Positions 1-64,000 of a stretch of DNA of 64,000 bases are shown here, piece after piece (the stretch's first letter is position 1; every line of letters begins with the position of its first letter). Origin of the DNA: Methylobacterium sp. Leaf108 (GTDB lineage: Bacteria > Pseudomonadota > Alphaproteobacteria > Rhizobiales > Beijerinckiaceae); assembly GCF_001423265.1 (NCBI RefSeq), contig NZ_LMND01000002.1, positions 899 to 64,898 on the forward strand, in the 5' to 3' direction. The translations under genes and the position numbers were made by a program. The notes below the pieces were generated by a model, which ran no database searches, was not told where the DNA came from, and was given only the letters and a program-made list of their open reading frames with translations.

Positions 1-13
1 GTCCGTCCTCCAG

Positions 14-227
14 GCTCAAAAGCCATACCAAAGGGCGGACCACTTCAATGGGGGCTGATCAGGACAGACGCCCTGCGCAGCGGTGGTCCGGGCAAGAAGC
101 AACAGTCCGGACGGATCGAGCGTCAGTTCATCGACGTGCAACCCATCGGGCACTGTCGGTAGAGACGGGTTCGAGATTGGCATCCGACGCCTCCTCGGTC
201 ACGGTGAGGATCAACGCTCAAAAGCCA
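14..227. repeat. Short direct repeats at island edge
   Basis: The 12-mer GCTCAAAAGCCA occurs at 14-25 and again at 216-227. Short spaced direct repeats of this sort are typical of IS ends (for example IS21-type ends), but no transposase gene follows, so the assignment to an IS is only inference. No convincing gene is visible in 1-434. Confidence 0.4.
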
Positions 228-326
228 GATCTGACTCCGTCAGCACCAAAAGTGCGGATGAACCCGAAGTTTAACCCCAGTAAAAGTGCAGCTAATCGGT
301 TGGTCACGCTGCAAAAATTAGAATGA

Positions 327-364
327 AGGTGGGGTCACGATCGACGCCGATCGTGACCCCACCT
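327..364. repeat. 17-bp perfect inverted repeat (hairpin)
   Basis: Positions 327-343 and 348-364 are exact reverse complements around a 4-nt loop. There is no T-run after either arm and no gene immediately upstream, so a mobile-element end or a folding target is as likely as a terminator. Confidence 0.6.
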
Positions 365-434
365 GTGCCGAGCAATGCGCTATAAAAACAAAGGCTAAAC
401 TAAGCTGAGAGAGGGGGGCATGGTTCGAGGCTTC

Positions 435-600
435 TTAACACTCCTTGCGCCAGCGATAGTAGCTTTGCTCGGAGATATCTGCCTCCCGGCACGCTATCGC
501 CAAACTTTTAACCTGCGCCGTCTGCACCTTAATTTAGTGCAGCTTCAGCACCACCTGGTCCGCACCCGTCTTCTGACCGCGCTTTATGTCCAGCTCCTTC
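435..600 (-). pseudogene. Decayed IS3-family OrfA transposase fragment
   Basis: Read on the minus strand the segment encodes a recognisable IS3-family OrfA N-terminus: KRGQKTGADQVVLKL, then an internal stop, then IKVQTAQVKSLAIACREAD followed by ISEQSYYRWRKEC and a stop. The spacing and the helix-turn-helix ending SYYRWRKE match OrfA of IS407-like elements, whose usual continuation (EYGGL and the leucine zipper) is missing. The in-frame stop and truncation show it is dead. It marks the low-GC, decayed left part of the island; positions 601-1143 contain no other supportable gene. Confidence 0.7.
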
Positions 601-1143
601 AGTCTTGGCTGATCCTCTCAATCAGCCCGGTCCAAAGTCAGCCGGTCAGGTCAGATGGTCTCGCGGCGCTGACTTTGTAACGGGCCCTGCCTCATTCTGT
701 GCGTGCAATCGGATTTTTCAACTATTCCACTCGACATTTTCCTCGAACGGAGCATGTGTGTGTTCGGTCGAATGGTCGGGGGAGAGCAATGCGCTCAGCA
801 GGATTGAGTATAGCGGTATGCCTCTAAAAGAGCGGTTCTTGGCTGATCGCTGAGGCAGCGTCAGCGTCAGCCAAGGTGCCTATGGACTTTCTTCGAGGCC
901 GTCTCGGAATGCCAGGCGCTTTTGATGGCCATAGATCGCGATGAGCCCATCAACAAGGCAATGACCTCTCACGGTGCTACGTGTCTGATCGGTCGCATGA
1001 GCCGCCCTGGCGAGTCGCGACAGCCGCGGAGCCCCTGATCGCGCGCAAGTCTGGCCCTCTCCGGGCCCCCTGCCCCGCCGGCATCGCGCCGACTGCGGGG
1101 TCAGGTTGGTGGCAGCCCCTGCCGATCCCGGAGAACACGATCG
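601..1143. other. Intergenic, island edge, no gene seen
   Basis: Base composition is visibly less GC-rich in 601-850 than in the rest of the window. The stretch next to the OrfA remnant (about 615-660) contains degenerate repeats that could be the IS left end. Open frames here lack the GC-rich third codon positions of real genes in this genome. I see no RNA gene or terminator. Confidence 0.5.
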
Positions 1144-1692
1144 ATGTCGACCTTCACCCTGTCCTGCTCCGAAGCCAAGATCCTCGCCCTCGCCGCCGCT
1201 CAGCCCGATGGCCCGATCGTGCTTCCTTCCCCCCTGAAGCCGGGCACGGCTCAGCGCTTGATGGCCAAGTTTCTCAAGCATGAGCTGATCGTGTCACGCG
1301 ATCGGGATGGGCAGGTTAGCCACTACCTGACCGCCGCCGGGTACCGGTCCGTTGGCTTGGAGCCGCCGGTTGCTGTGTCCACCCATCAGGCATCGGCTAG
1401 CAAGCGGCAACAGGTTGTCGACTTCCTCCGCCGAACCGAAGGCGCAAACTTGTCTGAACTGATCGTCCTCACAGGCTGGCTGCCGCACACCACCCGCGCT
1501 GCCTTGTCTCGTTTGCGCTCGGGCGGGCTGACTCTGGTGAAGTCGACACGCGAGGATGGATCGACAGCCTATCGCATCATGACCGCAGAGCCGGACAAGC
1601 TGAAGCCTCGGCGTACCCCTGCCAAACGGAAGCCTGCCGATGCACGAGGAGCGGTCGATGCAAGCGCATCCGCCAGCGCGACGGCGGTCTGA
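1144..1692 (+). CDS. DUF3489 protein of recombinase cassette
   Basis: 182 residues. Residues about 1-75 (TLSCSEAKILALAAAQPDG, LKPGTAQRLMAKFLKHELI, HYLTAAGYRSVGLE) and 85-150 (SKRQQVVDFLRRTEGANLSE, LTGWLPHTTRAALSRLR, STAYRI) look like two winged-helix folds; the second is the DUF3489 signature. The C-terminal 30 residues are basic and low complexity. It is the first gene of a three-gene operon: 6 nt separate it from the DUF2924 gene, which overlaps the recombinase gene by 4 nt. From established co-occurrence, DUF3489 and DUF2924 genes accompany serine recombinases in alphaproteobacterial mobile elements; their function is unknown. A DNA-binding accessory role in recombination or its regulation is my inference from the winged-helix appearance. 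Confidence 0.8.
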   Translation: MSTFTLSCSEAKILALAAAQPDGPIVLPSPLKPGTAQRLMAKFLKHELIVSRDRDGQVSHYLTAAGYRSVGLEPPVAVSTHQASASKRQQVVDFLRRTEGANLSELIVLTGWLPHTTRAALSRLRSGGLTLVKSTREDGSTAYRIMTAEPDKLKPRRTPAKRKPADARGAVDASASASATAV

Positions 1693-1698
1693 TCGCCG

Positions 1699-2238
1699 AT
1701 GAGCGCCCCGCTCTCCCGTGCGCCTCGGTCCGGGCAGGATCGGATCGAGGCCGACCTCGCCAGATTGGCCTCGGCCGATCTGGCGGAGCTGCGGCGACGC
1801 TGGCGGCGGTTGGTCGGGCGTCCCGCACCCGAGAAGCTGTCCCGTGCCTTCCTGCATCGCCTGCTCGCCTATCGCCTCCAGGCCGCAGCGCTCGGCGACC
1901 TCGATCGTGAGAGTGTGGCGCTACTGGATCGCCTCGGACCACAATCACCCGGCCGCGACGGAGCGATCGCCCTGCCCGCCCGCCCGGTGCACCGCCCGGG
2001 CACCTTGCTGGTGCGGGAATGGCAGGGACAGTTGCACCGGGTCACGGTGCTCGACCTGGGTTTTGCCTGGGAGGGCAGATCCTACGACAGCCTGTCGAAG
2101 GTCGCTCGCGCCATCACCGGTACCAACTGGAACGGGCCGCGCTTCTTCGGCCTGCGCGAGAAGACAAAGCCCCCGGAACCGCAAGGCGCTCGTATCACGG
2201 CTCGTGCCACTGCGACCGTCGGGAGTCGTTGGCCATGA
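1699..2238 (+). CDS. DUF2924 protein of recombinase cassette
   Basis: 179 residues. The N-terminal helical half (LASADLAELRRRWRRLVGRP, then LSRAFLHRLLAYRLQAAALG) and the C-terminal half (RPGTLLVREWQGQLHRVTVL, FAWEGRSYDSLSKVARAITG, WNGPRFFGL) match the DUF2924 family, with its conserved W-x-G-x-x-H-x-V and S-L-S-x-V-A-x-x-I-T-G-x-x-W-N-G-P signatures. The stop TGA overlaps the recombinase ATG (ATGA), which indicates translational coupling. The C-terminal signature resembles the RAMA-like DNA/chromatin reader fold (inference). It probably assists the recombinase, but no function has been shown for the family that I know of. Confidence 0.85.
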   Translation: MSAPLSRAPRSGQDRIEADLARLASADLAELRRRWRRLVGRPAPEKLSRAFLHRLLAYRLQAAALGDLDRESVALLDRLGPQSPGRDGAIALPARPVHRPGTLLVREWQGQLHRVTVLDLGFAWEGRSYDSLSKVARAITGTNWNGPRFFGLREKTKPPEPQGARITARATATVGSRWP

Positions 2239-3833
2239 CCGGCCGTGGCGCCTCGACATTGCGCAGCATCGCAGCTCCGGTGGCGAGGCCGCTGCGCTGC
2301 GCGATCTACACCCGGGTCTCGACCGAGCACGGGCTGGAGCAGGAGTTCAACTCGCTTCACAATCAGCGCGAAGCGGCCGAGGCCTACATCAAAAGCCAGG
2401 CCCATGAGGGCTGGCGTTGCCTCCCCGCCCCCTACGACGATGGCGGCTTCTCGGGAGGATCGCTCGAGCGCCCTGCCCTGCAGCGGCTGCTGGCGGAGAT
2501 CGCCCTGAAGCGCATCGACGTGGTGGTGGTCTACAAGGTCGACCGCCTCACTCGTTCGCTTTCGGACTTCGCGAGGCTGGTCGAGCTGTTCGATGCGCAT
2601 GGGGTCTCGTTCGTATCGGTGACCCAGGCCTTCAACACTACGACCAGCATGGGCCGGCTCACCCTCAACGTGCTCCTGTCCTTTGCCCAGTTCGAGCGGG
2701 AGGTCACGGGCGAACGCATCCGCGACAAGATCGCAGCCTCGAAGCGCAAGGGCCTCTGGATGGGCGGGGTGGTACCGCTCGGCTACCGGGTCGAAGCGCG
2801 CGCCCTCCATGTGGTCGAGGAGCATGCCGTCCTGATCCGCAGCATCTTCGCTCGTTACCTCGAGCTTGGCGCGGTCACCAGGTTGCAGGCCGAGTTGGAT
2901 GAGGCCGGCATTACCGTGCCCGGGCGGATCGACGGCAAGGGCAATCGCCTTGGAGGCAAGCCCTTCAGTCGGGGGCATCTCTACCAGATCCTGGCGAGCC
3001 CACTCTATATCGGCAGGCTCACCCATCGCGGTCGCGTCTTCGAGGGCCAGCATCAGCCGATTGTCGAGGCGGCCACTTTCGAGGTGGTGCAGGCAAAGCT
3101 CACAGCCAACCATCATGGCAAGGCATCGCACCGCCTGCCTTGCGAGCATCTCCTCGTCGGCCGCATCCACACCGCCGAGGGTCATGCCCTGACCCCGAGC
3201 CATGCCGTCAAGGGGGCACGGCGCTACCGCTACTACGTCAGCCAGGCCGTCCTGAAGGGGAAGGAAGCTGCGAGGCACAGCGATGCCAATCCGATCCGCC
3301 GCCTCTCCGCCCCCGACATCGAAGCGGCCGTCGTCCAGTCCCTGCGCTCGCAGTTCCCCAGGGCAGGCGACCTCAGCGATGCCGAGCTGATTGCAAGCCG
3401 CTTGACCCAGGTCGTCGTGCATCCCGATGCCCTGCAGCTCGAACTCACCGGCGAGGAGCGCAGCGTCGTTCAAGTCGCGTGGTCGCCGAACCGGAGCCAA
3501 CGGCATCGCGAGATCATCGTGCCGCCTGGTTCCGATCGCCTTGGACTCCGCCCGATGAAGGTCGAGGACCGCGCCCGCATCCTGAAGGCCGTCGCCACCG
3601 CTCGATCCTGGATCGACGATCTCCTCGCGGCCCGCATCGCCGACACCGATGCCATCGCCATGCGGGAAGGCTGCAGTGAGCGCTCGGTCCGGATGACATT
3701 GTCGCTGGCACAGCTGTCGCCGCGCATCGTCCAGGCCCTCGTCGAGGGCCGACTGCCGCGCGGCATCAGCATCAAGTCGCTGGCTGAGCTCCCGCTGTCC
3801 TGGGCTGAACAGGAACACGCGATCGGGTTCTGA
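2235..3833 (+). CDS. Large serine recombinase / resolvase family
   Basis: 532 residues from the ATG that overlaps the upstream stop; the frame is open further upstream but that part lies inside the DUF2924 gene. Residues about 18-165 form the resolvase catalytic domain, with the nucleophile serine in YTRVST, the YDDGGFSGG loop and the VVVYKVDRLTRSLSDF and GERIRDKIAASKRKG stretches. The middle carries the Recombinase domain (GYRVEA, RGHLYQILASPLYIG). I see no clear C-x-x-C zinc ribbon. Large serine recombinases integrate and excise phages, ICEs and islands without a tRNA requirement, but this gene ends 350 bp from the 3' end of a tRNA-Ala. Third gene of the DUF3489-DUF2924 operon. Confidence 0.9.
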   Translation: MTGRGASTLRSIAAPVARPLRCAIYTRVSTEHGLEQEFNSLHNQREAAEAYIKSQAHEGWRCLPAPYDDGGFSGGSLERPALQRLLAEIALKRIDVVVVYKVDRLTRSLSDFARLVELFDAHGVSFVSVTQAFNTTTSMGRLTLNVLLSFAQFEREVTGERIRDKIAASKRKGLWMGGVVPLGYRVEARALHVVEEHAVLIRSIFARYLELGAVTRLQAELDEAGITVPGRIDGKGNRLGGKPFSRGHLYQILASPLYIGRLTHRGRVFEGQHQPIVEAATFEVVQAKLTANHHGKASHRLPCEHLLVGRIHTAEGHALTPSHAVKGARRYRYYVSQAVLKGKEAARHSDANPIRRLSAPDIEAAVVQSLRSQFPRAGDLSDAELIASRLTQVVVHPDALQLELTGEERSVVQVAWSPNRSQRHREIIVPPGSDRLGLRPMKVEDRARILKAVATARSWIDDLLAARIADTDAIAMREGCSERSVRMTLSLAQLSPRIVQALVEGRLPRGISIKSLAELPLSWAEQEHAIGF

Positions 3834-4182
3834 GCGAAGCCATCGGAACCGGCATCCTGCGACGATCCTTCTAATCGTTAGCCACGCAGGCTCCGCATCG
3901 CCAGTCGGCCTTCCGGATCACCGACCGCGGCAGATGCAGTGAGCGGCGTCGCTGACCGAGAAAACGGCGTTACGACCACCGCCGAGGACTGCCGAAAGCC
4001 GCCGATTGCCGTGCATCTGCGGAAACGGTTTTTGGCCTGCCTGAGACTGGGCCAAGATCCGGCGCCCAAAACTGCGCAGCAAACGGCAGAGACTGGCTCT
4101 CCGAAAGAGACCCTCGCCTAACCTACCGAAACGAAAAGACTATTCCTGACGACCACCAACCCTCCAGTTTATGTGGACGGCC
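3834..4182. other. Intergenic between recombinase and tRNA-Ala
   Basis: No gene is supportable. This is the expected place for an attachment site given the recombinase on one side and the tRNA 3' end on the other. I looked for a second copy of the tRNA 3' end (about 20 nt) in 1-4182 and did not find one, so no att core can be assigned. Confidence 0.4.
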
Positions 4183-4258
4183 TGGTGGAGCTGAGCGGGA
4201 TCGAACCGCTGACCTCCGCAGTGCGATTGCGGCGCTCTCCCATCTGAGCTACAGCCCC
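4183..4258 (-). tRNA. tRNA-Ala (anticodon CGC)
   Basis: The reverse complement folds as a complete 76-nt cloverleaf: acceptor GGGGCTG pairs with CAGCTCC, a G3:U70 wobble (the alanine identity element) is present, D stem GCTC/GAGC, anticodon stem CCGCA/TGCGG with loop ATCGCAC giving anticodon CGC, T arm AGCGG-TTCGATC-CCGCT, discriminator A and an encoded CCA at 4183-4185. Its 3' end points at the serine recombinase island, the usual geometry for an island next to a tRNA. Confidence 0.95.
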
Positions 4259-4380
4259 GTTCCGAGGTGCGAGCCTTCTAGGCTCGGGCGCCTCGGCCTG
4301 TCAATTCCGTAAAATTCCCGCCGCCGCCGCGCCTGCCGGTGCCCTCCGGGCGGGCCGCTTCGAGGACATCGGAACCGCGC

Positions 4381-4683
4381 ATGAACGCCTTCATCTGGCT
4401 CTTCGACACCGTGGTCCAGCTCTACATCTACGTCCTGATCGCGAGCGCGGTCCTGAGTTGGCTCGTCGCCTTCAACGTGGTGAACGTGCGCAACCCGATC
4501 GTGTCGCAGATCGGCGAGGTCTTGTACCGGCTGACCGAGCCCGTGCTCCGGCCGATCCGCAACATCCTGCCCAATCTCGGCGGCGTCGACCTCTCGCCGA
4601 TCGTGCTCGTGCTCCTGCTCCTGTTCGCGAGCCGCCTGCTGCACGAGTTCATCCCGACCCAGACGGTGGTCTACACGCGCTGA
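4381..4683 (+). CDS. YggT family membrane protein
   Basis: 100 residues from ATG 4381. Two hydrophobic segments (residues about 8-28 and 68-88) flank the conserved amphipathic region with the family signature TEPVLRPIRNILPNLGGVDL and SPIVLVLLLL. YggT proteins are inner-membrane proteins linked to osmotic tolerance and cell division in bacteria; the molecular role is unclear. It stands 44 nt upstream of the mesaconyl-CoA hydratase gene on the same strand, so cotranscription is possible. Length and topology are typical of the family. Confidence 0.88.
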   Translation: MNAFIWLFDTVVQLYIYVLIASAVLSWLVAFNVVNVRNPIVSQIGEVLYRLTEPVLRPIRNILPNLGGVDLSPIVLVLLLLFASRLLHEFIPTQTVVYTR

Positions 4684-4693
4684 CGACGGCCGA

Positions 4694-4717
4694 CATTCTC
4701 GCAGGCATTCTCGCAGG
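4694..4717. repeat. 12-bp tandem repeat, 2 copies
   Basis: CATTCTCGCAGG is repeated exactly at 4694-4705 and 4706-4717, in the 44-nt gap between the YggT and mcd genes. One of the many short tandem duplications at gene borders in this window. Confidence 0.9.
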
Positions 4718-4727
4718 AACGACGCGC

Positions 4728-5774
4728 ATGAAGACCAATCCCGGCCGCTTCTTCGAGGACTACCGCCTCGGCGAGACCATCCGCCATGCCACCCCGCGCA
4801 CCGTGACGAGCGGCGATGTCGCCCTCTACACCGCGCTCTACGGCCCCCGTTTCGCCGTGCAGTCGTCGGACGCCTTCGCCCGCGCCATCGGCTATCCGCA
4901 GAGCCCCCTCGACGACCTGCTGACCTTCCATGTCGTCTTCGGCAAGACGGTGCCGGACATCTCGCTCAACGCCCTGGCCAACCTCGGCTATGCCGAGGGC
5001 GGCTTTCGCCGGCCGGTCTATCCGGGCGAGACCCTGTCCACGGTCTCGGAGGTGATCGGCCTCAAGGAGAGTTCGAACCGCCAGACCGGAGTGGTCTACG
5101 TGCGCTCCACCGGCTCGGACGCCAACGGCGAGACGGTGCTGAGCTACTGCCGCTGGGTGCTGGTGAGGAAGCTCGACCCGGAGGCCAGGGTCGCGCAGGA
5201 GCACGTCCCGACCTTCGCCAAGGTGGTCGACCCGGTCGATCTCGCCGGCGCCCTCCCCCCGCTGAACACGGCCGCCTACGACCTCGATCTGGCGGGCAGC
5301 CCGCACCGCTTCTCGGATTACACGGTCGGCGAGAAGATCGACCACGTCGACGGCATGACCGTCGAGGAGGCCGAGCACCAGATCGCCACGCGCCTCTACC
5401 AGAACACCGCCAAGGTGCATTTCGACGGGTTCGCCGCCAAGGACACGCGCTTCGGCCGCCGCCTGATCTACGGCGGCGTCGTCATCTCGCTCGCCCGCGC
5501 TCTGAGCTTCAACGGTCTGGGCAACGCCTTCGCGCTCGCGGGCATCAACGCCGGCCGCCACGTGGCGCCGCTGTTTGCCGGCGACACCGTCTATGCGTGG
5601 AGCGAGGTGCTGGAGACCGCCGAACTCCCTGGCCGCACGGACATCGGAGCGCTTCGCCTGCGCACCGTCGCCACCAAGAACCAGTCTTGCGGCGCCCATC
5701 CCCACATGGTCGGCGACGGCTACGACCAGGCCGTGATCCTGGACCTGGATTATTGGGCGTTCATTCCGCGCTGA
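4728..5774 (+). CDS. mcd: Mesaconyl-CoA hydratase (beta-methylmalyl-CoA dehydratase)
   Basis: 348 residues from ATG 4728. Two MaoC-like hot-dog domains: residues about 1-160 (KTNPGRFFEDYRLGETIRHA, then ALYTALYGPRFAVQSSDAFA) and about 180-345 (SPHRFSDYTVGEKIDHVDGM, FGRRLIYGGVVISLARALSF, GDTVYAWSEVLE). This double hot-dog layout and the sequence match mesaconyl-CoA hydratase of the ethylmalonyl-CoA pathway, which converts mesaconyl-CoA and water to beta-methylmalyl-CoA (then split to glyoxylate and propionyl-CoA). In serine-cycle methylotrophs this pathway regenerates glyoxylate, and it is the main metabolic clue that the organism is a Methylobacterium-type bacterium. No other pathway gene is in the window. 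Length is normal for the family. Confidence 0.92.
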   Translation: MKTNPGRFFEDYRLGETIRHATPRTVTSGDVALYTALYGPRFAVQSSDAFARAIGYPQSPLDDLLTFHVVFGKTVPDISLNALANLGYAEGGFRRPVYPGETLSTVSEVIGLKESSNRQTGVVYVRSTGSDANGETVLSYCRWVLVRKLDPEARVAQEHVPTFAKVVDPVDLAGALPPLNTAAYDLDLAGSPHRFSDYTVGEKIDHVDGMTVEEAEHQIATRLYQNTAKVHFDGFAAKDTRFGRRLIYGGVVISLARALSFNGLGNAFALAGINAGRHVAPLFAGDTVYAWSEVLETAELPGRTDIGALRLRTVATKNQSCGAHPHMVGDGYDQAVILDLDYWAFIPR

Positions 5775-5789
5775 CGGTTGCGACAGGCC

Positions 5790-6593
5790 TTATCCTGCGG
5801 ACAGGGCCGCCGTCACCGCCTGCCTGAGCGGGTTCTCCGGGTTCGACAGCAGCCGCAGCGCCATCGCGCAGGCGATGGTCACCAGCAGCGGCCGGATCAG
5901 GCGGGCGCCGAGCCGGATCGCCAGGACCGAGCCGATCTGGGCGCCGATGAAGGCGCCCAGCGCCATGGCGAGGCCGATCGGCCAGACCACGTGGCCGCCG
6001 GCCGCGAACAGCGCGAGGCTGCCGAGATTGCTCGCCGCATTGGCGAGCTTGGTATGGGCGGTGGCCCGCACCACACCGAGCCCGAGCAGCGTCACGAAGC
6101 CGATCATGTAGAAGGCGCCCGCTCCGGGGCCGAACACGCCGTCGTAGAAGCCGACCGCCGGCGCCACGCTCAGGGCGAACACCCCCGGCGTCAGTCGGGC
6201 CGCCGCGTCCTCGCTGCTCATGCGCTTGGCGAAGGCGAAGTAGAGGGCGATGCCCACGAGCAGGATCGGCACCGCCGCATCGAGGACGGCGCGCGGCAGC
6301 AGGCTGACGCACAGCGCGCCGGCCACCGAGGCGATCCCGGCGCAGAGCGCGATCTTCCAGGCGGCGGGCCAATGGATCAGCCCGCGCCGCGCGAAGGCGA
6401 TGGTGGAGGAGACCGCCCCGGCGCTGCCCTGGAGCTTGTTGGTGGCGATGGCCGCCACGGGGTCGAGCCCGGCCAGCAGCAGCGCGGGGACGGTGATGAG
6501 CCCCCCGCCCCCGGCGATGGCGTCGACGCAGCCCGCCGCCACGGCCACCGCGAACAGGGTCGCGATCAGGCTGATGTCGATGCCGAGGATCAT
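5790..6593 (-). CDS. TSUP family (TauE/SafE-like) membrane permease
   Basis: 267 residues with about 8 hydrophobic segments arranged as two similar halves. The typical TSUP glycine-rich N-terminus is visible (DAIAGGGGLITVPALLLAGL, followed by AIATNKLQGSAGA), as is the second-half repeat (GFYDGVFGPGAGAFYMIGFV, HTKLANAASNLGSLALF). TSUP proteins export or import organosulfur or sulfite-type anions, but the substrate cannot be read from sequence. It lies 36 nt downstream of an L,D-transpeptidase gene in the same direction and converges on mcd with a 15-nt gap. Confidence 0.88.
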   Translation of the reverse strand: MILGIDISLIATLFAVAVAAGCVDAIAGGGGLITVPALLLAGLDPVAAIATNKLQGSAGAVSSTIAFARRGLIHWPAAWKIALCAGIASVAGALCVSLLPRAVLDAAVPILLVGIALYFAFAKRMSSEDAAARLTPGVFALSVAPAVGFYDGVFGPGAGAFYMIGFVTLLGLGVVRATAHTKLANAASNLGSLALFAAGGHVVWPIGLAMALGAFIGAQIGSVLAIRLGARLIRPLLVTIACAMALRLLSNPENPLRQAVTAALSAG

Positions 6594-6629
6594 GGGGTTT
6601 CCGGTGAACGGCCGTAGGAGGCGGGCGCC

Positions 6630-7229
6630 TCAGTTGCGCACGATCACCCGCGTTCCGACCTTCACGCGGTCGTAGAGGTCGACCACGTCCTTGTTGGTCA
6701 TGCGGATGCAGCCCGACGAGACCGCGGCTCCCATGGTCTCCGGCTCGTTGGAGCCGTGGATGCGGTAGAGCGAGGAGCCCAGATACATCGCGCGGGCGCC
6801 GAGCGGGTTGTCCTGTCCCCCGGCCATGAAGCGCGGCAGGTCGGGGCGGCGGGCCAGCATCTGGGCCGGAGGCCGCCACGACGGCCATTCCCGCTTCATG
6901 GTGACGGTCTTCTGGCCGGACCAGGAGAAGCCCTGCCGGCCGACCCCGACCCCGTAGCGCACGGCCTGGCCGCCGCCGAGCACGTAGTAGAGCCGGCGTT
7001 GGCTTTGCGAGACCACGACGGTGCCGGGTTTCTCGGAGCCATTCCACGCCACCGTCTCGCGCGGGATCGCCTGCTCGCGGAAGATGTTCATGAAGTCGGC
7101 GATCGGGCCGCTGTCGAACGGATTGGCAGCCTGGGCCGGCGTACCGGCGGCGATCAGGGCCGCGAAGGCGGATGCCGCGATCGAGCGGGAAGAGCCCAGG
7201 AAAAAGGGGCGCAGGAAAAAGGGGCGCAT
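6630..7229 (-). CDS. Exported L,D-transpeptidase (YkuD domain)
   Basis: 199 residues from the only nearby ATG (7229). The N-terminus is a signal peptide ending near GTPAQA-A. The YkuD domain spans about residues 65-198 and carries the catalytic motif RIHGSNEPETMGAAVSSGC and IRM, with the His and Cys nucleophile in H-x-x-x-S-x-G-C order. These enzymes make 3-3 crosslinks in peptidoglycan or attach outer-membrane proteins to it. The first residues MRPFFLRPFFLG are encoded by an exact 15-bp duplication. A second enzyme of this family lies at 26904-27545. The frame continues open upstream, but the extra residues are Arg/Pro-rich and unlike a coding start. Confidence 0.88.
   Translation of the reverse strand: MRPFFLRPFFLGSSRSIAASAFAALIAAGTPAQAANPFDSGPIADFMNIFREQAIPRETVAWNGSEKPGTVVVSQSQRRLYYVLGGGQAVRYGVGVGRQGFSWSGQKTVTMKREWPSWRPPAQMLARRPDLPRFMAGGQDNPLGARAMYLGSSLYRIHGSNEPETMGAAVSSGCIRMTNKDVVDLYDRVKVGTRVIVRN
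7198..7227. repeat. 15-bp exact tandem repeat in signal-peptide codons
   Basis: AGGAAAAAGGGGCGC is repeated exactly at 7198-7212 and 7213-7227, directly next to the start codon of the L,D-transpeptidase. On the coding strand each copy encodes RPFFL, lengthening the n-region/hydrophobic start of the signal peptide by five residues in frame. Confidence 0.9.
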
Positions 7230-7660
7230 GGTCGTTCTCTCTCTCGTGTGGGGGGCGGACCAAGGCTCGGGCGGGCAAAGACCATCCCGGCGGCCCGTGG
7301 CCGGCCCGACCTCGATCGGTCGAGTCGCGTGACGGGGGCCAGCCTTGTCCGGCCCGGACTCGGGGGTCAAGGCGTTCGGGGGGCAGGGCGTCCGGGCAAG
7401 GCGTCCGGGCGAGGCGTCCGGGGATCGAGCCATCCGCCCGGGAACGGCCCCGGGTCGGTCTTTTTTCAGCGGTCGGCAGGGTCCGGTGCCGGGTCGACAG
7501 AATGTCGCAGGGAGTTGCGGCCCGGCGGCGGCGGCCCCAGAGTCTGCCGGTGCAACCCACTCGGATCATCGTCGCGACGCCGCATTTTTCGGGTGAGCGC
7601 AGGAACCAAGGCGCCGGACCGGTGCGTGGCGCGTCCGTGCGCGCACGGGTGTCCGGCCTC
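7230..7660. other. Intergenic with 13-bp repeat, no clear gene
   Basis: Nothing here has convincing coding character. It holds the 5' side of the L,D-transpeptidase gene and a degenerate 13-bp tandem array at 7388-7426. Regulatory sequences for the transpeptidase are presumably here but none is recognisable. Confidence 0.4.
7388..7426. repeat. 13-bp tandem repeat, about 3 copies
   Basis: Units GCGTCCGGGCAAG (7388-7400), GCGTCCGGGCGAG (7401-7413) and GCGTCCGGGGATC (7414-7426), with a further decayed unit just upstream. The core GCGTCCGGG is the reverse complement of the core of the 16-bp array at 22981-23012. Confidence 0.8.
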
Positions 7661-7846
7661 TTACTCTTCAGGTTCCTTGCGGTCGGCCTGATCGTTCTCG
7701 CGTCCTTTGGCGGCTTTGGCCCGACCGACACCCAGCCGCTCCCGCATTGGCGCGCGTCGCCGGTGTATCTCGTCGGCGCGGGTATGGACGGGCTCGTGCC
7801 GGTCCATGTCGCGGGCGAGGTCGCCGACGAAGGGGTCGGCGTCCAT
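7661..7846 (-). CDS. Small hypothetical protein (uncertain)
   Basis: 61 residues from ATG 7846, beginning MDADPFVGDLARDMDRHEPV and ending in a charged Lys/Arg/Glu-rich tail. Third codon positions of the first 30 codons are nearly all G or C, as in real genes of this genome, and the good codon pattern extends upstream to about 7900, so a longer product with a GTG or other start is possible (the frame is open to 8092). I recognise no domain. It could instead be a chance frame in GC-rich DNA. Confidence 0.35.
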   Translation of the reverse strand: MDADPFVGDLARDMDRHEPVHTRADEIHRRRAPMRERLGVGRAKAAKGRENDQADRKEPEE

Positions 7847-8185
7847 CAGGCGGTCCGCGAGCCGGTGGCCGCCATCGACGCGGCGGACGCTCTGTTCCGG
7901 GTGGCGCAGGGACCTGGTCCCGCCGGCCGCCTCGGCCAATGGCTTCCCGATAGGCCTCCCCGGGCTATCTAGGCCCCCGCTGGGCTCTCGCCCTCGTGAC
8001 CGTGCGCCGTTTCGGCCGGTCGCGATCCCCCGTCGCCGCCGCATCCTCGCCATGTCCGGCGTGCAGCGTGCATGGGGCTTCTTATCGATCACCCTCGCGG
8101 GCGTTTCGCGGGTCTTCGTCGACCGGGCTTCATCCGATGCCGCCGGTCATTCGCCTCGCGTGCCTCACTCAGGAGCATCCCGATC
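7847..8185. other. Upstream region of the RND operon
   Basis: No independent gene is supported. The segment contains the 5' region of the efflux operon (Shine-Dalgarno AGGAG near 8171-8175) and perhaps the 5' part of the uncertain minus-strand gene. No regulator gene of TetR type is adjacent to the efflux operon, which is unusual for acrAB-like pairs. Confidence 0.35.
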
Positions 8186-9412
8186 GTGCCTTCGTCCCAC
8201 CGGCCCTGGCCGACCGTCGTCTCGGCGGCTCTCCTGATGACCGTCCTCACCGGTTGCAACCAGAAGCAGCAGGCCGCCGCACCCGCCGCGCCGCCGCCGG
8301 AGATCAGCTACGTCACGGTCAAGCCGCAGCCGATCCCCTATCAGCGCGATCTGCCCGGCCGCGTGGCGCCGATGCGGATCGCCGAGGTGCGGGCCCGCGT
8401 CGGCGGCCTCGTGGTCAAGCGGACTTTCGAGCAGGGCAGCCAGGTCAAGGAGGGCGACGTCCTCTACAAGATCGATCCGGCCCCCTATCAGGTCGATCTC
8501 GCCAGTGCCGAGGCCGTGCTGGCCCGCACCGAGGCCGCCCTCGTCCTCGCCTCCCAGCAGGCCGAGCGCCTCGAGACGCTGCTCTCCCGCCAGACCGCGA
8601 GCCAGGCGCAGTACGACAGCGCTTACGCCGCGCAGAAGCAGGCCGAAGCCGAGGTGGCCGGTGCCAAGGCGGCCCGCGACAGGGCCCGGCTCAACCTGAG
8701 CTACACCGACGTGCGCGCCCCGATCTCGGGTCGGATCGGACGGGCCCTCCTCACCGAGGGCGCCCTCGTCGAGCAGGGCGGCACCGCCAACCTCGCCACG
8801 ATCCAGCAGCTCGACCCGATCTACGTGGACATCACCCAGTCGGTGGGCGAACTGACCAAGCTGCGGCGGGATCTCGCCAGCGGCGAACTCGATCGTCTCG
8901 CCCACGACAGCGCCAACGCGCAGCTCATCATGGACGACGGCTCCTTCTATCCATCGGCGGGCCGCGTCCTGTTCTCGGACGTGACCGCCGACCCGAGCAC
9001 GGGCCAGGTCACCCTGCGCGTGCTCTTCCCCAACCCCAACGACGACCTCTTCCCCGGCATGTACGCCCGCGCCCGCATCAAGCAGGGCATCGACAAGGAT
9101 GCCATCGCCGTGCCGCAGCAGGCGATCCAGCGCACCAACGACGGCAAGGCAGAGGTCTGGGTGATCGGCAAGGACGACAAGGTGATGCTCCAGCCCGTGG
9201 AGGTCGGCCCGATCGTCGAGAACAACTGGCTGATCCGCGAAGGCCTCAAGCCGGGCGAGCGCGTCGTCGTCGAGGGCGTTCAGAAGATCAGCGCCGGCAT
9301 GGTGGTCAAGCCCGTTCCCGCCGACGGCGAAGCCAAGGGTACGCAGGCGGATGCCGGGGACAAGGCGTCTCCCGGGGCCCCTGCCCCCGTCACGGAAGCC
9401 GGGGTGCGCTGA
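8186..9412 (+). CDS. RND efflux periplasmic adaptor (MFP) lipoprotein
   Basis: 408 residues from GTG 8186, chosen because AGGAG lies about 10 nt upstream and the product then starts with a lipoprotein signal (LLMTVLTGC lipobox, Cys at about residue 25). The AcrA/MexA-type order is visible: first lipoyl half (RVAPMRIAEVRARVGGLVVK), coiled-coil hairpin (about residues 110-180, Gln/Ala/Glu-rich), second lipoyl half (LSYTDVRAPISGRIGRALLT), beta-barrel and membrane-proximal domains (FPGMYARARIKQGI, AIAVPQQAIQR). The adaptor links the inner-membrane pump to an outer-membrane channel. The pump gene follows after 3 nt; no outer-membrane factor gene is present, so a TolC-like protein elsewhere is presumably used. 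Confidence 0.92.
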   Translation: MPSSHRPWPTVVSAALLMTVLTGCNQKQQAAAPAAPPPEISYVTVKPQPIPYQRDLPGRVAPMRIAEVRARVGGLVVKRTFEQGSQVKEGDVLYKIDPAPYQVDLASAEAVLARTEAALVLASQQAERLETLLSRQTASQAQYDSAYAAQKQAEAEVAGAKAARDRARLNLSYTDVRAPISGRIGRALLTEGALVEQGGTANLATIQQLDPIYVDITQSVGELTKLRRDLASGELDRLAHDSANAQLIMDDGSFYPSAGRVLFSDVTADPSTGQVTLRVLFPNPNDDLFPGMYARARIKQGIDKDAIAVPQQAIQRTNDGKAEVWVIGKDDKVMLQPVEVGPIVENNWLIREGLKPGERVVVEGVQKISAGMVVKPVPADGEAKGTQADAGDKASPGAPAPVTEAGVR

Positions 9413-9415
9413 GCC

Positions 9416-12400
9416 ATGGCATCCTTCTTCATCGACCGGCCGGTCTTCGCCTGGGTCGTCGCCCTGTTCATCTGCCTGGGCGGCGTGCTGGCCATCCCGA
9501 TGCTGCCGATCGCGCAGTATCCGGTGATCGCGCCGCCCTCGATCGCCCTCTCCACCGCCTATCCCGGCGCCTCGGTGGAGAACCTCTATACCGGCACCAC
9601 GCGTCTCATCGAGGACGAGCTCAACGGGGCCGCCAACATCCTGAGCTTCGAGAGCGCCAGCGACGCCTTCGGCGTCGTCGAGATCACGGCGCAGTTCAAG
9701 CCGGGGACCGATTCGAGCCTCGCCGGCGTCGAGGTGCAGAACCGCCTCAAGCGCATCGAGGCGCGCCTGCCCGCGGAGGTGCGCCAGCAGGGCACCCTGG
9801 TGGAGGAGGCCTCGGCCGCAACCCTCAACATCATCACCCTGATCTCGCCCGACAAGTCGATGGACGAGATCGCGCTGGGCGACTTCCTCATCCGCAACGT
9901 CATCAACGAGATCCGCCGCATCCCCGGCGTCGGCCGCGCCACGCTCTATTCCACCGAGCGGTCTTTGCGCATCTGGGTCGATTCCGACAAGCTGCGCGGC
10001 CTCTCGCTCAACGCCTCGGACGTCTCCAAGGCCATCACCAACCAGAACGTCCAGATCGCCTCGGGCGCGGTCGGCGCGCAGCCGAGCCCGTCCACCAACC
10101 CGGTCAACTTCCCCATCATCGTCAAGGGCCAGATGACGGCGCCCGAGGAATTCGGTGCCATCGTGCTCCGCGCCAACCCGGACGGCTCCACCGTGCGCCT
10201 GCGCGACATCGCCCGGATCGAGCTCGGCGGCGAGGACTACAAGTTCACCACCCGCCTCGACGGCGGCCCGGCCGCGGGCATCTCGGTGACGCTCGCCCCG
10301 GACGGTAACGCCCTCGAGACCGCCAAGGGCATCCGCGCCAAGATGGAGGAACTGTCGCAGTTCTTCCCCTCCAACGTGAAGTGGGACATCCCCTACGACA
10401 TCACGCCCGCCGTCAACGCCTCGATCCACAAGGTGCTGATGACGCTGATCGAGGCGGTGGTCCTCGTGTTCGTGGTGATGTTCATCTTCCTGCAGAACAT
10501 CCGCTACACCCTGATCCCGACCATCGTCGTTCCCATCGCGCTGATGGGCACCTGCACCGTCATGCTGCTCGCCGGCTTCTCGGTGAACGTCCTGACCATG
10601 TTCGGCATGGTGCTGGCCATCGGCATCCTCGTCGACGACGCCATCGTCGTGGTCGAGAACGTCGAGCGCATCATGAACGAGGAGGGGCTGCCGCCCAAGG
10701 AAGCCACCCGCAAGGCCATGGACCAGATCACCGGGGCCATCATCGGCATCACCCTGGTGCTGGTGGCGGTGTTCATCCCGATGGCGTTCTTCCCCGGCTC
10801 GGTGGGCATCATCTACCGGCAGTTCTCCATCGCGATGGTGACCTCGATCGCCTTCTCGGCGCTCCTGGCCCTGACCCTGACGCCCGCGCTCTGCGCCACC
10901 CTGCTCAAGCCCATCGAGAAGGGCCACGGCCATTCCAAGGGCGGCGTCTTCGGCTGGTTCAACCGCGTCGTCGACCGCGAGACCGCCCGCTACGGACGCG
11001 GCGTCTCGGCCTTCATCGCCCGCTCCGGGCGGGTGATGGTGATCTACCTGATCCTGGTCGCCGGCCTCGCCTACGCCTTCGTGCGCCTGCCCGAAGGCTT
11101 CCTGCCGGTGGAGGACCAGGGCTTCTTCACGGTGGACATCCAGACGCCGCCGGGCTCGTCCTTCAACCGCACGGAAGCGGCGGTGAAGAAGGTCGAGGAG
11201 CATCTCCTGGCCCAGCCGGGCGTGGCGAGCGTGACCATCGTGAACGGCTTCTCGTTCTCGGGACAAGGCCAGGTCACGTCCCAGGCCTTCGTCACCCTCA
11301 AGCCCTGGGGCGAGCGCGACGCGGCCAATTCCGCCGCCAACCTCGTGGAGGGGACCAACAAGGCGCTGTCCGGCTACAAGGACGCGATCATCCAGGCGCT
11401 GGAGCCGCCGCCGATCGACAACCTCGGCAACGCCTCGGGCTTCAGCTTCCGCCTGCAGGACCGGGCGCAGAAGGGCTACTCGGCCCTGATGGCGGCGCAG
11501 GAGCAACTGCTCTCGCTCGCCAAGAAGAGCCCGATCCTCACCAAGGTCTACGTCGAGGGCCTGCCGCCGGCCCCCCAGGCCGAACTCGTGATCGACCGCG
11601 AGAAGGCCGCTGCGCTCGGCGTCGACTTCGAGGAGATCAACAACACGATCCAGGTCAATCTCGGTTCGGTCTACACCAACGACTTCCCGAACCGGGGCAA
11701 GATGCAGCGCGTCATCGTGCAGGCCGAGGACAGCCAGCGCCTGAAGGCGGCCGACATCCTGAACTACGGCGTCAAGAACGCGCAGGGCACCATGGTGCCG
11801 ATGTCGTCCTTCGCCGACCTGAAGTGGAGCGTCGGCCCGGCCCAGATCATCGGGTTCAACGGCTACCAGTCGGTGCGCATCACCGGCGAGCCTAAGCCCG
11901 GCTACACCTCGGGCGATGCCATCGCCGAGATGGAGCGCCTGATGGAGCAGCTGCCCAAGGGCTTCGGCTACACCTGGACCGGGCAATCGCTCCAGGAGAA
12001 GGAGGCTGGCAGCCAGGCGTCGCTGCTCCTGGCCCTCTCGATCCTGATCGTGTTCCTGTGCCTGGCCGCTCTCTACGAGAGCTGGTCGATCCCGTTCTCG
12101 GTGCTGCTCGTCATCCCGCTGGGCGTCGTCGGCTCGGTGGCGGCGGTGTACCTGCGCGGCCTGCCCAACGACGTCTATTTCAAGATCGGGCTCATCACGA
12201 TCATCGGCCTCTCGGCCAAGAACGCGATCCTGATCGTGGAATTCGCCAAGGACCTCTGGAAGCCGGGCAAGTCCCTGGTCGACGCCACGGTGGAGGCGGC
12301 GACCCTGCGCTTCCGCCCGATCGTGATGACCTCGCTGGCCTTCATCTTCGGCGTGGTGCCTCTGGCCATCGCGTCCGGTGCGGCTTCGAAGAGCCAGCAG

Positions 12401-12571
12401 GCGATCGGCACCGGCGTGCTCGGCGGCATGATCTCGGCGACGGTGCTGGCCGTGATGTTCGTGCCGGTGTTCTTCGTCGTCGTGATGCGCCTGTTCCGGG
12501 TCAAGCAGGGCGGCGCCGAGGAGCCGGCGGCAGAGGCGAAGCCCTCGGCCCATCCCGCGCCGGCCGAGTAG
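9416..12571 (+). CDS. RND multidrug efflux pump inner-membrane subunit (HAE-1)
   Basis: 1051 residues, normal for AcrB/MexB. It begins MASFFIDRPVFAWVVALFIC (TM1), followed by the first large periplasmic loop (residues about 35-330). The proton-relay Asp pair in TM4 is visible in GILVDDAIVVVENVERIM, and the TM10-11 signature in GLSAKNAILIVEFAKDL. The second periplasmic loop follows about residue 560 (EGFLPVEDQGFFTVDIQTPP). It exports hydrophobic drugs or solvents driven by the proton gradient, as a trimer with the adaptor encoded 3 nt upstream. Substrate range cannot be predicted. A hairpin 10 nt after the stop may end the transcript. Confidence 0.95.
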   Translation: MASFFIDRPVFAWVVALFICLGGVLAIPMLPIAQYPVIAPPSIALSTAYPGASVENLYTGTTRLIEDELNGAANILSFESASDAFGVVEITAQFKPGTDSSLAGVEVQNRLKRIEARLPAEVRQQGTLVEEASAATLNIITLISPDKSMDEIALGDFLIRNVINEIRRIPGVGRATLYSTERSLRIWVDSDKLRGLSLNASDVSKAITNQNVQIASGAVGAQPSPSTNPVNFPIIVKGQMTAPEEFGAIVLRANPDGSTVRLRDIARIELGGEDYKFTTRLDGGPAAGISVTLAPDGNALETAKGIRAKMEELSQFFPSNVKWDIPYDITPAVNASIHKVLMTLIEAVVLVFVVMFIFLQNIRYTLIPTIVVPIALMGTCTVMLLAGFSVNVLTMFGMVLAIGILVDDAIVVVENVERIMNEEGLPPKEATRKAMDQITGAIIGITLVLVAVFIPMAFFPGSVGIIYRQFSIAMVTSIAFSALLALTLTPALCATLLKPIEKGHGHSKGGVFGWFNRVVDRETARYGRGVSAFIARSGRVMVIYLILVAGLAYAFVRLPEGFLPVEDQGFFTVDIQTPPGSSFNRTEAAVKKVEEHLLAQPGVASVTIVNGFSFSGQGQVTSQAFVTLKPWGERDAANSAANLVEGTNKALSGYKDAIIQALEPPPIDNLGNASGFSFRLQDRAQKGYSALMAAQEQLLSLAKKSPILTKVYVEGLPPAPQAELVIDREKAAALGVDFEEINNTIQVNLGSVYTNDFPNRGKMQRVIVQAEDSQRLKAADILNYGVKNAQGTMVPMSSFADLKWSVGPAQIIGFNGYQSVRITGEPKPGYTSGDAIAEMERLMEQLPKGFGYTWTGQSLQEKEAGSQASLLLALSILIVFLCLAALYESWSIPFSVLLVIPLGVVGSVAAVYLRGLPNDVYFKIGLITIIGLSAKNAILIVEFAKDLWKPGKSLVDATVEAATLRFRPIVMTSLAFIFGVVPLAIASGAASKSQQAIGTGVLGGMISATVLAVMFVPVFFVVVMRLFRVKQGGAEEPAAEAKPSAHPAPAE

Positions 12572-12581
12572 CGCGGGACCC

Positions 12582-12604
12582 CCCTCCCCCATATTGGGGG
12601 AGGG
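12582..12604 (+). terminator. Stem-loop after the RND pump gene
   Basis: A perfect 10-bp stem (12582-12591 with 12595-12604) around a 3-nt loop lies 10 nt after the pump stop. It lacks a T-run, so termination efficiency is uncertain. A second GC-rich stem-loop (12672-12678 with 12683-12689) follows. Confidence 0.5.
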
Positions 12605-12723
12605 CGGCCTACGTCGTGGGTCGGGAGCAGGGAGCTGCGGTCTTTCTGGAGAGGTCGCGATCCCCTCCCCCGCCCGGCATCCGCCGGGCATCGTCCCCGT
12701 CAGAAGAGGTCAGATTCCTACCA

Positions 12724-12824
12724 TTTCCGGTTGATCACTTCGTGATGCGGACATGGGCTTCGCTCAGGCGCCGCGCGGGCTCGGTGATACGGTGCCCGCT
12801 CGATTCAAGCGGAAACTGTATCAC
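12724..12824. repeat. Dispersed hairpin element, copy A (3' end of sdhB)
   Basis: About 100 bp, nearly identical to 36334-36436. It contains a small hairpin ATCAC-TTC-GTGAT (12734-12746), a conserved middle (12751-12780) and a terminal imperfect stem GTGATAC...GTATCAC (12784-12824). The last bases include the stop codon of sdhB (TCA at 12821-12823). Read from sdhB, the element starts exactly at the stop codon and would fold as a 3' hairpin. Confidence 0.85.
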
Positions 12825-13639
12825 ACCTCGCGCACGACCATCATCTTCTTGATCTCGGCGATGGCCTTGGCCGGGTTCAGTCCCTTCGGGCAGGCGTTGG
12901 CGCAGTTCATGATCGTGTGGCAGCGGTAGAGCCGGAACGGATCGTGCAGCGCGTCGAGCCGCTCGCCGGTGTTCTCGTCGCGGCTGTCGATCAGCCAGCG
13001 GTAGGCCTGCAGCAGGGCGGCGGGGCCGAGGAAGCGGTCGCCGTTCCACCAGTAGCTCGGGCAGGAGGTGGTGCAGCAGGCGCACAGGATGCACTCGTAG
13101 AGCCCGTCGAGCTGAGCCCGGTCCTCGGGTGTCTGCTTCCACTCGCCCTCCGGGGCGGGGGTCTCGGTCTGGAGCCAGGGCTCGATCGATGCGTGCTGGG
13201 CGAAGAAGTTGGTCAGGTCCGGCACCAGGTCCTTCAGCACCGGCATGTGCGGCAGCGGGTAGATCCGCACCGCGCCGGTCTTCTTTGCCCCAGGATTCTT
13301 GCCCTTCGCATGCTCCTGGCACTCGTCGATGCCCATGGTGCAGGCGAGGGCGTTCTGGCCCTCGATGTTCATGGCGCAGGAGCCGCAGATGCCCTCGCGG
13401 CAGGAGCGCCGGAACACCAGGGTCGAATCGACCTTCGCCTTAATCCACAGGAGGGCGTCGAGCACCATCGGCCCGCAATCGTCGCGGTCGACCTGATAGG
13501 TATCGACACGCGGATTGGCGCCGTCGTCCGGGTTCCAGCGGTAGATCCGGAACTCCTGCAGGTTGTTGGCCCCCGGCGGACGGGGCCAGGTCTTGCCCTC
13601 GGTGAGCTTGGAATTCTTGGGGAGGGCGAATTCGGCCAT
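12821..13639 (-). CDS. sdhB: Succinate dehydrogenase iron-sulfur subunit
   Basis: 272 residues. The plant-type [2Fe-2S] cluster motif is CREGICGSC and a downstream Cys in NALAC (residues about 80-100). The C-terminal half holds the [4Fe-4S] and [3Fe-4S] ligands in [12 protein letters not shown] and [17 protein letters not shown]. It passes electrons from the flavin of SdhA to ubiquinone at SdhC/SdhD in complex II. Last gene of the sdhCDAB operon, 64 nt after sdhA. Its stop codon is embedded in a dispersed hairpin repeat. Confidence 0.97.
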
Positions 13640-13703
13640 GGTGTAGCGTGCCTATTTCCGTCTCGAAAGATTCATCACTGGAAGCAAGTCAAAGACCGTT
13701 TCC

Positions 13704-15515
13704 TCAATACACCCGCGCCTTCGGCTCGATGTACTGGATCTCGTTCGACATCGTATAGGTATGGACCGGCCGGTAATCGATGCTGACCTGCTTCGAAGTG
13801 TCGTTCATCCAGGCCAGAGTGTGCTTCATCCATTCCTTGTCGTCGCGGTCGGGGAAGTCCTCGCGGGCATGCGCCCCGCGGCTCTCCTTGCGGTTGGCCG
13901 CCGATTCCATCGTCACCACCGCCTGGCCGATCAGGTTGTCGAATTCCAGGCTCTCCAGGAGGTCGGTGTTCCAGATCAGGGAGCGGTCCTCGATGCGGAT
14001 GTCGGCCGTGCCGGCGGCGACCTTGTGGATCAGGGCCTTGCCCTCCTCCAGCACTTCGCCGGTGCGGAAGACGGCGCAGTTGTTCTGCATGGTCTTCTGC
14101 ATCTCGGCGCGCAGTTCGGCGGTGGGGGTGCCGCCGTCGGCGTAGCGGAAGCGGTCGAGGCGCGAGAGCGCCTTGTCGGCCGAGTCCTTCGGCAGGTCCA
14201 TCTGGCGGCGGCCCGGCTCGACGATCTCGGCGCAGCGCAGGCCCGCCGCGCGGCCGAACACCACGAGGTCGATGAGGGAGTTCGAGCCCAGCCGGTTGGC
14301 GCCGTGGACGGAGACGCAGGCCGCTTCGCCGAGCGCCATCAGGCCCGGCACCACCGTGTCGGGGTTGCCGTTCTTCAGGGTCAGCACCTCGCCGTGATAG
14401 TTCGTGGGGATGCCGCCCATGTTGTAGTGCACCGTCGGCAGCACCGGGATCGGCTCCTTGGTGACGTCGACGCCGGCGAAGATCTTGGCGGATTCCGAGA
14501 TGCCCGGCAGACGCTGGTGCAGGATCGCCGGGTCGAGGTGGTCGAGGTGCAGGTAGATGTGGTCGTTACCCTTGCCGACGCCGCGACCGGCGCGGATCTC
14601 CATGGTCATCGAGCGCGAGACCACGTCGCGGGAGGCGAGGTCCTTGGCCGATGGCGCGTAGCGCTCCATGAAACGCTCGCCCTCGGAATTGGTCAGGTAG
14701 CCGCCTTCGCCGCGCGCGCCCTCGGTGATGAGGCAGCCAGCACCGTAGATGCCGGTGGGGTGGAACTGCACGAACTCCATGTCCTGCAGCGGCAGGCCGG
14801 CGCGCAGGACCATGGCGTTGCCGTCGCCGGTACAGGTGTGGGCGGAGGTGGCCGAGAAATACGAGCGGCCGTAGCCGCCGGTGGCCAGGATCGTCTGCTG
14901 GGCGCGGAAACGGTGGATCTCGCCGGTGGCCTGGTCGATGGCGACGACCCCGAGGCAGCGCCCGTCCTCGTCCATGATCAGGTCGAGGGCGAAGTACTCG
15001 ATGAAGAAGTTGGTGTTGTTCTTCACCGCCTGCCCATAGAGGGTGTGGAGCATGGCGTGGCCGGTGCGGTCGGCCGCGGCACAGGTGCGTTGCGCCGTGC
15101 CCTTGCCGTACTCGGTGGTCATGCCGCCGAAGGGGCGCTGGTAGATCTTGCCTTCCTCGGTGCGCGAGAACGGCACGCCCCAATGTTCCAGCTCGTAGAC
15201 CGCGGCCGGCGCGTTGCGGACGAGGTATTCGATGGCGTCCTGGTCGCCGAGCCAGTCCGACCCCTTCACGGTGTCGTACATGTGCCAGCGCCAGTCGTCC
15301 GGCCCCATGTTGCCGAGCGAGGCCGAAATCCCCCCCTGCGCCGCCACCGTGTGCGAACGGGTGGGGAACACCTTGGTGATGCAGGCGGTGCGCAGGCCCG
15401 CCTGGCTGCAGCCCACCGTGGCGCGCAGGCCCGCGCCGCCGGCGCCGACGATCACCACGTCGAAGGTGTGGTCGATGATGGTGTAGGCCGAAGCCCCGTT
15501 GCCGTTGGTGGCCAT
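13704..15515 (-). CDS. sdhA: Succinate dehydrogenase flavoprotein subunit
   Basis: 603 residues. The N-terminal FAD-binding fold ([16 protein letters not shown]) is followed by the covalent FAD histidine motif [18 protein letters not shown]. The catalytic region includes [20 protein letters not shown] and the substrate-binding [20 protein letters not shown]. The C-terminal domain (R-H-x-x-x-Y style region near [15 protein letters not shown]) is complete. It oxidises succinate to fumarate in the TCA cycle on the cytoplasmic face of the membrane. It lies 28 nt downstream of sdhD and upstream of sdhB, as in most alphaproteobacteria. Confidence 0.98.
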
Positions 15516-15543
15516 GAGCGAGATCCCTCGGGTTCGGTTGCGG

Positions 15544-15945
15544 TCAGACGAGGCGCGCCAGGCTCACGCGCAGGATCGCGTAGAGACAGGCGGCGGCCAC
15601 GGCGACGGTGTAGGCGGTGTTGGCGAACAGGGCCGCGAACTTGAGGCCCTTGTCCTGGACGTAATCCTCGATGACGACCTGCATCCCGATCCTCATGTGG
15701 AGCGCCACCGAGATCACGGCGAGGATCAGGACCAGCGCAACGAGGGGGTGCGACACCAGGGCGACGGCCTCCGGGTAGGGCCGCCCCGCCATCATCGCGA
15801 TGACGACGACGAAGGCGATCATCAGCGGTACGTTGGCGGCGGCGGTGACGCGCTGCTGCCACCAGTGCCCGGCCCCGTGGCCGGACGCGCCCAGGCCCTT
15901 CACGCGGGAGCGGGCGGTGCGCAGGGAGGGAGAGGTCTTTGCCAT
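15544..15945 (-). CDS. sdhD: Succinate dehydrogenase membrane anchor subunit D
   Basis: 133 residues from ATG 15945; the open frame upstream overlaps sdhC and is not used. Three hydrophobic segments (residues about 37-55, 65-85 and 105-128) and the sequence [15 protein letters not shown] followed by the [14 protein letters not shown] region, the typical SdhD heme/quinone-side signature of alphaproteobacteria. It anchors complex II together with SdhC. The gene begins 11 nt after the sdhC stop. Confidence 0.93.
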
Positions 15946-15956
15946 GGTGCGGCTCC

Positions 15957-16358
15957 TCAGCGGATCAGGAGGGCGAGCGCCCAGATCAGGACGGTCAGGA
16001 TCACGGAGGCGATGAGGGTGCCGCGGGCCAGCGCCATGCGCTTGTCGCGGTCGAAGCCCTGCCCGACGTCCCACACGAAGTGGCGCAGCCCCCCCAGCAT
16101 GTGGTGCAGGAGCACCCAGGTGTAGGCGAACAGCACGAGCCGCCCCAGGATGGAGCCGAAGAACCACGCCACCCAGCCGTAGGCGGCGGGGCCCGCGGCA
16201 AGGGCCACGAGCCAGATCGCCACGAGGGCGGTACCGCCGTAGAGGGCGGTGCCGGTGATGCGGTGGAACACCGACATCGCCATGGTCCAGGTCCAGCGGT
16301 AGATCTGGAGGTGGGGCGAGAGCGGCGCTGTGACCGTGGGGCGAGGGCTGGAAGGCAT
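15957..16358 (-). CDS. sdhC: Succinate dehydrogenase cytochrome b556 subunit
   Basis: 133 residues from ATG 16358 (MPSSPRPTVTAPLSPHLQIY). The SdhC signature SPHLQIYRWTWTMAMSVFHR and the heme b histidine region LLHHMLGGLRHFVWD are present, with three transmembrane segments. First gene of sdhCDAB. The frame is open to an ATG at 16475; the extra N-terminus there would be encoded by an 18-bp repeat array (ESFRDW-type repeats) and does not belong to the family, so I prefer 16358. Confidence 0.94.
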   Translation of the reverse strand: MPSSPRPTVTAPLSPHLQIYRWTWTMAMSVFHRITGTALYGGTALVAIWLVALAAGPAAYGWVAWFFGSILGRLVLFAYTWVLLHHMLGGLRHFVWDVGQGFDRDKRMALARGTLIASVILTVLIWALALLIR

Positions 16359-16421
16359 CGGGCTTATCGTCCTCGATCGAAGATGGGCGCCGTCTCGGTG
16401 GGCGATGGATCGGCGGGCGCG

Positions 16422-16475
16422 GTCTCGGAAGCTTTCCCAGTCTCGGAAGCTTTCCCAGTCTTGGAAACTCTCCAA
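16422..16475. repeat. 18-bp tandem repeat, 3 copies, upstream of sdhC
   Basis: Units at 16422-16439 and 16440-16457 are identical (GTCTCGGAAGCTTTCCCA); the third at 16458-16475 has diverged. The array lies 64 nt upstream of the sdhC start in the sdh 5' region and keeps an open frame in phase with sdhC. Confidence 0.9.
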
Positions 16476-16581
16476 GGAGTATCGCTTCGGGCTCTCCGCG
16501 CAAGACGTCCATGCGGCGATGCGAAACAGATTTGCTGCATTGCAACCTGCGTCGCGGTCGCCTCCGCGCCAGGACGGCCGT

Positions 16582-17907
16582 TCATGACAGACGCCCCAGC
16601 GTCTGCCACCAGAGGTAGTCCAGGGGTGCGACGACGACGAGGGAGATCGCCCCCAGCAGCGCGGTGATGCGGGTGGCGTCCTTCAGGGTCTGCCCGCCGA
16701 GATGCATCGCAAGGATGATCGGCGGGGCCTGGTAGGGCAGGAACAGGCTCGAGTAGCCGATCACCTGGATCATCACGACGTCGTCGAGGGCCAATCCGCT
16801 GGCCCGGCTCATCTCCCCGGCGAGGGCCGTGTAGAGGGCCGGCGCGCCGTTGGCGGTGACGACGAGGGCCAGCAGCGCCGCGATGCCGGTGAGGACGCCG
16901 AAGTTCTGAAGGGTCTCCCCGGGATGGAGCGGCGCCAGATCGAGGAGGGCATGGCCGAGGCGGGCGCCGAGGCCGGTCTGGTCGACGGTGGCCACCAGCC
17001 CGAGCAGCGCCGCCACGTAGAAACAGGTGCGCAGGTTGACCGCGCCGAAGGCCTCCGGCCCGAGCACGCCGATGCGCGGCATCAGGCAAACCACCGCGGC
17101 GGCGAGCCCGATCCAGGCCGGGGCGATATGGTGCAGGCTGTCCGTCACCCACAGGGCCAGGGTGAGGCCGAGCACGACGCCGAGGCGGCGCTCGGCCGGG
17201 CTGAATGGCGTGTGCGGCAGGGCCTCCGCCCCCGCGGCGAGGGGTGCGAGCCTGTCGGGGAACAGCCACAGCGTCGCCAGAACGAGGAGTGCGCCCTTGG
17301 CCAGCGCCAGCGCCGGCCCGTGCAGCACCAGGTACGGCAGGTAGGCGATGTGCAGCCCGTATTGCGCCTCGGCCGTCCCCGACATCACGAGGTTCGGGAC
17401 GTTGGCGGGCAGCACTGCCGCCGACAGGATCGGTGTCGCCAGGCCCACCGCCATCACCGCGCCGGTCCGGCCCGGTCGGCCGGGGCGGAGGCCGAACCGG
17501 TCGCACAGCACCAGCACCACCGGGACGAGGAGGGCGATGCGGCCGAGGTTCGACGGCATCACGAAGGACAACGCCAGGGACAGGGCGACGAGGCCTGCGA
17601 TGAAGCCGGGATAGGAGCCCGACAGCCGTCCGGCCAGCGCCCGCGCCAGGCGCTCGCCGAGGCCGGTGCGCGTCATCGCCAGCCCCACCACCATCCCGCC
17701 CAGCACCAGCCAGAAGGCCGAGGAGGCGAAGCCCGAGAAGACGGTCGCCGTCGGCGCCAGCCGCAGCAGCATGGCGACGGCGAAGAACAGCAAGGCCGTC
17801 ACGATCTCGGCCACGAGGCCGCTCGCCCACAGGCCCATGCACAGGACGAGCAGAAGCCCGGTCGCGACGACCGTTGCCTGTTCGCTCAGGAATCCTGCTG
17901 CCTGCAT
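16582..17907 (-). CDS. SLC13/DASS-type anion transporter
   Basis: 441 residues, about 11-12 hydrophobic segments in two repeats. The family hairpin motifs are visible as SFVMPSNLGRIALLVPVVLV in the first half and VTANGAPALYTALAGEM with YQAPPIILAMHLGGQ in the second, matching the ion-binding loops of divalent anion:Na+ symporters (SLC13, ArsB/CitT-like fold). Substrates in the family are dicarboxylates, citrate, sulfate or phosphate; the sequence alone does not decide. It is upstream of sdhC on the same strand with a 223-nt gap, so a dicarboxylate link is tempting but unproven. Confidence 0.82.
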   Translation of the reverse strand: MQAAGFLSEQATVVATGLLLVLCMGLWASGLVAEIVTALLFFAVAMLLRLAPTATVFSGFASSAFWLVLGGMVVGLAMTRTGLGERLARALAGRLSGSYPGFIAGLVALSLALSFVMPSNLGRIALLVPVVLVLCDRFGLRPGRPGRTGAVMAVGLATPILSAAVLPANVPNLVMSGTAEAQYGLHIAYLPYLVLHGPALALAKGALLVLATLWLFPDRLAPLAAGAEALPHTPFSPAERRLGVVLGLTLALWVTDSLHHIAPAWIGLAAAVVCLMPRIGVLGPEAFGAVNLRTCFYVAALLGLVATVDQTGLGARLGHALLDLAPLHPGETLQNFGVLTGIAALLALVVTANGAPALYTALAGEMSRASGLALDDVVMIQVIGYSSLFLPYQAPPIILAMHLGGQTLKDATRITALLGAISLVVVAPLDYLWWQTLGRLS

Positions 17908-18034
17908 GCCGCGATCGTCGCCTCGACCGCGTCATCCATCGGCGGCCGGGGCGGAGCTTGCGCGCAGTTTCGAATCGTTCGCAATACGAGAGTGCCGCTC
18001 CGATCCTTCGCCGGCCGCGAAGGAAGGCGGTCCG

Positions 18035-20308
18035 TCAGAACCGGACCGGGTCGAGCTCGAAGGTCGGCGGCATCGCCTCGAACCACTCGCCGTAATACGG
18101 ATCGCGGGGCAGGACCGGCCGCCAGCGTTCGTGGAAGCGGGCGAGTTCTCCCGGATCGACGGTGCGGGCCCGGTTGCGGCTCTCGTAGTGGTAGAGGCAG
18201 GCCTGGGCGCAATAGACGATGCGCCGGCCGCCTTCCCATATCCTGAGACACAGGTCGATGTCGTTGTAGTTGACGGCGTAACGCTCGTCGAAGCCGCCCT
18301 GGCGCTCGAACTCGGCCCGGTCCACCATCATGCAGGCGCCGGTGACGGCGAGGTAGTTTCGGTTGCCGACGGTGCTGAAGAAGTGGCCCGGATCGTCGCC
18401 GGGATAGCCGCGCCGGATATGGTCGGGCCCGGCATGGAGCACCGAGACGCCGGCATGCTGGATCTGGCCGGTCTCGAACAGCAGCTTGGCGCCCACCGCC
18501 CCGACGCCGTCGATCTGCAGGACCGAGAGCATCGCCTCGATCCAGTCGGGGGTGATCACCGCCATGTCGTCGTTGAGGAAGACCAGCACCTCGCCCGTGG
18601 CGGCCCGGGCCCCGAGGTTCATCTTGGCGGCGACGTTGAAGCCCGGCTCCCCGTAGGTGACCGTGCGGACCCGGTGGCCGGCCAGGGCCTCGATCGTCTG
18701 CGGCCGCAGGTCGCCGTTGTCGACGGCGACGATCTCGATGGCGCCGTAGGTGCTGAGGCTGCGGATGCTCTCGACGCAGGCGGCCGCGAGATCGACGCTG
18801 CGCCCGCCGATCACGCTGTCGCGCCCGGCCGTGGGGATGACGATGGAGACCAGCGGCGTGCCGCGAACCTTGCGGCGCAGCTCGAAGCAACCCTTGTAGG
18901 CACCGGGGCGCACGAAATCGAGTTCGCCGGTGCGCCGGGCCCGGTCCTCGAGGCCGCGGACGGCGGCGTCGATCACGTAGTCCTTGTTGTCCATGTGCTG
19001 GGCGGTGGAGCCGGGGATCGCGCGCCAGTGATAGAGCACCTTCGGCACGTGGCGGACGTTGCGCACGTGCTCGGTGTAGCGCAGCACGAAGTCGTAGTCC
19101 TGGGCGCCGTTGCAGGCCTCGCGGAAGCCGCCGACCTTGCGGACGATGTCCATCCGGTAGAGGGCGAGATGGGCGGTGTACATGCAGGCCTCGAGGGCCT
19201 CGGGCGACCAGTCCGGCTTGAAGAACGGCTCGTAGCGCACGCCTTCGATCGAGACCTTGTCCTCGTCCGAATAGATGAAGTCGACGCTGTCGTCCTCGTC
19301 GAGAACGCGCGCGAACTCGTAGAGGGCGTTGTCGGGGATGGCGTCGTCGTGGTCCATCAAGGTCAGGTAGTCGCCGGTGGCGAGCGCCATGGCGTCGTTC
19401 GTCGCCGCCGAGATGCGGCCGTTGCTGGTGCGCCGGTGCAGCTTGATCCGCGGATCGCCGGCGACGAAGGCCTCCAGCATCGGCCGGATGTGGGGCGCCG
19501 ACGAATGGTCGTCGCACAGGCACAGTTCCCAGTTCTCGTAGGCCTGCGCCTTCACCGAGGCCACGGCGCCCTCCAGCCAGACCCTGGGCGTGTCGTAGAC
19601 CGGCATGACGATGGAGATCAGCGGCCGCCGGGCGAACTGCGCGATCCCGACGCGCATGGCGGCCGTGGTCGGCTTGTTGGGCGCCTCGATGAGGTCGATC
19701 CAGGCCTTGTAGGAGGGTGGCGCGGGTTTGGGCCGTGCGCTTCGGAAAAAGGTGCGCCAGACCCGGGCGGGCTTCGTCCGCGTGGCGTAGCGCAGGGCGA
19801 CGGGGGCATAGCGACGCCATGCGCGCTCGGACTCCGGCAGGCCCGCGATCATCCGGCGGGCGATTTCCGACACGGCTGCGGGCAGGCTCAAGGACCTGAT
19901 GCGCAGCCCCGACAGGACGAAGGCGCCCCGCGCGTTCATCGGGTCGAATCGCAGGCCCCTCACCCGGCGCGGCAGGCGAATCAGGTTGTCGATCCCCCCG
20001 TTCGACACCTCGAGGGCGATGCAGAGATCCTCGCGAAATCCGTTGCCGTCATCGACGTAGAGGACCGGATTGAGTTTCGACTTGTCGATCGTCGCGAGGT
20101 CGATGGCGGGATAGGGTGCGAGATCGGCCGGGGTCGGCAGCCGCAGGTCGCAGATCAGGCGGGTCCAGCCGCCGCGATGCCGCTTCTTGCCCGGGGGCGG
20201 CAACACCCAGAAATTGGGGTCCTGTCCCGTCGAGCGCCACAACCCGCTTACGCCCTCGACCAGGGGTTCCACGTGATGGGCCGGTTTGAGGCGGCTTTCG
20301 ACCGTCAC
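18035..20308 (-). CDS. Two-domain GT2 family glycosyltransferase
   Basis: About 757 residues from GTG 20308; the true start is uncertain since the frame is open to 20491 but the extra part is a repeat array. After an N-terminal region of about 230 residues come two GT-A domains: the first (PLISIVMPVYDTPRVWLEGA, DDHSSAP, LMDHDDAIPDNALYEFARVL with a D-x-D type metal site) and the second (TPLVSIVIPTAGRD, NDDMAVITPDWIEAMLSVLQ, GACMMVDRAEFERQGGFDER, YNDIDLCLRI). This tandem layout is typical of polysaccharide or O-antigen-type glycosyltransferases that transfer sugars at the cytoplasmic membrane. No other polysaccharide genes are adjacent; donor and acceptor are unknown. Confidence 0.85.
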   Translation of the reverse strand: MTVESRLKPAHHVEPLVEGVSGLWRSTGQDPNFWVLPPPGKKRHRGGWTRLICDLRLPTPADLAPYPAIDLATIDKSKLNPVLYVDDGNGFREDLCIALEVSNGGIDNLIRLPRRVRGLRFDPMNARGAFVLSGLRIRSLSLPAAVSEIARRMIAGLPESERAWRRYAPVALRYATRTKPARVWRTFFRSARPKPAPPSYKAWIDLIEAPNKPTTAAMRVGIAQFARRPLISIVMPVYDTPRVWLEGAVASVKAQAYENWELCLCDDHSSAPHIRPMLEAFVAGDPRIKLHRRTSNGRISAATNDAMALATGDYLTLMDHDDAIPDNALYEFARVLDEDDSVDFIYSDEDKVSIEGVRYEPFFKPDWSPEALEACMYTAHLALYRMDIVRKVGGFREACNGAQDYDFVLRYTEHVRNVRHVPKVLYHWRAIPGSTAQHMDNKDYVIDAAVRGLEDRARRTGELDFVRPGAYKGCFELRRKVRGTPLVSIVIPTAGRDSVIGGRSVDLAAACVESIRSLSTYGAIEIVAVDNGDLRPQTIEALAGHRVRTVTYGEPGFNVAAKMNLGARAATGEVLVFLNDDMAVITPDWIEAMLSVLQIDGVGAVGAKLLFETGQIQHAGVSVLHAGPDHIRRGYPGDDPGHFFSTVGNRNYLAVTGACMMVDRAEFERQGGFDERYAVNYNDIDLCLRIWEGGRRIVYCAQACLYHYESRNRARTVDPGELARFHERWRPVLPRDPYYGEWFEAMPPTFELDPVRF

Positions 20309-20670
20309 GACAGGGCGCTCACGCTTTGCGAGGAAAAGACTTGTCGAGGAGAAGACTTGCCGAAGGGAAACTCGCCGAGGAGAAACGTGTCGACGTGAAG
20401 ACCTGCCGGCGGCACGACATACGGAACGTCGAACGCCCCGGGACGCATCGACCGAGCCCTCCCTACCGGATGCAGACGTCGGGCGATACACCCTCCGGGC
20501 GTTGGGTCTATCGGAAATAACGCAATAATAACATGTGCATACGTAGGGCGGACGCGACGTCTTGTATGGCTCGTCCGCACGACGGTCAACCCGGTTCGTG
20601 ACGGGGTGTCGACCGGGACGGTCTTCGCCGCGGCGCAGCGCCTGACCGCGCGGGTCGTCGTTCCGATGCC
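20309..20670. other. Intergenic with imperfect repeat array
   Basis: Contains the 15-16-bp array (20330-20407) and a locally A+T-rich segment (about 20511-20545, including AACGCAATAATAACATG), which is a plausible promoter region for the glycosyltransferase gene. No gene is supported. Confidence 0.45.
20330..20407. repeat. 15-16-bp imperfect tandem repeat, 5 copies
   Basis: Units start at 20330, 20346, 20362, 20377 and 20392, each of the form GA-GG-GAA-A-CTTGCC (for example GAGGAGAAGACTTGCC at 20346-20361). The copies have drifted more than other arrays in the window. They lie immediately 5' of the chosen glycosyltransferase start and remain in open frame with it. Confidence 0.8.
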
Positions 20671-20931
20671 CTACCGTTCGCCTTCGGTCGGGTCCGGCGC
20701 CGACGTCACGGCCTCCGCGAACGGGATTTCCAGGACGACCTCGCCCGCCGCGTCGGTGACGACGAGGACGGCCGCCAGGAGCCGGCGATCGTCCCGTCCC
20801 GCCTGGCGCAGGGCAGCCCGGGCCGTCTTCAGCGCCGTGTCCCAGGCCGCGTCGGCATCGCGCAGGACCGTGCCGTCCGGGTCGGCGATCACGTCGCCGT
20901 TAAGATGGGTGCTGAAGAAGTATCGGGGCAT
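20671..20931 (-). CDS. DUF6894 family protein
   Basis: 86 residues, starting MPRYFFSTHLNGDVIADPDG, the signature opening of DUF6894 proteins, followed by GTVLRDADAAWDTALKTARA and a strand-rich C-terminus (AAVLVVTDAAGEVVLEIPFA). GAGGA lies about 10 nt upstream of the ATG. These small cytoplasmic proteins are abundant in Rhizobiales, often in several copies per genome; the function is unknown. It stands alone between the glycosyltransferase and the wall-hydrolase genes. Confidence 0.82.
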   Translation of the reverse strand: MPRYFFSTHLNGDVIADPDGTVLRDADAAWDTALKTARAALRQAGRDDRRLLAAVLVVTDAAGEVVLEIPFAEAVTSAPDPTEGER

Positions 20932-21020
20932 GGCGCCGTGTCCTCGACGACCGGCGGGATACCTCCGGCCGCTTCGTCTGTGGCAGAGGCGATGGGAAAA
21001 GCCAAAGCCCGAGGCGGTGA

Positions 21021-21057
21021 CCCGATCCCGCAGGACCCGATCTCGCAGGACCGGATC
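21021..21057. repeat. 15-bp tandem repeat, about 2.5 copies
   Basis: CCCGATCCCGCAGGA (21021-21035), CCCGATCTCGCAGGA (21036-21050) and a partial third unit to 21057, ending 13 nt before the 3' end of the SleB-type hydrolase gene. Confidence 0.85.
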
Positions 21058-21069
21058 GGGTTTGCCGGA

Positions 21070-22215
21070 TCAGGTCTGGCCGCGCTTGAGCGAATAGAAG
21101 ATGTGGCGGCCGATCACGTCCATCTTCTTCAACCGCCGCGACCAGCCGGGCTTGACGTAGTCGGCATGGTAGTGGGTCGCCCCGCCGACCTCGCTCAGGT
21201 AGGTGCGTCCCTCGATCACCGCCTTGGCGATGCGGCTGGCGCTCTGCCAGGACGGGCCGTCGGCGATGCGCAGGGACTTGCCCTCGCAGGCGAAGGAGAA
21301 CTGGCAGCCCATGTAGCGGTGGCGGTTCTGATAGACGACGCCGCAGACGTTGGTCGGGTAGAGCCCGCTCTTGACCCGGTTGAGCACCACCTGGGCCACC
21401 GCCGCCTGGCCGGCCTCCGGCTCGCTGCGCGCTTCGAAGTACACGGCCTCGGCCAAGCACCTTTGCTCGCGGTCGAGGGCCTCGGGCACGATCAGGTCGG
21501 CGTAGCGGTGGCGGGCGTTGTCGGGCACCGTCGCCTCCGGTGCGGGCTGTCCCGGCTCGGGTGCGGGCAGGCGGCTCGGGAAGGCGAGGGTCGCGGCGGC
21601 CACCTCGACGGGGGTCGCGTCGGCCGGTGCCGGGGTCGTGGAGGACAGGGCGACCGCGCGCGGCACCGCCGGGGTCGATCCGTCGGACGCGGCCGGCGCG
21701 GATGCGATCCCGTCTGTCTCCGGTTCGGGTGCGGTCAGGAAGCCGGGTTCCGTCGTCTCCTCGGGGTTCCAAGTCACCGCGCCGGGCGCCAGCAGGCTGG
21801 TCATCCGCCCCGACAGGCCGGGCCTCATGAGCGAGCGTCCGCTGTCGTGCATCGAGCGGGCGCTGCGTGCGAAGCTCGGCCCAGGCGCCACGGCGGCGTC
21901 GCCCTTGCCCGACCGCTGCGGCTGCGGAAAGACCGTGGGATCCGCTCCCTCGTGTCGCTTCAGGTCCGGCCGGAGGGGCGCGGAGCCGACCGCGTCGGCC
22001 ATCGCATCATCGCTGTTGCCGATCAGGGCGGAGCCCGATGGAAGCGGCGGCACCAGCCGCACCGCGTGCTGCGGTATCAGGCTCGACCCGAGCGAGGTGT
22101 CGGTCCCCGCCGAGGCGGTGAAGGACACCAGGAGGCCGAGCCCCGTGATCCACGGCGTCACCGCCGCCGCCATCAATCCGCGCCTGCAGGCCCGTCGTCC
22201 TCGCTGCGTACTCAC
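21070..22215 (-). CDS. SleB-type cell wall hydrolase
   Basis: About 381 residues from GTG 22215; an alternative GTG at 22242 gives 390. The N-terminus has one hydrophobic segment (AAAVTPWITGLGLLVSFTAS), followed by a long Pro/Ala-rich linker. The C-terminal Hydrolase_2 domain (residues about 255-381) shows the family hallmark CLAEAVYFEARSEPEAGQAA and VAQVVLNRV with the catalytic Glu in EARSE, then YPTNVCGVVYQ, CQFSFACEG and GGATHYHADYVKPGWS. Relatives are spore-cortex or peptidoglycan lytic enzymes; in non-sporulating alphaproteobacteria they are presumed to remodel the wall. Periplasmic location is inferred. Confidence 0.86.
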   Translation of the reverse strand: MSTQRGRRACRRGLMAAAVTPWITGLGLLVSFTASAGTDTSLGSSLIPQHAVRLVPPLPSGSALIGNSDDAMADAVGSAPLRPDLKRHEGADPTVFPQPQRSGKGDAAVAPGPSFARSARSMHDSGRSLMRPGLSGRMTSLLAPGAVTWNPEETTEPGFLTAPEPETDGIASAPAASDGSTPAVPRAVALSSTTPAPADATPVEVAAATLAFPSRLPAPEPGQPAPEATVPDNARHRYADLIVPEALDREQRCLAEAVYFEARSEPEAGQAAVAQVVLNRVKSGLYPTNVCGVVYQNRHRYMGCQFSFACEGKSLRIADGPSWQSASRIAKAVIEGRTYLSEVGGATHYHADYVKPGWSRRLKKMDVIGRHIFYSLKRGQT

Positions 22216-22367
22216 GCTCGACCAACCTGAACCAAGGACCACCGGTGGCCGTGCCCTTTCGGGGTGCGGCCACCGGATGATCGTCGCGGTTCATGGTTGA
22301 GGCGCGGTTAAGAGGGTCGCCCGGCTCGGGTGCCGTCGTGGCACGGTCTGCGAGCGAGATCCGAGCG

Positions 22368-22616
22368 TCAGATTGCGCCGGGACGTCCGTGCGTGGCGAC
22401 GATGGCGGACAGGAGGCCCTTCACGCCACCCTCCTGCGTGGTCGCGATCCGCTCGGAATCCGCGTTGCTCTGGGTCGCGACGGCGAACACCAGCACCAGC
22501 ACCGTTCCGGCCATGCTCACGGTGCCGAGCACCCAGAGGTAGGCCTGCTGCAGGGAGCGCGGAAGCGGGACGGGAGGCTGGTCGAGAAACATGTCGGTGG
22601 GACGGGTGTCGTTCAT
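22368..22616 (-). CDS. Small single-TM protein, unknown
   Basis: 82 residues from ATG 22616 (MNDTRPTDMFLDQPPVPLPR). One transmembrane segment at about 25-50 (YLWVLGTVSMAGTVLVLVFA) followed by a polar tail with GGVKGLLSAIVATHG. I recognise no family. A sigma-EcfG-like site (AGAAC-N16-CGTT) lies 75 nt upstream, so a stress-induced membrane peptide is possible. The frame is also open to 22688, but that would place the start inside the promoter region. Confidence 0.55.
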   Translation of the reverse strand: MNDTRPTDMFLDQPPVPLPRSLQQAYLWVLGTVSMAGTVLVLVFAVATQSNADSERIATTQEGGVKGLLSAIVATHGRPGAI

Positions 22617-22690
22617 GGCCGGCGTTCCCGCGGATAATGCCGCCCGGCAGGTCGAGATCGACCCTGCGCGTCGGAGTGGCACTAGCACCC

Positions 22691-22715
22691 AACGTGCCGA
22701 CTCGTCATCGGTTCT
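22691..22715 (-). promoter_or_regulatory. Sigma-EcfG-like promoter (one mismatch)
   Basis: Minus strand AGAAC-N16-CGTT; consensus for EcfG sigma factors is GGAAC-N16/17-CGTT. It points at the 82-residue membrane protein gene that starts at 22616. With one mismatch at the first base it is only a candidate. Confidence 0.4.
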
Positions 22716-22818
22716 CTCGCAGAACGAAATTTTTGGTGAACGATTCCTCGTCGTCCGGCGAGGCCCCTCCGAGGGGCACCGGCAACGGGGCGTCCCGCGC
22801 CTTCGCCGCCCGTCATCG

Positions 22819-22878
22819 CAGGGATCGCGGCAAGGATCGTGGCAGGGATCGCGGCAGGGATCGTGGCAGGCATCGTGA
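22819..22878. repeat. 12-bp tandem repeat, 5 copies
   Basis: CAGGGATCGCGG-type units at 22819, 22831, 22843, 22855 and 22867. Alternate copies carry CGCGG or CGTGG, which suggests that a 24-bp dimer was duplicated after the monomer diverged. Confidence 0.9.
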
Positions 22879-22980
22879 TGTCCGGCCGGACATCGGCGTC
22901 GCCACCTTTTTCATCGCGATGACGTTCCGCAAGGCAGTCCTCGCCCGGCGAGACGCCTGCGCCGTGGCGCGGTCGATGTC

Positions 22981-23012
22981 TCCCGGACGCCTCGTCTCCC
23001 GGACGCCTCGGC
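22981..23012. repeat. 16-bp tandem repeat, 2 copies
   Basis: TCCCGGACGCCTCGTC (22981-22996) and TCCCGGACGCCTCGGC (22997-23012), 28 nt from the 3' end of ppdK. The core CCCGGACGC is the reverse complement of the core of the 7388-7426 array. Confidence 0.85.
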
Positions 23013-23039
23013 GCCACGGGAGACGGCTCCGATGGGGGC

Positions 23040-25709
23040 TCAGGTCTTGCGCGCCGCCAGGGCCGCCTGGGCGGCGGCCAGGCGGGCGATCGGCACCCGG
23101 TAGGGCGAACACGACACGTAATCGAGCCCGACCTCCTGGCAGAAGCCGATCGAGGCCGGATCGCCGCCGTGCTCGCCGCAAATGCCGAGCTTGAGGTCCG
23201 GTCGCACCGCCCGGCCCCGCTCGACGCCGATGCGCACGAGTTCGCCCACGCCCTCCTGGTCGATGGAGATGAACGGGTCGGCCGTGAGGATGCCGCGCTG
23301 GGTATAAGGCCCGAGGAAGCTCGACGCGTCGTCGCGCGAGATGCCGAGTGCGGTCTGCGTCAGGTCGTTGGTGCCGAAGGAGAAGAACTCGGCCGTCTGG
23401 GCGATGTCGCCCGCCCGCAGGGCGGCGCGGGGCAACTCGATCATCGTGCCGACCTGGTAGACGACCTCGCTTCCGGTCTCGGACGACACCGCCTTCGCCA
23501 TGGCGTCGATGCTCGCCTTGACGAGGTCGAACTCCATCTTGGTGAAGACCAGCGGAACCATGATCTCCGAGGTCACCGGTGCGCCGGTCTCCTTGGCGGC
23601 CTGGACGGCGGCCTCGAAGATGGCACGCGCCTGCATCTCCGCGATCTCGGGGAAGGCGATGGCGAGGCGGCAGCCGCGGAAGCCCAGCATCGGGTTGAAC
23701 TCGTGCAGTTCGGTCATCCGCCGGCGCAACTTCTCTTCCGAGACGCCGGTGCTCCGGGCGACGTCCTGCACCTCCTCGTCGGTGTGGGGCAGGAACTCAT
23801 GCAGCGGCGGGTCGAGCAGCCGGATCGTCACGGGCAGGCCGGACATGATCGTGAACAGCTCGGCGAAGTCCTGGCGCTGGTAAGGCAGGAGCTTGGCCAG
23901 GGCCGCGCGGCGCCCCTGCGTGTCGTCGGCCAGGATCATCTCGCGCACCGCCACGATGCGGTCGCCCTCGAAGAACATGTGCTCCGTGCGGCACAGGCCG
24001 ATCCCCTCCGCGCCGAAGTTGCGGGCGGTGCGGGCGTCGGTGGGGGTGTCGGCGTTGGCGCGGATCTTCATGGTGCGGACCTTGTCGGCCCAGCCCATCA
24101 GGGTGGCGAACTCGCCCGAGAGCGATGGCTCCAGCATCGCCACTTCGCCGAGCAGCACCTGGCCGGTCGACCCGTCGATGGTGATGCGGTCACCGGCCTT
24201 GAGGGTGGTGCCGGCCACCGACAGAGTGCCGGCCTTGTAGTCCACCCGGATGGTGCCGCAGCCCGAGACGCAGGGCTTGCCCATGCCGCGGGCCACCACC
24301 GCCGCGTGGCTGGTCATGCCGCCGCGGGTGGTGAGGATGCCCTCGGAGGCATGCATGCCGTGGATGTCCTCCGGCGAGGTCTCGACGCGCACGAGGATGC
24401 ACTTGCGCTCGGCCTTGCGGGCGGCCTCGGCATCCTCGGAATTGAACACGATCTCGCCGGTGGCCGCACCCGGCGAGGCGGGCAGGCCCGAGGCGATCAC
24501 CTTGCGCTCGGCCTTGGGGTCGATGGTCGGGTGGAGGAGCTGGTCGAGGGCCGCCGGCTCGATCCGGCCGATCGCCTCCTCCTGGGTGATCAGGCCTTCC
24601 GCCGCGAGGTCGACGGCGATGCGCAGCGCGGCCTTGGCGGTGCGCTTGCCGTTGCGGGTCTGGAGCATCCAGAGCTTTCCGCTCTCGATGGTGAACTCCA
24701 TGTCCTGCATGTCGCGGTAGTGGGTCTCCAGGAGGCCGTAGATCCGCACCAGTTCGGCGTAGGACTCGGGCATCGCCCGTTCCATCGACGGCTTCTCGCT
24801 CTTCGCCTCGAGGCGCGCCTTCTCGGTGATGTCCTGCGGTGTGCGGATGCCCGCCACCACGTCCTCGCCTTGGGCGTTGATCAGGAACTCGCCGTAGAGG
24901 GCGCGCTCGCCGGTGGAGGGGTTGCGGGTGAAGGCGACGCCGGTGGCGGAAGTGTCGCCCATGTTGCCGAACACCATGGCCTGGACGTTCACCGCCGTGC
25001 CCCAGCTCGCGGGGATGGCGTTCAGCTCGCGGTACTTCTTGGCGCGCGGAATCATCCAGGAATCGAACACGGCGCCGATGGCGCCCCAGAGCTGGTCTTC
25101 CGCGCCCTGCGGGAAGTCCGAGCCGTGCTCGTCGCGCACGATCTTCTTGTAGGTGCCGACCAGGGTCTTCCAGTCGTCGGCACCGAGCTCGGTGTCGAGG
25201 CTGACGCCCTTGGTGTCCTTGTAGTGCTCCAGCGCCTCCTCGAAGGCATGGTGCTCCACGCCGAGCACGACATTGGAATACATGGTGATGAAGCGGCGGT
25301 AGGAATCGTAGGCGAAGCGCGGGTCGCCCGCGCCCTTGGCCAGGGCCTCCACGGTGACGTCGTTGAGCCCGAGGTTGAGCACCGTGTCCATCATGCCGGG
25401 CATGGAGGCGCGGGCACCCGAGCGCACCGAGACCAGGAGCGGGTTCTCGGGGTCGCCGAAGCCGCGGCCGGTCAGCGCGCCGACCGCGTCGAGGGCGGCC
25501 TGGACCTCGGCCTTCAGCTCGGCCGGGTACTGCTGAGCGTGGTCGTAGTAGTAGGTGCAGACTTCCGTCGTGATCGTGAAGCCGGGAGGGACCGGCAGGC
25601 CGAGATTGGACATCTCGGCGAGGTTGGCACCCTTGCCTCCGAGCAGGTTGCGCATCGACGACTGGCCTTCGGCCTTGCCGTCGCCGAAGGAATACACCCA
25701 CTTCGCCAT
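23040..25709 (-). CDS. ppdK: Pyruvate, phosphate dikinase
   Basis: 889 residues from ATG 25709 (MAKWVYSFGDGKAEGQSSMR), the usual length. The N-terminal ATP-grasp domain shows LLGGKGANLAEMSNLGLPVP and PGFTITTEVC; the central swivelling domain has the phosphohistidine motif GGMTSHAAVVARGMGKPCVS; the C-terminal PEP/pyruvate barrel ends with FGTNDLTQTALGISRDD and the catalytic Cys loop GICGEHGGDPASIGF. It interconverts ATP, phosphate and pyruvate with AMP, diphosphate and PEP. In serine-cycle methylotrophs it can supply PEP for carboxylation (established role class; use here is inferred). It stands alone as a monocistronic gene. Confidence 0.97.
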   Translation of the reverse strand: MAKWVYSFGDGKAEGQSSMRNLLGGKGANLAEMSNLGLPVPPGFTITTEVCTYYYDHAQQYPAELKAEVQAALDAVGALTGRGFGDPENPLLVSVRSGARASMPGMMDTVLNLGLNDVTVEALAKGAGDPRFAYDSYRRFITMYSNVVLGVEHHAFEEALEHYKDTKGVSLDTELGADDWKTLVGTYKKIVRDEHGSDFPQGAEDQLWGAIGAVFDSWMIPRAKKYRELNAIPASWGTAVNVQAMVFGNMGDTSATGVAFTRNPSTGERALYGEFLINAQGEDVVAGIRTPQDITEKARLEAKSEKPSMERAMPESYAELVRIYGLLETHYRDMQDMEFTIESGKLWMLQTRNGKRTAKAALRIAVDLAAEGLITQEEAIGRIEPAALDQLLHPTIDPKAERKVIASGLPASPGAATGEIVFNSEDAEAARKAERKCILVRVETSPEDIHGMHASEGILTTRGGMTSHAAVVARGMGKPCVSGCGTIRVDYKAGTLSVAGTTLKAGDRITIDGSTGQVLLGEVAMLEPSLSGEFATLMGWADKVRTMKIRANADTPTDARTARNFGAEGIGLCRTEHMFFEGDRIVAVREMILADDTQGRRAALAKLLPYQRQDFAELFTIMSGLPVTIRLLDPPLHEFLPHTDEEVQDVARSTGVSEEKLRRRMTELHEFNPMLGFRGCRLAIAFPEIAEMQARAIFEAAVQAAKETGAPVTSEIMVPLVFTKMEFDLVKASIDAMAKAVSSETGSEVVYQVGTMIELPRAALRAGDIAQTAEFFSFGTNDLTQTALGISRDDASSFLGPYTQRGILTADPFISIDQEGVGELVRIGVERGRAVRPDLKLGICGEHGGDPASIGFCQEVGLDYVSCSPYRVPIARLAAAQAALAARKT

Positions 25710-25920
25710 TGATCGCCCATCCGCTTGCAGGAAGTCCGCCTTCAGGAGGCCGGGCGCGGGTTCGAGCGGTGGCTCGGAGCCCGCGGCGGTTGCTCCGTCG
25801 ACGCGTTCGACCATGTCATGCCGCAACGCACGATGAACAGCCGGCCCGTCGAGGGACCCCGTGACGATCTTCACAGAATGTCATCGGTCTTCGCGGCAGC
25901 CTGCCGCAGACCTCACCCGC

Positions 25921-26073
25921 TCAGGATAGCGCGCGAAACACCCCGAGGCCAATCAGGCCGACGAGGATGAGATAGATCGCGACGATGAAATTCAGGAGCC
26001 GGGGCACGATCAGGATCAGCACGCCGGCGAGGAGGGCGATGATCGGCTGAAGGTTGGCGATGGTGACGGTCAT
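25921..26073 (-). CDS. DUF3096 small membrane protein
   Basis: 50 residues: MTVTIANLQPIIALLAGVLI, then LIVPRLLNFIVAIYLILVGL and a short tail. Two hydrophobic segments form a helical hairpin, the pattern of the DUF3096 family, found widely in proteobacteria next to stress genes. Function unknown. It lies at the edge of the stress-response cluster, divergent from the DUF892 gene. No good sigma-EcfG site precedes it (only GGGAC-N15-CGTT, which I reject). Confidence 0.75.
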   Translation of the reverse strand: MTVTIANLQPIIALLAGVLILIVPRLLNFIVAIYLILVGLIGLGVFRALS

Positions 26074-26174
26074 GGGGCCGGGCTCCGGATGAGGCGCGAA
26101 CGGTGAGACCCGAATCTGTCGCCGGGCGTGACGGGAATGGCAACGGCCGAGGTCGAACGCGTCCCCCGGAAATC

Positions 26175-26222
26175 CGAGGGGCGGGGAATTCGAGGGGCAG
26201 GGAATTCGAGGGGCGGGGAACA
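26175..26222. repeat. 16-bp tandem repeat, 3 copies
   Basis: CGAGGGGCGGGGAATT (26175-26190), CGAGGGGCAGGGAATT (26191-26206) and CGAGGGGCGGGGAACA (26207-26222). The third copy ends in GGGGAACA, so the array itself creates the GGAAC box of the candidate sigma-EcfG promoter at 26217-26242. Confidence 0.9.
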
Positions 26223-26242
26223 TGGGTCTCGGGGGACCGGTT
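26217..26242 (+). promoter_or_regulatory. Candidate sigma-EcfG promoter for DUF892 gene
   Basis: GGAAC-N17-GGTT; the consensus -10 is CGTT, so one mismatch. It is 84 nt upstream of the DUF892 ATG. YciE-type genes are common members of the general stress regulon in alphaproteobacteria, which fits. Confidence 0.5.
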
Positions 26243-26325
26243 CTCGGGTCAGGCATCTGCCTTTCGATCGCAAAGGCCTGCCCGCGACCGCGCCATCGCC
26301 CGCGACACAATCGAGGACACCCATC

Positions 26326-26829
26326 ATGGCCGCCAAGGAAAAGACCCTCGCCGACGCCTTCTACGAGACCCTGAAGGACGTCTATTACGCCGAGCGCCAA
26401 TCGGTGAAGGCGCTCAAGAAGTCGGCCAAGGCCGCCGAATCCGCCGACCTGCGCCAGGCCTTCGAGACCCACGCCGAGGAAAGTGCGACCCAGGTCGAGC
26501 GCCTGCAGCAGGTGTTCGAGATGATCGGCAAGTCGGCGCGGGCCAAGACCTGCGAGGCGATGCAGGGCCTCACCGCCGAGATGGAGGAGGATCTTGAGGA
26601 TTTCGCCGGCAGCCCCGCCGCCGACGCGGTGCTCGTGGGCTGCGCCCAGGCCGTGGAGCATTACGAGATCGCCCGCTACGGCACCCTCAAGACCTGGGCG
26701 ACGCAGCTCGGCTACAAGGATGCCGCCAAGCTCCTCGACCAGACCCTGCAGGAGGAGAAGCGCACCGACGAGCTCCTCACCAAGATCGCGTTGACGATCA
26801 ACGTCGAGGGCACCGCCGCCGCGGCCTGA
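26326..26829 (+). CDS. YciE/DUF892 ferritin-like stress protein
   Basis: 167 residues from ATG 26326, with GAGGA 8 nt upstream. The sequence is a four-helix DUF892 bundle: TLADAFYETLKDVYYAERQS, ADLRQAFETHAEESATQVER, then VGCAQAVEHYEIARYGTLKT and KLLDQTLQEEKRTDELLTKI. Conserved acidic and His positions (E in YYAERQ, H in ETHAEES, E/H in AVEHYEIARY, E in QEEK) match a di-iron ferritin-like site. Family members are stress-induced; the biochemical activity is not settled. A sigma-EcfG-like promoter precedes it and a strong terminator follows. Confidence 0.9.
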   Translation: MAAKEKTLADAFYETLKDVYYAERQSVKALKKSAKAAESADLRQAFETHAEESATQVERLQQVFEMIGKSARAKTCEAMQGLTAEMEEDLEDFAGSPAADAVLVGCAQAVEHYEIARYGTLKTWATQLGYKDAAKLLDQTLQEEKRTDELLTKIALTINVEGTAAAA

Positions 26830-26851
26830 TCGTCGGTATCGGTCATCCAGG

Positions 26852-26885
26852 GGGCGGGCGGCCGACGAGGCGGCCCGCCCTTTTT
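26852..26885 (+). terminator. Rho-independent terminator after DUF892 gene
   Basis: GGGCGGGC (26852-26859) pairs with GCCCGCCC (26873-26880), followed by TTTTT (26881-26885). It lies 23 nt after the stop and between convergent genes. Confidence 0.8.
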
Positions 26886-26903
26886 CCGTACGAAGGGCGG
26901 TCC

Positions 26904-27545
26904 TCAGACCCGATACTTGCCGTTGCGCTTGACCAGCACGGTGGCGCCCACCGGCACCCGCTCGTAGAGGTCGACGATGTCCTCGTTGAGCATGCGCACG
27001 CAGCCCGACGACAGCTGCTCGCCGATGCTCCAAGGCTCGTTGGTGCCGTGGATGCGGAACAGGATGTCGCGTCCGTTCTGGTGGAGGTAGAGGGCGCGGG
27101 CGCCGAGCGGATTGTCGACGCCGCCCTTGAGGGTGCGCGGCAGGTCCGGGTTGAGGGAGACCATGGTGGTGGTCGGCCGCCAATCGGGCCAAACGCCCTT
27201 GCGCCCGACGGTGGCCTGCCCCTTCCACGAGAACCCGAGCTTGCCGACCCCGACCCCGTACTGGCGCGCGGTGCCGTCCTCCTGGACGAGGGCGAGCTGC
27301 CGTGCGTCGATGTCGACCACGATGGTGCCCGGGCGCTCCGGTCCCTTGTAGCTCACGATCTGGCGGCGATACTTCGGATCGAGCCGGCCGGTGTCCACCA
27401 GGGGGACGTCGTAGGGCTTGTCCGGCATCGTGCCGGTGTACCAGGCCGCCTCGTCGGTCTGGGCCACCGTCATGGGCCCGCGCGCGTTGCAGGCGGCCAG
27501 CGGCGCGATGGCGACGAGGGCGATGAGGATCCGGCGTGTCGTCAT
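26904..27545 (-). CDS. L,D-transpeptidase lipoprotein (YkuD domain)
   Basis: 213 residues. The N-terminus MTTRRILIALVAIAPLAACN is a lipoprotein signal with lipobox LAAC (Cys at residue 19). The YkuD domain occupies about residues 75-210: GTIVVDIDARQLALVQEDG, LGARALYLHQNGRDILFRIH, catalytic SSGCVRMLNEDIVDLYERV. It should crosslink peptidoglycan or anchor envelope proteins from the periplasmic side of a membrane. Paralogue of the enzyme at 6630-7229 (same IHG-x-NEP and SSGC-x-RM core). It converges with the DUF892 gene. Confidence 0.9.
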   Translation of the reverse strand: MTTRRILIALVAIAPLAACNARGPMTVAQTDEAAWYTGTMPDKPYDVPLVDTGRLDPKYRRQIVSYKGPERPGTIVVDIDARQLALVQEDGTARQYGVGVGKLGFSWKGQATVGRKGVWPDWRPTTTMVSLNPDLPRTLKGGVDNPLGARALYLHQNGRDILFRIHGTNEPWSIGEQLSSGCVRMLNEDIVDLYERVPVGATVLVKRNGKYRV

Positions 27546-27730
27546 GGGCTCGTCCGGCGGGTGTGAGATGTCTCTTGCCCCTGACTAGCCGCTCCCCTCC
27601 CCCGGCGATGTGACTTTTGCGCCTCAGGGCCGATGGCACGGGATGGCGAGAGCAAGGCTCGCCCCTGGGCGGCAACGGGGTTATGAGCGGGGTCCGGGCG
27701 CCGCCGGACAGGGCGCCGCGAGGGCGAGCG

Positions 27731-28174
27731 ATGGCCGACACGCAGACATACCCCGTCGAACAGGCCGGCGAGGCCCTGGCCGAACTCGGGCCGGCGATCC
27801 ACCTCGACCATTGCGTCATCCACGTCACGGACTGGGAGGTGTCGACGGCGTTCTACCGCGACGTGCTTGGCGCCGAGGTGGTGCCGGCCGGGGCGAAGGT
27901 GGCCTTCCGCTTCGGCGGCGTGCAGCTCAACGTCCACGGCCCCGGCCAGCCGGGCTCGATCCTGGCCGAGAAGCCGGTGATGCCCGGCAACAGCGACCTG
28001 TGTTTCCGCTGGTCAGGTCCGATCGAGGGGGCGGTGGACCACCTCGCCCGGCACGGCGTCCCCGTCGAGCTCGGGCCGGTGGAGCGTCGCGGCGCCGCAG
28101 GCGTCGGCGTCAGCGTCTACTTTCGCGATCCCGACGGCTCCCTGATGGAGTTCATCACCTATCCGCCGGCCTGA
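27731..28174 (+). CDS. VOC superfamily (glyoxalase-like) protein
   Basis: 147 residues from ATG 27731. One vicinal-oxygen-chelate domain: IHLDHCVIHVTDWEVSTAFY, RDVLGAEVVPAG, FRFGGVQLNVHGPG and the C-terminal VYFRDPDGSLMEFITYPPA with the metal-binding Glu. The pattern H...H...E is that of metal-dependent glyoxalase/dioxygenase-fold enzymes (virulence-protein-like subfamily). The substrate is not predictable. Upstream in-frame ATGs add residues outside the fold. Confidence 0.85.
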   Translation: MADTQTYPVEQAGEALAELGPAIHLDHCVIHVTDWEVSTAFYRDVLGAEVVPAGAKVAFRFGGVQLNVHGPGQPGSILAEKPVMPGNSDLCFRWSGPIEGAVDHLARHGVPVELGPVERRGAAGVGVSVYFRDPDGSLMEFITYPPA

Positions 28175-28190
28175 CCCGCCCGCCTTTCGA

Positions 28191-28634
28191 TCACCGGCGG
28201 CTCTGGGCGAGCTGCTGGTTGGTCTGTTCCAGCCGAAGCGCCAGGTCGCGCATCACGGCGATGCTGATCTGCGGGAACTGCGCCAGCAGTTCGAGGAAGA
28301 CCGCCCGGCTGATGCGCAGGGCCATGGTGGCGGTCTCCGCCGTGACGGTGGCCGAGCGCGGCTGGTCGGCCAGGATGCCCATCTCGCCGACCAGGGCGTT
28401 CGCCCCGAGCACCGCCAGGCGGAAGGGCCCCTGCGGCCCGTCGATGCTCACCGCCGCCGAGCCGTCGAGGATCAGATAGGCGGCATCGGCCGCGTCGCCC
28501 TGGGCGAACAGACGCTGGCCTGCGTCGAAATGCACCCGTTCGCTCGTGAAGGCGAGAAGCTTGAGCCGCGACGGCTCGACCTCCCGAAAGATCGGCACCT
28601 GGCGCAGGGACAGGACCTCGGTGTCCAGGGTCAT
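28191..28634 (-). CDS. Cyclic-nucleotide-binding domain protein
   Basis: 147 residues from ATG 28634. A single cNMP-binding beta-barrel: PIFREVEPSRLKLLAFTSER, FDAGQRLFAQGDAADAAYLI, FRLAVLGANALVGEMGILAD, QPRSATVTAETATMALRIS. The phosphate-binding cassette G-E-M-x-x-L-x-x-Q-P-R-S-A is present, so a cyclic nucleotide may really bind. There is no DNA-binding helix-turn-helix; the C-terminus is a short coiled region. Possibly a stand-alone sensor. It converges with the VOC gene (16-nt gap). Confidence 0.85.
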   Translation of the reverse strand: MTLDTEVLSLRQVPIFREVEPSRLKLLAFTSERVHFDAGQRLFAQGDAADAAYLILDGSAAVSIDGPQGPFRLAVLGANALVGEMGILADQPRSATVTAETATMALRISRAVFLELLAQFPQISIAVMRDLALRLEQTNQQLAQSRR

Positions 28635-28990
28635 GGGGTAGGCGCTCCGGTGGGCTGTTCGTCTGTGCAAGGGGATGGAGAGGCACGATCAGGCGCATCC
28701 ATGCGGGTCGCCGGCCCCTTGTCCAGTCGCGACGCGACCGGCGCGGTCCGATCGGGCGTTTCCTAACCCCGTTTCGATCAGTCGGTCCGGCAAACGGCTT
28801 AGCTTGATCCGGGCCGGCGGCCGGGAAGATGTCGCGAAGTGCATCGGCCGATCGACGCCGGCTTTCTCAAGATCTGTGCTGCCTTCGGGGTCCGGTATGG
28901 TTCCGGGAAGCGCGGCCGGCTCTGGCGGGAGGAACCATCGATATCGGCGAAGGTTGTTCAGGCTGTGAGCGACATGCTGAGGAGGCACTG
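28635..28990. other. Intergenic 5' region of two divergent genes
   Basis: Carries a GGAAC-N16-GGTT site (28931-28955) for the KGG gene. No promoter for the cNMP-binding gene is recognisable and no other gene is supported. Confidence 0.45.
28931..28955 (+). promoter_or_regulatory. Candidate sigma-EcfG promoter for KGG gene
   Basis: GGAAC (28931-28935), 16 nt, GGTT (28952-28955); one mismatch to CGTT. It lies 35 nt upstream of the KGG gene start, and KGG-repeat proteins are classic stress-induced proteins. Confidence 0.6.
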
Positions 28991-29185
28991 ATGGCATCAG
29001 GAAATTCGACCTCGAAGCGAGGTTTCGCGTCGATGGATCTGGAGCGGCAGCGCGAGATCGCGAGCAAGGGCGGGCGCAGCGTCCCGGCCGAGAAGCGGTC
29101 TTTCTCGCAGGACCGTGAGTTGGCCTCGGCCGCCGGTCGCAAGGGCGGTCAGTCCACCGGCACCGGTCGTCCCGGCGACGAGTAA
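28991..29185 (+). CDS. KGG-repeat general stress protein
   Basis: 64 residues from ATG 28991, with GAGGAGG 6 nt upstream. Two KGG-type repeats are visible: KRGFASMDLERQREIASKGG and SFSQDRELASAAGRKGGQS. Such small hydrophilic Gly/Lys-rich proteins (KGG domain, related to GsiB and con-10) accumulate under desiccation, heat or starvation. The protein is probably disordered in solution. The sigma-EcfG-like promoter upstream and the nearby phyR-nepR locus support a stress role. A shared terminator separates it from the convergent gene at 29338. Confidence 0.88.
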   Translation: MASGNSTSKRGFASMDLERQREIASKGGRSVPAEKRSFSQDRELASAAGRKGGQSTGTGRPGDE

Positions 29186-29247
29186 CCGTTCCGGCGAACG
29201 GCGCAGCCTTATCGGGCGACGCCGTTCGCCAGTCGAGATGCGGAATG

Positions 29248-29284
29248 AAAAAGCCTCCATCCCACTTGGGACGGAGGCTTTTTT
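29248..29284. terminator. Bidirectional terminator
   Basis: 17-bp stem with a single mismatch (29248-29264 with 29267-29283), flanked by AAAAA on one side and TTTTTT on the other. It can stop both the KGG transcript (+) and the transcript of the convergent gene at 29338 (-). Confidence 0.85.
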
Positions 29285-29337
29285 CGATGCTCGGTTTCCC
29301 AGTAGGAATCGCGGCTCAGCAGGAACCGGAATGTCCG

Positions 29338-29691
29338 TCAAGCGATGCAGCGGCCAGGCACCATGCGGCGGGCCTCGGGGCCGGCCAACGAACTGATCGC
29401 ACCCTCGCACCCTTCCTTCATGAGCCGCCGCGGCGGCTTGGAGGAGGCTTTGTCGGTTCCAGTCCGATTCGCGGCGGGCGCGACGGATCGCCGGCCCTCC
29501 GACCGCACCACCGCCGCGACCTTGACGGTCGCAGGGGCACCGATCGTACCGGCGTCGCCGATGGCGACCCGATTGGTTTTCAGCGACGCGGCTTGCGCCC
29601 GATCGACGCCATCGCGGATCAGAGGCTGCGCGAAGAGGGCGAGGACGGCGGCCGGCCCGGCCAGCAGGAGTAGCGCACCAGACCGTAGCAT
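29338..29691 (-). CDS. Small exported hypothetical protein
   Basis: 117 residues. ATG 29691 is chosen because GGAGG lies 8 nt upstream. The N-terminus MLRSGALLLLAGPAAVLALF is a signal peptide or membrane anchor. The mature part is basic, and the C-terminus carries a conserved-looking cysteine motif EGCEGAISSLAGPEARRMVP and GRCIA, seen (from memory) in small secreted proteins of Rhizobiales with unknown function. Two Cys could form a disulfide. A GGAAC-N16-TGTT site upstream suggests stress induction. Confidence 0.7.
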   Translation of the reverse strand: MLRSGALLLLAGPAAVLALFAQPLIRDGVDRAQAASLKTNRVAIGDAGTIGAPATVKVAAVVRSEGRRSVAPAANRTGTDKASSKPPRRLMKEGCEGAISSLAGPEARRMVPGRCIA

Positions 29692-29741
29692 CGTCGCAGC
29701 CTCCAAAAACCTGCAGGGGCAACTTGACAGGATGTCGGTGC

Positions 29742-29766
29742 AACACGCGCGCGGTTGTTCGGTTCC
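29742..29766 (-). promoter_or_regulatory. Candidate sigma-EcfG promoter, exported protein
   Basis: Minus strand GGAAC-N16-TGTT (one mismatch in the -10), about 50 nt upstream of the start at 29691. It is back-to-back with the exact site at 29897-29921. Confidence 0.5.
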
Positions 29767-29896
29767 TCGATTGTGCCGTGATGACGCAAAAACAGTATCC
29801 CGCCGGCAGGGGCGGGGTCAGACCTCGTTAACGGATCGTCGCCGAGATCGCGCGAATGTTGCGCAAAAACACCGCCCTTCGAAAAAGCGAGGGGGA

Positions 29897-29921
29897 GGAA
29901 CCGCCTCGGCACAGGTTCGTT
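29897..29921 (+). promoter_or_regulatory. Sigma-EcfG promoter of candidate small RNA
   Basis: Exact consensus: GGAAC at 29897-29901, 16 nt, CGTT at 29918-29921. No coding frame of note starts downstream; instead a strong intrinsic terminator ends at 30017. Predicted transcription start about 29926-29928. Confidence 0.75.
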
Positions 29922-29925
29922 ATTC

Positions 29926-30017
29926 GAGGACCCCGGCCGCCTGGTCCTCAACCGCATTCCCCTTGTGCATTGGCCGGAAACTCATCCACGGGCCGGCTTC
30001 CGCCGGCCCGTTTTTTT
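29926..30017 (+). ncRNA. Candidate sigma-EcfG-dependent small RNA (GsrN-like)
   Basis: Predicted from sequence only: an exact EcfG promoter, then a 5' hairpin (29926-29932 with 29943-29949), a largely unpaired segment 29950-29988 containing the C-rich run TTCCCCTT, then a 9-bp GC hairpin and seven T. The transcript would be about 90 nt. Established background: Caulobacter GsrN is a sigma-T (EcfG)-dependent small RNA that uses a C-rich loop to bind targets such as katG mRNA. Homology is inferred from architecture and context beside phyR-nepR, not from an alignment. No open frame here has a ribosome-binding site in the transcript. Confidence 0.6.
29989..30017 (+). terminator. Intrinsic terminator of the candidate small RNA
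   Basis: CGGGCCGGC (29989-29997), loop TTCC, GCCGGCCCG (30002-30010), then TTTTTTT (30011-30017). A textbook rho-independent terminator on the plus strand with no annotated plus-strand gene in front of it. Confidence 0.9.
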
Positions 30018-30052
30018 GTGCGTGATCGTGCGTCTTCCGGCGCATGAACGTG

Positions 30053-30084
30053 AAAAGGCCCCGGTCTCTGGACCGGGGCCTTTT
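30053..30084. terminator. Terminator downstream of phyR
   Basis: Perfect 14-bp stem (30053-30066 with 30071-30084) with A/T ends in both directions. It lies 30 nt beyond the phyR stop and would end the minus-strand phyR transcript; it could also back up the small-RNA terminator. Confidence 0.85.
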
Positions 30085-30114
30085 CTCGTCGCGGCGGTCG
30101 CTCGACGGCGTCGC

Positions 30115-30918
30115 TCAGCCGGCCTTGACGTCGCGGCGGCGGGCGCTCTGCTGGAAGAACAGGGCTTGGCTGATCACCGCGGAGACGTTGGCAGGCTGGA
30201 ACGGCTTGGCGATGAGGAAGGCCGGCTCGGGACGCTCGCCGGTCAGGAAGCGCTCCGGGTAGGCGGTGATGAAGATCACCGGCACCTCGAAGGTCTTGAG
30301 CAGGTCGTTGACCGCATCGAGGCCGGAGCTGCCGTCGGCGAGCTGGATGTCGGCCAGGATCAGGCCGGGGCGAGTCCCCTCGGACGCGATCTTGATCGCC
30401 TCCGTGCGGGTGCGCGCCACGCCGATGACGTTGTGGCCGAGGCCTTCCACCAGCGCCTCGAGGTCCATGGCGATGAGGGGCTCGTCCTCGATGATGAGGA
30501 TGTCCGTGGCCATGTCGGCGGCGAGTTCACGCCCGGCCTCGTCGACGAGGTCGCGGACCTGCGCCACGTCCACGTCGAGAATGATCGCGGCATCCTCTTC
30601 CGAGAAGCCTTCGAGGCAGGAGAGGAGGAAGGCCTGGCGCGGCAGCGGCGTGATCTGGCCGAGTCGGACCTCCGCCGGAAGGTCGTGCTGCACCTGGTCG
30701 CTCTGCCCGTTCACCGACAGGGAATTCCAGATGCGCGTAAAGACGCGGAACAGGTCGGCCTTGACGTTGGCGCTGCGTCCCAGAGTCTCCGGTTCGTTCA
30801 CCAGCGTTTCCAGCGTCGCGGCCACATAGGCGTCGCCGGCCACCTGACTGCCCGTCAAGGCCCGCGCGTAGCGGCGCAGGTACGGCAGATGCTGCACCAC
30901 GAGTTGGGCTGTCGACAT
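30115..30918 (-). CDS. phyR: General stress response regulator PhyR
   Basis: 267 residues from ATG 30918 (AAGGGG 6 nt upstream). Residues about 1-130 form a degenerate ECF-sigma-like domain (MSTAQLVVQHLPYLRRYARA, LPRQAFLLSCLEGFSEEDAA, VAQVRDLVDEAGRELA). Residues about 138-258 are a receiver with the acidic pair in DILIIEDEPLIAMDLEALVE, phosphoacceptor Asp in ILADIQLADG, the FATGUY-type VPVIFITAYPERFLTG and Lys in AKPF. When phosphorylated, the sigma-like domain sequesters the anti-sigma factor NepR and frees EcfG. Divergent from nepR; both have exact EcfG promoters, giving positive feedback. The PhyR kinase and ecfG itself are not in this window. Confidence 0.97.
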   Translation of the reverse strand: MSTAQLVVQHLPYLRRYARALTGSQVAGDAYVAATLETLVNEPETLGRSANVKADLFRVFTRIWNSLSVNGQSDQVQHDLPAEVRLGQITPLPRQAFLLSCLEGFSEEDAAIILDVDVAQVRDLVDEAGRELAADMATDILIIEDEPLIAMDLEALVEGLGHNVIGVARTRTEAIKIASEGTRPGLILADIQLADGSSGLDAVNDLLKTFEVPVIFITAYPERFLTGERPEPAFLIAKPFQPANVSAVISQALFFQQSARRRDVKAG

Positions 30919-31102
30919 TAGATCCCCTTGAGACGTTCGTTCTTCCGGCCGAGGCAGTGCTCTCGCCTGCCTCTTACCGGACAGCTTCTCCCAGGGCCGC
31001 ACCTTTTTGACGAGGCGCGACCTTTTTGCATGGCCCCTACATGATGCCATGTCCCCAGCGTCGCAAGTGATGCCCGGCGGGAACCCTTTCGGTCGCGGTC
31101 TC

Positions 31103-31128
31103 AACGCCGACGTCGATGGTCCCGTTCC
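31103..31128 (-). promoter_or_regulatory. Sigma-EcfG promoter of phyR
   Basis: Minus strand GGAAC-N17-CGTT, exact (GTTCC at 31124-31128, AACG at 31103-31106 on the plus strand). It gives phyR a leader of about 180 nt. Only 7 bp separate it from the oppositely directed nepR promoter. Confidence 0.85.
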
Positions 31129-31135
31129 AGCCGGC

Positions 31136-31160
31136 GGAACCCATCGCGAGCGGCTGCGTT
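31136..31160 (+). promoter_or_regulatory. Sigma-EcfG promoter of nepR
   Basis: GGAAC (31136-31140), 16 nt, CGTT (31157-31160), exact. Transcription would start near 31167, about 80 nt before the nepR ATG. Confidence 0.85.
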
Positions 31161-31248
31161 GCAGCTGCAGTCTCGGTATGGGTCAAGCGCTTCGTCCAGC
31201 CACAAAAACGGCGTCGCCCATCCGTCGGCTCTCAAGGGGTTCGACTGC

Positions 31249-31476
31249 ATGAACGAGGACGGGAAGGCCGACGGGCCTGGCGGTAGAGACGTGCGTAAGG
31301 AATCCGGTCGCGATTCCATAGCTCCGGGACAACTCAGCGATCACACTCAGAGACGGATCGGCCTTCACCTTCGCACGATGTACGACGCGGTCGTCCAGCA
31401 ACCGGTCCCCGATCGTTTTCGCGATCTCATCGCCAAGCTCGAAGCCGGTGAGACCGGCGCGGATGGCGGCATCTGA
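31249..31476 (+). CDS. nepR: Anti-sigma factor NepR
   Basis: 75 residues from ATG 31249, with AAGGGG about 9 nt upstream. After a charged, probably disordered N-terminus (about 35 residues) comes the NepR core IGLHLRTMYDAVVQQPVPDR and FRDLIAKLEAGE, preceded by DHTQRR. These two helices wrap around EcfG to hold it inactive, and are captured by phosphorylated PhyR. Unlike many alphaproteobacteria, no ecfG gene follows; the next 285 nt hold only a degenerate repeat and a hairpin. Confidence 0.95.
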   Translation: MNEDGKADGPGGRDVRKESGRDSIAPGQLSDHTQRRIGLHLRTMYDAVVQQPVPDRFRDLIAKLEAGETGADGGI

Positions 31477-31650
31477 AGCCAAAGCGGAGTTCGGATTCCA
31501 GGAAAGTTCGAATCGACGTTCTTCGGTTCGCGCGCAGACTGCGGCCTGACCCGAGAACGGTTTGCTCGTTGCGAAGCACCTGTCTTGCCGTGGTGCCGTG
31601 ATCGCTACGCAGAACGGATTTCAGTCATCGTCAGAGGCCTCAAGGGCCCT

Positions 31651-31690
31651 GTGATACGGTTCCTGGCCGATTCCAGCGGGAGCCGTATCC
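31651..31690. repeat. Degenerate copy of the dispersed hairpin element
   Basis: GTGATACGGTTCC (31651-31663) and CGGGAGCCGTATCC (31677-31690) correspond to the two stem arms of the element at 36396-36436; the upstream half of the element is missing. Confidence 0.6.
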
Positions 31691-31719
31691 GTCACGAGTT
31701 TCGCCATGTCATCCGGGCT

Positions 31720-31752
31720 CATCCGGGCGGTGAGGTGCTCACCGCCCGGATG
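31720..31752. terminator. 15-bp hairpin downstream of DUF1328 gene
   Basis: 31720-31734 pairs perfectly with 31738-31752 around a 3-nt loop. It lies 9 nt beyond the DUF1328 stop (minus strand). No T-run, so it may act as a stabilising 3' hairpin or weak terminator. Confidence 0.55.
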
Positions 31753-31761
31753 CTTTCGGCG

Positions 31762-31938
31762 TCAGAGGCTCGACGAACGACCGCGCAGAAGGCCCATCAC
31801 CGCCGAGATGGCGAACAGGACGATGGCCACGAAGAAAACGAGCTTGGCCGCCTCCATGGCGGTGCCTGCGATGCCGCCGAAGCCGAGCAGGGCGGCGACG
31901 AGTGCGACGACGAGAAACGTAACGGCCCAACCCAGCAT
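31762..31938 (-). CDS. DUF1328 small membrane protein
   Basis: 58 residues from ATG 31938, chosen because GAAGG sits 9 nt upstream and because family members begin ML-x-WA; a second ATG 9 nt further upstream would lie on the ribosome-binding site. Two transmembrane helices: [20 protein letters not shown] and [20 protein letters not shown], joined by [12 protein letters not shown]1328 proteins are short hairpin membrane proteins of unknown function, common in stress-related loci. An exact sigma-EcfG promoter lies 61 nt upstream, so this is very probably a member of the PhyR regulon. Confidence 0.85.
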
Positions 31939-31998
31939 CGGAGTCATCCTTCAAAGACGGAACGGGTGCAGCAGGCGCTGCGACCTCTTGACATCCAT

Positions 31999-32023
31999 AA
32001 CGTCAGGTCCCGATGGCGGTTCC
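31999..32023 (-). promoter_or_regulatory. Sigma-EcfG promoter of DUF1328 gene
   Basis: Minus strand GGAAC-N16-CGTT, exact (AACG 31999-32002, GTTCC 32019-32023 on the plus strand). Confidence 0.8.
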
Positions 32024-32167
32024 TGGTTGCGGCCGTGCTTTCGTCACGTTTTCGCCACGCGGGGATTGCGGCATTGCGGGATCGACGACACACTGGCCCC
32101 GTGCGGCGCATCGCCCTTCAGGTCTGCCGTTTGGAGGTGGACGCACCACATGAGCAATCACGGAGCC

Positions 32168-32192
32168 GGAACCGAGATACCGGCGTCGCGTT
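32168..32192 (+). promoter_or_regulatory. Sigma-EcfG promoter of the 56-residue gene
   Basis: GGAAC (32168-32172), 16 nt, CGTT (32189-32192), exact. It lies 32 nt before the ATG at 32224 and is divergent from the DUF1328 promoter. Confidence 0.8.
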
Positions 32193-32223
32193 CGTCACCA
32201 GCACCTGCACTGTGGATGATGCC

Positions 32224-32394
32224 ATGACACAGCCCTCGACCCGTCCGTCCGAGACCGGCCTCGGACGCCTCATCAAGGCTTTGGATTCGGCCTCCGAGGC
32301 CCTCGTGAAGGGCCTCGACCGGATGCTGGGCGGCGCCGTGGCGACGCCGCAGCCCATTCCCGTCCGGGTGTCGCGCGGGCGTCGCATCCGTTAG
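32224..32394 (+). CDS. Small stress-cluster protein, unknown
   Basis: 56 residues: MTQPSTRPSETGLGRLIKAL, DSASEALVKGLDRMLGGAVA, then TPQPIPVRVSRGRRIR. A central amphipathic helix (about residues 13-36) is flanked by a polar N-terminus and a basic tail. Third codon positions are strongly G/C, unlike the other frames here. I recognise no family. The gene is immediately behind an exact sigma-EcfG promoter, so it is likely a stress-induced small protein. It is short enough to be missed by automated callers. Confidence 0.65.
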   Translation: MTQPSTRPSETGLGRLIKALDSASEALVKGLDRMLGGAVATPQPIPVRVSRGRRIR

Positions 32395-32567
32395 GCTGCC
32401 GCGGTCCGGATGCCCCGGCCGGGCGAAAAGGGGCGACGGTGAGCGCCACTGGCTCGCTCGACTGATGTCGATGACGGAACGCTCGGCTCGGATGGTATCC
32501 GGGCCGAAGTGCTGTTCGAGGGGTCGAAATGACCCTGGGCGGCGTGGCGCGATCGGGCGCCCGTGAA

Positions 32568-33917
32568 TCAGGCGCCCATGAAGGTGTCGAACAGGAGCTT
32601 CAGGTTGAGGGTCACGATCAGGCCCGCGATCGACCAGGACAGTCCCTTGAGCCAGCCCGGGATGACGAGGGCGCCCATCTTGCTCCGATCGGACACGAAC
32701 CGGACCAGGGGGATCACCGCGAACGGCAGCTGCATCGAGAGCACCACCTGGCTCAGCACGAGCAGCCGCGCGGTGCCCTGCTCGCCGTAGAGGGCGGTGA
32801 CGACCACCACCGGGACGATGGCGATGCCGCGGGTGATGAGCCGGCGCGCCCAATCGGGAATGCGGAGCCGCAGGAAGCCTTCCATCACGATCTGGCCGGC
32901 GAGGGTCGCCGTCACCGTCGAGTTGAGGCCCGAGGCCAGCAGCGCCAACGCGAACAGGGTCGAGGCGATCCCGACCCCGAGCAGCGGCGAGAGCAGCTCG
33001 TAGGCCTGCTCGATCTCCTCGACGTTGGTGCGACCGTTGGCATGGAACACCGAGGCCGCCATGATCAGGATCGCGGCGTTGACGAACAGCGCCAGCATCA
33101 GGGCGATGGTCGAATCGGTCACCGCGAAACGCAGCGCCCCGCGCCGCCCCTCCTCGGTGCGCGGATAGGCGCGCGTCTGGACGATAGAGGAGTGGAGGTA
33201 GAGGTTGTGGGGCATCACGGTGGCCCCGACGATGCCGATGGCGATGTAGAGGGCGGCGGGGTTGGTGACGATCTCGGCCGAGGGCAGGAACCCGGCCAGG
33301 AGGTCCTTCATCACCGGCGCCGCCATCGCGATCTGGATGGCGAAGCATACAAAGATCACGACGAGCAGCGCGATCACGAAGGCTTCGAGGGCGCGAAAGC
33401 CCCGGCGCAGCAGCAGCAGGACCAGGAAGACGTCGAGGGCGGTGATGACCGCGCCGAGCACCAGGGGAATGCCGAACAAGAGCTTCAAGGCGATGGCGGT
33501 GCCGATCACCTCCGCGAGATCGCAGGCGATGATCGCCGCCTCGCACAGGAGCCAGAGCACGAAGGCGACGGGGCGCGAATAATGGTCGCGGCAGGCCTGC
33601 GCGAGGTCGCGTCCGGTGGCGATGCCGAGGCGGGCGGCCAGCGCCTGCAGCACGATCGCCATCAGGTTCGAGAGCAGGATGACGAACAGCAGCGTGTAGC
33701 CGAACTGCGAGCCGCCGGCGATGTCGGTGGCCCAGTTGCCGGGGTCCATGTAGCCCACCGAGATCATGTAGCCGGGGCCCATGAAGCCGAGCAGGCGTCG
33801 CAGCCACGAGCCCGTGGCCAGGACCGGCACGCTGCCGTTCAGCGCGCCCAGGCTCGGCACGGCCTCCGTCCCACGGTCGAATTGCCAGGCCTTGTCCCGG
33901 TCCGCGCGGTCCGTCAT
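32568..33917 (-). CDS. mntH: NRAMP family Mn2+/divalent metal transporter
   Basis: 449 residues from ATG 33917; an in-frame ATG at 33977 is the alternative. About 11 transmembrane segments. The metal-site motifs are present: [11 protein letters not shown] in TM1 (DPGN) and [17 protein letters not shown] in TM6 (MPH). It imports manganese, possibly iron, driven by protons, at the inner membrane. No Mur/MntR operator is clear upstream, though an A/T-rich stretch with an inverted ATAGC/GGCTAT lies at about 33976-33992. Name by family; substrate preference is inferred. Confidence 0.92.
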
Positions 33918-34297
33918 GCCGAAGGTCTTCCAAAGAAAGCGGGTCGGACGTGCCCCGGGCGCGCCGTGGCGGTTCATAGCATGGGCTATAATCAAGGCAA
34001 GCGGCTAAGTCTGTCGCCGCCGGCGCTCTGGAAAGGCACGATTCGCGCCCTTCCGCCGGAGCGGCGCCGGCCTGGGTCCACGAGGCGGCGCCCGCGCGCG
34101 GGATCGGCGGAGTGACGCTAACCCAACCACGTAACCACGTGACCTAACCAAGATTTCGCATCGCCGCGATTGTCCTCCCCCTCGGTTGTCCTGCCCCATT
34201 GCAAGAGGCGTTAAGCTCCCCTTAATCGTCTTCGAGATGCGCGGGATCGCGCGAGGCGTCGGCCCGGCCGGCACTCCGGAAGAGGAATATCCCGAGG
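33918..34297. other. Intergenic between mntH and DUF2865 genes
   Basis: Divergent 5' regions. Contains a TATAAT-like element on the plus strand near 33989 and the short duplication AACCACGT (about 34125-34140). No gene or riboswitch is recognised. Confidence 0.35.
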
Positions 34298-35293
34298 ATG
34301 GATTGGCAACGCTGGGCACCGTCGAAGACTGGCCGGCAGATGCTCGGGACGGCGACCGCCGGGCTGATCCTCGGTCTCGGCGGCATGACCGTCGCCACGA
34401 GCTTCGTGCAGGCGTCCGAGCGCGGCGGCATCGGCGCGTTCTTCGAGTCGTTGTTCGGCGTAGCCCCCGGCCCCGCCCCCGCACCGGTCCCCGTTGTGCG
34501 TCCGTCGCCCCGCCCGGGCCGGTATTCGTCGCTGCCCGACGCCCGTCGCGTCGGTGCCGCGGCCACACCGCGCTGGACGCCGCGCCCGGTGGCCGCAGCC
34601 CCGAGCCGGACACGGCCGCGTCCTCCACGCGCCGAGCGCGCCTCGGCCGCCCTCACGGCATCGGCCCTGGGCTCGCGCACCGTCTGCGTGCGGGCCTGCG
34701 ACGGCTACCTGTTCCCGGTGGGCCGCCTGAGGGACAAGCGCGACCTGCCGGTCCACCAGGCCGCCTGCGCGGCCGCCTGCCCGAATGCACCGACCGCCCT
34801 CTACACCCTCGGCGGCGGTGAGACGGAGCTCGACCGCGCCGTCAGCCTCACCGGGCAGCCCTATGCCAGGCTGGCCTCGGCCAACCTGTTCCGGGTGAAG
34901 CGGGTGGACCAGTGCTCCTGCCAGCCCGAGGGCGTGGCCGCCGCTCCCCTGCCCCTCGATCGCGACCTGACCCTCCGGGCCGGTGACGTGGTGGCGACGA
35001 ACGCCAGCGCCCGTGTCGTCGTCAAGGCTCGCAGCGGCGGCTTCGAGGTGGTGGACTTCCGCCAGGCCAAGGGTCTGTCGCGCCGCGCCCGCCTGGAGAT
35101 CGACGCCAAGGTCGACGTGATCCGCCGCGAGGCCGACGCGCGTGCCTTCCGCAAGACCCTGCGTACCGCCGAGCGCGGCGCCCGCGTCCAGCTCGCGCAG
35201 GTCGGCGGGTTCCAGCCCCTCGCTCCTCCGATCGAGGTCGAGCCGGCCTTCAGCGCGGTGCGCGTGGTGGTGCCCTCGCCGTTCAAGCCCTGA
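34298..35293 (+). CDS. DUF2865 domain secreted protein
   Basis: 331 residues. An N-terminal hydrophobic segment (MLGTATAGLILGLGGMTVAT) acts as signal or anchor, followed by a Pro/Arg-rich linker to about residue 120. The DUF2865 domain contains paired cysteines: RTVCVRACDGYLFPVGRL, QAACAAACPNAPTALYTL and DQCSCQP. These C-x-x-x-C patterns suggest disulfides in the periplasm. The family is widespread in Rhizobiales; function unknown. An MBL-fold gene follows on the same strand after about 90 nt. Confidence 0.85.
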   Translation: MDWQRWAPSKTGRQMLGTATAGLILGLGGMTVATSFVQASERGGIGAFFESLFGVAPGPAPAPVPVVRPSPRPGRYSSLPDARRVGAAATPRWTPRPVAAAPSRTRPRPPRAERASAALTASALGSRTVCVRACDGYLFPVGRLRDKRDLPVHQAACAAACPNAPTALYTLGGGETELDRAVSLTGQPYARLASANLFRVKRVDQCSCQPEGVAAAPLPLDRDLTLRAGDVVATNASARVVVKARSGGFEVVDFRQAKGLSRRARLEIDAKVDVIRREADARAFRKTLRTAERGARVQLAQVGGFQPLAPPIEVEPAFSAVRVVVPSPFKP

Positions 35294-35381
35294 GGGCGAG
35301 ACCCCTGCTGCCGACCGGGCGGCCTTGATCTCCTCCGCCATCTGCGCCCAAGGCTGGCGCGAGGATGCGGGCCGAGGCGTG

Positions 35382-36320
35382 ATGACGAACGAGCGACAGG
35401 ATGGGGACGCCGCGCCGGATCTCGACGCCGGGCTTCCGCGAAGCGGCGTGACCGAGCGGGTCTCCCCTTTGGTGCGGCGGCTGGTCTGCCCCAACGGCAG
35501 CCCGTTCACGGCGAGCGGCACCTGCAGCTACGTCGTCGGGTCCGGCGAGGTCGCGATCGTCGATCCCGGCCCGGCCGACGCCGGCCATATCGATGCGCTC
35601 CTCGCCGCGATCGCCGGCGAGCGGCTGACGCAGATCGTCGTCACCCACACTCACCGCGACCATTCGCCGGGTGCGCGCCTGCTCCAGGCCCGTACCGGCG
35701 CCCCCGTCGTCGGCTGCGGCCCCCATGTCGCGGCCCGGCCGCTCGCCGAGGGCGAGATCCGCCTCGATGCCGGCGCCGACCGCGACCACCGCCCGGACCG
35801 GGTGCTGGCGGACGGCGAGGCGGTGGAAGGACCGGGCTGGACCCTGCGGGCCGTGGCCACGCCCGGCCACACCATGAACCACCTCGCCTTCAGCCTCCCC
35901 GAGGATTCCGCCCTGTTCTCGGGGGACCACGTGATGGCGTGGTCGACCACCATCGTGGCGCCGCCGGACGGATCGATGCGGGCCTACATGGCCTCCCTCG
36001 ATGCCCTGCGCGAGCGGGAGGAGACGGTGTTCTGGCCCGGCCACGGCGGCCCGGTGCGCGAGCCCCGGCGGTTCGTGCGGGCGCTCTGGAGCCATCGGCG
36101 CCAGCGCGAGACCGCGATCCGCGCCCGCCTCGTAGCGGGCGACCGCGACGTGCTGGCCGTCGTCCGGGCGATCTACCAGGGTCTGAGCCCGGCGCTCATC
36201 GGCGCGGCGGCGCTGTCGGTCTTCGCCCATCTCGAGGATCTGTGCGAACGCGGCCTCGTGGCCACGGACGGCCCGCCCCGCCTCGACGGCCGCTACGAGC
36301 CGGTGGCGGAGGCCGGCTGA
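35382..36320 (+). CDS. MBL-fold metallo-hydrolase (LACTB2-like)
   Basis: 312 residues from ATG 35382. The metallo-beta-lactamase fold shows the zinc motif VVTHTHRDHSPGARLL (H-x-H-x-D-H), the later His in ATPGHTMNHLAF, the Asp in FSGDHVMAW and the His in FWPGHGGPV. A C-terminal winged helix (VRAIYQGLSPALIGAAALSV, HLEDLCERGLV) matches the beta-lactamase-associated winged-helix domain of LACTB2-type nucleases. It may be a hydrolase or ribonuclease; the substrate is undetermined. Confidence 0.88.
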   Translation: MTNERQDGDAAPDLDAGLPRSGVTERVSPLVRRLVCPNGSPFTASGTCSYVVGSGEVAIVDPGPADAGHIDALLAAIAGERLTQIVVTHTHRDHSPGARLLQARTGAPVVGCGPHVAARPLAEGEIRLDAGADRDHRPDRVLADGEAVEGPGWTLRAVATPGHTMNHLAFSLPEDSALFSGDHVMAWSTTIVAPPDGSMRAYMASLDALREREETVFWPGHGGPVREPRRFVRALWSHRRQRETAIRARLVAGDRDVLAVVRAIYQGLSPALIGAAALSVFAHLEDLCERGLVATDGPPRLDGRYEPVAEAG

Positions 36321-36333
36321 CGGGACGCCTCAT

Positions 36334-36436
36334 AATTTCCCGTTCATCGCTTCGTGATGCGGAAATGGGCTTCGCTCAGGCGCCGCGCGGGCTTGGTGAT
36401 ACGGTTCCCGCGTGAATCGAGCGGGAACCGTATCAC
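36334..36436. repeat. Dispersed hairpin element, copy B (3' end of DUF1499 gene)
   Basis: About 103 bp, nearly identical to 12724-12824. Its terminal stem is perfect here: 36396-36411 pairs with 36421-36436 (16 bp) around a 9-nt loop. The stop codon of the DUF1499 gene (TCA at 36433-36435) lies in the outer arm, exactly as in copy A at sdhB. Confidence 0.9.
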
Positions 36437-37212
36437 TTCACCGCGATGGCGAGTTTCGTCACCTCGTCGAGATAGGCGCGGATGCGGTCGGCATTGGCGC
36501 CGAGGTCGCGCGGCCCGATGCGCGAGGCGGAGCGCACGTCGATGCGGGCGCCGTCGGCGCGGGGCCGCACCCGGACCGTGACGTCGTCGGCGAGGTTGAG
36601 GACGAGGCCGCGCGCCACCGCCTCGATCCGGCCGTTGCCGACCCTGCCGCCGGGACGGATCGCCTCGACGATCTGCCACTTGCTGTTCACCGCCGCCTTG
36701 CGGGCGAGCTCGAAGGCCTCGTCGGCGCCGATGTCGAGGGTCAGCGGCGCCACCTGGGGATAGGCCGCCCGCTGCCTCGCCCGCACCGTCGCCCCGGGGT
36801 CGGGCGGATAGCGTCCCGCGCGCGCCGCGAAGGCTGCGCGCGACCGCGAAAAGGCCGGTGGGTTGTCGGTGTCCGTGCTCACGTCGGTCAGCGCAGGCAG
36901 CCGTAGTCCGCGGATCGCCGCGAAGGCGGGATAGGCGAGGACGAGGCTCGCCACCACGAGGCCGGCGATGGCACCGCCGAGCCCCTGCGCGCCCTCGCGC
37001 CAGACCCGCAGCAGGGCGAACCCCGCCAGGACCACCGCCGCCAGCGCCAGCAGCGGGCCCGTCGAGAGCGCCACCAGGGCGGGGCCCGCCTCGGCGCGTT
37101 GGTCGCGCACCAGCACCACCGCCAGCAGGGTGACGAGCAGCGCCAGCCATGCCGTCAGCCGGGCCATGGCGCCGGCGCGGGTCACGGGAACCTCGATGTG
37201 CAGGCGACGCAT
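36433..37212 (-). CDS. DUF1499 membrane protein
   Basis: 259 residues from ATG 37212. Three transmembrane segments in the first 110 residues (MARLTAWLALLVTLLAVVLV, LLALAAVVLAGFALLRVWRE, IAGLVVASLVLAYPAFAAIR), then the soluble DUF1499 domain (about 120-259) with YPQVAPLTLDIGADEAFELA, WQIVEAIRPG, RIEAVARGLVLNLADDVTVR and the conserved RSASRIGPRDLGANADRIRA. Function unknown; the family is common in alphaproteobacteria and some plants. Its stop codon is embedded in the dispersed hairpin element. Confidence 0.87.
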   Translation of the reverse strand: MRRLHIEVPVTRAGAMARLTAWLALLVTLLAVVLVRDQRAEAGPALVALSTGPLLALAAVVLAGFALLRVWREGAQGLGGAIAGLVVASLVLAYPAFAAIRGLRLPALTDVSTDTDNPPAFSRSRAAFAARAGRYPPDPGATVRARQRAAYPQVAPLTLDIGADEAFELARKAAVNSKWQIVEAIRPGGRVGNGRIEAVARGLVLNLADDVTVRVRPRADGARIDVRSASRIGPRDLGANADRIRAYLDEVTKLAIAVK

Positions 37213-37421
37213 GGGAGAAGCACGAACGCTGGTGGACGGGATCGGTCGTGTCGGCCGGACGAGGGGGCCGTGGTCGACCCTGCTTAGCGCCCCGTCGGCG
37301 CGGAGGCCAGCCGCGCCGGTCCGCATCCCGGTCCACCGTATCCTGGAGATACCGCCCTGGACATCCGGCTCAAGCCCATGCGGCTATCGGCTTGTACCGG
37401 TTCTGCTATAGCGGCCAGATC

Positions 37422-37913
37422 ATGAACGCACCGCTGGTCCAGACCGCTTCGACCTCGCCCGTGACGGCGTCCGCCGATCCGCTCCGCGTCTGGTTCCGCT
37501 TCATCCGCCTGAACCGTCGCGTGTCGGCCGCCATCGCGGTGGAACTGCGCGCGATCGGCCTCTCGATTCCGCAGTTCGACGTCCTGTCGACGCTCACCGA
37601 GCGCGAGGGTCTGACCCAGCAGGACCTGGCCGCCCGGCTCTACGTCACCAAGGGCAACGTCTCGGGGCTGATCGATCGGCTGGTCGAGGCGGGGTCGGTG
37701 GAGCGCCGGGCGATCCCCGGTGACCGGCGCTCCTATGCGCTCCACCTGACGCCGGCCGGCAGCGAGCTCGCCGGGCGGGGCATCGCCATCCAGGAAGCCT
37801 ATGTCGCCCGCACCCTCGGGCGGCTGGCGCCGGAGGACATCGCCGAGTTCGAACGGCTCGTTCTGAAGTGGCGGGACCTGGCGCGCAGCGAAGGGCCGGG
37901 CCACGGCGGCTGA
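37422..37913 (+). CDS. MarR family transcriptional regulator
   Basis: 163 residues from ATG 37422. A winged helix-turn-helix is clear: LSIPQFDVLSTLTEREGLTQ, QDLAARLYVTKGNVSGLIDR, LVEAGSVERRAIPGDRRSYA. N- and C-terminal helices form the dimer interface. It is divergent from the DUF1499 gene (209-nt gap), which is a plausible target along with itself; the ligand is unknown. Confidence 0.9.
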   Translation: MNAPLVQTASTSPVTASADPLRVWFRFIRLNRRVSAAIAVELRAIGLSIPQFDVLSTLTEREGLTQQDLAARLYVTKGNVSGLIDRLVEAGSVERRAIPGDRRSYALHLTPAGSELAGRGIAIQEAYVARTLGRLAPEDIAEFERLVLKWRDLARSEGPGHGG

Positions 37914-37924
37914 ACGGAATGGCC

Positions 37925-38641
37925 CTAGCCGAGTGTCGCCAGGAGATCGGGCAGGTCCGCGATGGAGCCGATGACGTGGTCGGCGAGGGACGCGAGCGAG
38001 CCGCGCGCGGCGTCCCCGGCCGGGCCGGTCAGGACGGCGACGGCCATCGCCCCGGCCGCCCGCGCCGCCAGGAGGTCGTCGGCCGAATCGCCGACCACGG
38101 CGATCCGTCCGGGGCGCACCGAAAGATGCGCGGCGAAGGCGTCCACCATCCCCGGGCCTGGCTTGCGCCCGTAACCGGAATCGTGGCCGGCGACGAAGGC
38201 GCAATGCGGCGCGAGCCCCAGGGCGCGGGCCTGCGCCCGTGCCGAGGCCTCGGCGTCGTTCGTGGCGATGCCCACGCCGAAGCCGGCGGCCACGAGACGG
38301 CGCGCGATCACGGCCGGTTCGCCGATGGGCGTCAGGAAACGCAGGCCCTCCTCCCGGAACAGGCGTTCGATCTCGGCGAAGAAGTCCGCGCCCGCCGGGC
38401 GCTCCAGTGCCGCCGCCCATAGCGGCCCGAACACCGCCGCCGCGCCGGTCAGAAGCGGCGAGGTCGGCAGGAAGCGGCGCTCGTCCACGACGAAGTGGCT
38501 CGCGGCGACGAGGCGATCGAGGGCGGCGCCCTCCCCGCCCGAGAGGCGGATCATCACCGCGTGCGCCGCGGGCCCCCAGGTCCGGTCGACATCGACCAGC
38601 GTGCCGTCCTTGTCGAACAGGATGCCGGCGAGCCGGCTCAC
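37925..38641 (-). CDS. HAD family hydrolase (phosphoglycolate phosphatase-like)
   Basis: 238 residues from GTG 38641, whose first bases overlap the upstream stop (GTGA), indicating translational coupling to the YkgJ-like gene. HAD motifs: nucleophile FDKDGTLVDVD, motif II Asn-Asp in GIATNDAEASARAQ, Lys in YGRKPGPGMVDAF, and motif IV VGDSADDLLAAR. A helical cap lies between motifs I and II. The closest familiar function is 2-phosphoglycolate phosphatase, but the exact phosphate ester is uncertain. Confidence 0.87.
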   Translation of the reverse strand: MSRLAGILFDKDGTLVDVDRTWGPAAHAVMIRLSGGEGAALDRLVAASHFVVDERRFLPTSPLLTGAAAVFGPLWAAALERPAGADFFAEIERLFREEGLRFLTPIGEPAVIARRLVAAGFGVGIATNDAEASARAQARALGLAPHCAFVAGHDSGYGRKPGPGMVDAFAAHLSVRPGRIAVVGDSADDLLAARAAGAMAVAVLTGPAGDAARGSLASLADHVIGSIADLPDLLATLG

Positions 38642-39183
38642 GGCGGGGAACCATCGGCGACCCGCTCGACCTCGATCACCATCCCCGCCGGGGTCATGCG
38701 CTCGCGGGTGACCACGCGGTCGCCCGCCTCCATCACGCCCAGGGCCACGTCGCGGTCGGGCAGCACCACCGTGGTGGCCTTGTCGAGGTGGATGAGGACA
38801 TGGCGCTTCTGGGCCAGGGACGCCGCCGCCCAGCGCCGGAGCTGGCCGAGGTAGGGCTCGCGCCGCCACGCCGCCGGCTGGCCCGGATCGACCTGCACGT
38901 TCATGTTGCGGGTCACCGGATCGAGGCTGAGCACCATCTTGGCCTTGTCCGGCTTCCATTCCGGCCCGAGCCAGGCCTCCGTCATCCAGAGGCAGTGGAA
39001 GGCGCGGCAATGGTCGGGCCGGGTCTCGTGGATGGCGCAGCCCCTGCCCTGCTTCGTATGCCGGCACCATTGCCCGGCCCGGCTCTCCACGGCGGGCACG
39101 TCGTAGACCTTGCAGCACAGGGTGCAGGTGCCGCAGGCCCGGCCCGGGGCGGGCGTGGCGACGTAGGCGGCGGGATCGAGCAT
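38638..39183 (-). CDS. YkgJ-like zinc/iron-chelating cysteine cluster protein
   Basis: 181 residues from ATG 39183; an ATG at 39198 adds five residues and is equally possible. The N-terminal CGTCTLCCKVYDVP and later CAIHETRPDHCRAFHCLWM are the cysteine cluster of the YkgJ family, thought to bind zinc or iron-sulfur. The C-terminal half lacks a recognised domain. Coupled by a 4-nt overlap to the HAD hydrolase gene; the pairing suggests a joint function I cannot name. Confidence 0.8.
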   Translation of the reverse strand: MLDPAAYVATPAPGRACGTCTLCCKVYDVPAVESRAGQWCRHTKQGRGCAIHETRPDHCRAFHCLWMTEAWLGPEWKPDKAKMVLSLDPVTRNMNVQVDPGQPAAWRREPYLGQLRRWAAASLAQKRHVLIHLDKATTVVLPDRDVALGVMEAGDRVVTRERMTPAGMVIEVERVADGSPP

Positions 39184-39300
39184 GGTTTCTCGGGTCATTC
39201 GCTGCGCTGAACGGACGTGTTGGTGCCGGGACGGCGGGTCGTTACTGTGGCGGGACGACGGGGCCGAGCCGGCCCGCATCCTCCAGGCATGGGCGACCCA

Positions 39301-40689
39301 ATGCTCTCGAACCTCGCGGCCCGCGACGTCGAAACCCTGATCCATCCCTACACCAACCTCGCGACCTTCCGCGAGACCGGACCGCTGGTGCTGGAACGCG
39401 GACACGGCGTCTGGGTCTACGACAGCGACGGCCGGCCCTATCTCGAAGGCATGGCGGGCCTGTGGTGCACGGCGCTGGGCTATTCGAACGAGGAACTGGT
39501 GGAGGCCGCCAGCGAGCAGATGTCGCGCCTGCCCTTCACGCACCTGTTCTCGGGCCGCAGCCACGACCCGGCGATCGAACTCGCCGAGACCCTCAAGGAG
39601 CTGATGCCGATCCCGACCTCGAAGGTGTTCTTCACCTCCTCGGGGTCCGAGGCCAACGACACCCAGGTCAAGCTGACCTGGTACATGAACAATGCGCTCG
39701 GCCGGCCGAGGAAGAAGAAGATCATCGCCCGCCAGCGCGGCTACCATGGCGTCACCGTCGCCACCGCCTCGATGACCGGCCTGCCGGCCAATCACGCCGA
39801 CTGGGACCTGCCCCTGCCCGGTTTCCTCCACACCGCCTGCCCGCACCACTACCGTTTCGCCGAAGCGGGCGAGACGGAAGGTGCGTTCTCGCAGCGCCTG
39901 GCCGACGAACTCGAGGCGCTGATCCTGGCGGAGGACCCGGAGACGGTGGCCGCCTTCATCGCCGAGCCGGTGATGGGGGCGGGCGGCGCCATCGCCCCGC
40001 CCGCCGGCTACTTCGCGGCGATCCAGGCGGTGCTCGCCCGCTACGACGTCCGCTTCATCGCCGACGAGGTCATCTGCGGCTTCGGGCGGCTCGGCACCTG
40101 GTTCGGGTCCGAGGCCCTGGGGATGCGCCCCGATACCCTGTCCTTCGCCAAGGCGGTGACCTCCGGCTACATGCCGCTGGGCGGCATCAGCATCGACGAG
40201 CCCCTCTACAGGCTGATGGTCTCGCAGAGCGCCAAGCTCGGCACCTTCGGTCACGGCACCACCTACTCCGGGCATCCGGTCGCCTGTGCGGTCGCCCTCA
40301 AGACCATCGCGATCCTCAAGCGCGACCGCATCGTCGAGGGCGTGGCGCAGAAGGCGCCCCAGTTCCAGGCGCGGCTGTCGGCGCTCGCCGACCACCCCAT
40401 CGTCGGCGAGGCCCGCGGCATCGGCCTGATCGGCGGGGTCGAGATCGTGGCCGACAAGCGCTCCAAGCGGCAGTACGAGCCCAAGGCCGGCGTCGCGGCC
40501 CGCTGCGTCGCCTTCGCCCAGGCCGAAGGCCTGATCGTGCGCTTCCTCGCCGGCGACCGGGTCGCGGTGTGCCCGCCCCTGGTGATCTCCCGCGAGGAGA
40601 TCGACACCCTGTTCGACCGGCTCACCCGTGCCCTCGACCGCACTGAGGCGTGGATCGCCACCGAGGGCCTGCAGGCGGCCCCACTCTGA
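39301..40689 (+). CDS. Class III aminotransferase (omega-transaminase type)
   Basis: 462 residues from ATG 39301; ATG 39289 is an alternative. PLP fold-type I: substrate-side LWCTALGYSNEELVEAASEQ, phosphate-binding TSSGSEANDTQVKL, RGYHGVTVATASMTGLP, the Asp in IADEVICGFGRLG and the Schiff-base Lys in SFAKAVTSGYMPLGG, then FGHGTTYSGHPVACAVALK. It should transfer amino groups from an omega-amino acid, amine or similar donor to pyruvate or 2-oxoglutarate. Relatives include taurine- or beta-alanine-pyruvate transaminases; the donor is not predictable. It is divergent from the YkgJ/HAD pair. Confidence 0.92.
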   Translation: MLSNLAARDVETLIHPYTNLATFRETGPLVLERGHGVWVYDSDGRPYLEGMAGLWCTALGYSNEELVEAASEQMSRLPFTHLFSGRSHDPAIELAETLKELMPIPTSKVFFTSSGSEANDTQVKLTWYMNNALGRPRKKKIIARQRGYHGVTVATASMTGLPANHADWDLPLPGFLHTACPHHYRFAEAGETEGAFSQRLADELEALILAEDPETVAAFIAEPVMGAGGAIAPPAGYFAAIQAVLARYDVRFIADEVICGFGRLGTWFGSEALGMRPDTLSFAKAVTSGYMPLGGISIDEPLYRLMVSQSAKLGTFGHGTTYSGHPVACAVALKTIAILKRDRIVEGVAQKAPQFQARLSALADHPIVGEARGIGLIGGVEIVADKRSKRQYEPKAGVAARCVAFAQAEGLIVRFLAGDRVAVCPPLVISREEIDTLFDRLTRALDRTEAWIATEGLQAAPL

Positions 40690-40975
40690 GGTCGCGCCCC
40701 GCCACGATGTCGCCGCGATCGTCCGTGTCGCGCAAGTATAGTGTGCAATGCATCATCGGCCTTCCGCAATGCAGCGGCGTGCCTCTACGCACTCGTCACC
40801 GGCTGTAGTCTCGGGCGAAGCGTATCACCTTAATCTTTCGTTCATCTTCCAAGGCGGCTAATGAACGTCTGGGTTGCCGGTCGGTGAGCGGCGACCCATC
40901 GCACGATCCACGATCGCCGGAACGGATGCGAGGTTCCGACGGCGGTCCGGCCAGGCCACACAGGACACGTCTTCC

Positions 40976-41188
40976 ATGTACCCCTCAGCCCAGACCCCGA
41001 GCGACACCGCCCAGGGCAAGCGCCGCTCGACCGCCTCGAACCTCGGCCGCGACGGTTTCCGGCCGGTGGCGCTGCCGGCCCTCGCCGCCGCCGTCCAGGC
41101 CTCGGCCGCGGTCAAGCCGGCGGTGCGCAAGGACGGCTGCGCGGTCATCGCCGCCCGCCTCCTGCACGAGGACGCGCCGCTGGTCTGA
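40976..41188 (+). CDS. Small hypothetical protein
   Basis: 70 residues, MYPSAQTPSDTAQGKRRSTA to ARLLHEDAPLV. Third codon positions are almost all G or C, which supports coding. The middle (ALPALAAAVQASAAVKPAVR) is Ala/Val-rich and probably helical, with one Cys near the end. I recognise no family and there is no clear signal peptide. A frame on the opposite strand exists but has poorer codon character. Confidence 0.55.
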   Translation: MYPSAQTPSDTAQGKRRSTASNLGRDGFRPVALPALAAAVQASAAVKPAVRKDGCAVIAARLLHEDAPLV

Positions 41189-41200
41189 CGCGCGGACGCT

Positions 41201-41248
41201 CCCTCCCCGCGCGAGCCCTCCCCCCGCGCGAGCCCTCCCCCGCGCGAG
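41201..41248. repeat. 15-17-bp tandem repeat, 3 copies
   Basis: CCCTCCCCGCGCGAG (41201-41215), then 17-bp (41216-41232) and 16-bp (41233-41248) copies that differ only in the number of C in the C-run. Length change in the homopolymer shows slippage at two scales. Confidence 0.9.
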
Positions 41249-41456
41249 GCCTCGCCGGGCGATGGGTGAATGCGCGGGTTTCGCGACGCCGCGATTGTCG
41301 GTTCGTCAAGGTTTGGCTCGCTAGCGTCGCTGGCGGTCCATCGGATCGACCTGCCGCGAATCAGCCGCGATGGCAGGCGATGTCCTGCGTGAGCGGTCGA
41401 ATGGATCGGCGGTCGGATCGTCGGCTGCACCACATCTGACACGGGGTTGAGGGCCG

Positions 41457-42398
41457 ATGCTGATCCTGCCGAGCCGGCGGCAGTTCCTGGGTGGCCTCGG
41501 CGGCGCGGTGGCGCTCGGGGGCGCCACGGGTGCCTACGCCTTCGGGATCGAGCCGCGTTTCCGGCTCGTCGTCACCCCCTATGCGCCGGTGCTGCCGAAC
41601 TGGACGCCCGGCCTGAACCTGCGCGTGGCGGTGCTGGCCGATTTCCATATCGGCGAGCCCTACATGCCCCTCGACCGGGTCGCCGAGATCGTCGAGACCA
41701 CCAACGCCCTCAAGCCCGACCTCGTGCTGATGCTCGGCGACTATCCGGCCGGGCCCGGCGTCGCCTGGCGCGACGTGCCGCTGCCGGAGTTCGCACGGGT
41801 GGTCGAGGGCCTGAAGGCGCCGCTCGGAACCTACAGCATCCTGGGCAACCACGACTGGTGGGAAGACCCAGTGGCCCAGGCCAACCGCCGCGGTCCCGTC
41901 GCCGCCCGCCGGGCGCTGGAGGCACGCGGCATCCCGGTCCTGGAGAACGACGCCATCCGCCTCGTGAAGGACGGCCGCCCGTTCTGGGTCGCGGGGCTCG
42001 CCGACCAGCAGCCGTTCCACATGGTCCACGACTGGCGCAACCCCAGCGACATTCCCGGCACGCTGGCCCAGGTCACCGATGCCGCGCCGATCCTCCTGAT
42101 GATCCACGAACCGGACGCCTTTCCCAAGGTCCCGGCCCGCGTCGCGCTCACCATGGCCGGCCATACCCACGGCGGCCAGATCCGGCTGTTCGGGCGCTCG
42201 CCGGTGATCCCCTCGCGCTACGGCCAGCGCTACGGCTACGGCCACATCGTCGAACAGAACCGTCACCTCGTGGTGTCGGGCGGCCTCGGCGTCAGCCGCG
42301 TGCCGGTGCGCATCGGCGTGCCGCCGGAGATCGTCCTCATCGACCTCGGCGCGCCGGACCGGACCGCCACCCGGCCCCTCCCCGACATCCCGGGCTGA
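41457..42398 (+). CDS. Exported metallophosphoesterase (YkuE/YaeI-like)
   Basis: 313 residues. The N-terminus has a twin-arginine signal (SRRQFLGGLGGAVALGGATG). The calcineurin-like metal motifs follow in order: LADFHIGEP, LMLGDYPAG, ILGNHDWWEDP, MIHEPDAF and AGHTHGGQIRL, all complete. Such enzymes hydrolyse phosphate mono- or diesters in the periplasm (YaeI acts on phospholipid-type substrates); the substrate here is unknown. Tat export implies folding with metal in the cytoplasm. It converges with the PBP1A gene. Confidence 0.9.
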   Translation: MLILPSRRQFLGGLGGAVALGGATGAYAFGIEPRFRLVVTPYAPVLPNWTPGLNLRVAVLADFHIGEPYMPLDRVAEIVETTNALKPDLVLMLGDYPAGPGVAWRDVPLPEFARVVEGLKAPLGTYSILGNHDWWEDPVAQANRRGPVAARRALEARGIPVLENDAIRLVKDGRPFWVAGLADQQPFHMVHDWRNPSDIPGTLAQVTDAAPILLMIHEPDAFPKVPARVALTMAGHTHGGQIRLFGRSPVIPSRYGQRYGYGHIVEQNRHLVVSGGLGVSRVPVRIGVPPEIVLIDLGAPDRTATRPLPDIPG

Positions 42399-42451
42399 CC
42401 GGGGCGCCGGTCAACGACCGACCCCCTTCGGCCCGGAGATTCGGCTCGGCG

Positions 42452-44875
42452 TCAGTACAGGCCGCCGGCCTGTGCGGCCCGGTCCGCGTCGGCGGGGACC
42501 GCGGTGGGTGCGGACGAGGGCGCGGCGATGTAGGCGTCGGGCGGGGCGGTGCCCGGCTTGAACGCCTCCAGGATGGTGCCGGCCCCTTCGCCCGAACCCG
42601 AGCGCATGCCGCTGGACGCGCTGACCCGGATCAACTTGATGCCCGGCGGCACCCGGAACGGGGTCGGCGGCTTGTCCTTGAGGGCGTTCTTGAGGAAGTC
42701 GAGGACGACGGGAGCGGCGAGACCGCCGCCGGTGGCGCGGTCGCCCAGCGACTTCGGCTTGTCGAAGCCGATGTAGACGCCCACCGCGAGGTCGGGCGAG
42801 AACCCGACGAACCAGGCGTCCTTGGCGTCGTTGGTGGTGCCGGTCTTGCCGGCCAGCGGCTTGCCGATCTGCTTGAGCAGCGTGGCGGTGCCGCGCTGGA
42901 CGACGCCCTCCATGATCGAGACCATCTGGTAGGCGGTCAGCGGATCGAGCACCTGCTCGGAATCGTCCACCAGCTTGGGCTCGTCCTGGCCGTTCCACTT
43001 GTCGGCGTCGCAGCCCAGGCACTTGCGGGCGTCGTGCTTGTAGATGGTCTCACCGACCCGGTCCTGGATGCGGTCGATCAGGGTCGGGCGGATGCGACGG
43101 CCGCCGTTGGCCAGCATCGAATAGGCGGTGACCATGCGCATGACGGTGGTCTCGCCCGCCCCCAGCGACATCGGCAGCACGGGGAGCATGTCGTCGTAGA
43201 CGCCGAAGCGGCGGGCGTATTCGGCGATGAGCGGCATGCCGACGTCCTTGGCCAGACGCACGGTCATCAGGTTCTTCGAATGCTCGATGCCGTAGCGCAG
43301 GGTGTGGGGGCCGCTGGCCTTGCCGTCGTAGTTCGAGGGCGACCAGGCCTCCTGGCCGGGACCGGCCTCGATGGTGATGGGCGAATCCTGCACGATCGAG
43401 GACGGGGTGTAGCCGTTGTCCAGCGCCGCCGAGTAGACCAGCGGCTTGAACGAGGAGCCCGGCTGGCGCTGGGCCTGGGTCGCGCGGTTGAACTGGCTTT
43501 CGTCGTAGGAGAAGCCGCCGACCATGGCGTGGACGCGGCCGGTGTAGGGGTCCATCGCCACGATGGCGCCGGAGACCTCCGGGCGCTGGCGCAGGCGGTA
43601 GGCGCCGCGCCCGCCGTCCATCGCCTCGACGTAGACGACGTCGCCCGCGCTGAGCACGGCCGAGGGCGAGCGGCCGGTCCAGCGGGTGCCGTCGGCGGCG
43701 ATGGTGCCGGTCTCGCGGTCCTTGGAGACGGCGCCGGAGGCCTCGCGGCGCGGCTGCAGGCCGATCTGGGCGACACCGCCCGAGGTGCTCAGGACCACGG
43801 CCAGGCGCCAGGGGGCGACGTCGCCCAGCGCCGGCACCTCGGCCACCGCCGTGCCCCAGTCGCGCCCGACGAGGTCGACCTTGGCCTGCGCCCCGCGCCA
43901 GCCCTGGCGCTGGTCATAGGTGATGAGCCCGTCGAGGAGCGCGCGGCGCGCCCAGGCCTGCATCTTCGGATCGAGGGTGGCGCGCACCGAGAGGCCGCCC
44001 TCGTAGAGCTTCTTCTCGCCGTAGCGCTCGGTGATCTCGCGGCGGACCTCTTCCGTGAAGTAGTTGGCGTTGGCGGCATTGGCGAAGGCGACGCGCGGGT
44101 TGACGCCGAGCGTGGTCTTGCGGGCGGCCTCGCCCTCCTCCTTGGTGATGTAGCCGTTCTGGGCCATCAGCCCGATGATCTCGTTGCGCCGGCTCAGGGC
44201 CTCCTGGGTGCGGCGGTAGGGGTGGTAGTTGTTGGGGCCCTTGGGCAGGGCGGCGAGATAGGCCGCCTCGTTGATCGTCAGCTCGTGGACCGACTTGCCG
44301 AAATAGTCGAGCGCGGCCGCCGCGACGCCGTGCAGATTGCGGCCGGGCACGATCGTGCCGAGGAAGATCTCGTTGAGGTAGAGCTCGAGGATCTTGTCCT
44401 TCGAATAGGTCGCCTCGATCCGCAGCGCGATCAGCGCCTCCTTGATCTTGCGGTCGAAGGTCTGCTCGTTGGTCAGGAGGAAGTTCTTGGCCACCTGCTG
44501 GGTGATGGTCGAGGCGCCCTGCTTCTTGCCGCTCTTGGCATTGGTCAGCACCGCGCGCACCACGCCCTCGGGGTCGATGCCGCCGTGCTTGTAGAAGTTC
44601 TTGTCCTCCGCCGAGAGGAAGGCCGCGACAACGATCTTGGGCATCGCCTGGATCGGCAGGTAGAGCCGGCGCTCGTTGGCGTATTCGGCCAGCAGCGACC
44701 CGTCGGCGGCATGGACGCGGCTCATCACCGGCGGCTCGTACTTGGCGAGCGCGGCGTGGTCGGGCAGGTCCTGGCTGTAGGTCCAGTAGAAATAGGCGCC
44801 CGCGGCGGCGAACAGCACGAACAGCATCGCGCCGGCACTGAACAGGAAGCCGAAGAAACGAAGGACGAAGCGCAT
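42452..44875 (-). CDS. mrcA: Penicillin-binding protein 1A (bifunctional)
   Basis: 807 residues from ATG 44875. One N-terminal transmembrane helix (FLFSAGAMLFVLFAAAGAYF). Glycosyltransferase GT51 domain with catalytic Glu in LSAEDKNFYKHGGIDPEGVV and GASTITQQVAKNFLL; an OB-like insert; then the transpeptidase with QPGSSFKPLVYSAAL (S-x-x-K), HSKNLMTVRLA (S-x-N) and AGKTGTTNDAKDAWFVG (KTG). It polymerises and crosslinks peptidoglycan at the inner membrane. The amidase gene lies directly upstream on the same strand (about 180 nt), a wall-synthesis/hydrolysis pairing conserved in alphaproteobacteria. Confidence 0.96.
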   Translation of the reverse strand: MRFVLRFFGFLFSAGAMLFVLFAAAGAYFYWTYSQDLPDHAALAKYEPPVMSRVHAADGSLLAEYANERRLYLPIQAMPKIVVAAFLSAEDKNFYKHGGIDPEGVVRAVLTNAKSGKKQGASTITQQVAKNFLLTNEQTFDRKIKEALIALRIEATYSKDKILELYLNEIFLGTIVPGRNLHGVAAAALDYFGKSVHELTINEAAYLAALPKGPNNYHPYRRTQEALSRRNEIIGLMAQNGYITKEEGEAARKTTLGVNPRVAFANAANANYFTEEVRREITERYGEKKLYEGGLSVRATLDPKMQAWARRALLDGLITYDQRQGWRGAQAKVDLVGRDWGTAVAEVPALGDVAPWRLAVVLSTSGGVAQIGLQPRREASGAVSKDRETGTIAADGTRWTGRSPSAVLSAGDVVYVEAMDGGRGAYRLRQRPEVSGAIVAMDPYTGRVHAMVGGFSYDESQFNRATQAQRQPGSSFKPLVYSAALDNGYTPSSIVQDSPITIEAGPGQEAWSPSNYDGKASGPHTLRYGIEHSKNLMTVRLAKDVGMPLIAEYARRFGVYDDMLPVLPMSLGAGETTVMRMVTAYSMLANGGRRIRPTLIDRIQDRVGETIYKHDARKCLGCDADKWNGQDEPKLVDDSEQVLDPLTAYQMVSIMEGVVQRGTATLLKQIGKPLAGKTGTTNDAKDAWFVGFSPDLAVGVYIGFDKPKSLGDRATGGGLAAPVVLDFLKNALKDKPPTPFRVPPGIKLIRVSASSGMRSGSGEGAGTILEAFKPGTAPPDAYIAAPSSAPTAVPADADRAAQAGGLY

Positions 44876-45052
44876 CCGGGTCCTGTCCGTCAAAGCACTG
44901 TGGCCGCAGGCCCGGCTTCGCCGGAGCAGGAGCCTTGCCGCCTTACGCCCGGGTGCGCCGCGCGACGGCTCGCGGGATCCCCGACGGGGCCTGTCCGAGC
45001 CGTCCACGACCGGCGAACCGGGTTGGCGTGGAGCCCCGCTTGCACACCCTTT

Positions 45053-46297
45053 CTATGGTGAAACTGGGGCGACCGAGGCCGAGCGCCGGGTGCTGTCGGG
45101 TCGCGTCAGGGTTGTGCGGTTGCCGAAGAAGGCGTCGATGGCCTTGGCCATGCCCCCGGTGACCTCGACGCGCCAGGTGTCCGACTGCAGCAGGTCGAGG
45201 TCGCGCTTGCTCGACAGGTAGCCGAGTTCCACCAGCACCGAAGGCACGTCCGGCGAGCGCAGCACCACGAAGCCCGCCTCGCGGTGGGGTTTCGGGCTCA
45301 TCTCCATCACCGGGCCGAGGTGCGCCATCAGCCCCTTTGCGAATCCGGACGAGAAGCCGCGGGTCTCGCGCAGGGTGAGCTCCTGCAGGATGTCGGCGAC
45401 CTGGGCCGGGGCGGCGTTCGATTCGGTGCCGGCGGCGGCATCGGCCTTGTTCTCGCGGTCCGCGAGCTTGGCCGATTCGGTGTCGGTGGCGCGCTCCGAG
45501 CCGGTGTAGATCGTGGCGCCGCGCACCTGCGGCGCCGACGAGATCGAATCGGCGTGGATCGAGACGAACAGGTCGGCGTTCGCCTCGCGGGCGAGGCGGA
45601 CCCGCTCGGAGAGCGGCACGAACACGTCGCGGTCGCGGGTCATCCGCACCCGGTAGCGGCCGGAGGCCTCGAGCCGGCCGACCAGGGCCTGGGCGAAGCC
45701 GAACACGATGTCCTTCTCGAACACGCCGGTGCTGGCGATGGCGCCCGGATCGGTGCCGCCGTGGCCGGCGTCGACCATGATCAGCGGGCGCAGGTCGGTC
45801 TTCTCGGGGAGGGCTGCGGCCTTGCGGCCGGCCGGGGCCGGGTCGCTCGCCACGGCGGCGCGGCGGAAGGCGTCGCGGTCGGCGCGCTGCACCTCGATGG
45901 AGAGCAGCACCGCCCCGTCCCTGGCGCGGGTGGTGGTCTCGATGCGACCGACGGTGGCGGGCTGGGTGAGATCGACCACGATGCGCGAGCGTCCCGGCGC
46001 GAACAGGCCGTAGCGGAACGAGGACACCAGCCCCTCGCGCCTGCGCCCGGCCTCCGGGCCGAGCTGGAAGTTCACCTCCGCCAGGTCGATCACCACTCGG
46101 TCGGGGCGCTCCATCACGAAGGCGCGCGCCTCCACCGCCTTCGACAGGGTGAGGGTGAGCCTGGTGGTGCCGTTGGCGCCGGCGTTGAGGTCGGCGCCGA
46201 TGGCGACCGCCGGCGCCGCGCCGGTCTCGGCCGAGGCCGGCCAGGATGCGCACAGGGAGAGCGCCAGGGCGAGGACGAGGCGAGCGCGTGCGGTCAT
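45053..46297 (-). CDS. amiC: AMIN-domain N-acetylmuramoyl-L-alanine amidase
   Basis: 414 residues. Signal peptide MTARARLVLALALSLCASWP-ASA. An AMIN domain (about residues 40-140; MERPDRVVIDLAEVNFQLGP, RIVVDLTQPATVGRIE) targets the septum or wall. The Amidase_3 domain (about 170-395) shows zinc ligands and catalytic residues in VDAGHGGTDPGAIASTGVFE, LFVSIHADSISS and SVLVELGYLSSKRD. It cleaves peptide stems from glycan strands, typically during daughter-cell separation. Upstream of and probably cotranscribed with the PBP1A gene. Confidence 0.94.
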   Translation of the reverse strand: MTARARLVLALALSLCASWPASAETGAAPAVAIGADLNAGANGTTRLTLTLSKAVEARAFVMERPDRVVIDLAEVNFQLGPEAGRRREGLVSSFRYGLFAPGRSRIVVDLTQPATVGRIETTTRARDGAVLLSIEVQRADRDAFRRAAVASDPAPAGRKAAALPEKTDLRPLIMVDAGHGGTDPGAIASTGVFEKDIVFGFAQALVGRLEASGRYRVRMTRDRDVFVPLSERVRLAREANADLFVSIHADSISSAPQVRGATIYTGSERATDTESAKLADRENKADAAAGTESNAAPAQVADILQELTLRETRGFSSGFAKGLMAHLGPVMEMSPKPHREAGFVVLRSPDVPSVLVELGYLSSKRDLDLLQSDTWRVEVTGGMAKAIDAFFGNRTTLTRPDSTRRSASVAPVSP

Positions 46298-46398
46298 CGG
46301 TCCAGCGATCTGGTTCTTGTGCAGCGTGAGTTAAGCGATACCGACGGAATGGTTAACCGGTCCTCAACGCACCTGCGCGGGTTGCGTGCCCCCTGTGG

Positions 46399-47796
46399 CT
46401 AGCGGGTGACGCCGCCGTCCGCGCGCGCTGCGGCCGCCCGGCGATGGAGCGCGTGGACGACGAGGCCGAGACCGAGCCAGGCGGAAAGGCGGGCCCAGGT
46501 CTCCCAGGGCAGGCCCGCCATCAGGACGAGGCAGGCGAGGATGCCGAGCACCGGCGTCGCCGTGCCGCCCGGCGCCCGGAACGGCCGCGGATGTCCGGCC
46601 CGCCGCAGCATCAGGACCGCGATGCACACGACGATGAAGGCCAGCAGCGTTCCGATGCTCACGAGTTCGCCGAGCAGGTCGATGGGGGTGAACCCGGCCA
46701 CGCATGCCGTCGACACCCCGACGACGGCCTGTCCGAGGGCGGGGGTGCGCCGGCGCGGGTGGACCCGCGCGAACAGGGGCGGCAGCGCACCGTCCCGGGC
46801 CATGGCGTAGAGGATGCGCGATTGCCCGAACAGGGCGGTGAGGGCCGAGGTCGTCAGCCCGAGGATCGCGCCGACCTTGATGACGAGGGAGAGGCCGGCG
46901 ATCCCGATGGCGTCGGTGGCCTTGGCCATGGGGTCGGCGACGTCGAGGGCGGCGTAGGGCACGAGGCCGGTGAGCACCGCCGCCACCGCGACGTAGAGGA
47001 GCGTGCTGATGGCGACGGCACCCAGGAGCCCGATCGGCGCGTCCCGCTGCGGGTTCCGGGTCTCGGCGGCGGCGGTCGAGACCGTCTCGAAGCCGACGAA
47101 GGCGAAGAACACGACACCGGCCCCCCGCAGGACCCCGCTCCATCCGAACTCGCCGAAGCCGCCGCTGCTTTCCGGGATATAGGGCGACCACAGGGTGGGA
47201 TTCACATGCCACGCTCCGATGGCGACGAAGGCGAGGATGATGGCGACCTTCACCACCACCATCGCGGCGTTGACCCGGCTCGACCCGCGGCTGCCGCCCA
47301 TCAGCAGCACCGTCAGGGCGAGCACCACCAGGACGGCGGGCAGGTTCACGACGCCGTCCGCCCCTTCCGCGCCGGCGAGTGCCGGCGGCAGGGCGAGCCC
47401 GGCATCGCGCAGGAGGCTCTGGACGTAGCCCGACCAGCCCACCGCGACGGTCGCCGCCGCCATGGCGAACTCGAGCAGGAGGTCCCACCCGACGATCCAG
47501 GCGGCGAAGGGGCCCAGCGTCGCCTTCGCGTAGGAATAGGTGGAGCCCGAGGCGGGGATGGCGGCGGCGAGCTCGGCGTAGCACAGGGCGACGAGGCCGC
47601 AGGCGATGCCGCCGAGCACGAACGACAGGGTGAGCGCCGGCCCGGCATGGCGCGCCGCCGCCGTGCCGGTGAGCACGAAGATGCCGGCGCCGATGGTGGC
47701 TCCGACCCCGAGGCAGACGAGGTGGAACGCGGTGAGGGTGCGGGGCAGCGGCGCTCCGCCGTCGGTCGGCTCGGTCGAAAGCGAGGGGCCGGTCAT
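46399..47796 (-). CDS. APC superfamily amino acid permease
   Basis: 465 residues, about 12 transmembrane helices. TM1 carries the substrate-backbone motif LGVGATIGAGIFVLTGTAAA; TM2-3 include ALCYAELAAAIPASGSTYSY; TM6 region VVFFAFVGFETVSTAAAETR. It resembles the cationic amino acid transporter (CAT/YfnA-like) branch. The substrate is not certain. A 15-bp tandem array lies 31 nt upstream of its start. Confidence 0.9.
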   Translation of the reverse strand: MTGPSLSTEPTDGGAPLPRTLTAFHLVCLGVGATIGAGIFVLTGTAAARHAGPALTLSFVLGGIACGLVALCYAELAAAIPASGSTYSYAKATLGPFAAWIVGWDLLLEFAMAAATVAVGWSGYVQSLLRDAGLALPPALAGAEGADGVVNLPAVLVVLALTVLLMGGSRGSSRVNAAMVVVKVAIILAFVAIGAWHVNPTLWSPYIPESSGGFGEFGWSGVLRGAGVVFFAFVGFETVSTAAAETRNPQRDAPIGLLGAVAISTLLYVAVAAVLTGLVPYAALDVADPMAKATDAIGIAGLSLVIKVGAILGLTTSALTALFGQSRILYAMARDGALPPLFARVHPRRRTPALGQAVVGVSTACVAGFTPIDLLGELVSIGTLLAFIVVCIAVLMLRRAGHPRPFRAPGGTATPVLGILACLVLMAGLPWETWARLSAWLGLGLVVHALHRRAAAARADGGVTR

Positions 47797-47826
47797 GATG
47801 GGACTGCCATGGGGTCCGACCCCTTT

Positions 47827-47880
47827 CGGGTCTTGGGCTCGCGGGTCTTGGGCTCGCGGGTCTTGGGCTCGCGGGGCTCG
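47827..47880. repeat. 15-bp exact tandem repeat, 3 copies plus partial
   Basis: CGGGTCTTGGGCTCG repeats exactly at 47827-47841, 47842-47856 and 47857-47871, then a partial unit to 47880. It lies in the 5' region of the permease gene (minus strand), so copy-number change would alter promoter or leader spacing. Confidence 0.95.
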
Positions 47881-47940
47881 GATGCCGGCATCGGCGGATC
47901 GCTCGTCGCGAGACTCAGGGGCCCCTCCTGCGCGACACCG

Positions 47941-48531
47941 TTACCGTGGCTTCTCGAGCTGCCACGTCAGATGCGAACGCACCATGGGCCATTCGGGCGC
48001 CGTGACGCTGTAGACGCAGGTGTCGCGAAGGGTGCCGTCCGGCATGCGCTGGTGGTGGCGCAGGACGCCGTCGAGCTTGGCGCCGATCCGCTCGATGGCG
48101 CGGCGGCTCGCCAGGTTCATGACGTGCGTCCGGAACTCGACGGCGAGGCACCCCAGGCCGTCGAACGTGTGCGCCAGCAGCAGGAGCTTGGCCTCGGTGT
48201 TGAGCAGGGTGCGCTGAACGCGGGCGGCGTACCACGTCGAGCCGATTTCCGCGCGCGGCCCCGCGGCGTCGATGTTCATGAAGGTCGTCATGCCGACCGG
48301 TCGGCCGCCGGGGCCGTCCAGGACGGTGAAGGGGAGCATGGAACCCACTGCCCGAAGGCCGAGCCGACGGTCGATCTCGGCCGCCATCGCCTCCGGCGAG
48401 GGGATGGCGGTGTACCACAACCGCCAGAGCTCGCCGTCGCGCACGGCCTCCGCGAGGGCTTGGCCATGGTCGGGCGACAAGGGGACGAGTTCGACATGCC
48501 GCCCGGACAGGGTGACGGGCTCGAATGGCAT
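47941..48531 (-). CDS. GNAT family N-acetyltransferase (RimJ/RimL type)
   Basis: 196 residues from ATG 48531. GNAT fold with VTLSGRHVELVPLSPDHGQA, PFTVLDGPGGRPVGMTTFMN, the acetyl-CoA loop region AEIGSTWYAARVQRTLLNTE, and FRTHVMNLASRRAIERIGAK, the RimJ/RimL-type ending with LDGVLRHHQRMPDGTLRDTC. It probably acetylates an amino group of a protein N-terminus or small molecule. The frame continues open upstream but without the start context. Confidence 0.87.
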   Translation of the reverse strand: MPFEPVTLSGRHVELVPLSPDHGQALAEAVRDGELWRLWYTAIPSPEAMAAEIDRRLGLRAVGSMLPFTVLDGPGGRPVGMTTFMNIDAAGPRAEIGSTWYAARVQRTLLNTEAKLLLLAHTFDGLGCLAVEFRTHVMNLASRRAIERIGAKLDGVLRHHQRMPDGTLRDTCVYSVTAPEWPMVRSHLTWQLEKPR

Positions 48532-48839
48532 CGGCACACCTTCAAAGGCCGTTTGGATATCGGCGGACCGGCATTCGCCTGTCGTGACGCCCTGGGCAGG
48601 TGACACCTCACATCGGACCTCGGCGACCGTCAAGCCGATCGCATTCGGTCGTGGAGCCGAGGCCGGTACGGAGGCCGGCACCGGCCGGGCGGTGGCGGGA
48701 TTCCGGGGCTGGCACGTTCCGGGCCAGCGGCGCGCCCTCGGCAGGTTCGCGTTGGCGAGCCAACGCTTCACCCCGCTCAGGTCATCGGTGTGTCGCAGGT
48801 CGTCGACGCGAAAACGGTGGCCGCTTTTGCGAAACCTGC
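48532..48839. other. Intergenic, no gene assigned
   Basis: An open frame on the minus strand continues in phase with the GNAT gene, but its product (Arg/Pro/Ala-rich) resembles no fold. GGCCGG-type short repeats occur around 48660-48690. No terminator or RNA is recognised. Confidence 0.35.
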
Positions 48840-50075
48840 TCAGTCGGCCCCGACGCAGTTGGCGTAGAAGGTGGTGGTGGCCGGCCAGTCCGAGAACACC
48901 CCGCGCACGCCGACCTGCCCATGGAGCACGTCGAGCAGGGTGAGCATGTCGCCGTCGCGGTCGATCGCGGGCCGGACCGACCGGTAGTAGGAGCCGCCGC
49001 CGGCCGCGAGCGGCCCGGACCGCTCCAGCGACCAGGCGATCAGGTCGAGCCCGGCGCGTTTCGCCTCGCGGGCGTAGGCCGAGGGGACGATCGCCCCTTC
49101 CGGCGAGAGCGTCACCAGCATCCACAGGGGCGGCGCCAGGGTCCGCACCCCCTTGGCGACGAGATCGGCCATGCTCGGGCTCCACGTTTCGGGCCTGGCG
49201 GGATCGAAGCCTGGGTCGGTCTCGTCGCGGTTGTCGAGGAGGAAGGCCTGGCGGCCGAAGGCGGGATCGGCCTCGAGCCAGAACAGCACGTCGCGCAGCC
49301 GGAAGCTCTGGGGGAACACGTCCGTGGCCGGGATCCCCGCCTGCCTGTACTCGTCGATCATCTGCCGGGCGTAGTCGTCCTCGGTGTAGGTTCCCGCGAA
49401 CGGCATCGGCACCTCGGGCGCCTTCAGTTCGGGCGTGAACCGGCGGCCGAGCGATTTGACGAGGGCGATGTACTCCTTGTGCGTCATCAGGGTGGTGCCG
49501 GCGGCATGGAGATCCGTGCGCCAGCGCGGGGTCGCGTTCATGTAGCCGGCCAGCGTGGTGGCGTCGGGGTCGGCCGCGTCCATCTTCGGTTTCAGGGACT
49601 TGAATTCGGCCAGCGTCAGGTCGCTGGTGCAGCAGGTGGCCGAGGCCTTGGCGCCGGTGGCCGGATCGGCGGGGGTGAAGGCCTTCGTGCATCGGGCCGC
49701 CAGGTCCGGCCGGGCCAGGATGTCGGTGGTGGTGTGAAGGTCGCACTGGGCGTGCCGGCACACGAGCTGCCGGTCCCTCGTGAAGGTGACGTCGCACTCG
49801 ATGATCCCCGCCCCCATCCGGGCCGCCGCCAGCACGCCCTCTCGGGTGTGCTCGGGGAACTGGAGCGGGGCGCCCCGGTGCGAGATCGAGAAGCTTTTGG
49901 CGGTGTAGGCCCGGTCCGTGCCGCAGGCGGCGAGCCTGTCCTTGAGGGGGCCGGGCTTCATGGTGTCGACGAGGTGGAACGGGCGCGGCCCGATCTGGGC
50001 CGCTCGGGAGCCTTGAGCCGCCGCCGGCAGCAGCAATGCCAGGAGGAGGACCGTCGCCTTCGCGAACGCACGCAT
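48840..50075 (-). CDS. Exported glycerophosphodiester phosphodiesterase
   Basis: 411 residues from ATG 50075. Signal peptide [22 protein letters not shown]. The GDPD TIM barrel has the catalytic start [20 protein letters not shown] (H-R-G and P-E-x-T) and metal Glu-Asp in [20 protein letters not shown] with the second His. Several cysteines ([13 protein letters not shown]) suggest disulfides in a long-form periplasmic GlpQ-like enzyme. It splits glycerophosphodiesters into glycerol-3-phosphate and an alcohol for phosphate or carbon scavenging. Confidence 0.9.
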
Positions 50076-50358
50076 CGTTGATCCCTCTTCGCCGGCATCG
50101 GCGGCTAGCGCGACGGGATGACGGGAGCATGAAGGCACGTCCGCTCCCCGGGGGGCGCGTCCCGCGCCCGGGGGTGGCGTCCCGCGTGGTTTCGTGTATG
50201 ACCGGCGCAGCCTCGACCCGGCAACGGGCACGGGGCCGAACCTGCTTGTGGCGCGACCCTGCTGGACGACATCCCGGCAGCGGCCCGACCCGAGCGTCGC
50301 ATGGCCTCCCGTTCGCGTGGCCGCGCAACCCGACCCAACCCAACCGAAGGGGATAGCG

Positions 50359-50628
50359 ATGTCGATCACGGCAGAGCGCAAGACCGCGCTCATCAAGGAA
50401 TACGCGCAGGGCGGCAAGGACACCGGTTCGCCGGAGGTCCAGGTGGCGATCCTCACCGAGCGGATCACCAACCTCACCGGCCACTTCAAGACCCACGGCA
50501 AGGACAACCACTCCCGTCGCGGCCTCCTGAAGATGGTCTCGCAGCGCCGCTCGCTGCTCGACTACGTCAAGGGCAAGGACGAGGCCCGCTACCGCAGCCT
50601 CATCGAGCGTCTCGGCATCCGCCGCTAA
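50359..50628 (+). CDS. rpsO: 30S ribosomal protein S15
   Basis: 89 residues, the standard length, from ATG 50359 (GGGGA 5-9 nt upstream). Signature [40 protein letters not shown] and [20 protein letters not shown]. It binds 16S rRNA helices 20-22 and autoregulates in other bacteria. Followed by pnp after 218 nt, the near-universal rpsO-pnp order. Confidence 0.99.
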
Positions 50629-50642
50629 GGCGGTTTTTTCCA

Positions 50643-50675
50643 CGCGGTCCCGAGTTCGACTCAGGGCCGCGTTTT
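50643..50675 (+). terminator. Hairpin between rpsO and pnp
   Basis: 12-position stem (50643-50654 with 50660-50671) with one wobble and one mismatch, followed by TTTT. A smaller hairpin CCGCC/GGCGG with TTTTTT overlaps the rpsO stop. As in other bacteria this spot may be both a partial terminator and an RNase III/autoregulation site for pnp. Confidence 0.6.
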
Positions 50676-50846
50676 CGTAACCGCGCTGCCGGAATGGGTC
50701 CGGCCGCGCGACCCTCGGGCGACTTGGAGGCGCAAGAGCCGGGGACAGGATCGCAAGGGACTTTTCGTCATCGCGAAGAGCCCCTCGCCATCTTGCCCCT
50801 GGCCGCGCCGGGTCCGCCCGACCGCATGATGGCAAGGAAAAACGAT

Positions 50847-53054
<2,208 letters not shown>

Positions 53055-53079
53055 ACCCTCGCCCTTGCTGTGCTCGAAC

Positions 53080-53109
53080 AAGCGCGGTCCTTCGGGGCCG
53101 CGCTTTTTT
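53080..53109 (+). terminator. Rho-independent terminator of pnp
   Basis: 11-bp stem (53080-53090 with 53095-53105) closed by a TTCG tetraloop, ending in a run of six T. It begins 26 nt after the pnp stop. Confidence 0.93.
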
Positions 53110-53255
53110 CATGGGCGGGGTTGCCCCGCCGCGCGATCGCCGTCGCCCGGCCTGGCCGCAACGGCCGGCCCGGCGTGTCACCGTCCCTCCTGCCACGCCC
53201 CGATCCGTGGCATCATGGCCGCCCCTCGCGACGACAGCCGGTGGAGCGGATCCCC

Positions 53256-53900
53256 ATGACGCACGACCTCGTCCTCTATACCCACCCGATGTCGCGCGGG
53301 CGGATCGCGCGCTGGATGCTGGAGGAGGTCGGCCGGCCCTACCGCACCGAACTCCTCGGCTACGGCGACGCGATGAAGGCGGCCGACTACAGGGCGGTCA
53401 ACCCGATGGGGAAGGTGCCGGCGATCCGGCACGGCGACACCGTGGTCACCGAAACGGCGGCGATCTGCGCCTATCTCGCCGATGCGTTTCCCGAGGCCGG
53501 CCTCGCCCCGCCGTCCGGCAGCTTCGACCGCGGCCCCTATTACCGCTGGCTGTTCTTCGCCGCCGGGCCGGTGGAAGCGGCGGTCCTGAACACCGCGCTC
53601 GGCGTCGCGGTGCCGCCCGAGCGCAAGGGCATGGTCGGCTACGGCAGCATGGCCGAGGTGCTCGACACCCTGGAGGGCGCGGTCGCCGGGCGCCGATATC
53701 TCGTGGGCGACGCCTTCAGCGCGGCCGACCTCTACGTGGGCGCGCATCTCTCCTGGGGCATGGGTTTTGGACTGCTGGAACGGCGCCCGGCCTTCGAGGC
53801 CTATGTCGCGCATCTCGACGCCCGGCCGGCGGCACGGCGCGCGGCGGCCATCGACGATGCCCTGATCGAGGCCGCAGGCGGAGCCAAGCCTCCAGCCTGA
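53256..53900 (+). CDS. Glutathione S-transferase family protein
   Basis: 214 residues from ATG 53256. Thioredoxin-like N-terminal domain (LVLYTHPMSRGRIARWMLEE, NPMGKVPAIRHGDTVVTETA with the cis-Pro and TE glutathione-binding pair) and an all-helical C-terminal domain (VGDAFSAADLYVGAHLSWGM, the N-capping box motif). A Ser-type catalytic position (MSRGR) fits the beta/theta-like bacterial classes. Probably detoxifies electrophiles with glutathione; the substrate is unknown. Confidence 0.9.
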   Translation: MTHDLVLYTHPMSRGRIARWMLEEVGRPYRTELLGYGDAMKAADYRAVNPMGKVPAIRHGDTVVTETAAICAYLADAFPEAGLAPPSGSFDRGPYYRWLFFAAGPVEAAVLNTALGVAVPPERKGMVGYGSMAEVLDTLEGAVAGRRYLVGDAFSAADLYVGAHLSWGMGFGLLERRPAFEAYVAHLDARPAARRAAAIDDALIEAAGGAKPPA

Positions 53901-53948
53901 GACACCGCGGCCTGACGACTCCGATCCAGCCCGTCACGACGCATATCG

Positions 53949-55907
<1,959 letters not shown>

Positions 55908-55974
55908 AGGGGAGGCGGCGGCGTGTTGCCATCGGATCGATGCCGTAGGGGCAAGGAAGCCGATGGACGGGTCG

Positions 55975-55993
55975 ATATCATTTTTGATATAAT
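55975..55993 (+). promoter_or_regulatory. Promoter/operator of toxin-antitoxin operon
   Basis: A 16-bp inverted repeat ATATCA-TTTT-TGATAT (55975-55990) overlaps an exact TATAAT (55988-55993). The toxin ATG is at 55999, so transcription from this -10 would start at or next to the A of the ATG (leaderless mRNA). The palindrome is the expected operator for the HTH antitoxin. No good -35 is visible. Confidence 0.65.
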
Positions 55994-55998
55994 GCGGC

Positions 55999-56319
55999 AT
56001 GTGGAGCGTCGAGACCCTGAATGCGGCGGTCGACGCCGAGATCGAGGATCTGCCCGCGGATCTGAGGGCGCGGCTCGTGCGGATCGCCATGCTGATCGAG
56101 GCCGTCGGTTTCGAGGGCCTGCGTCACGACACGGTGAAGCACCTCGACGGAAAGCTGTGGGAGATTCGGGTCAAGGCCAAGAGCGGCATCTCCCGCGCCA
56201 TCTACGTCACGGTAGCTGGCCGACGCGTCGTGATCGTGCGGGTGTTCGTCAAGAAGACCCAAAAGACCCCGCAGCGTGAACTCGATACGGCCCGCAAGAG
56301 GGCGAGTGAGGTTCCATGA
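55999..56319 (+). CDS. RelE/HigB-like toxin (Gp49 family)
   Basis: 106 residues. Fold and motifs of the phage-derived Gp49/HigB group: LPADLRARLVRIAMLIEAVG, HDTVKHLDGKLWEIRVKAKS, GISRAIYVTVAGRRVVIVRV and FVKKTQKTPQRELDTARKR, where the K-x-L-W-E-I-R and F-x-K-K-T-x-K-T-P motifs are diagnostic. Such toxins are ribosome-dependent mRNA endonucleases. The stop overlaps the antitoxin ATG by 4 nt (ATGA). Toxin-first order is typical of higBA. The ATG lies just 6 nt after a TATAAT box. Confidence 0.88.
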   Translation: MWSVETLNAAVDAEIEDLPADLRARLVRIAMLIEAVGFEGLRHDTVKHLDGKLWEIRVKAKSGISRAIYVTVAGRRVVIVRVFVKKTQKTPQRELDTARKRASEVP

Positions 56320-56606
56320 CCAAGATGACAGACCTTCACGCGAAATGGATGACGGACGAGGACTATCGCAAGGCCTACGTCGACCTCGAAGAGGAGTTTG
56401 CCCTGGCCCGCGCCTTGATCGCCGCACGATCGAGGGCGGGGCTGACGCAGGAGGAACTGGCGCAGCGGATGGAGACCTCCCAGAGCGCCATCGCGCGCCT
56501 CGAAACCGGACGCTCGAAACCGTCGGCGCGGACACTCGAACGTTTCGCCAGGGCGACGGGGACCAGCCTGCGCATCAGTTTCGAACCCGTCGGACAAGGG
56601 TCCTGA
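56316..56606 (+). CDS. HigA-like XRE antitoxin
   Basis: 96 residues. After an N-terminal helix region (LHAKWMTDEDYRKAYVDLEE) comes a classical HTH_3 domain: RSRAGLTQEELAQRMETSQS, AIARLETGRSKPSARTLERF, then ARATGTSLRISFEP. It should bind and neutralise the toxin and repress the operon through the palindrome at 55975-55990. The 4-nt overlap with the toxin gene implies coupling. Confidence 0.9.
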   Translation: MTKMTDLHAKWMTDEDYRKAYVDLEEEFALARALIAARSRAGLTQEELAQRMETSQSAIARLETGRSKPSARTLERFARATGTSLRISFEPVGQGS

Positions 56607-56653
56607 CGCCCTTTCGTGAGGCCGAGGGCCCCCTCACCCAAACCGCGCCATCG

Positions 56654-57472
56654 TCATCCGAACGGGACGGCGATCCCGGCTCTCGCCTGCAGGATGGCCG
56701 CCAGCGTCAGCCCCGCCCAGGCCAGCGCCGCCAGGGCCACCAGCATCGGCCGCAACGGCAGGCGGGCGCGGAGTGCCAGGGCCGCCAGGATCGGAAGAGC
56801 CTGCTCGGCGTGCATCCCGAGGAAATGCCCGACCCTGAGGTCGCCGCCGCCGAGGTTCCAGCCGAGCAGGGGCAGGCGCACACCGGCCGCGCCGACGGAC
56901 GTCCCCTGGTTCAGGCTGATCAGGATGCCGCCGGCCCCGCCCAGGATCACGGTGAGGGCGAGGCCCAGCACCACGGCGAGGCGAAGGCTCGCGTCGAGCC
57001 CCGCCACCGGCCGGCGGGCGATCGCGACGGCGAGCGGGATCTTGGTCGCCAGGAGCGTCAGGGCGCCGACACCCATCAGGGCGTAGAGCAGGCCGTGCAC
57101 GGGATCGCTGGTGTTGAAATGCGAGGCCTGCCCGAGCCCCGCCTGCAGGGTGATGTAGGCGAGCTCCATCCCGCCGGCTCCGATCAGCAGGGCGGTGGCG
57201 ATCCGCAGGGGCCGCGACCGGCGCCGGTCGGGCCGCACGTAGCCGGTGAACCAGGCCGAGGTCAGTGCGAACAGGCCGATCGAGGCGAAGAACTTGGCGG
57301 GCTTGAGCCAGACCGAAGCACCGCCGAACTGGCGCCCGTCGACGAGCGGCAGGCACAGGGCGATGGCGCCGGCCATCAGGCAGGCGAGGCCGAAGGCGGT
57401 GAGTTCCGGCGCTCGCGCGCGCAACGCCGGGATCGGCGACCGCAGGGAGGACGGGGCGGTGAGCGCGGTCAC
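56654..57472 (-). CDS. Polytopic membrane protein, unknown
   Basis: 272 residues from GTG 57472, which overlaps the TGA of the upstream gene (GTGA). About 7-8 hydrophobic segments (for example ELTAFGLACLMAGAIALCLP, FFASIGLFALTSAWFTGYV, RPMLVALAALAWAGLTLAAI). I do not recognise a named family. Coupled to the ABA4-like membrane protein and facing a TetR gene, so the pair is probably TetR-regulated. Confidence 0.75.
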   Translation of the reverse strand: MTALTAPSSLRSPIPALRARAPELTAFGLACLMAGAIALCLPLVDGRQFGGASVWLKPAKFFASIGLFALTSAWFTGYVRPDRRRSRPLRIATALLIGAGGMELAYITLQAGLGQASHFNTSDPVHGLLYALMGVGALTLLATKIPLAVAIARRPVAGLDASLRLAVVLGLALTVILGGAGGILISLNQGTSVGAAGVRLPLLGWNLGGGDLRVGHFLGMHAEQALPILAALALRARLPLRPMLVALAALAWAGLTLAAILQARAGIAVPFG

Positions 57473-57918
57473 GGGCGGGCCTCCGTACCGAGTGTCCCTG
57501 TGCCGGCGCGGATGACGAGGGCCAGCAGCAGCCCGAGGGGACCGACGAGGAAGGTGAGGACGAGGCAGGGCAGGATCAGGAGCGGCGACAGCCCCGCCGC
57601 CAGCCCGCTGCGGGCGATCCAGGTGCCGACGACAAGATCGAAGGCGAGGTAGTGGATCCAGCCCGCGGTGAGGGCGTGGTCGTTCGCGAATAGGGCGCGC
57701 ACGTCTTGAATCGACGAGAACCCGCCGCCGGCCCCGCCGGCCAGCCCGGCGGCGAGGGCCCCGCCATAGGCTATCCCGAACAGCCCCGGCAGGGCGAGGC
57801 CGGTCACGAGGAACGTCCAGGGCCGCCACCGGGGCACGAACAGCGACAGGCCGAGCGCGATCCAGGCGGCCAGGGCGACCGCGTTGGCGAGGGAGAACAG
57901 GGCGGGCGCCGCGATCAT
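57469..57918 (-). CDS. ABA4-like family membrane protein
   Basis: 149 residues, four hydrophobic segments. ALFSLANAVALAAWIALGLS, ALFANDHALTAGWIHYLAFD and LVVGTWIARSGLAAGLSPLL match the ABA4-like family (DUF4281), named after a plant protein needed for neoxanthin formation; the bacterial role is unknown. A carotenoid link is attractive in a pigmented methylobacterium but is inference. First gene of a two-gene operon that diverges from tetR with a 39-bp gap. Confidence 0.8.
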   Translation of the reverse strand: MIAAPALFSLANAVALAAWIALGLSLFVPRWRPWTFLVTGLALPGLFGIAYGGALAAGLAGGAGGGFSSIQDVRALFANDHALTAGWIHYLAFDLVVGTWIARSGLAAGLSPLLILPCLVLTFLVGPLGLLLALVIRAGTGTLGTEARP

Positions 57919-57921
57919 GGC

Positions 57922-57934
57922 TTGATCGGATCAA
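57922..57934. promoter_or_regulatory. Palindromic operator candidate (TetR)
   Basis: TTGATC-G-GATCAA, a perfect 13-bp inverted repeat in the 39-bp gap between the divergent ABA4-like and tetR genes. TetR regulators bind such palindromes in their own divergent promoters. Confidence 0.65.
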
Positions 57935-57957
57935 TCTTTACGTCGTACAGATCGAAC

Positions 57958-58587
57958 ATGAGCGATGATCTTGACACTGTCAAGCGATCGGCGGCCAAGC
58001 CCGAGGGCTATCACCACGGCGACCTGCCGGCCGCATTGATCGCCGCGGCGACGGACTGCCTGCGCGAGCGCGGGATCGACGGTTTCTCGCTGCGCGAGAC
58101 CGCACGGCGGGCGGGGGTCTCGCCGGCCGCCCCCCAGCACCATTTCGGCGATGCGCGCGGGCTGCTTACCGCGGTGGCGACGCGCGGCTTCCACCTGCTC
58201 GGCGACGCGCTCGCAGAGGCCGATGCGGCGGCGGGGGACCGCGATGCCCGCATCCGCGGCCAGGGCCGCGCCTACCTGCACTTTGCCCTCGACCATCCGG
58301 CCGAGTTCGACACGATGTGGCGCTGCGCGCGCATCGATCCGGCGGACGCCGCCTACGCCCAGGCCTCGGCGCGGGCGTTCGGGCTCCTGGCGGCGGCGGT
58401 GGCGGACCGGCCGTTCGTGGCCGCGCAACGGTGGCCCGACGAGCCCGACCCGCGGGCGGTGGCCTGCTGGTCGCTGGTCCACGGCCTGGCGCGCCTCGCC
58501 CTCGACGGCGTGTTCGGGCCCGCAGAGGTCGCGCGGGCCGGTGTCGACCGCTTGCTCGACCCGGTGATGGATTGCCTGATGGTATGA
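57958..58587 (+). CDS. TetR family transcriptional regulator
   Basis: 209 residues from ATG 57958. N-terminal HTH: GDLPAALIAAATDCLRERGI, DGFSLRETARRAGVSPAAPQ, HHFGDARGLLTAVATRGF. The ligand-binding half has the C-terminal helix type seen in WHG-domain regulators (CWSLVHGLARLALDGVFGPA, conserved W-S-x-V-H-G). Divergent from the two-gene membrane operon, with a palindrome between them, so it most likely represses that operon and itself. Confidence 0.9.
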   Translation: MSDDLDTVKRSAAKPEGYHHGDLPAALIAAATDCLRERGIDGFSLRETARRAGVSPAAPQHHFGDARGLLTAVATRGFHLLGDALAEADAAAGDRDARIRGQGRAYLHFALDHPAEFDTMWRCARIDPADAAYAQASARAFGLLAAAVADRPFVAAQRWPDEPDPRAVACWSLVHGLARLALDGVFGPAEVARAGVDRLLDPVMDCLMV

Positions 58588-58627
58588 AGCGCTGGCCGGG
58601 CGTGACCGTGCGTCGTCGCAGCAGTCT

Positions 58628-59602
58628 TCAGGCGACGCCGGCGCGCAGCAGGTCGTGGTAGTGGACGAGGCCGACCGGGCGGTCGTCCACCACCACGATG
58701 ATCGATGTGATCTTCATCGACTCCTGGATCTCGAGGGCCTTGGCCAGCAGGGTCTCCGGGTTCACTGTGCGTGGCTTGGCCGTCATCAGGGCCTCGATGC
58801 GCAGGCCGTCGAGGTCGGAGCGGAACATGTTGCGGCGCAGGTCGCCGTCGGTGACGATCCCGGCCAGGCGCCCGTCCGCCTCCACCACCACCACCGAGCC
58901 GACGCCCTTGGCGTCGATCTCGGCGATGGCCGCGCGCACCGCGGTGCCCCGCGCGACCACGGGCAGCCGCTCTCCGGCGTGCATGACCTCGCGGACCTGG
59001 CGCAGGGAGGCCCCGAGCTTGCCGCCCGGATGATAGATGCCGAACTCCCGCGCCGAGAACCCGCGCGCCTCCAGGAGCGCGATGGCCAGCGCATCGCCCA
59101 GCGCCAGCTGCATCGCCGTCGAGGTGGTGGGCGCCAGGCCGTTGGGGCAGGCCTCGCGGGCCTGCGGCAGGGTCAGGCACACGTCCGCCTCCCGGCCGAG
59201 GGTGGATGCCGGGTTGGAGGTGACGGCGATGAGGCCGACGCGATAGCGCCGGGCGTAGCCGATGATGTCGGCGAGTTCCGTGGTCTCGCCCGACCACGAC
59301 AGGGCCACCACCACGTCCTCGGGCTGCACCATGCCGAGGTCGCCGTGGCTCGCCTCGGCCGGGTGGACGTAGAGGGCCGGCGTGCCGGTGGAGGCGAGGG
59401 TCGCGGCGATCTTGCGGCTGACGTGGCCGGACTTGCCCATGCCGGTGAGGATCACGCGCCCGCGCGCGGCCACGATCAGCGCCACCGCCGCCGTGAAGGC
59501 ATCGCCCAGGCCGTTGCCGATGGCCTCCATCAGGGCGCCGAGGCCTTCGCGCTCGGTCTCGATGGTGCGCAGGGCCGAGGCGACCGCGGGGCTGTGCTCC
59601 AT
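58628..59602 (-). CDS. kdsD: Arabinose-5-phosphate isomerase (KpsF/GutQ)
   Basis: 324 residues from ATG 59602, chosen for GAGGG 7 nt upstream; ATGs at 59623 and 59647 give longer forms. A SIS domain (RVILTGMGKSGHVSRKIAAT, PAEASHGDLGMVQPEDVVVA, LSWSGETTELADIIGYARRY, TSTAMQLALGDALAIALLEA) is followed by two CBS domains (VREVMHAGERLPVVARGTAV; IEALMTAKPRTVNPETLLAK). It interconverts ribulose-5-phosphate and arabinose-5-phosphate, the first step to KDO of lipopolysaccharide. No other KDO gene is adjacent. Confidence 0.94.
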   Translation of the reverse strand: MEHSPAVASALRTIETEREGLGALMEAIGNGLGDAFTAAVALIVAARGRVILTGMGKSGHVSRKIAATLASTGTPALYVHPAEASHGDLGMVQPEDVVVALSWSGETTELADIIGYARRYRVGLIAVTSNPASTLGREADVCLTLPQAREACPNGLAPTTSTAMQLALGDALAIALLEARGFSAREFGIYHPGGKLGASLRQVREVMHAGERLPVVARGTAVRAAIAEIDAKGVGSVVVVEADGRLAGIVTDGDLRRNMFRSDLDGLRIEALMTAKPRTVNPETLLAKALEIQESMKITSIIVVVDDRPVGLVHYHDLLRAGVA

Positions 59603-59850
59603 GTCGCCGCCCTCGGGTGCCATCGTGATCCGGTCCGCCTGTACCATGCCCGCCCGTGTCTCCGCCTTGCGGGTTCCATCGCCGCGATCGCGCTATCGCG
59701 CAAGACAATGGTCGGATCGCGGCCGCATCGCCTCGCCCGGCGCCCGTTGACGGTGCATTAACCGCGATCGTTGTAGCTCGGTTAACCACGACGACGCCGG
59801 GGACGAGCCCCGGCGGTGGGCGCGGGGGATGAGCGGAGCGACGTCGGCCG

Positions 59851-61548
59851 GTGATGCGCGCAACGCCGATCCGGAACGGCCAGGCCGTGGCCGCCCTCGC
59901 CTTCGCGCTGGCGCTGGCACCCTCGCAGGCCGTCGCCCAGGCGATCCCCGATCCATCCGCGCAGACCGGCACCGACGGCCTGCGGGGCATCGCGACGCCG
60001 GCCGCCGCGACGCCCGGCAACGCCGCGACGGGCGACGCCTCCGGCGGAGGCGGCCTCGACGGCGGATCGAGCGCACGGGCGGGGGCATCGGCCTTCACCG
60101 GCGCGACGCGGGCCGGGACCGGCCGTATCGGCGGGGCCTCGAGCGGCATCAACAACCGGGCGCCGGCCAACCTCCTGCGCCAGCGCGCGGCGCCGCCGCG
60201 CCGGCTCGGCTCGGCCACGAGCGCGGTCACGCGGCAGGTGACGCAGATCCCGCCGCCGGACCTGCGCCTCTCGCCCGTCGTCCAGAACCCCGTCGTCGGA
60301 GTGCCGCTTCCCGTCGTGGCCGGCTCCCCCGGCACCCTGCCGCTGGCCGGGCTGTCGACGCCCGGCGCCGTGCTCAATGCCGCCCTGCGGCGGCCGCTGG
60401 TCGTCGACGACGCCTATGCCCCGCTGGGCCTGCGGCTCGGCACCTTCACGGTCCTGCCGAGCGTGCAGCAGAGCATCGGCTACGACACCAACCCGGAACA
60501 GGTGGTCAACCGGGCGGCCAGGAGCTCGCTGGCCCTGCGCACCGAAGGCGATTTGAACTTCCGCAGCGACTGGTCGGCCCACGAACTCGCCGGCGAACTG
60601 CGGGCCGGCTACAACACCTATCCCGACAACGAGGCCGCCGACCGTCCCAACGGTGCGGGCAACGTGCGCCTGCGCATTGACGCCAACCGCGACACCCGCA
60701 TCGACGTCGAGGGGCGCTTCCTCGTCGACACCCTGCGCGCCGGCAGCCCGGACCTCAACGCCACCGTCGCCGGCCGGCCGATCGTGGCCAGCTACGGCAC
60801 GACGGTGGGCGTCACCGAGACCTTCAACCGGCTGCAGGTGAGCCTGCGCGGTCTCGTCGACCGCTCGGAGTTCGAGGACGCGCGGCTGACCAACGGCACG
60901 ATCCTCTCCCAGGCCGACCGCAACCTGAACCAGTACGGATTGCGCATGCGGGCGGCCTACGAGATCTCGCCGGTGATCTCGCCCTTCGTCGACGTGCTCG
61001 GCAACACCCGCGTCTACGACCAGAGGACCGATTTCAACGGGATCCGCCGTGACTCCGACGGCGTCACCCTCTCGGCCGGCGCGGTGTTCGCGCTGACGCG
61101 GCTGGTCTCGGGCGAGGTCTCGGCCGGCTTCGAGCACCGCACCTACGACGACCCGCGGCTGCGCGACCTGACCTCGCCGGTGGTGAACGCCTCCCTGATA
61201 TGGACGGCGAGCCCGCTGACCACGGTCCGGCTCACCGCCGCCGCCGGCATCGTCGAGACGAGCCTGCCCGGATCGAGCGGCGTGCGCACCCAGGCGGGGA
61301 CGCTGGAAGTCCAGCACGACCTCCTGCGCAACCTCTCGATCACCGTGGGCGCCGGCTACCTCGCCAGCGACTACGACCGCCTCGCCATCAACGAGCGCGG
61401 CTTCTCGGCCACCGCCCGGCTCGACTACCGCTTCAACCGCTGGCTGACGATGCGCGGCAGCTACATCTACCAGCAGATCGACAGCTCCACGAGCGGATCG
61501 AGCTTCAGCGGCAACACCTGGCTGCTCGGCCTGCGGGTGAACCCGTAG
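59851..61548 (+). CDS. Outer-membrane beta-barrel protein
   Basis: 565 residues from GTG 59851 (or ATG 59854). A signal peptide ends near PSQAVAQA. Residues about 30-190 are Ala/Gly/Pro-rich linker. The remaining part alternates polar and hydrophobic residues with aromatic girdles (TVLPSVQQSIGYDTNPEQVV, LAGELRAGYNTYPDNE, VSAGFEHRTYDDPRLR) and ends in SGNTWLLGLRVNP, consistent with a large outer-membrane barrel of the DUF2320/putative beta-barrel porin type. Partner and cargo are unknown. It converges with the lipoprotein gene (12-nt gap). Confidence 0.82.
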   Translation: MMRATPIRNGQAVAALAFALALAPSQAVAQAIPDPSAQTGTDGLRGIATPAAATPGNAATGDASGGGGLDGGSSARAGASAFTGATRAGTGRIGGASSGINNRAPANLLRQRAAPPRRLGSATSAVTRQVTQIPPPDLRLSPVVQNPVVGVPLPVVAGSPGTLPLAGLSTPGAVLNAALRRPLVVDDAYAPLGLRLGTFTVLPSVQQSIGYDTNPEQVVNRAARSSLALRTEGDLNFRSDWSAHELAGELRAGYNTYPDNEAADRPNGAGNVRLRIDANRDTRIDVEGRFLVDTLRAGSPDLNATVAGRPIVASYGTTVGVTETFNRLQVSLRGLVDRSEFEDARLTNGTILSQADRNLNQYGLRMRAAYEISPVISPFVDVLGNTRVYDQRTDFNGIRRDSDGVTLSAGAVFALTRLVSGEVSAGFEHRTYDDPRLRDLTSPVVNASLIWTASPLTTVRLTAAAGIVETSLPGSSGVRTQAGTLEVQHDLLRNLSITVGAGYLASDYDRLAINERGFSATARLDYRFNRWLTMRGSYIYQQIDSSTSGSSFSGNTWLLGLRVNP

Positions 61549-61560
61549 GACCGAGAGCCC

Positions 61561-62133
61561 TTATCGGACCATCGACAGCGAGGCGCCCGACTTCGACAGC
61601 GCGCCGTCGAGGGCGCCGCCGCCCTGGCGCAGACGCGCCGTCACGGTGCCGCCGGGCTGGTAGAGATAGACCTCGCCATCGCGAAAATCCCAGGCCGTGA
61701 CCTTGGAGAGGTCCTTGTTCGGGCAGCCCGATGCGGAGGCCTTGTAGAGGTCGAGCGCCGGGGCGCTCGAGAGCGAGACCTTGCAGGTGCCGCCGGTGGC
61801 GTCCTTGGCGTTCCAGCTTCCCACCACCGACGAACGCCCGCCCGAGACCACCGGCGGCGTCGGCGGCGGCACGTAGACGGGCTCGGCCGCCACCGGCGGC
61901 GGCGCGGCCGAGGCCACCGGCGGGATCTCGGCGGGCACGGCACTGGCGCCCGGCGGCGGGGCCAGGGGCTCGGAGGTCACCGGGCCCGAGGGTATGGCGG
62001 GGACGGCGGGTTCGAGGGCCGCCTGGGGCCTCGGCGCCCTGCGGGTCGGTCCGTCGAAGCGCTGGGAGGCGCAGGCGCCCAGGGTGGCGGCGAGGGCGAG
62101 GCAGGCGACGGTCGTCGAGAGGGGACGCGGCAT
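61561..62133 (-). CDS. Lipoprotein with Inh/AprI-type domain (Omp19-like)
   Basis: 190 residues from ATG 62133. Lipoprotein signal MPRPLSTTVACLALAATLGA-C. A Pro/Ala-rich linker (about residues 25-105) leads to the C-terminal protease-inhibitor Inh domain: SVVGSWNAKDATGGTCKVSL, SASGCPNKDLSKVTAWDFRD and GEVYLYQPGGTVTARLR, with the two conserved Cys. Brucella Omp19 and related outer-membrane lipoproteins inhibit proteases; activity here is inferred. Confidence 0.85.
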   Translation of the reverse strand: MPRPLSTTVACLALAATLGACASQRFDGPTRRAPRPQAALEPAVPAIPSGPVTSEPLAPPPGASAVPAEIPPVASAAPPPVAAEPVYVPPPTPPVVSGGRSSVVGSWNAKDATGGTCKVSLSSAPALDLYKASASGCPNKDLSKVTAWDFRDGEVYLYQPGGTVTARLRQGGGALDGALSKSGASLSMVR

Positions 62134-62462
62134 CGAGAACGGTTTCCGGCAGGACACGGGTCGGGTTGGCGCTGCCTCACCGGCAATTGCGCTGGCCGCA
62201 AGGCGATCTCCGCAGCCGTGTGGATCAAAGCCGGGCGAGGGCGGGTTTTGCCCGCCGGTGTGGCGTCGAGGCCGCACTCGTCTCGGTGCCATCGCCCGCG
62301 TACCGAACACCCTCCGGGCGATGCCGATGGGCGGACGTCGCTGACGCCGGCGCGATCGAACGGGGGCCTTGCCATTATAACCGGCACGATCGGTCGAAGC
62401 GTGCTATGGCGACCGGGAAGCCCGCACGCCCTTCGTGCCAAGGGCCATCCCGAGAGGCCCCA

Positions 62463-62726
62463 GTGGCGAATGCCTTCAAGAGCGGCGCATCCCAGTCGCG
62501 CAGCACCAACGATTTCAACGAGCGGGCCAAGCAGCTGTCCGAGCGCCTCGGCGCCATCGAGAAGCCGGCCCAGATGAAGCGCGGAAACGCGCCGCGCCGG
62601 TCCTTCAAGTCCGGCCCGCGCCCGGAGGCCGAGGCCGTGCCGGCGGAAGCCGAGACCGAGGTCGCCGAGACGGAGACCGAGAACGAAGAGGCCGAGGGCG
62701 GCGAGAAGTCCGACTCCGAGTCCTGA
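62463..62726 (+). CDS. Small acidic-tailed hypothetical protein
   Basis: 87 residues from GTG 62463 (GAGAGG 5-6 nt upstream); ATG 62406 would add 19 residues. The N-terminal half (SGASQSRSTNDFNERAKQLS, ERLGAIEKPAQMKRGNAPRR) is basic/polar and probably helical; the C-terminal 35 residues are almost all Glu, Ala, Thr and Ser. I recognise no named family. Such charge-split, low-complexity proteins are often disordered. A terminator follows 8 nt after the stop. Confidence 0.65.
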   Translation: MANAFKSGASQSRSTNDFNERAKQLSERLGAIEKPAQMKRGNAPRRSFKSGPRPEAEAVPAEAETEVAETETENEEAEGGEKSDSES

Positions 62727-62733
62727 ACGACGA

Positions 62734-62760
62734 AAGGCGCGCCCCGATGGAGCGCGCCTT
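62734..62760. terminator. Hairpin after the acidic-tailed protein gene
   Basis: AAGGCGCGC (62734-62742) pairs with GCGCGCCTT (62752-62760). The T-run is short, but the position between convergent genes supports termination. Confidence 0.65.
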
Positions 62761-62796
62761 CCGAAACCGACATCGATCCGGGTTCCTGAGATCCCG

Positions 62797-62824
62797 GTGT
62801 CAGCGCCTGGGTGTCAGCGCCTGG
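62797..62824. repeat. 14-bp exact tandem repeat at a stop codon
   Basis: GTGTCAGCGCCTGG at 62797-62810 and 62811-62824. The stop codon of the DUF6481 gene (TCA, 62814-62816) is in the second copy, so the duplication copied the gene's last codons and stop. Confidence 0.92.
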
Positions 62825-63188
62825 CCTTGGCCTTGCGCGCGGCGTAGCGGGCATCGCGGGCCGCCTTGCGGGCGATGAGCTCCTCGGCCTTGCGCTCGGC
62901 GGCGAGGCGGGTCTCTTCCTCCTCCCGCGCGATCTGGGCGGCGAGTTCGGCCTCTTCCCGGGCCCGCTTCTCTTCCGCCGCGGCCTTCTCGGCGGCGATG
63001 CGGGCGGCCTCACGCTCGCGCGTCCGCTCGTCGCGGGCACGGGCGATGGCCGCGCGGGCCTCGGCCTTGGCGATCATGTCCGGGTCATCCGCCGGGGGAC
63101 GGGCCTTGAACTTCTCCAGCAGCATCTGCTTGGCGCTGGCGGAGTTCTTCCTGCGGTCGTCGAAGTTCCGATAGTCGAAGGCGCCCAT
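62814..63188 (-). CDS. DUF6481 family coiled-coil protein
   Basis: 124 residues. Starts MGAFDYRNFDDRRKNSASAK, the family opening, with KQMLLEKFKARPPADDPD, then a long Ala/Glu/Arg heptad-rich helix (about residues 40-124: IARARDERTREREAARIAAE, EEKRAREEAELAAQIAREEE) ending in ARKAKARR. Probably a cytoplasmic coiled coil; function unknown. The family is typical of Rhizobiales and Sphingomonads. Confidence 0.82.
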   Translation of the reverse strand: MGAFDYRNFDDRRKNSASAKQMLLEKFKARPPADDPDMIAKAEARAAIARARDERTREREAARIAAEKAAAEEKRAREEAELAAQIAREEEETRLAAERKAEELIARKAARDARYAARKAKARR

Positions 63189-63833
63189 ATGACCTTTCTC
63201 GTGTGGTGAAGCGCGGTGCGAAGCCGCGTGTGACGACGCGCGGCCCTGAGGACCACGCCATGGTGTCTGCTCATGGTTGGAAGTGGGGATGGATATGCCT
63301 CAGGAGAGGCCCGAAATCAACGCAGAGCGTGTGTCGTCGACCTGCATTGGGCCCCGTTTCGTCGGGAAAACCACCGGACTGTTGCCTGGCTTCACCGGCC
63401 GCCACCTTCGATCGGCCCGCGTCCGACTGTGACCCGATGACGCCGCGCCTGCGACGGGACCGGGCGCCGGGGTTCGTCCCGCCCGTATCCGCTGGCCTTT
63501 CCCGTCGTCCCGGCGCCTGCGTCGCGGCCCGCTAGCCGCCTGCCCGCGCACGAAAAATCCCGTGCCGCCCTCCCCCGGAACGGCGTCGTTCCCACAGGCG
63601 CGCCCTTCGCCGAGCCGGGAACCGAGGTGTCCGTTTTGGCACCGTTCGGACGCGCGGCGATTTGCTCCCCCGCAACCTTATCGCTACGTTTGGGCCGCTA
63701 AATGCAACGACGTGACGAGGGCGACGGCGTCGACACGACGTCGTGGAGGGGGCGGTATGACTGAGCCGACGCGGCCGGGACGATGGGAGCGGTGCGCCGT
63801 TCCGATGCCGGCTTGAGGGAGTTCCCGTCCCCC
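63189..63833. other. Intergenic, no gene seen
   Basis: 645 bp between divergent DUF6481 and tamA genes. Open frames are Arg/Pro-rich without normal codon bias. A/T-richer spots near 63540-63560 and 63675-63710 could hold promoters for tamA. No RNA structure, terminator or sigma-EcfG site was found. Confidence 0.4.
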
Positions 63834-64000
63834 GTGGCACGCTATCGGCCGATCCTCCAGCGCGTGGCGACCTGCGTCGTGGTCGGCTGCGTTCTGGTCG
63901 CCCCCCGCCCGGCCGCCGCCTTCGACCTGTTCGGTCTGTTCGGCTCGGAGGAGGAGCCGCCGGCGCCGAGCGTCGCCGCCGTGCCCTACACCGTGAAGTT
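63834..64000 (+). CDS. tamA: TamA family outer-membrane protein (5' fragment)
   Basis: The first 55 codons from GTG 63834 (a TTG at 63813 is an alternative), cut by the window end. A signal peptide (ATCVVVGCVLVAPRPAAA) is followed by FDLFGLFGSEEEPPAPS and VAAVPYTVK, the conserved N-terminus of Rhizobiales TamA-type autotransporter assembly proteins (POTRA repeats and a BamA-like barrel should follow). With TamB it exports autotransporters or lipids. The identification rests on this short stretch. Confidence 0.6.
   Translation, partial: MARYRPILQRVATCVVVGCVLVAPRPAAAFDLFGLFGSEEEPPAPSVAAVPYTVK

Follow-up and report, generated by a model that had tools for sequence, protein, structure and literature searches.

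Methylobacterium is the genus of the first PhyR studies. The closest described counterpart of the RNA considered here is GsrN of Caulobacter crescentus (Tien, Fiebig, and Crosson, 2018; PMC5869019), an intergenic RNA of about 100 nt with a stress-sigma promoter, a C-rich loop of six tandem C exposed in its 5' half, and an intrinsic terminator, for which katG is the partner. GsrN is stabilized by Hfq and processed into a stable 5' isoform. According to the same paper, predicted gsrN homologues typically lie near ecfG, nepR, or phyR, and positional candidates in Rhizobium, Sinorhizobium, Brucella, Rhodopseudomonas, and Bradyrhizobium have, in addition to an EcfG site and proximity to phyR, a C-rich loop that adjoins a small hairpin and a stem formed by the 5' terminus. 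The nepR and sigT mRNAs co-purified with GsrN, with a predicted site GGGGGGCG in nepR, and in the experiments described there deletion or overexpression of gsrN left a reporter of the general stress response (GSR) unchanged in Caulobacter. The name Methylobacterium has 0 occurrences in the main text of that paper. The rhizobial RNA models SmelA075 and SmelA099 carry C-rich CCUCCUCCC loops that resemble an anti-Shine-Dalgarno sequence (PMC3927594), and in S. meliloti RpoE2 motifs are found upstream of 23 small RNAs (sRNAs) (PMC3616915). A further paper (PMC4814048) provides the EcfG promoter consensus, reports EcfG promoters of phyR and nepR, and uses the words "possibly by a small RNA" with respect to EcfG3.

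We analyzed a stretch of 64,000 nt, referred to below as the window. Beside its phyR gene stands a sequence of about 90 bases that is nearly constant in Methylobacterium and three related genera (Microvirga, Salinarimonas, and the YIM 77505-like genus), and which is likely, judging from its sequence features, to be a genuine, clade-wide, EcfG-dependent sRNA gene. The features of the locus are as follows.

28931 to 28955, plus strand: EcfG-type motif (GGTT form) upstream of the KGG-repeat stress protein gene (28991 to 29185).
29338 to 29706, minus strand: 122-codon gene without a Pfam match.
29897 to 29921, plus strand: exact EcfG-type promoter motif, with GGAAC at 29897 to 29901, a 16-nt spacer, and CGTT at 29918 to 29921.
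29928 to 30017, plus strand: predicted small RNA, supported by models R1 and R2 and by same-genus conservation; the 5' end was set at 29928 by assuming a start 6 nt past CGTT.
29933 to 29977, plus strand: predicted outer stem, CCGGCC (29933 to 29938) with GGCCGG (29972 to 29977), from the fold and from a two-sided change in relatives.
29941 to 29953, plus strand: first C-rich segment, CCUCAACC in the window.
29954 to 29968, plus strand: inner hairpin GCAU-UCCCCUU-GUGC, whose loop (29958 to 29964) is the predicted seed.
29988 to 30017, plus strand: intrinsic terminator, a 10-pair G+C-rich stem (29988 to 30011) with T7 (30011 to 30017).
30053 to 30084, no strand assigned: palindrome resembling a terminator in both directions, located between the RNA and phyR, seen in the sequence and in part in the terminator listing.
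30115 to 30918, minus strand: phyR (Pfam PhyR_sigma2, PhyR_sigma-like, and Response_reg), convergent with the RNA.
30923 to 30930, minus strand: phyR ribosome-binding site CAAGGGGA, the 8-nt complement of UCCCCUUG (29958 to 29965).
31103 to 31128, minus strand: EcfG motif upstream of phyR (motif scan).
31136 to 31160, plus strand: EcfG motif upstream of nepR (motif scan).
31233 to 31239, plus strand: nepR ribosome-binding site CAAGGGG, the 7-nt complement of CCCCUUG.
31249 to 31476, plus strand: nepR, divergent from phyR, with Pfam NepR at 31348 to 31452.
31999 to 32023, minus strand: EcfG-type motif upstream of the DUF1328 gene (31762 to 31947).

The sequence-only reading of this DNA had described an EcfG promoter with no gene behind it, followed by an intrinsic terminator with seven T, and both elements are present. 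Promoter motifs of the form GGAAC-N16/17-CGTT occur 5 times in the 64-kb window, against a mean of 0.55 and a maximum of 2 in 60 dinucleotide shuffles. The form GGAAC-N16/17-[CG]GTT is kept at 25 of 25 same-genus loci, the window included, with a spacer sequence that drifts. This intergenic element, conserved together with its EcfG motif and terminator, is likely to be transcribed under stress into an sRNA of about 90 nt; transcription would be by the EcfG holoenzyme. Because EcfG-type motifs also stand before the KGG and DUF1328 genes, phyR seems to be surrounded by a cluster of genes under stress control. No ecfG gene was seen in the examined part of this locus, in agreement with what PMC4814048 reports of the phyR locus in M. 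extorquens.

The predicted RNA folds at -39.9 kcal/mol (z = -3.74), a value that none of 200 shuffles equaled. Its 5' end makes the outer stem, which encloses the first C-rich segment and the small UCCCCUU hairpin, and the terminator comes next. A 5' hairpin followed by unpaired TTCCCCTT had been proposed earlier; the C-rich loop is indeed exposed, with a probability of being unpaired near 1 in the RNA of the window, but it is not a plain unpaired region, since the UCCCCUU of TTCCCCTT forms the 7-nt loop of the inner hairpin (GCAU/GUGC) within the outer stem. UCCCCUU is kept in 24 of the 25 same-genus sequences, the remaining one (L013) being one C short, and the first C-tract reads CCUCCCC or longer in the 24 sequences other than that of the window. 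Across 33 sequences, standard pairing is found in 93.9% of pair cells, and two-sided changes occupy 28 cells, whereas shuffles give 6.4 and the best slid version gives 14. The terminator accounts for 25 of these cells, with such changes at 6 of its 9 pairs, and a single outer-stem pair accounts for the other 3, this pair being altered in three sequences of the Salinarimonas genus, where the stem reads CUGGCC/GGCCAG. In that genus the inner stem is broken and the loop is nearly unchanged, so the sequence of the loop seems to be more important than the stem that carries it.

When 41 genomes were searched at the DNA level, all 24 of the other same-genus genomes proved to have the RNA, which is far beyond chance; in the 16 non-genus genomes of the 41 no RNA was found apart from one 25-nt match (L026), which we judged by eye to be due to chance. 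In the alignment of the 25 same-genus sequences, 56 of the 95 columns are unchanged throughout, and the RNAs vary by indels of 1 to 3 nt. At the corresponding loci of about 3 kb, phyR and the 122-codon gene adjoin the RNA in 25 of 25 cases, with matches to nepR in 21 and to the KGG gene in 20. A mechanical open reading frame of 226 codons (29345 to 30025) spans the RNA. A conserved frame, as a small protein would leave, was sought across the RNA in the 25 loci and none was found; GTG- or TTG-opened frames within it diverge between species a few codons in, and most overrun the end of the RNA.

The pattern CTGGTCCTCMN{0,3}CGCATTCCCCTT matched at least 117 named loci, and those listed belong to Methylobacterium, Methylorubrum, Microvirga, Salinarimonas, YIM 77505, and some MAGs. 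Among the 117 named loci listed, GGAAC is present in 117 and the strict EcfG motif in 113, the other 4 having an altered -10 element, and phyR is convergent with its 3' end 134 to 585 nt from the core in 110. In five of the remaining 7 listed loci, no more than about 450 nt separates the RNA from the end of the retrieved sequence; the other two, from M. frigidaeris (L134) and Methylorubrum suomiense (L190), have the RNA and the 122-codon gene with phyR absent alongside, indicating that the RNA can outlast its separation from phyR. The position beside phyR, to which the sequence-only reading had drawn attention as a notable arrangement, is a nearly constant feature, but it is not a novel one, as GsrN-like RNAs near phyR had already been predicted elsewhere (PMC5869019).

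With model R1, 61 of 298 family genomes gave matches at an E value of 0.01 or below, and 53 of these reached 4e-12 or below: 25 from the genus itself, 23 from Microvirga, 3 from Salinarimonas, and 2 from the YIM 77505 genus. Eight family genomes (G135, G171, G232, G237, G269, G278, G288, and G328) had weak matches only; of the three examined, G237 holds a diverged homologue and G288 and G328 match in the terminator only. Of 297 genomes of the order, 42 gave R1 matches at an E value of 0.01 or below, 6 of them from the same genus; an EcfG motif is absent from the 60 nt upstream of all 24 matches examined among the 36 from other genera. Two order matches (L199 and L201) have a C-rich look, but no relative of the PhyR, NepR, or other neighbors of the window was found there. 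Model R2 matched 15 of 385 class genomes, 2 of them from the genus itself, and none of the other 13, all examined, has an EcfG motif. Nothing convincing was found beyond the family in the order (R1) and class (R2) searches. When 30 PhyR loci of the class were scanned, a promoter motif, a terminator, and a C-run occurred together only in that of the window. Rfam gave no family at its gathering cutoff, at the RNA or in the loci of 7 relatives; a permissive full-length match, to SorY, scored 19.6 bits against a cutoff of 111 (E = 0.061). A literature search of main texts, covering few subscription journals, turned up no description of this RNA from either Methylobacterium or Microvirga. As far as we searched, the RNA represents a new sequence family, of a kind already described through GsrN.

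The GsrN-like layout proposed by the sequence-only reading holds well. As in GsrN, there is an intergenic, standalone candidate RNA of comparable length, with an EcfG (sigma-T) promoter present as a motif and an intrinsic terminator; the exposed C-rich loop lies in the 5' half and is the best conserved portion; and GSR genes are close by, as for most gsrN homologues. All of these properties are strongly conserved. The two RNAs differ in that four C in a hairpin loop and a second C-tract take the place of the six tandem C of GsrN, and in that the partners predicted here are phyR and nepR, katG not being constant. The comparison with GsrN was made by description and shows no sequence link; the class search that gave no convincing match outside the genus used this RNA as the query, not a Caulobacteraceae gsrN. 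The positional candidates of PMC5869019 share the EcfG site, the place, and the loop architecture but belong to other families and were likewise compared by description only. SmelA075 and SmelA099 differ in having three or four hairpins with repeated loops, and Methylobacterium is unmentioned in the text of PMC3927594 available to us.

New here, and absent from the earlier reading, is a match between the loop and the ribosome-binding sites of the two adjoining switch genes. In the window, AAGGGGA, the complement of UCCCCUU, forms the phyR ribosome-binding site. Among the named loci listed, and counting only those where a start could be placed, AGGGG lies 3 to 12 nt before a possible start in 98 of 99 cases for phyR and 95 of 96 for nepR, each gene being a single event however many species keep it. 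The same sequence is rare in the four neighbor genes (0 to 11%), with 0 of 70 for the KGG gene, 1 of 29 for the 122-codon gene, 1 of 27 for the cNMP gene, and 6 of 54 for the DUF1328 gene. All of 148 phyR leaders, a count that includes species twice, contain AGGGG. In the genome of the window itself, CAAGGGGA-N3-9-ATG occurs 6 times (control, 0), with phyR included, and AAGGGG-N4-9-ATG occurs 86 times (control, 42), with phyR and nepR included; about 6 of the 20 examined among these 86 resemble gene starts by eye, among them rpsO.

The match was also compared with the distribution of the RNA. In family genomes AGGGG precedes phyR in 5 of 5 with the RNA versus 5 of 24 without it, 1 of these 24 having no start placed (one-sided Fisher test, P = 0.002); in the class sample the figure is 4 of 25 besides the window, with 4 incomplete loci left out. 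For nepR, AGGGG is found in 3 of 5 family genomes with the RNA, 2 of 26 without it (two with a diverged RNA being counted among the 26), and 0 of 10 in the class sample; in both RNA-bearing genomes of the Salinarimonas genus in the family sample, nepR lacks it. Since the RNA-bearing genomes form a related group, this link is an association and not a proof. Duplex energies are too noisy for ranking targets: phyR, with a mean of -22.9 versus -20.5 for the KGG gene, does not stand out, and among 20 loci it took first place at 10, second place at 9, and third place at 1. EcfG-like genes were not recovered as targets by AGGGG (0 of 6), and complements of a longer core (AAGGGGAATGCG, at most 1 mismatch) gave 18 sites, the RNA itself included, versus 7 in the control, with no clear set of gene starts.

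The complementarity to phyR and nepR, together with its rarity in the four neighbor genes, suggests feedback on the switch. We give an even chance to the reading that this is a stress-made sRNA of about 90 nt whose UCCCCUU loop pairs with G-rich ribosome-binding sites, foremost those of its neighbors phyR and nepR; that the loop is accessible in vivo and pairs is what we infer, as is the direction of the effect. EcfG would transcribe the RNA under stress, and the loop would then pair over the phyR and nepR ribosome-binding sites. Pairing across a ribosome-binding site normally blocks translation. As phyR and nepR also have EcfG motifs, the probable circuit is one in which EcfG increases transcription of both genes and the RNA restrains their translation. 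Further targets may be found among the mRNAs that carry AAGGGG, such as that of rpsO and, judged by eye, those of a LuxR-type regulator and an ATP-grasp-like protein, in which case the RNA, like GsrN, would control several mRNAs. More tentatively, and with the balance somewhat against it, we propose that the RNA is a feedback arm of this clade's own, in which a loop that is the exact complement of the phyR site and nearly that of the nepR site masks both and tunes the partner switch at translation, the nepR-sigT mRNA found with Caulobacter GsrN being a trace of the same wiring. If true, this would place an RNA-level brake, a post-transcriptional layer, in the general stress switch of Methylobacterium and Microvirga.

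Nearest to this stands the possibility, which we also rate somewhat short of even, of a GsrN-type effector RNA that is made by EcfG and acts through its C-rich segments on many downstream mRNAs but leaves phyR and nepR essentially unaffected. AGGGG would then be ordinary, and it is indeed also an ordinary strong ribosome-binding site, rpsO having AAGGGGA. The layout and setting are those of GsrN, for which no feedback on the GSR reporter is described in PMC5869019, two species keep the RNA without an adjoining phyR, and genome G113 has a second copy away from phyR. The AGGGG counts speak against such an effector, as the sequence is uncommon in the neighbor genes and CAAGGGGA precedes few of the genome's starts, yet AGGGG is found before the two switch genes in nearly all of the named loci listed.

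Feedback in trans has also to be weighed against a transcript or terminator that does not act in trans, and only insulates phyR from opposing transcription or interferes with it in cis. The convergent orientation in 110 of the 117 named loci listed would suit this role, but we consider it improbable, as conservation of the loop far exceeds what an insulator needs, the separate two-way palindrome already terminates phyR, and the RNA is retained in two species without phyR and, with an EcfG motif, in a second copy elsewhere. The proposal of the sequence-only reading, a GsrN orthologue acting through katG mRNA, fits the C-rich loop, the EcfG motif, and one leader, that of G002, whose start region AAGGGGGA pairs better than shuffles at the 0.05 level (P = 0.013), but it is very improbable, because, of 16 same-genus genomes that all have the RNA, 5 lack any TIGR00198 katG match and 1 more has a sub-cutoff fragment, and because the other nine of the 10 katG leaders, 6 of the 10 having been located from a profile match rather than a recognized start, gave P values of 0.107 or more. 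With katG rejected as a constant target, we do not file the RNA as GsrN.

Three further observations follow. An rpsO-like gene start at 50347 to 50361 (plus strand) has the ribosome-binding site AAGGGGA and may be a further partner or merely a strong site. The second copy in G113 (L070; G113:C48, 1603 to 1682) has its own EcfG motif, with phyR absent from the stretch examined; its hairpin loop is kept and its first C-rich segment is altered. In a sister genus (G080 and G237), a diverged RNA of shorter length, preceded by an EcfG motif, lies on the 3' side of phyR (L073, 586 to 659; L357, minus strand, promoter motif at 2471). In G080 the phyR site mismatches the diverged RNA, which in both genomes has a CCGGCC/GGCCGG stem around the loop CCGCUUUGCCCCCAUC.
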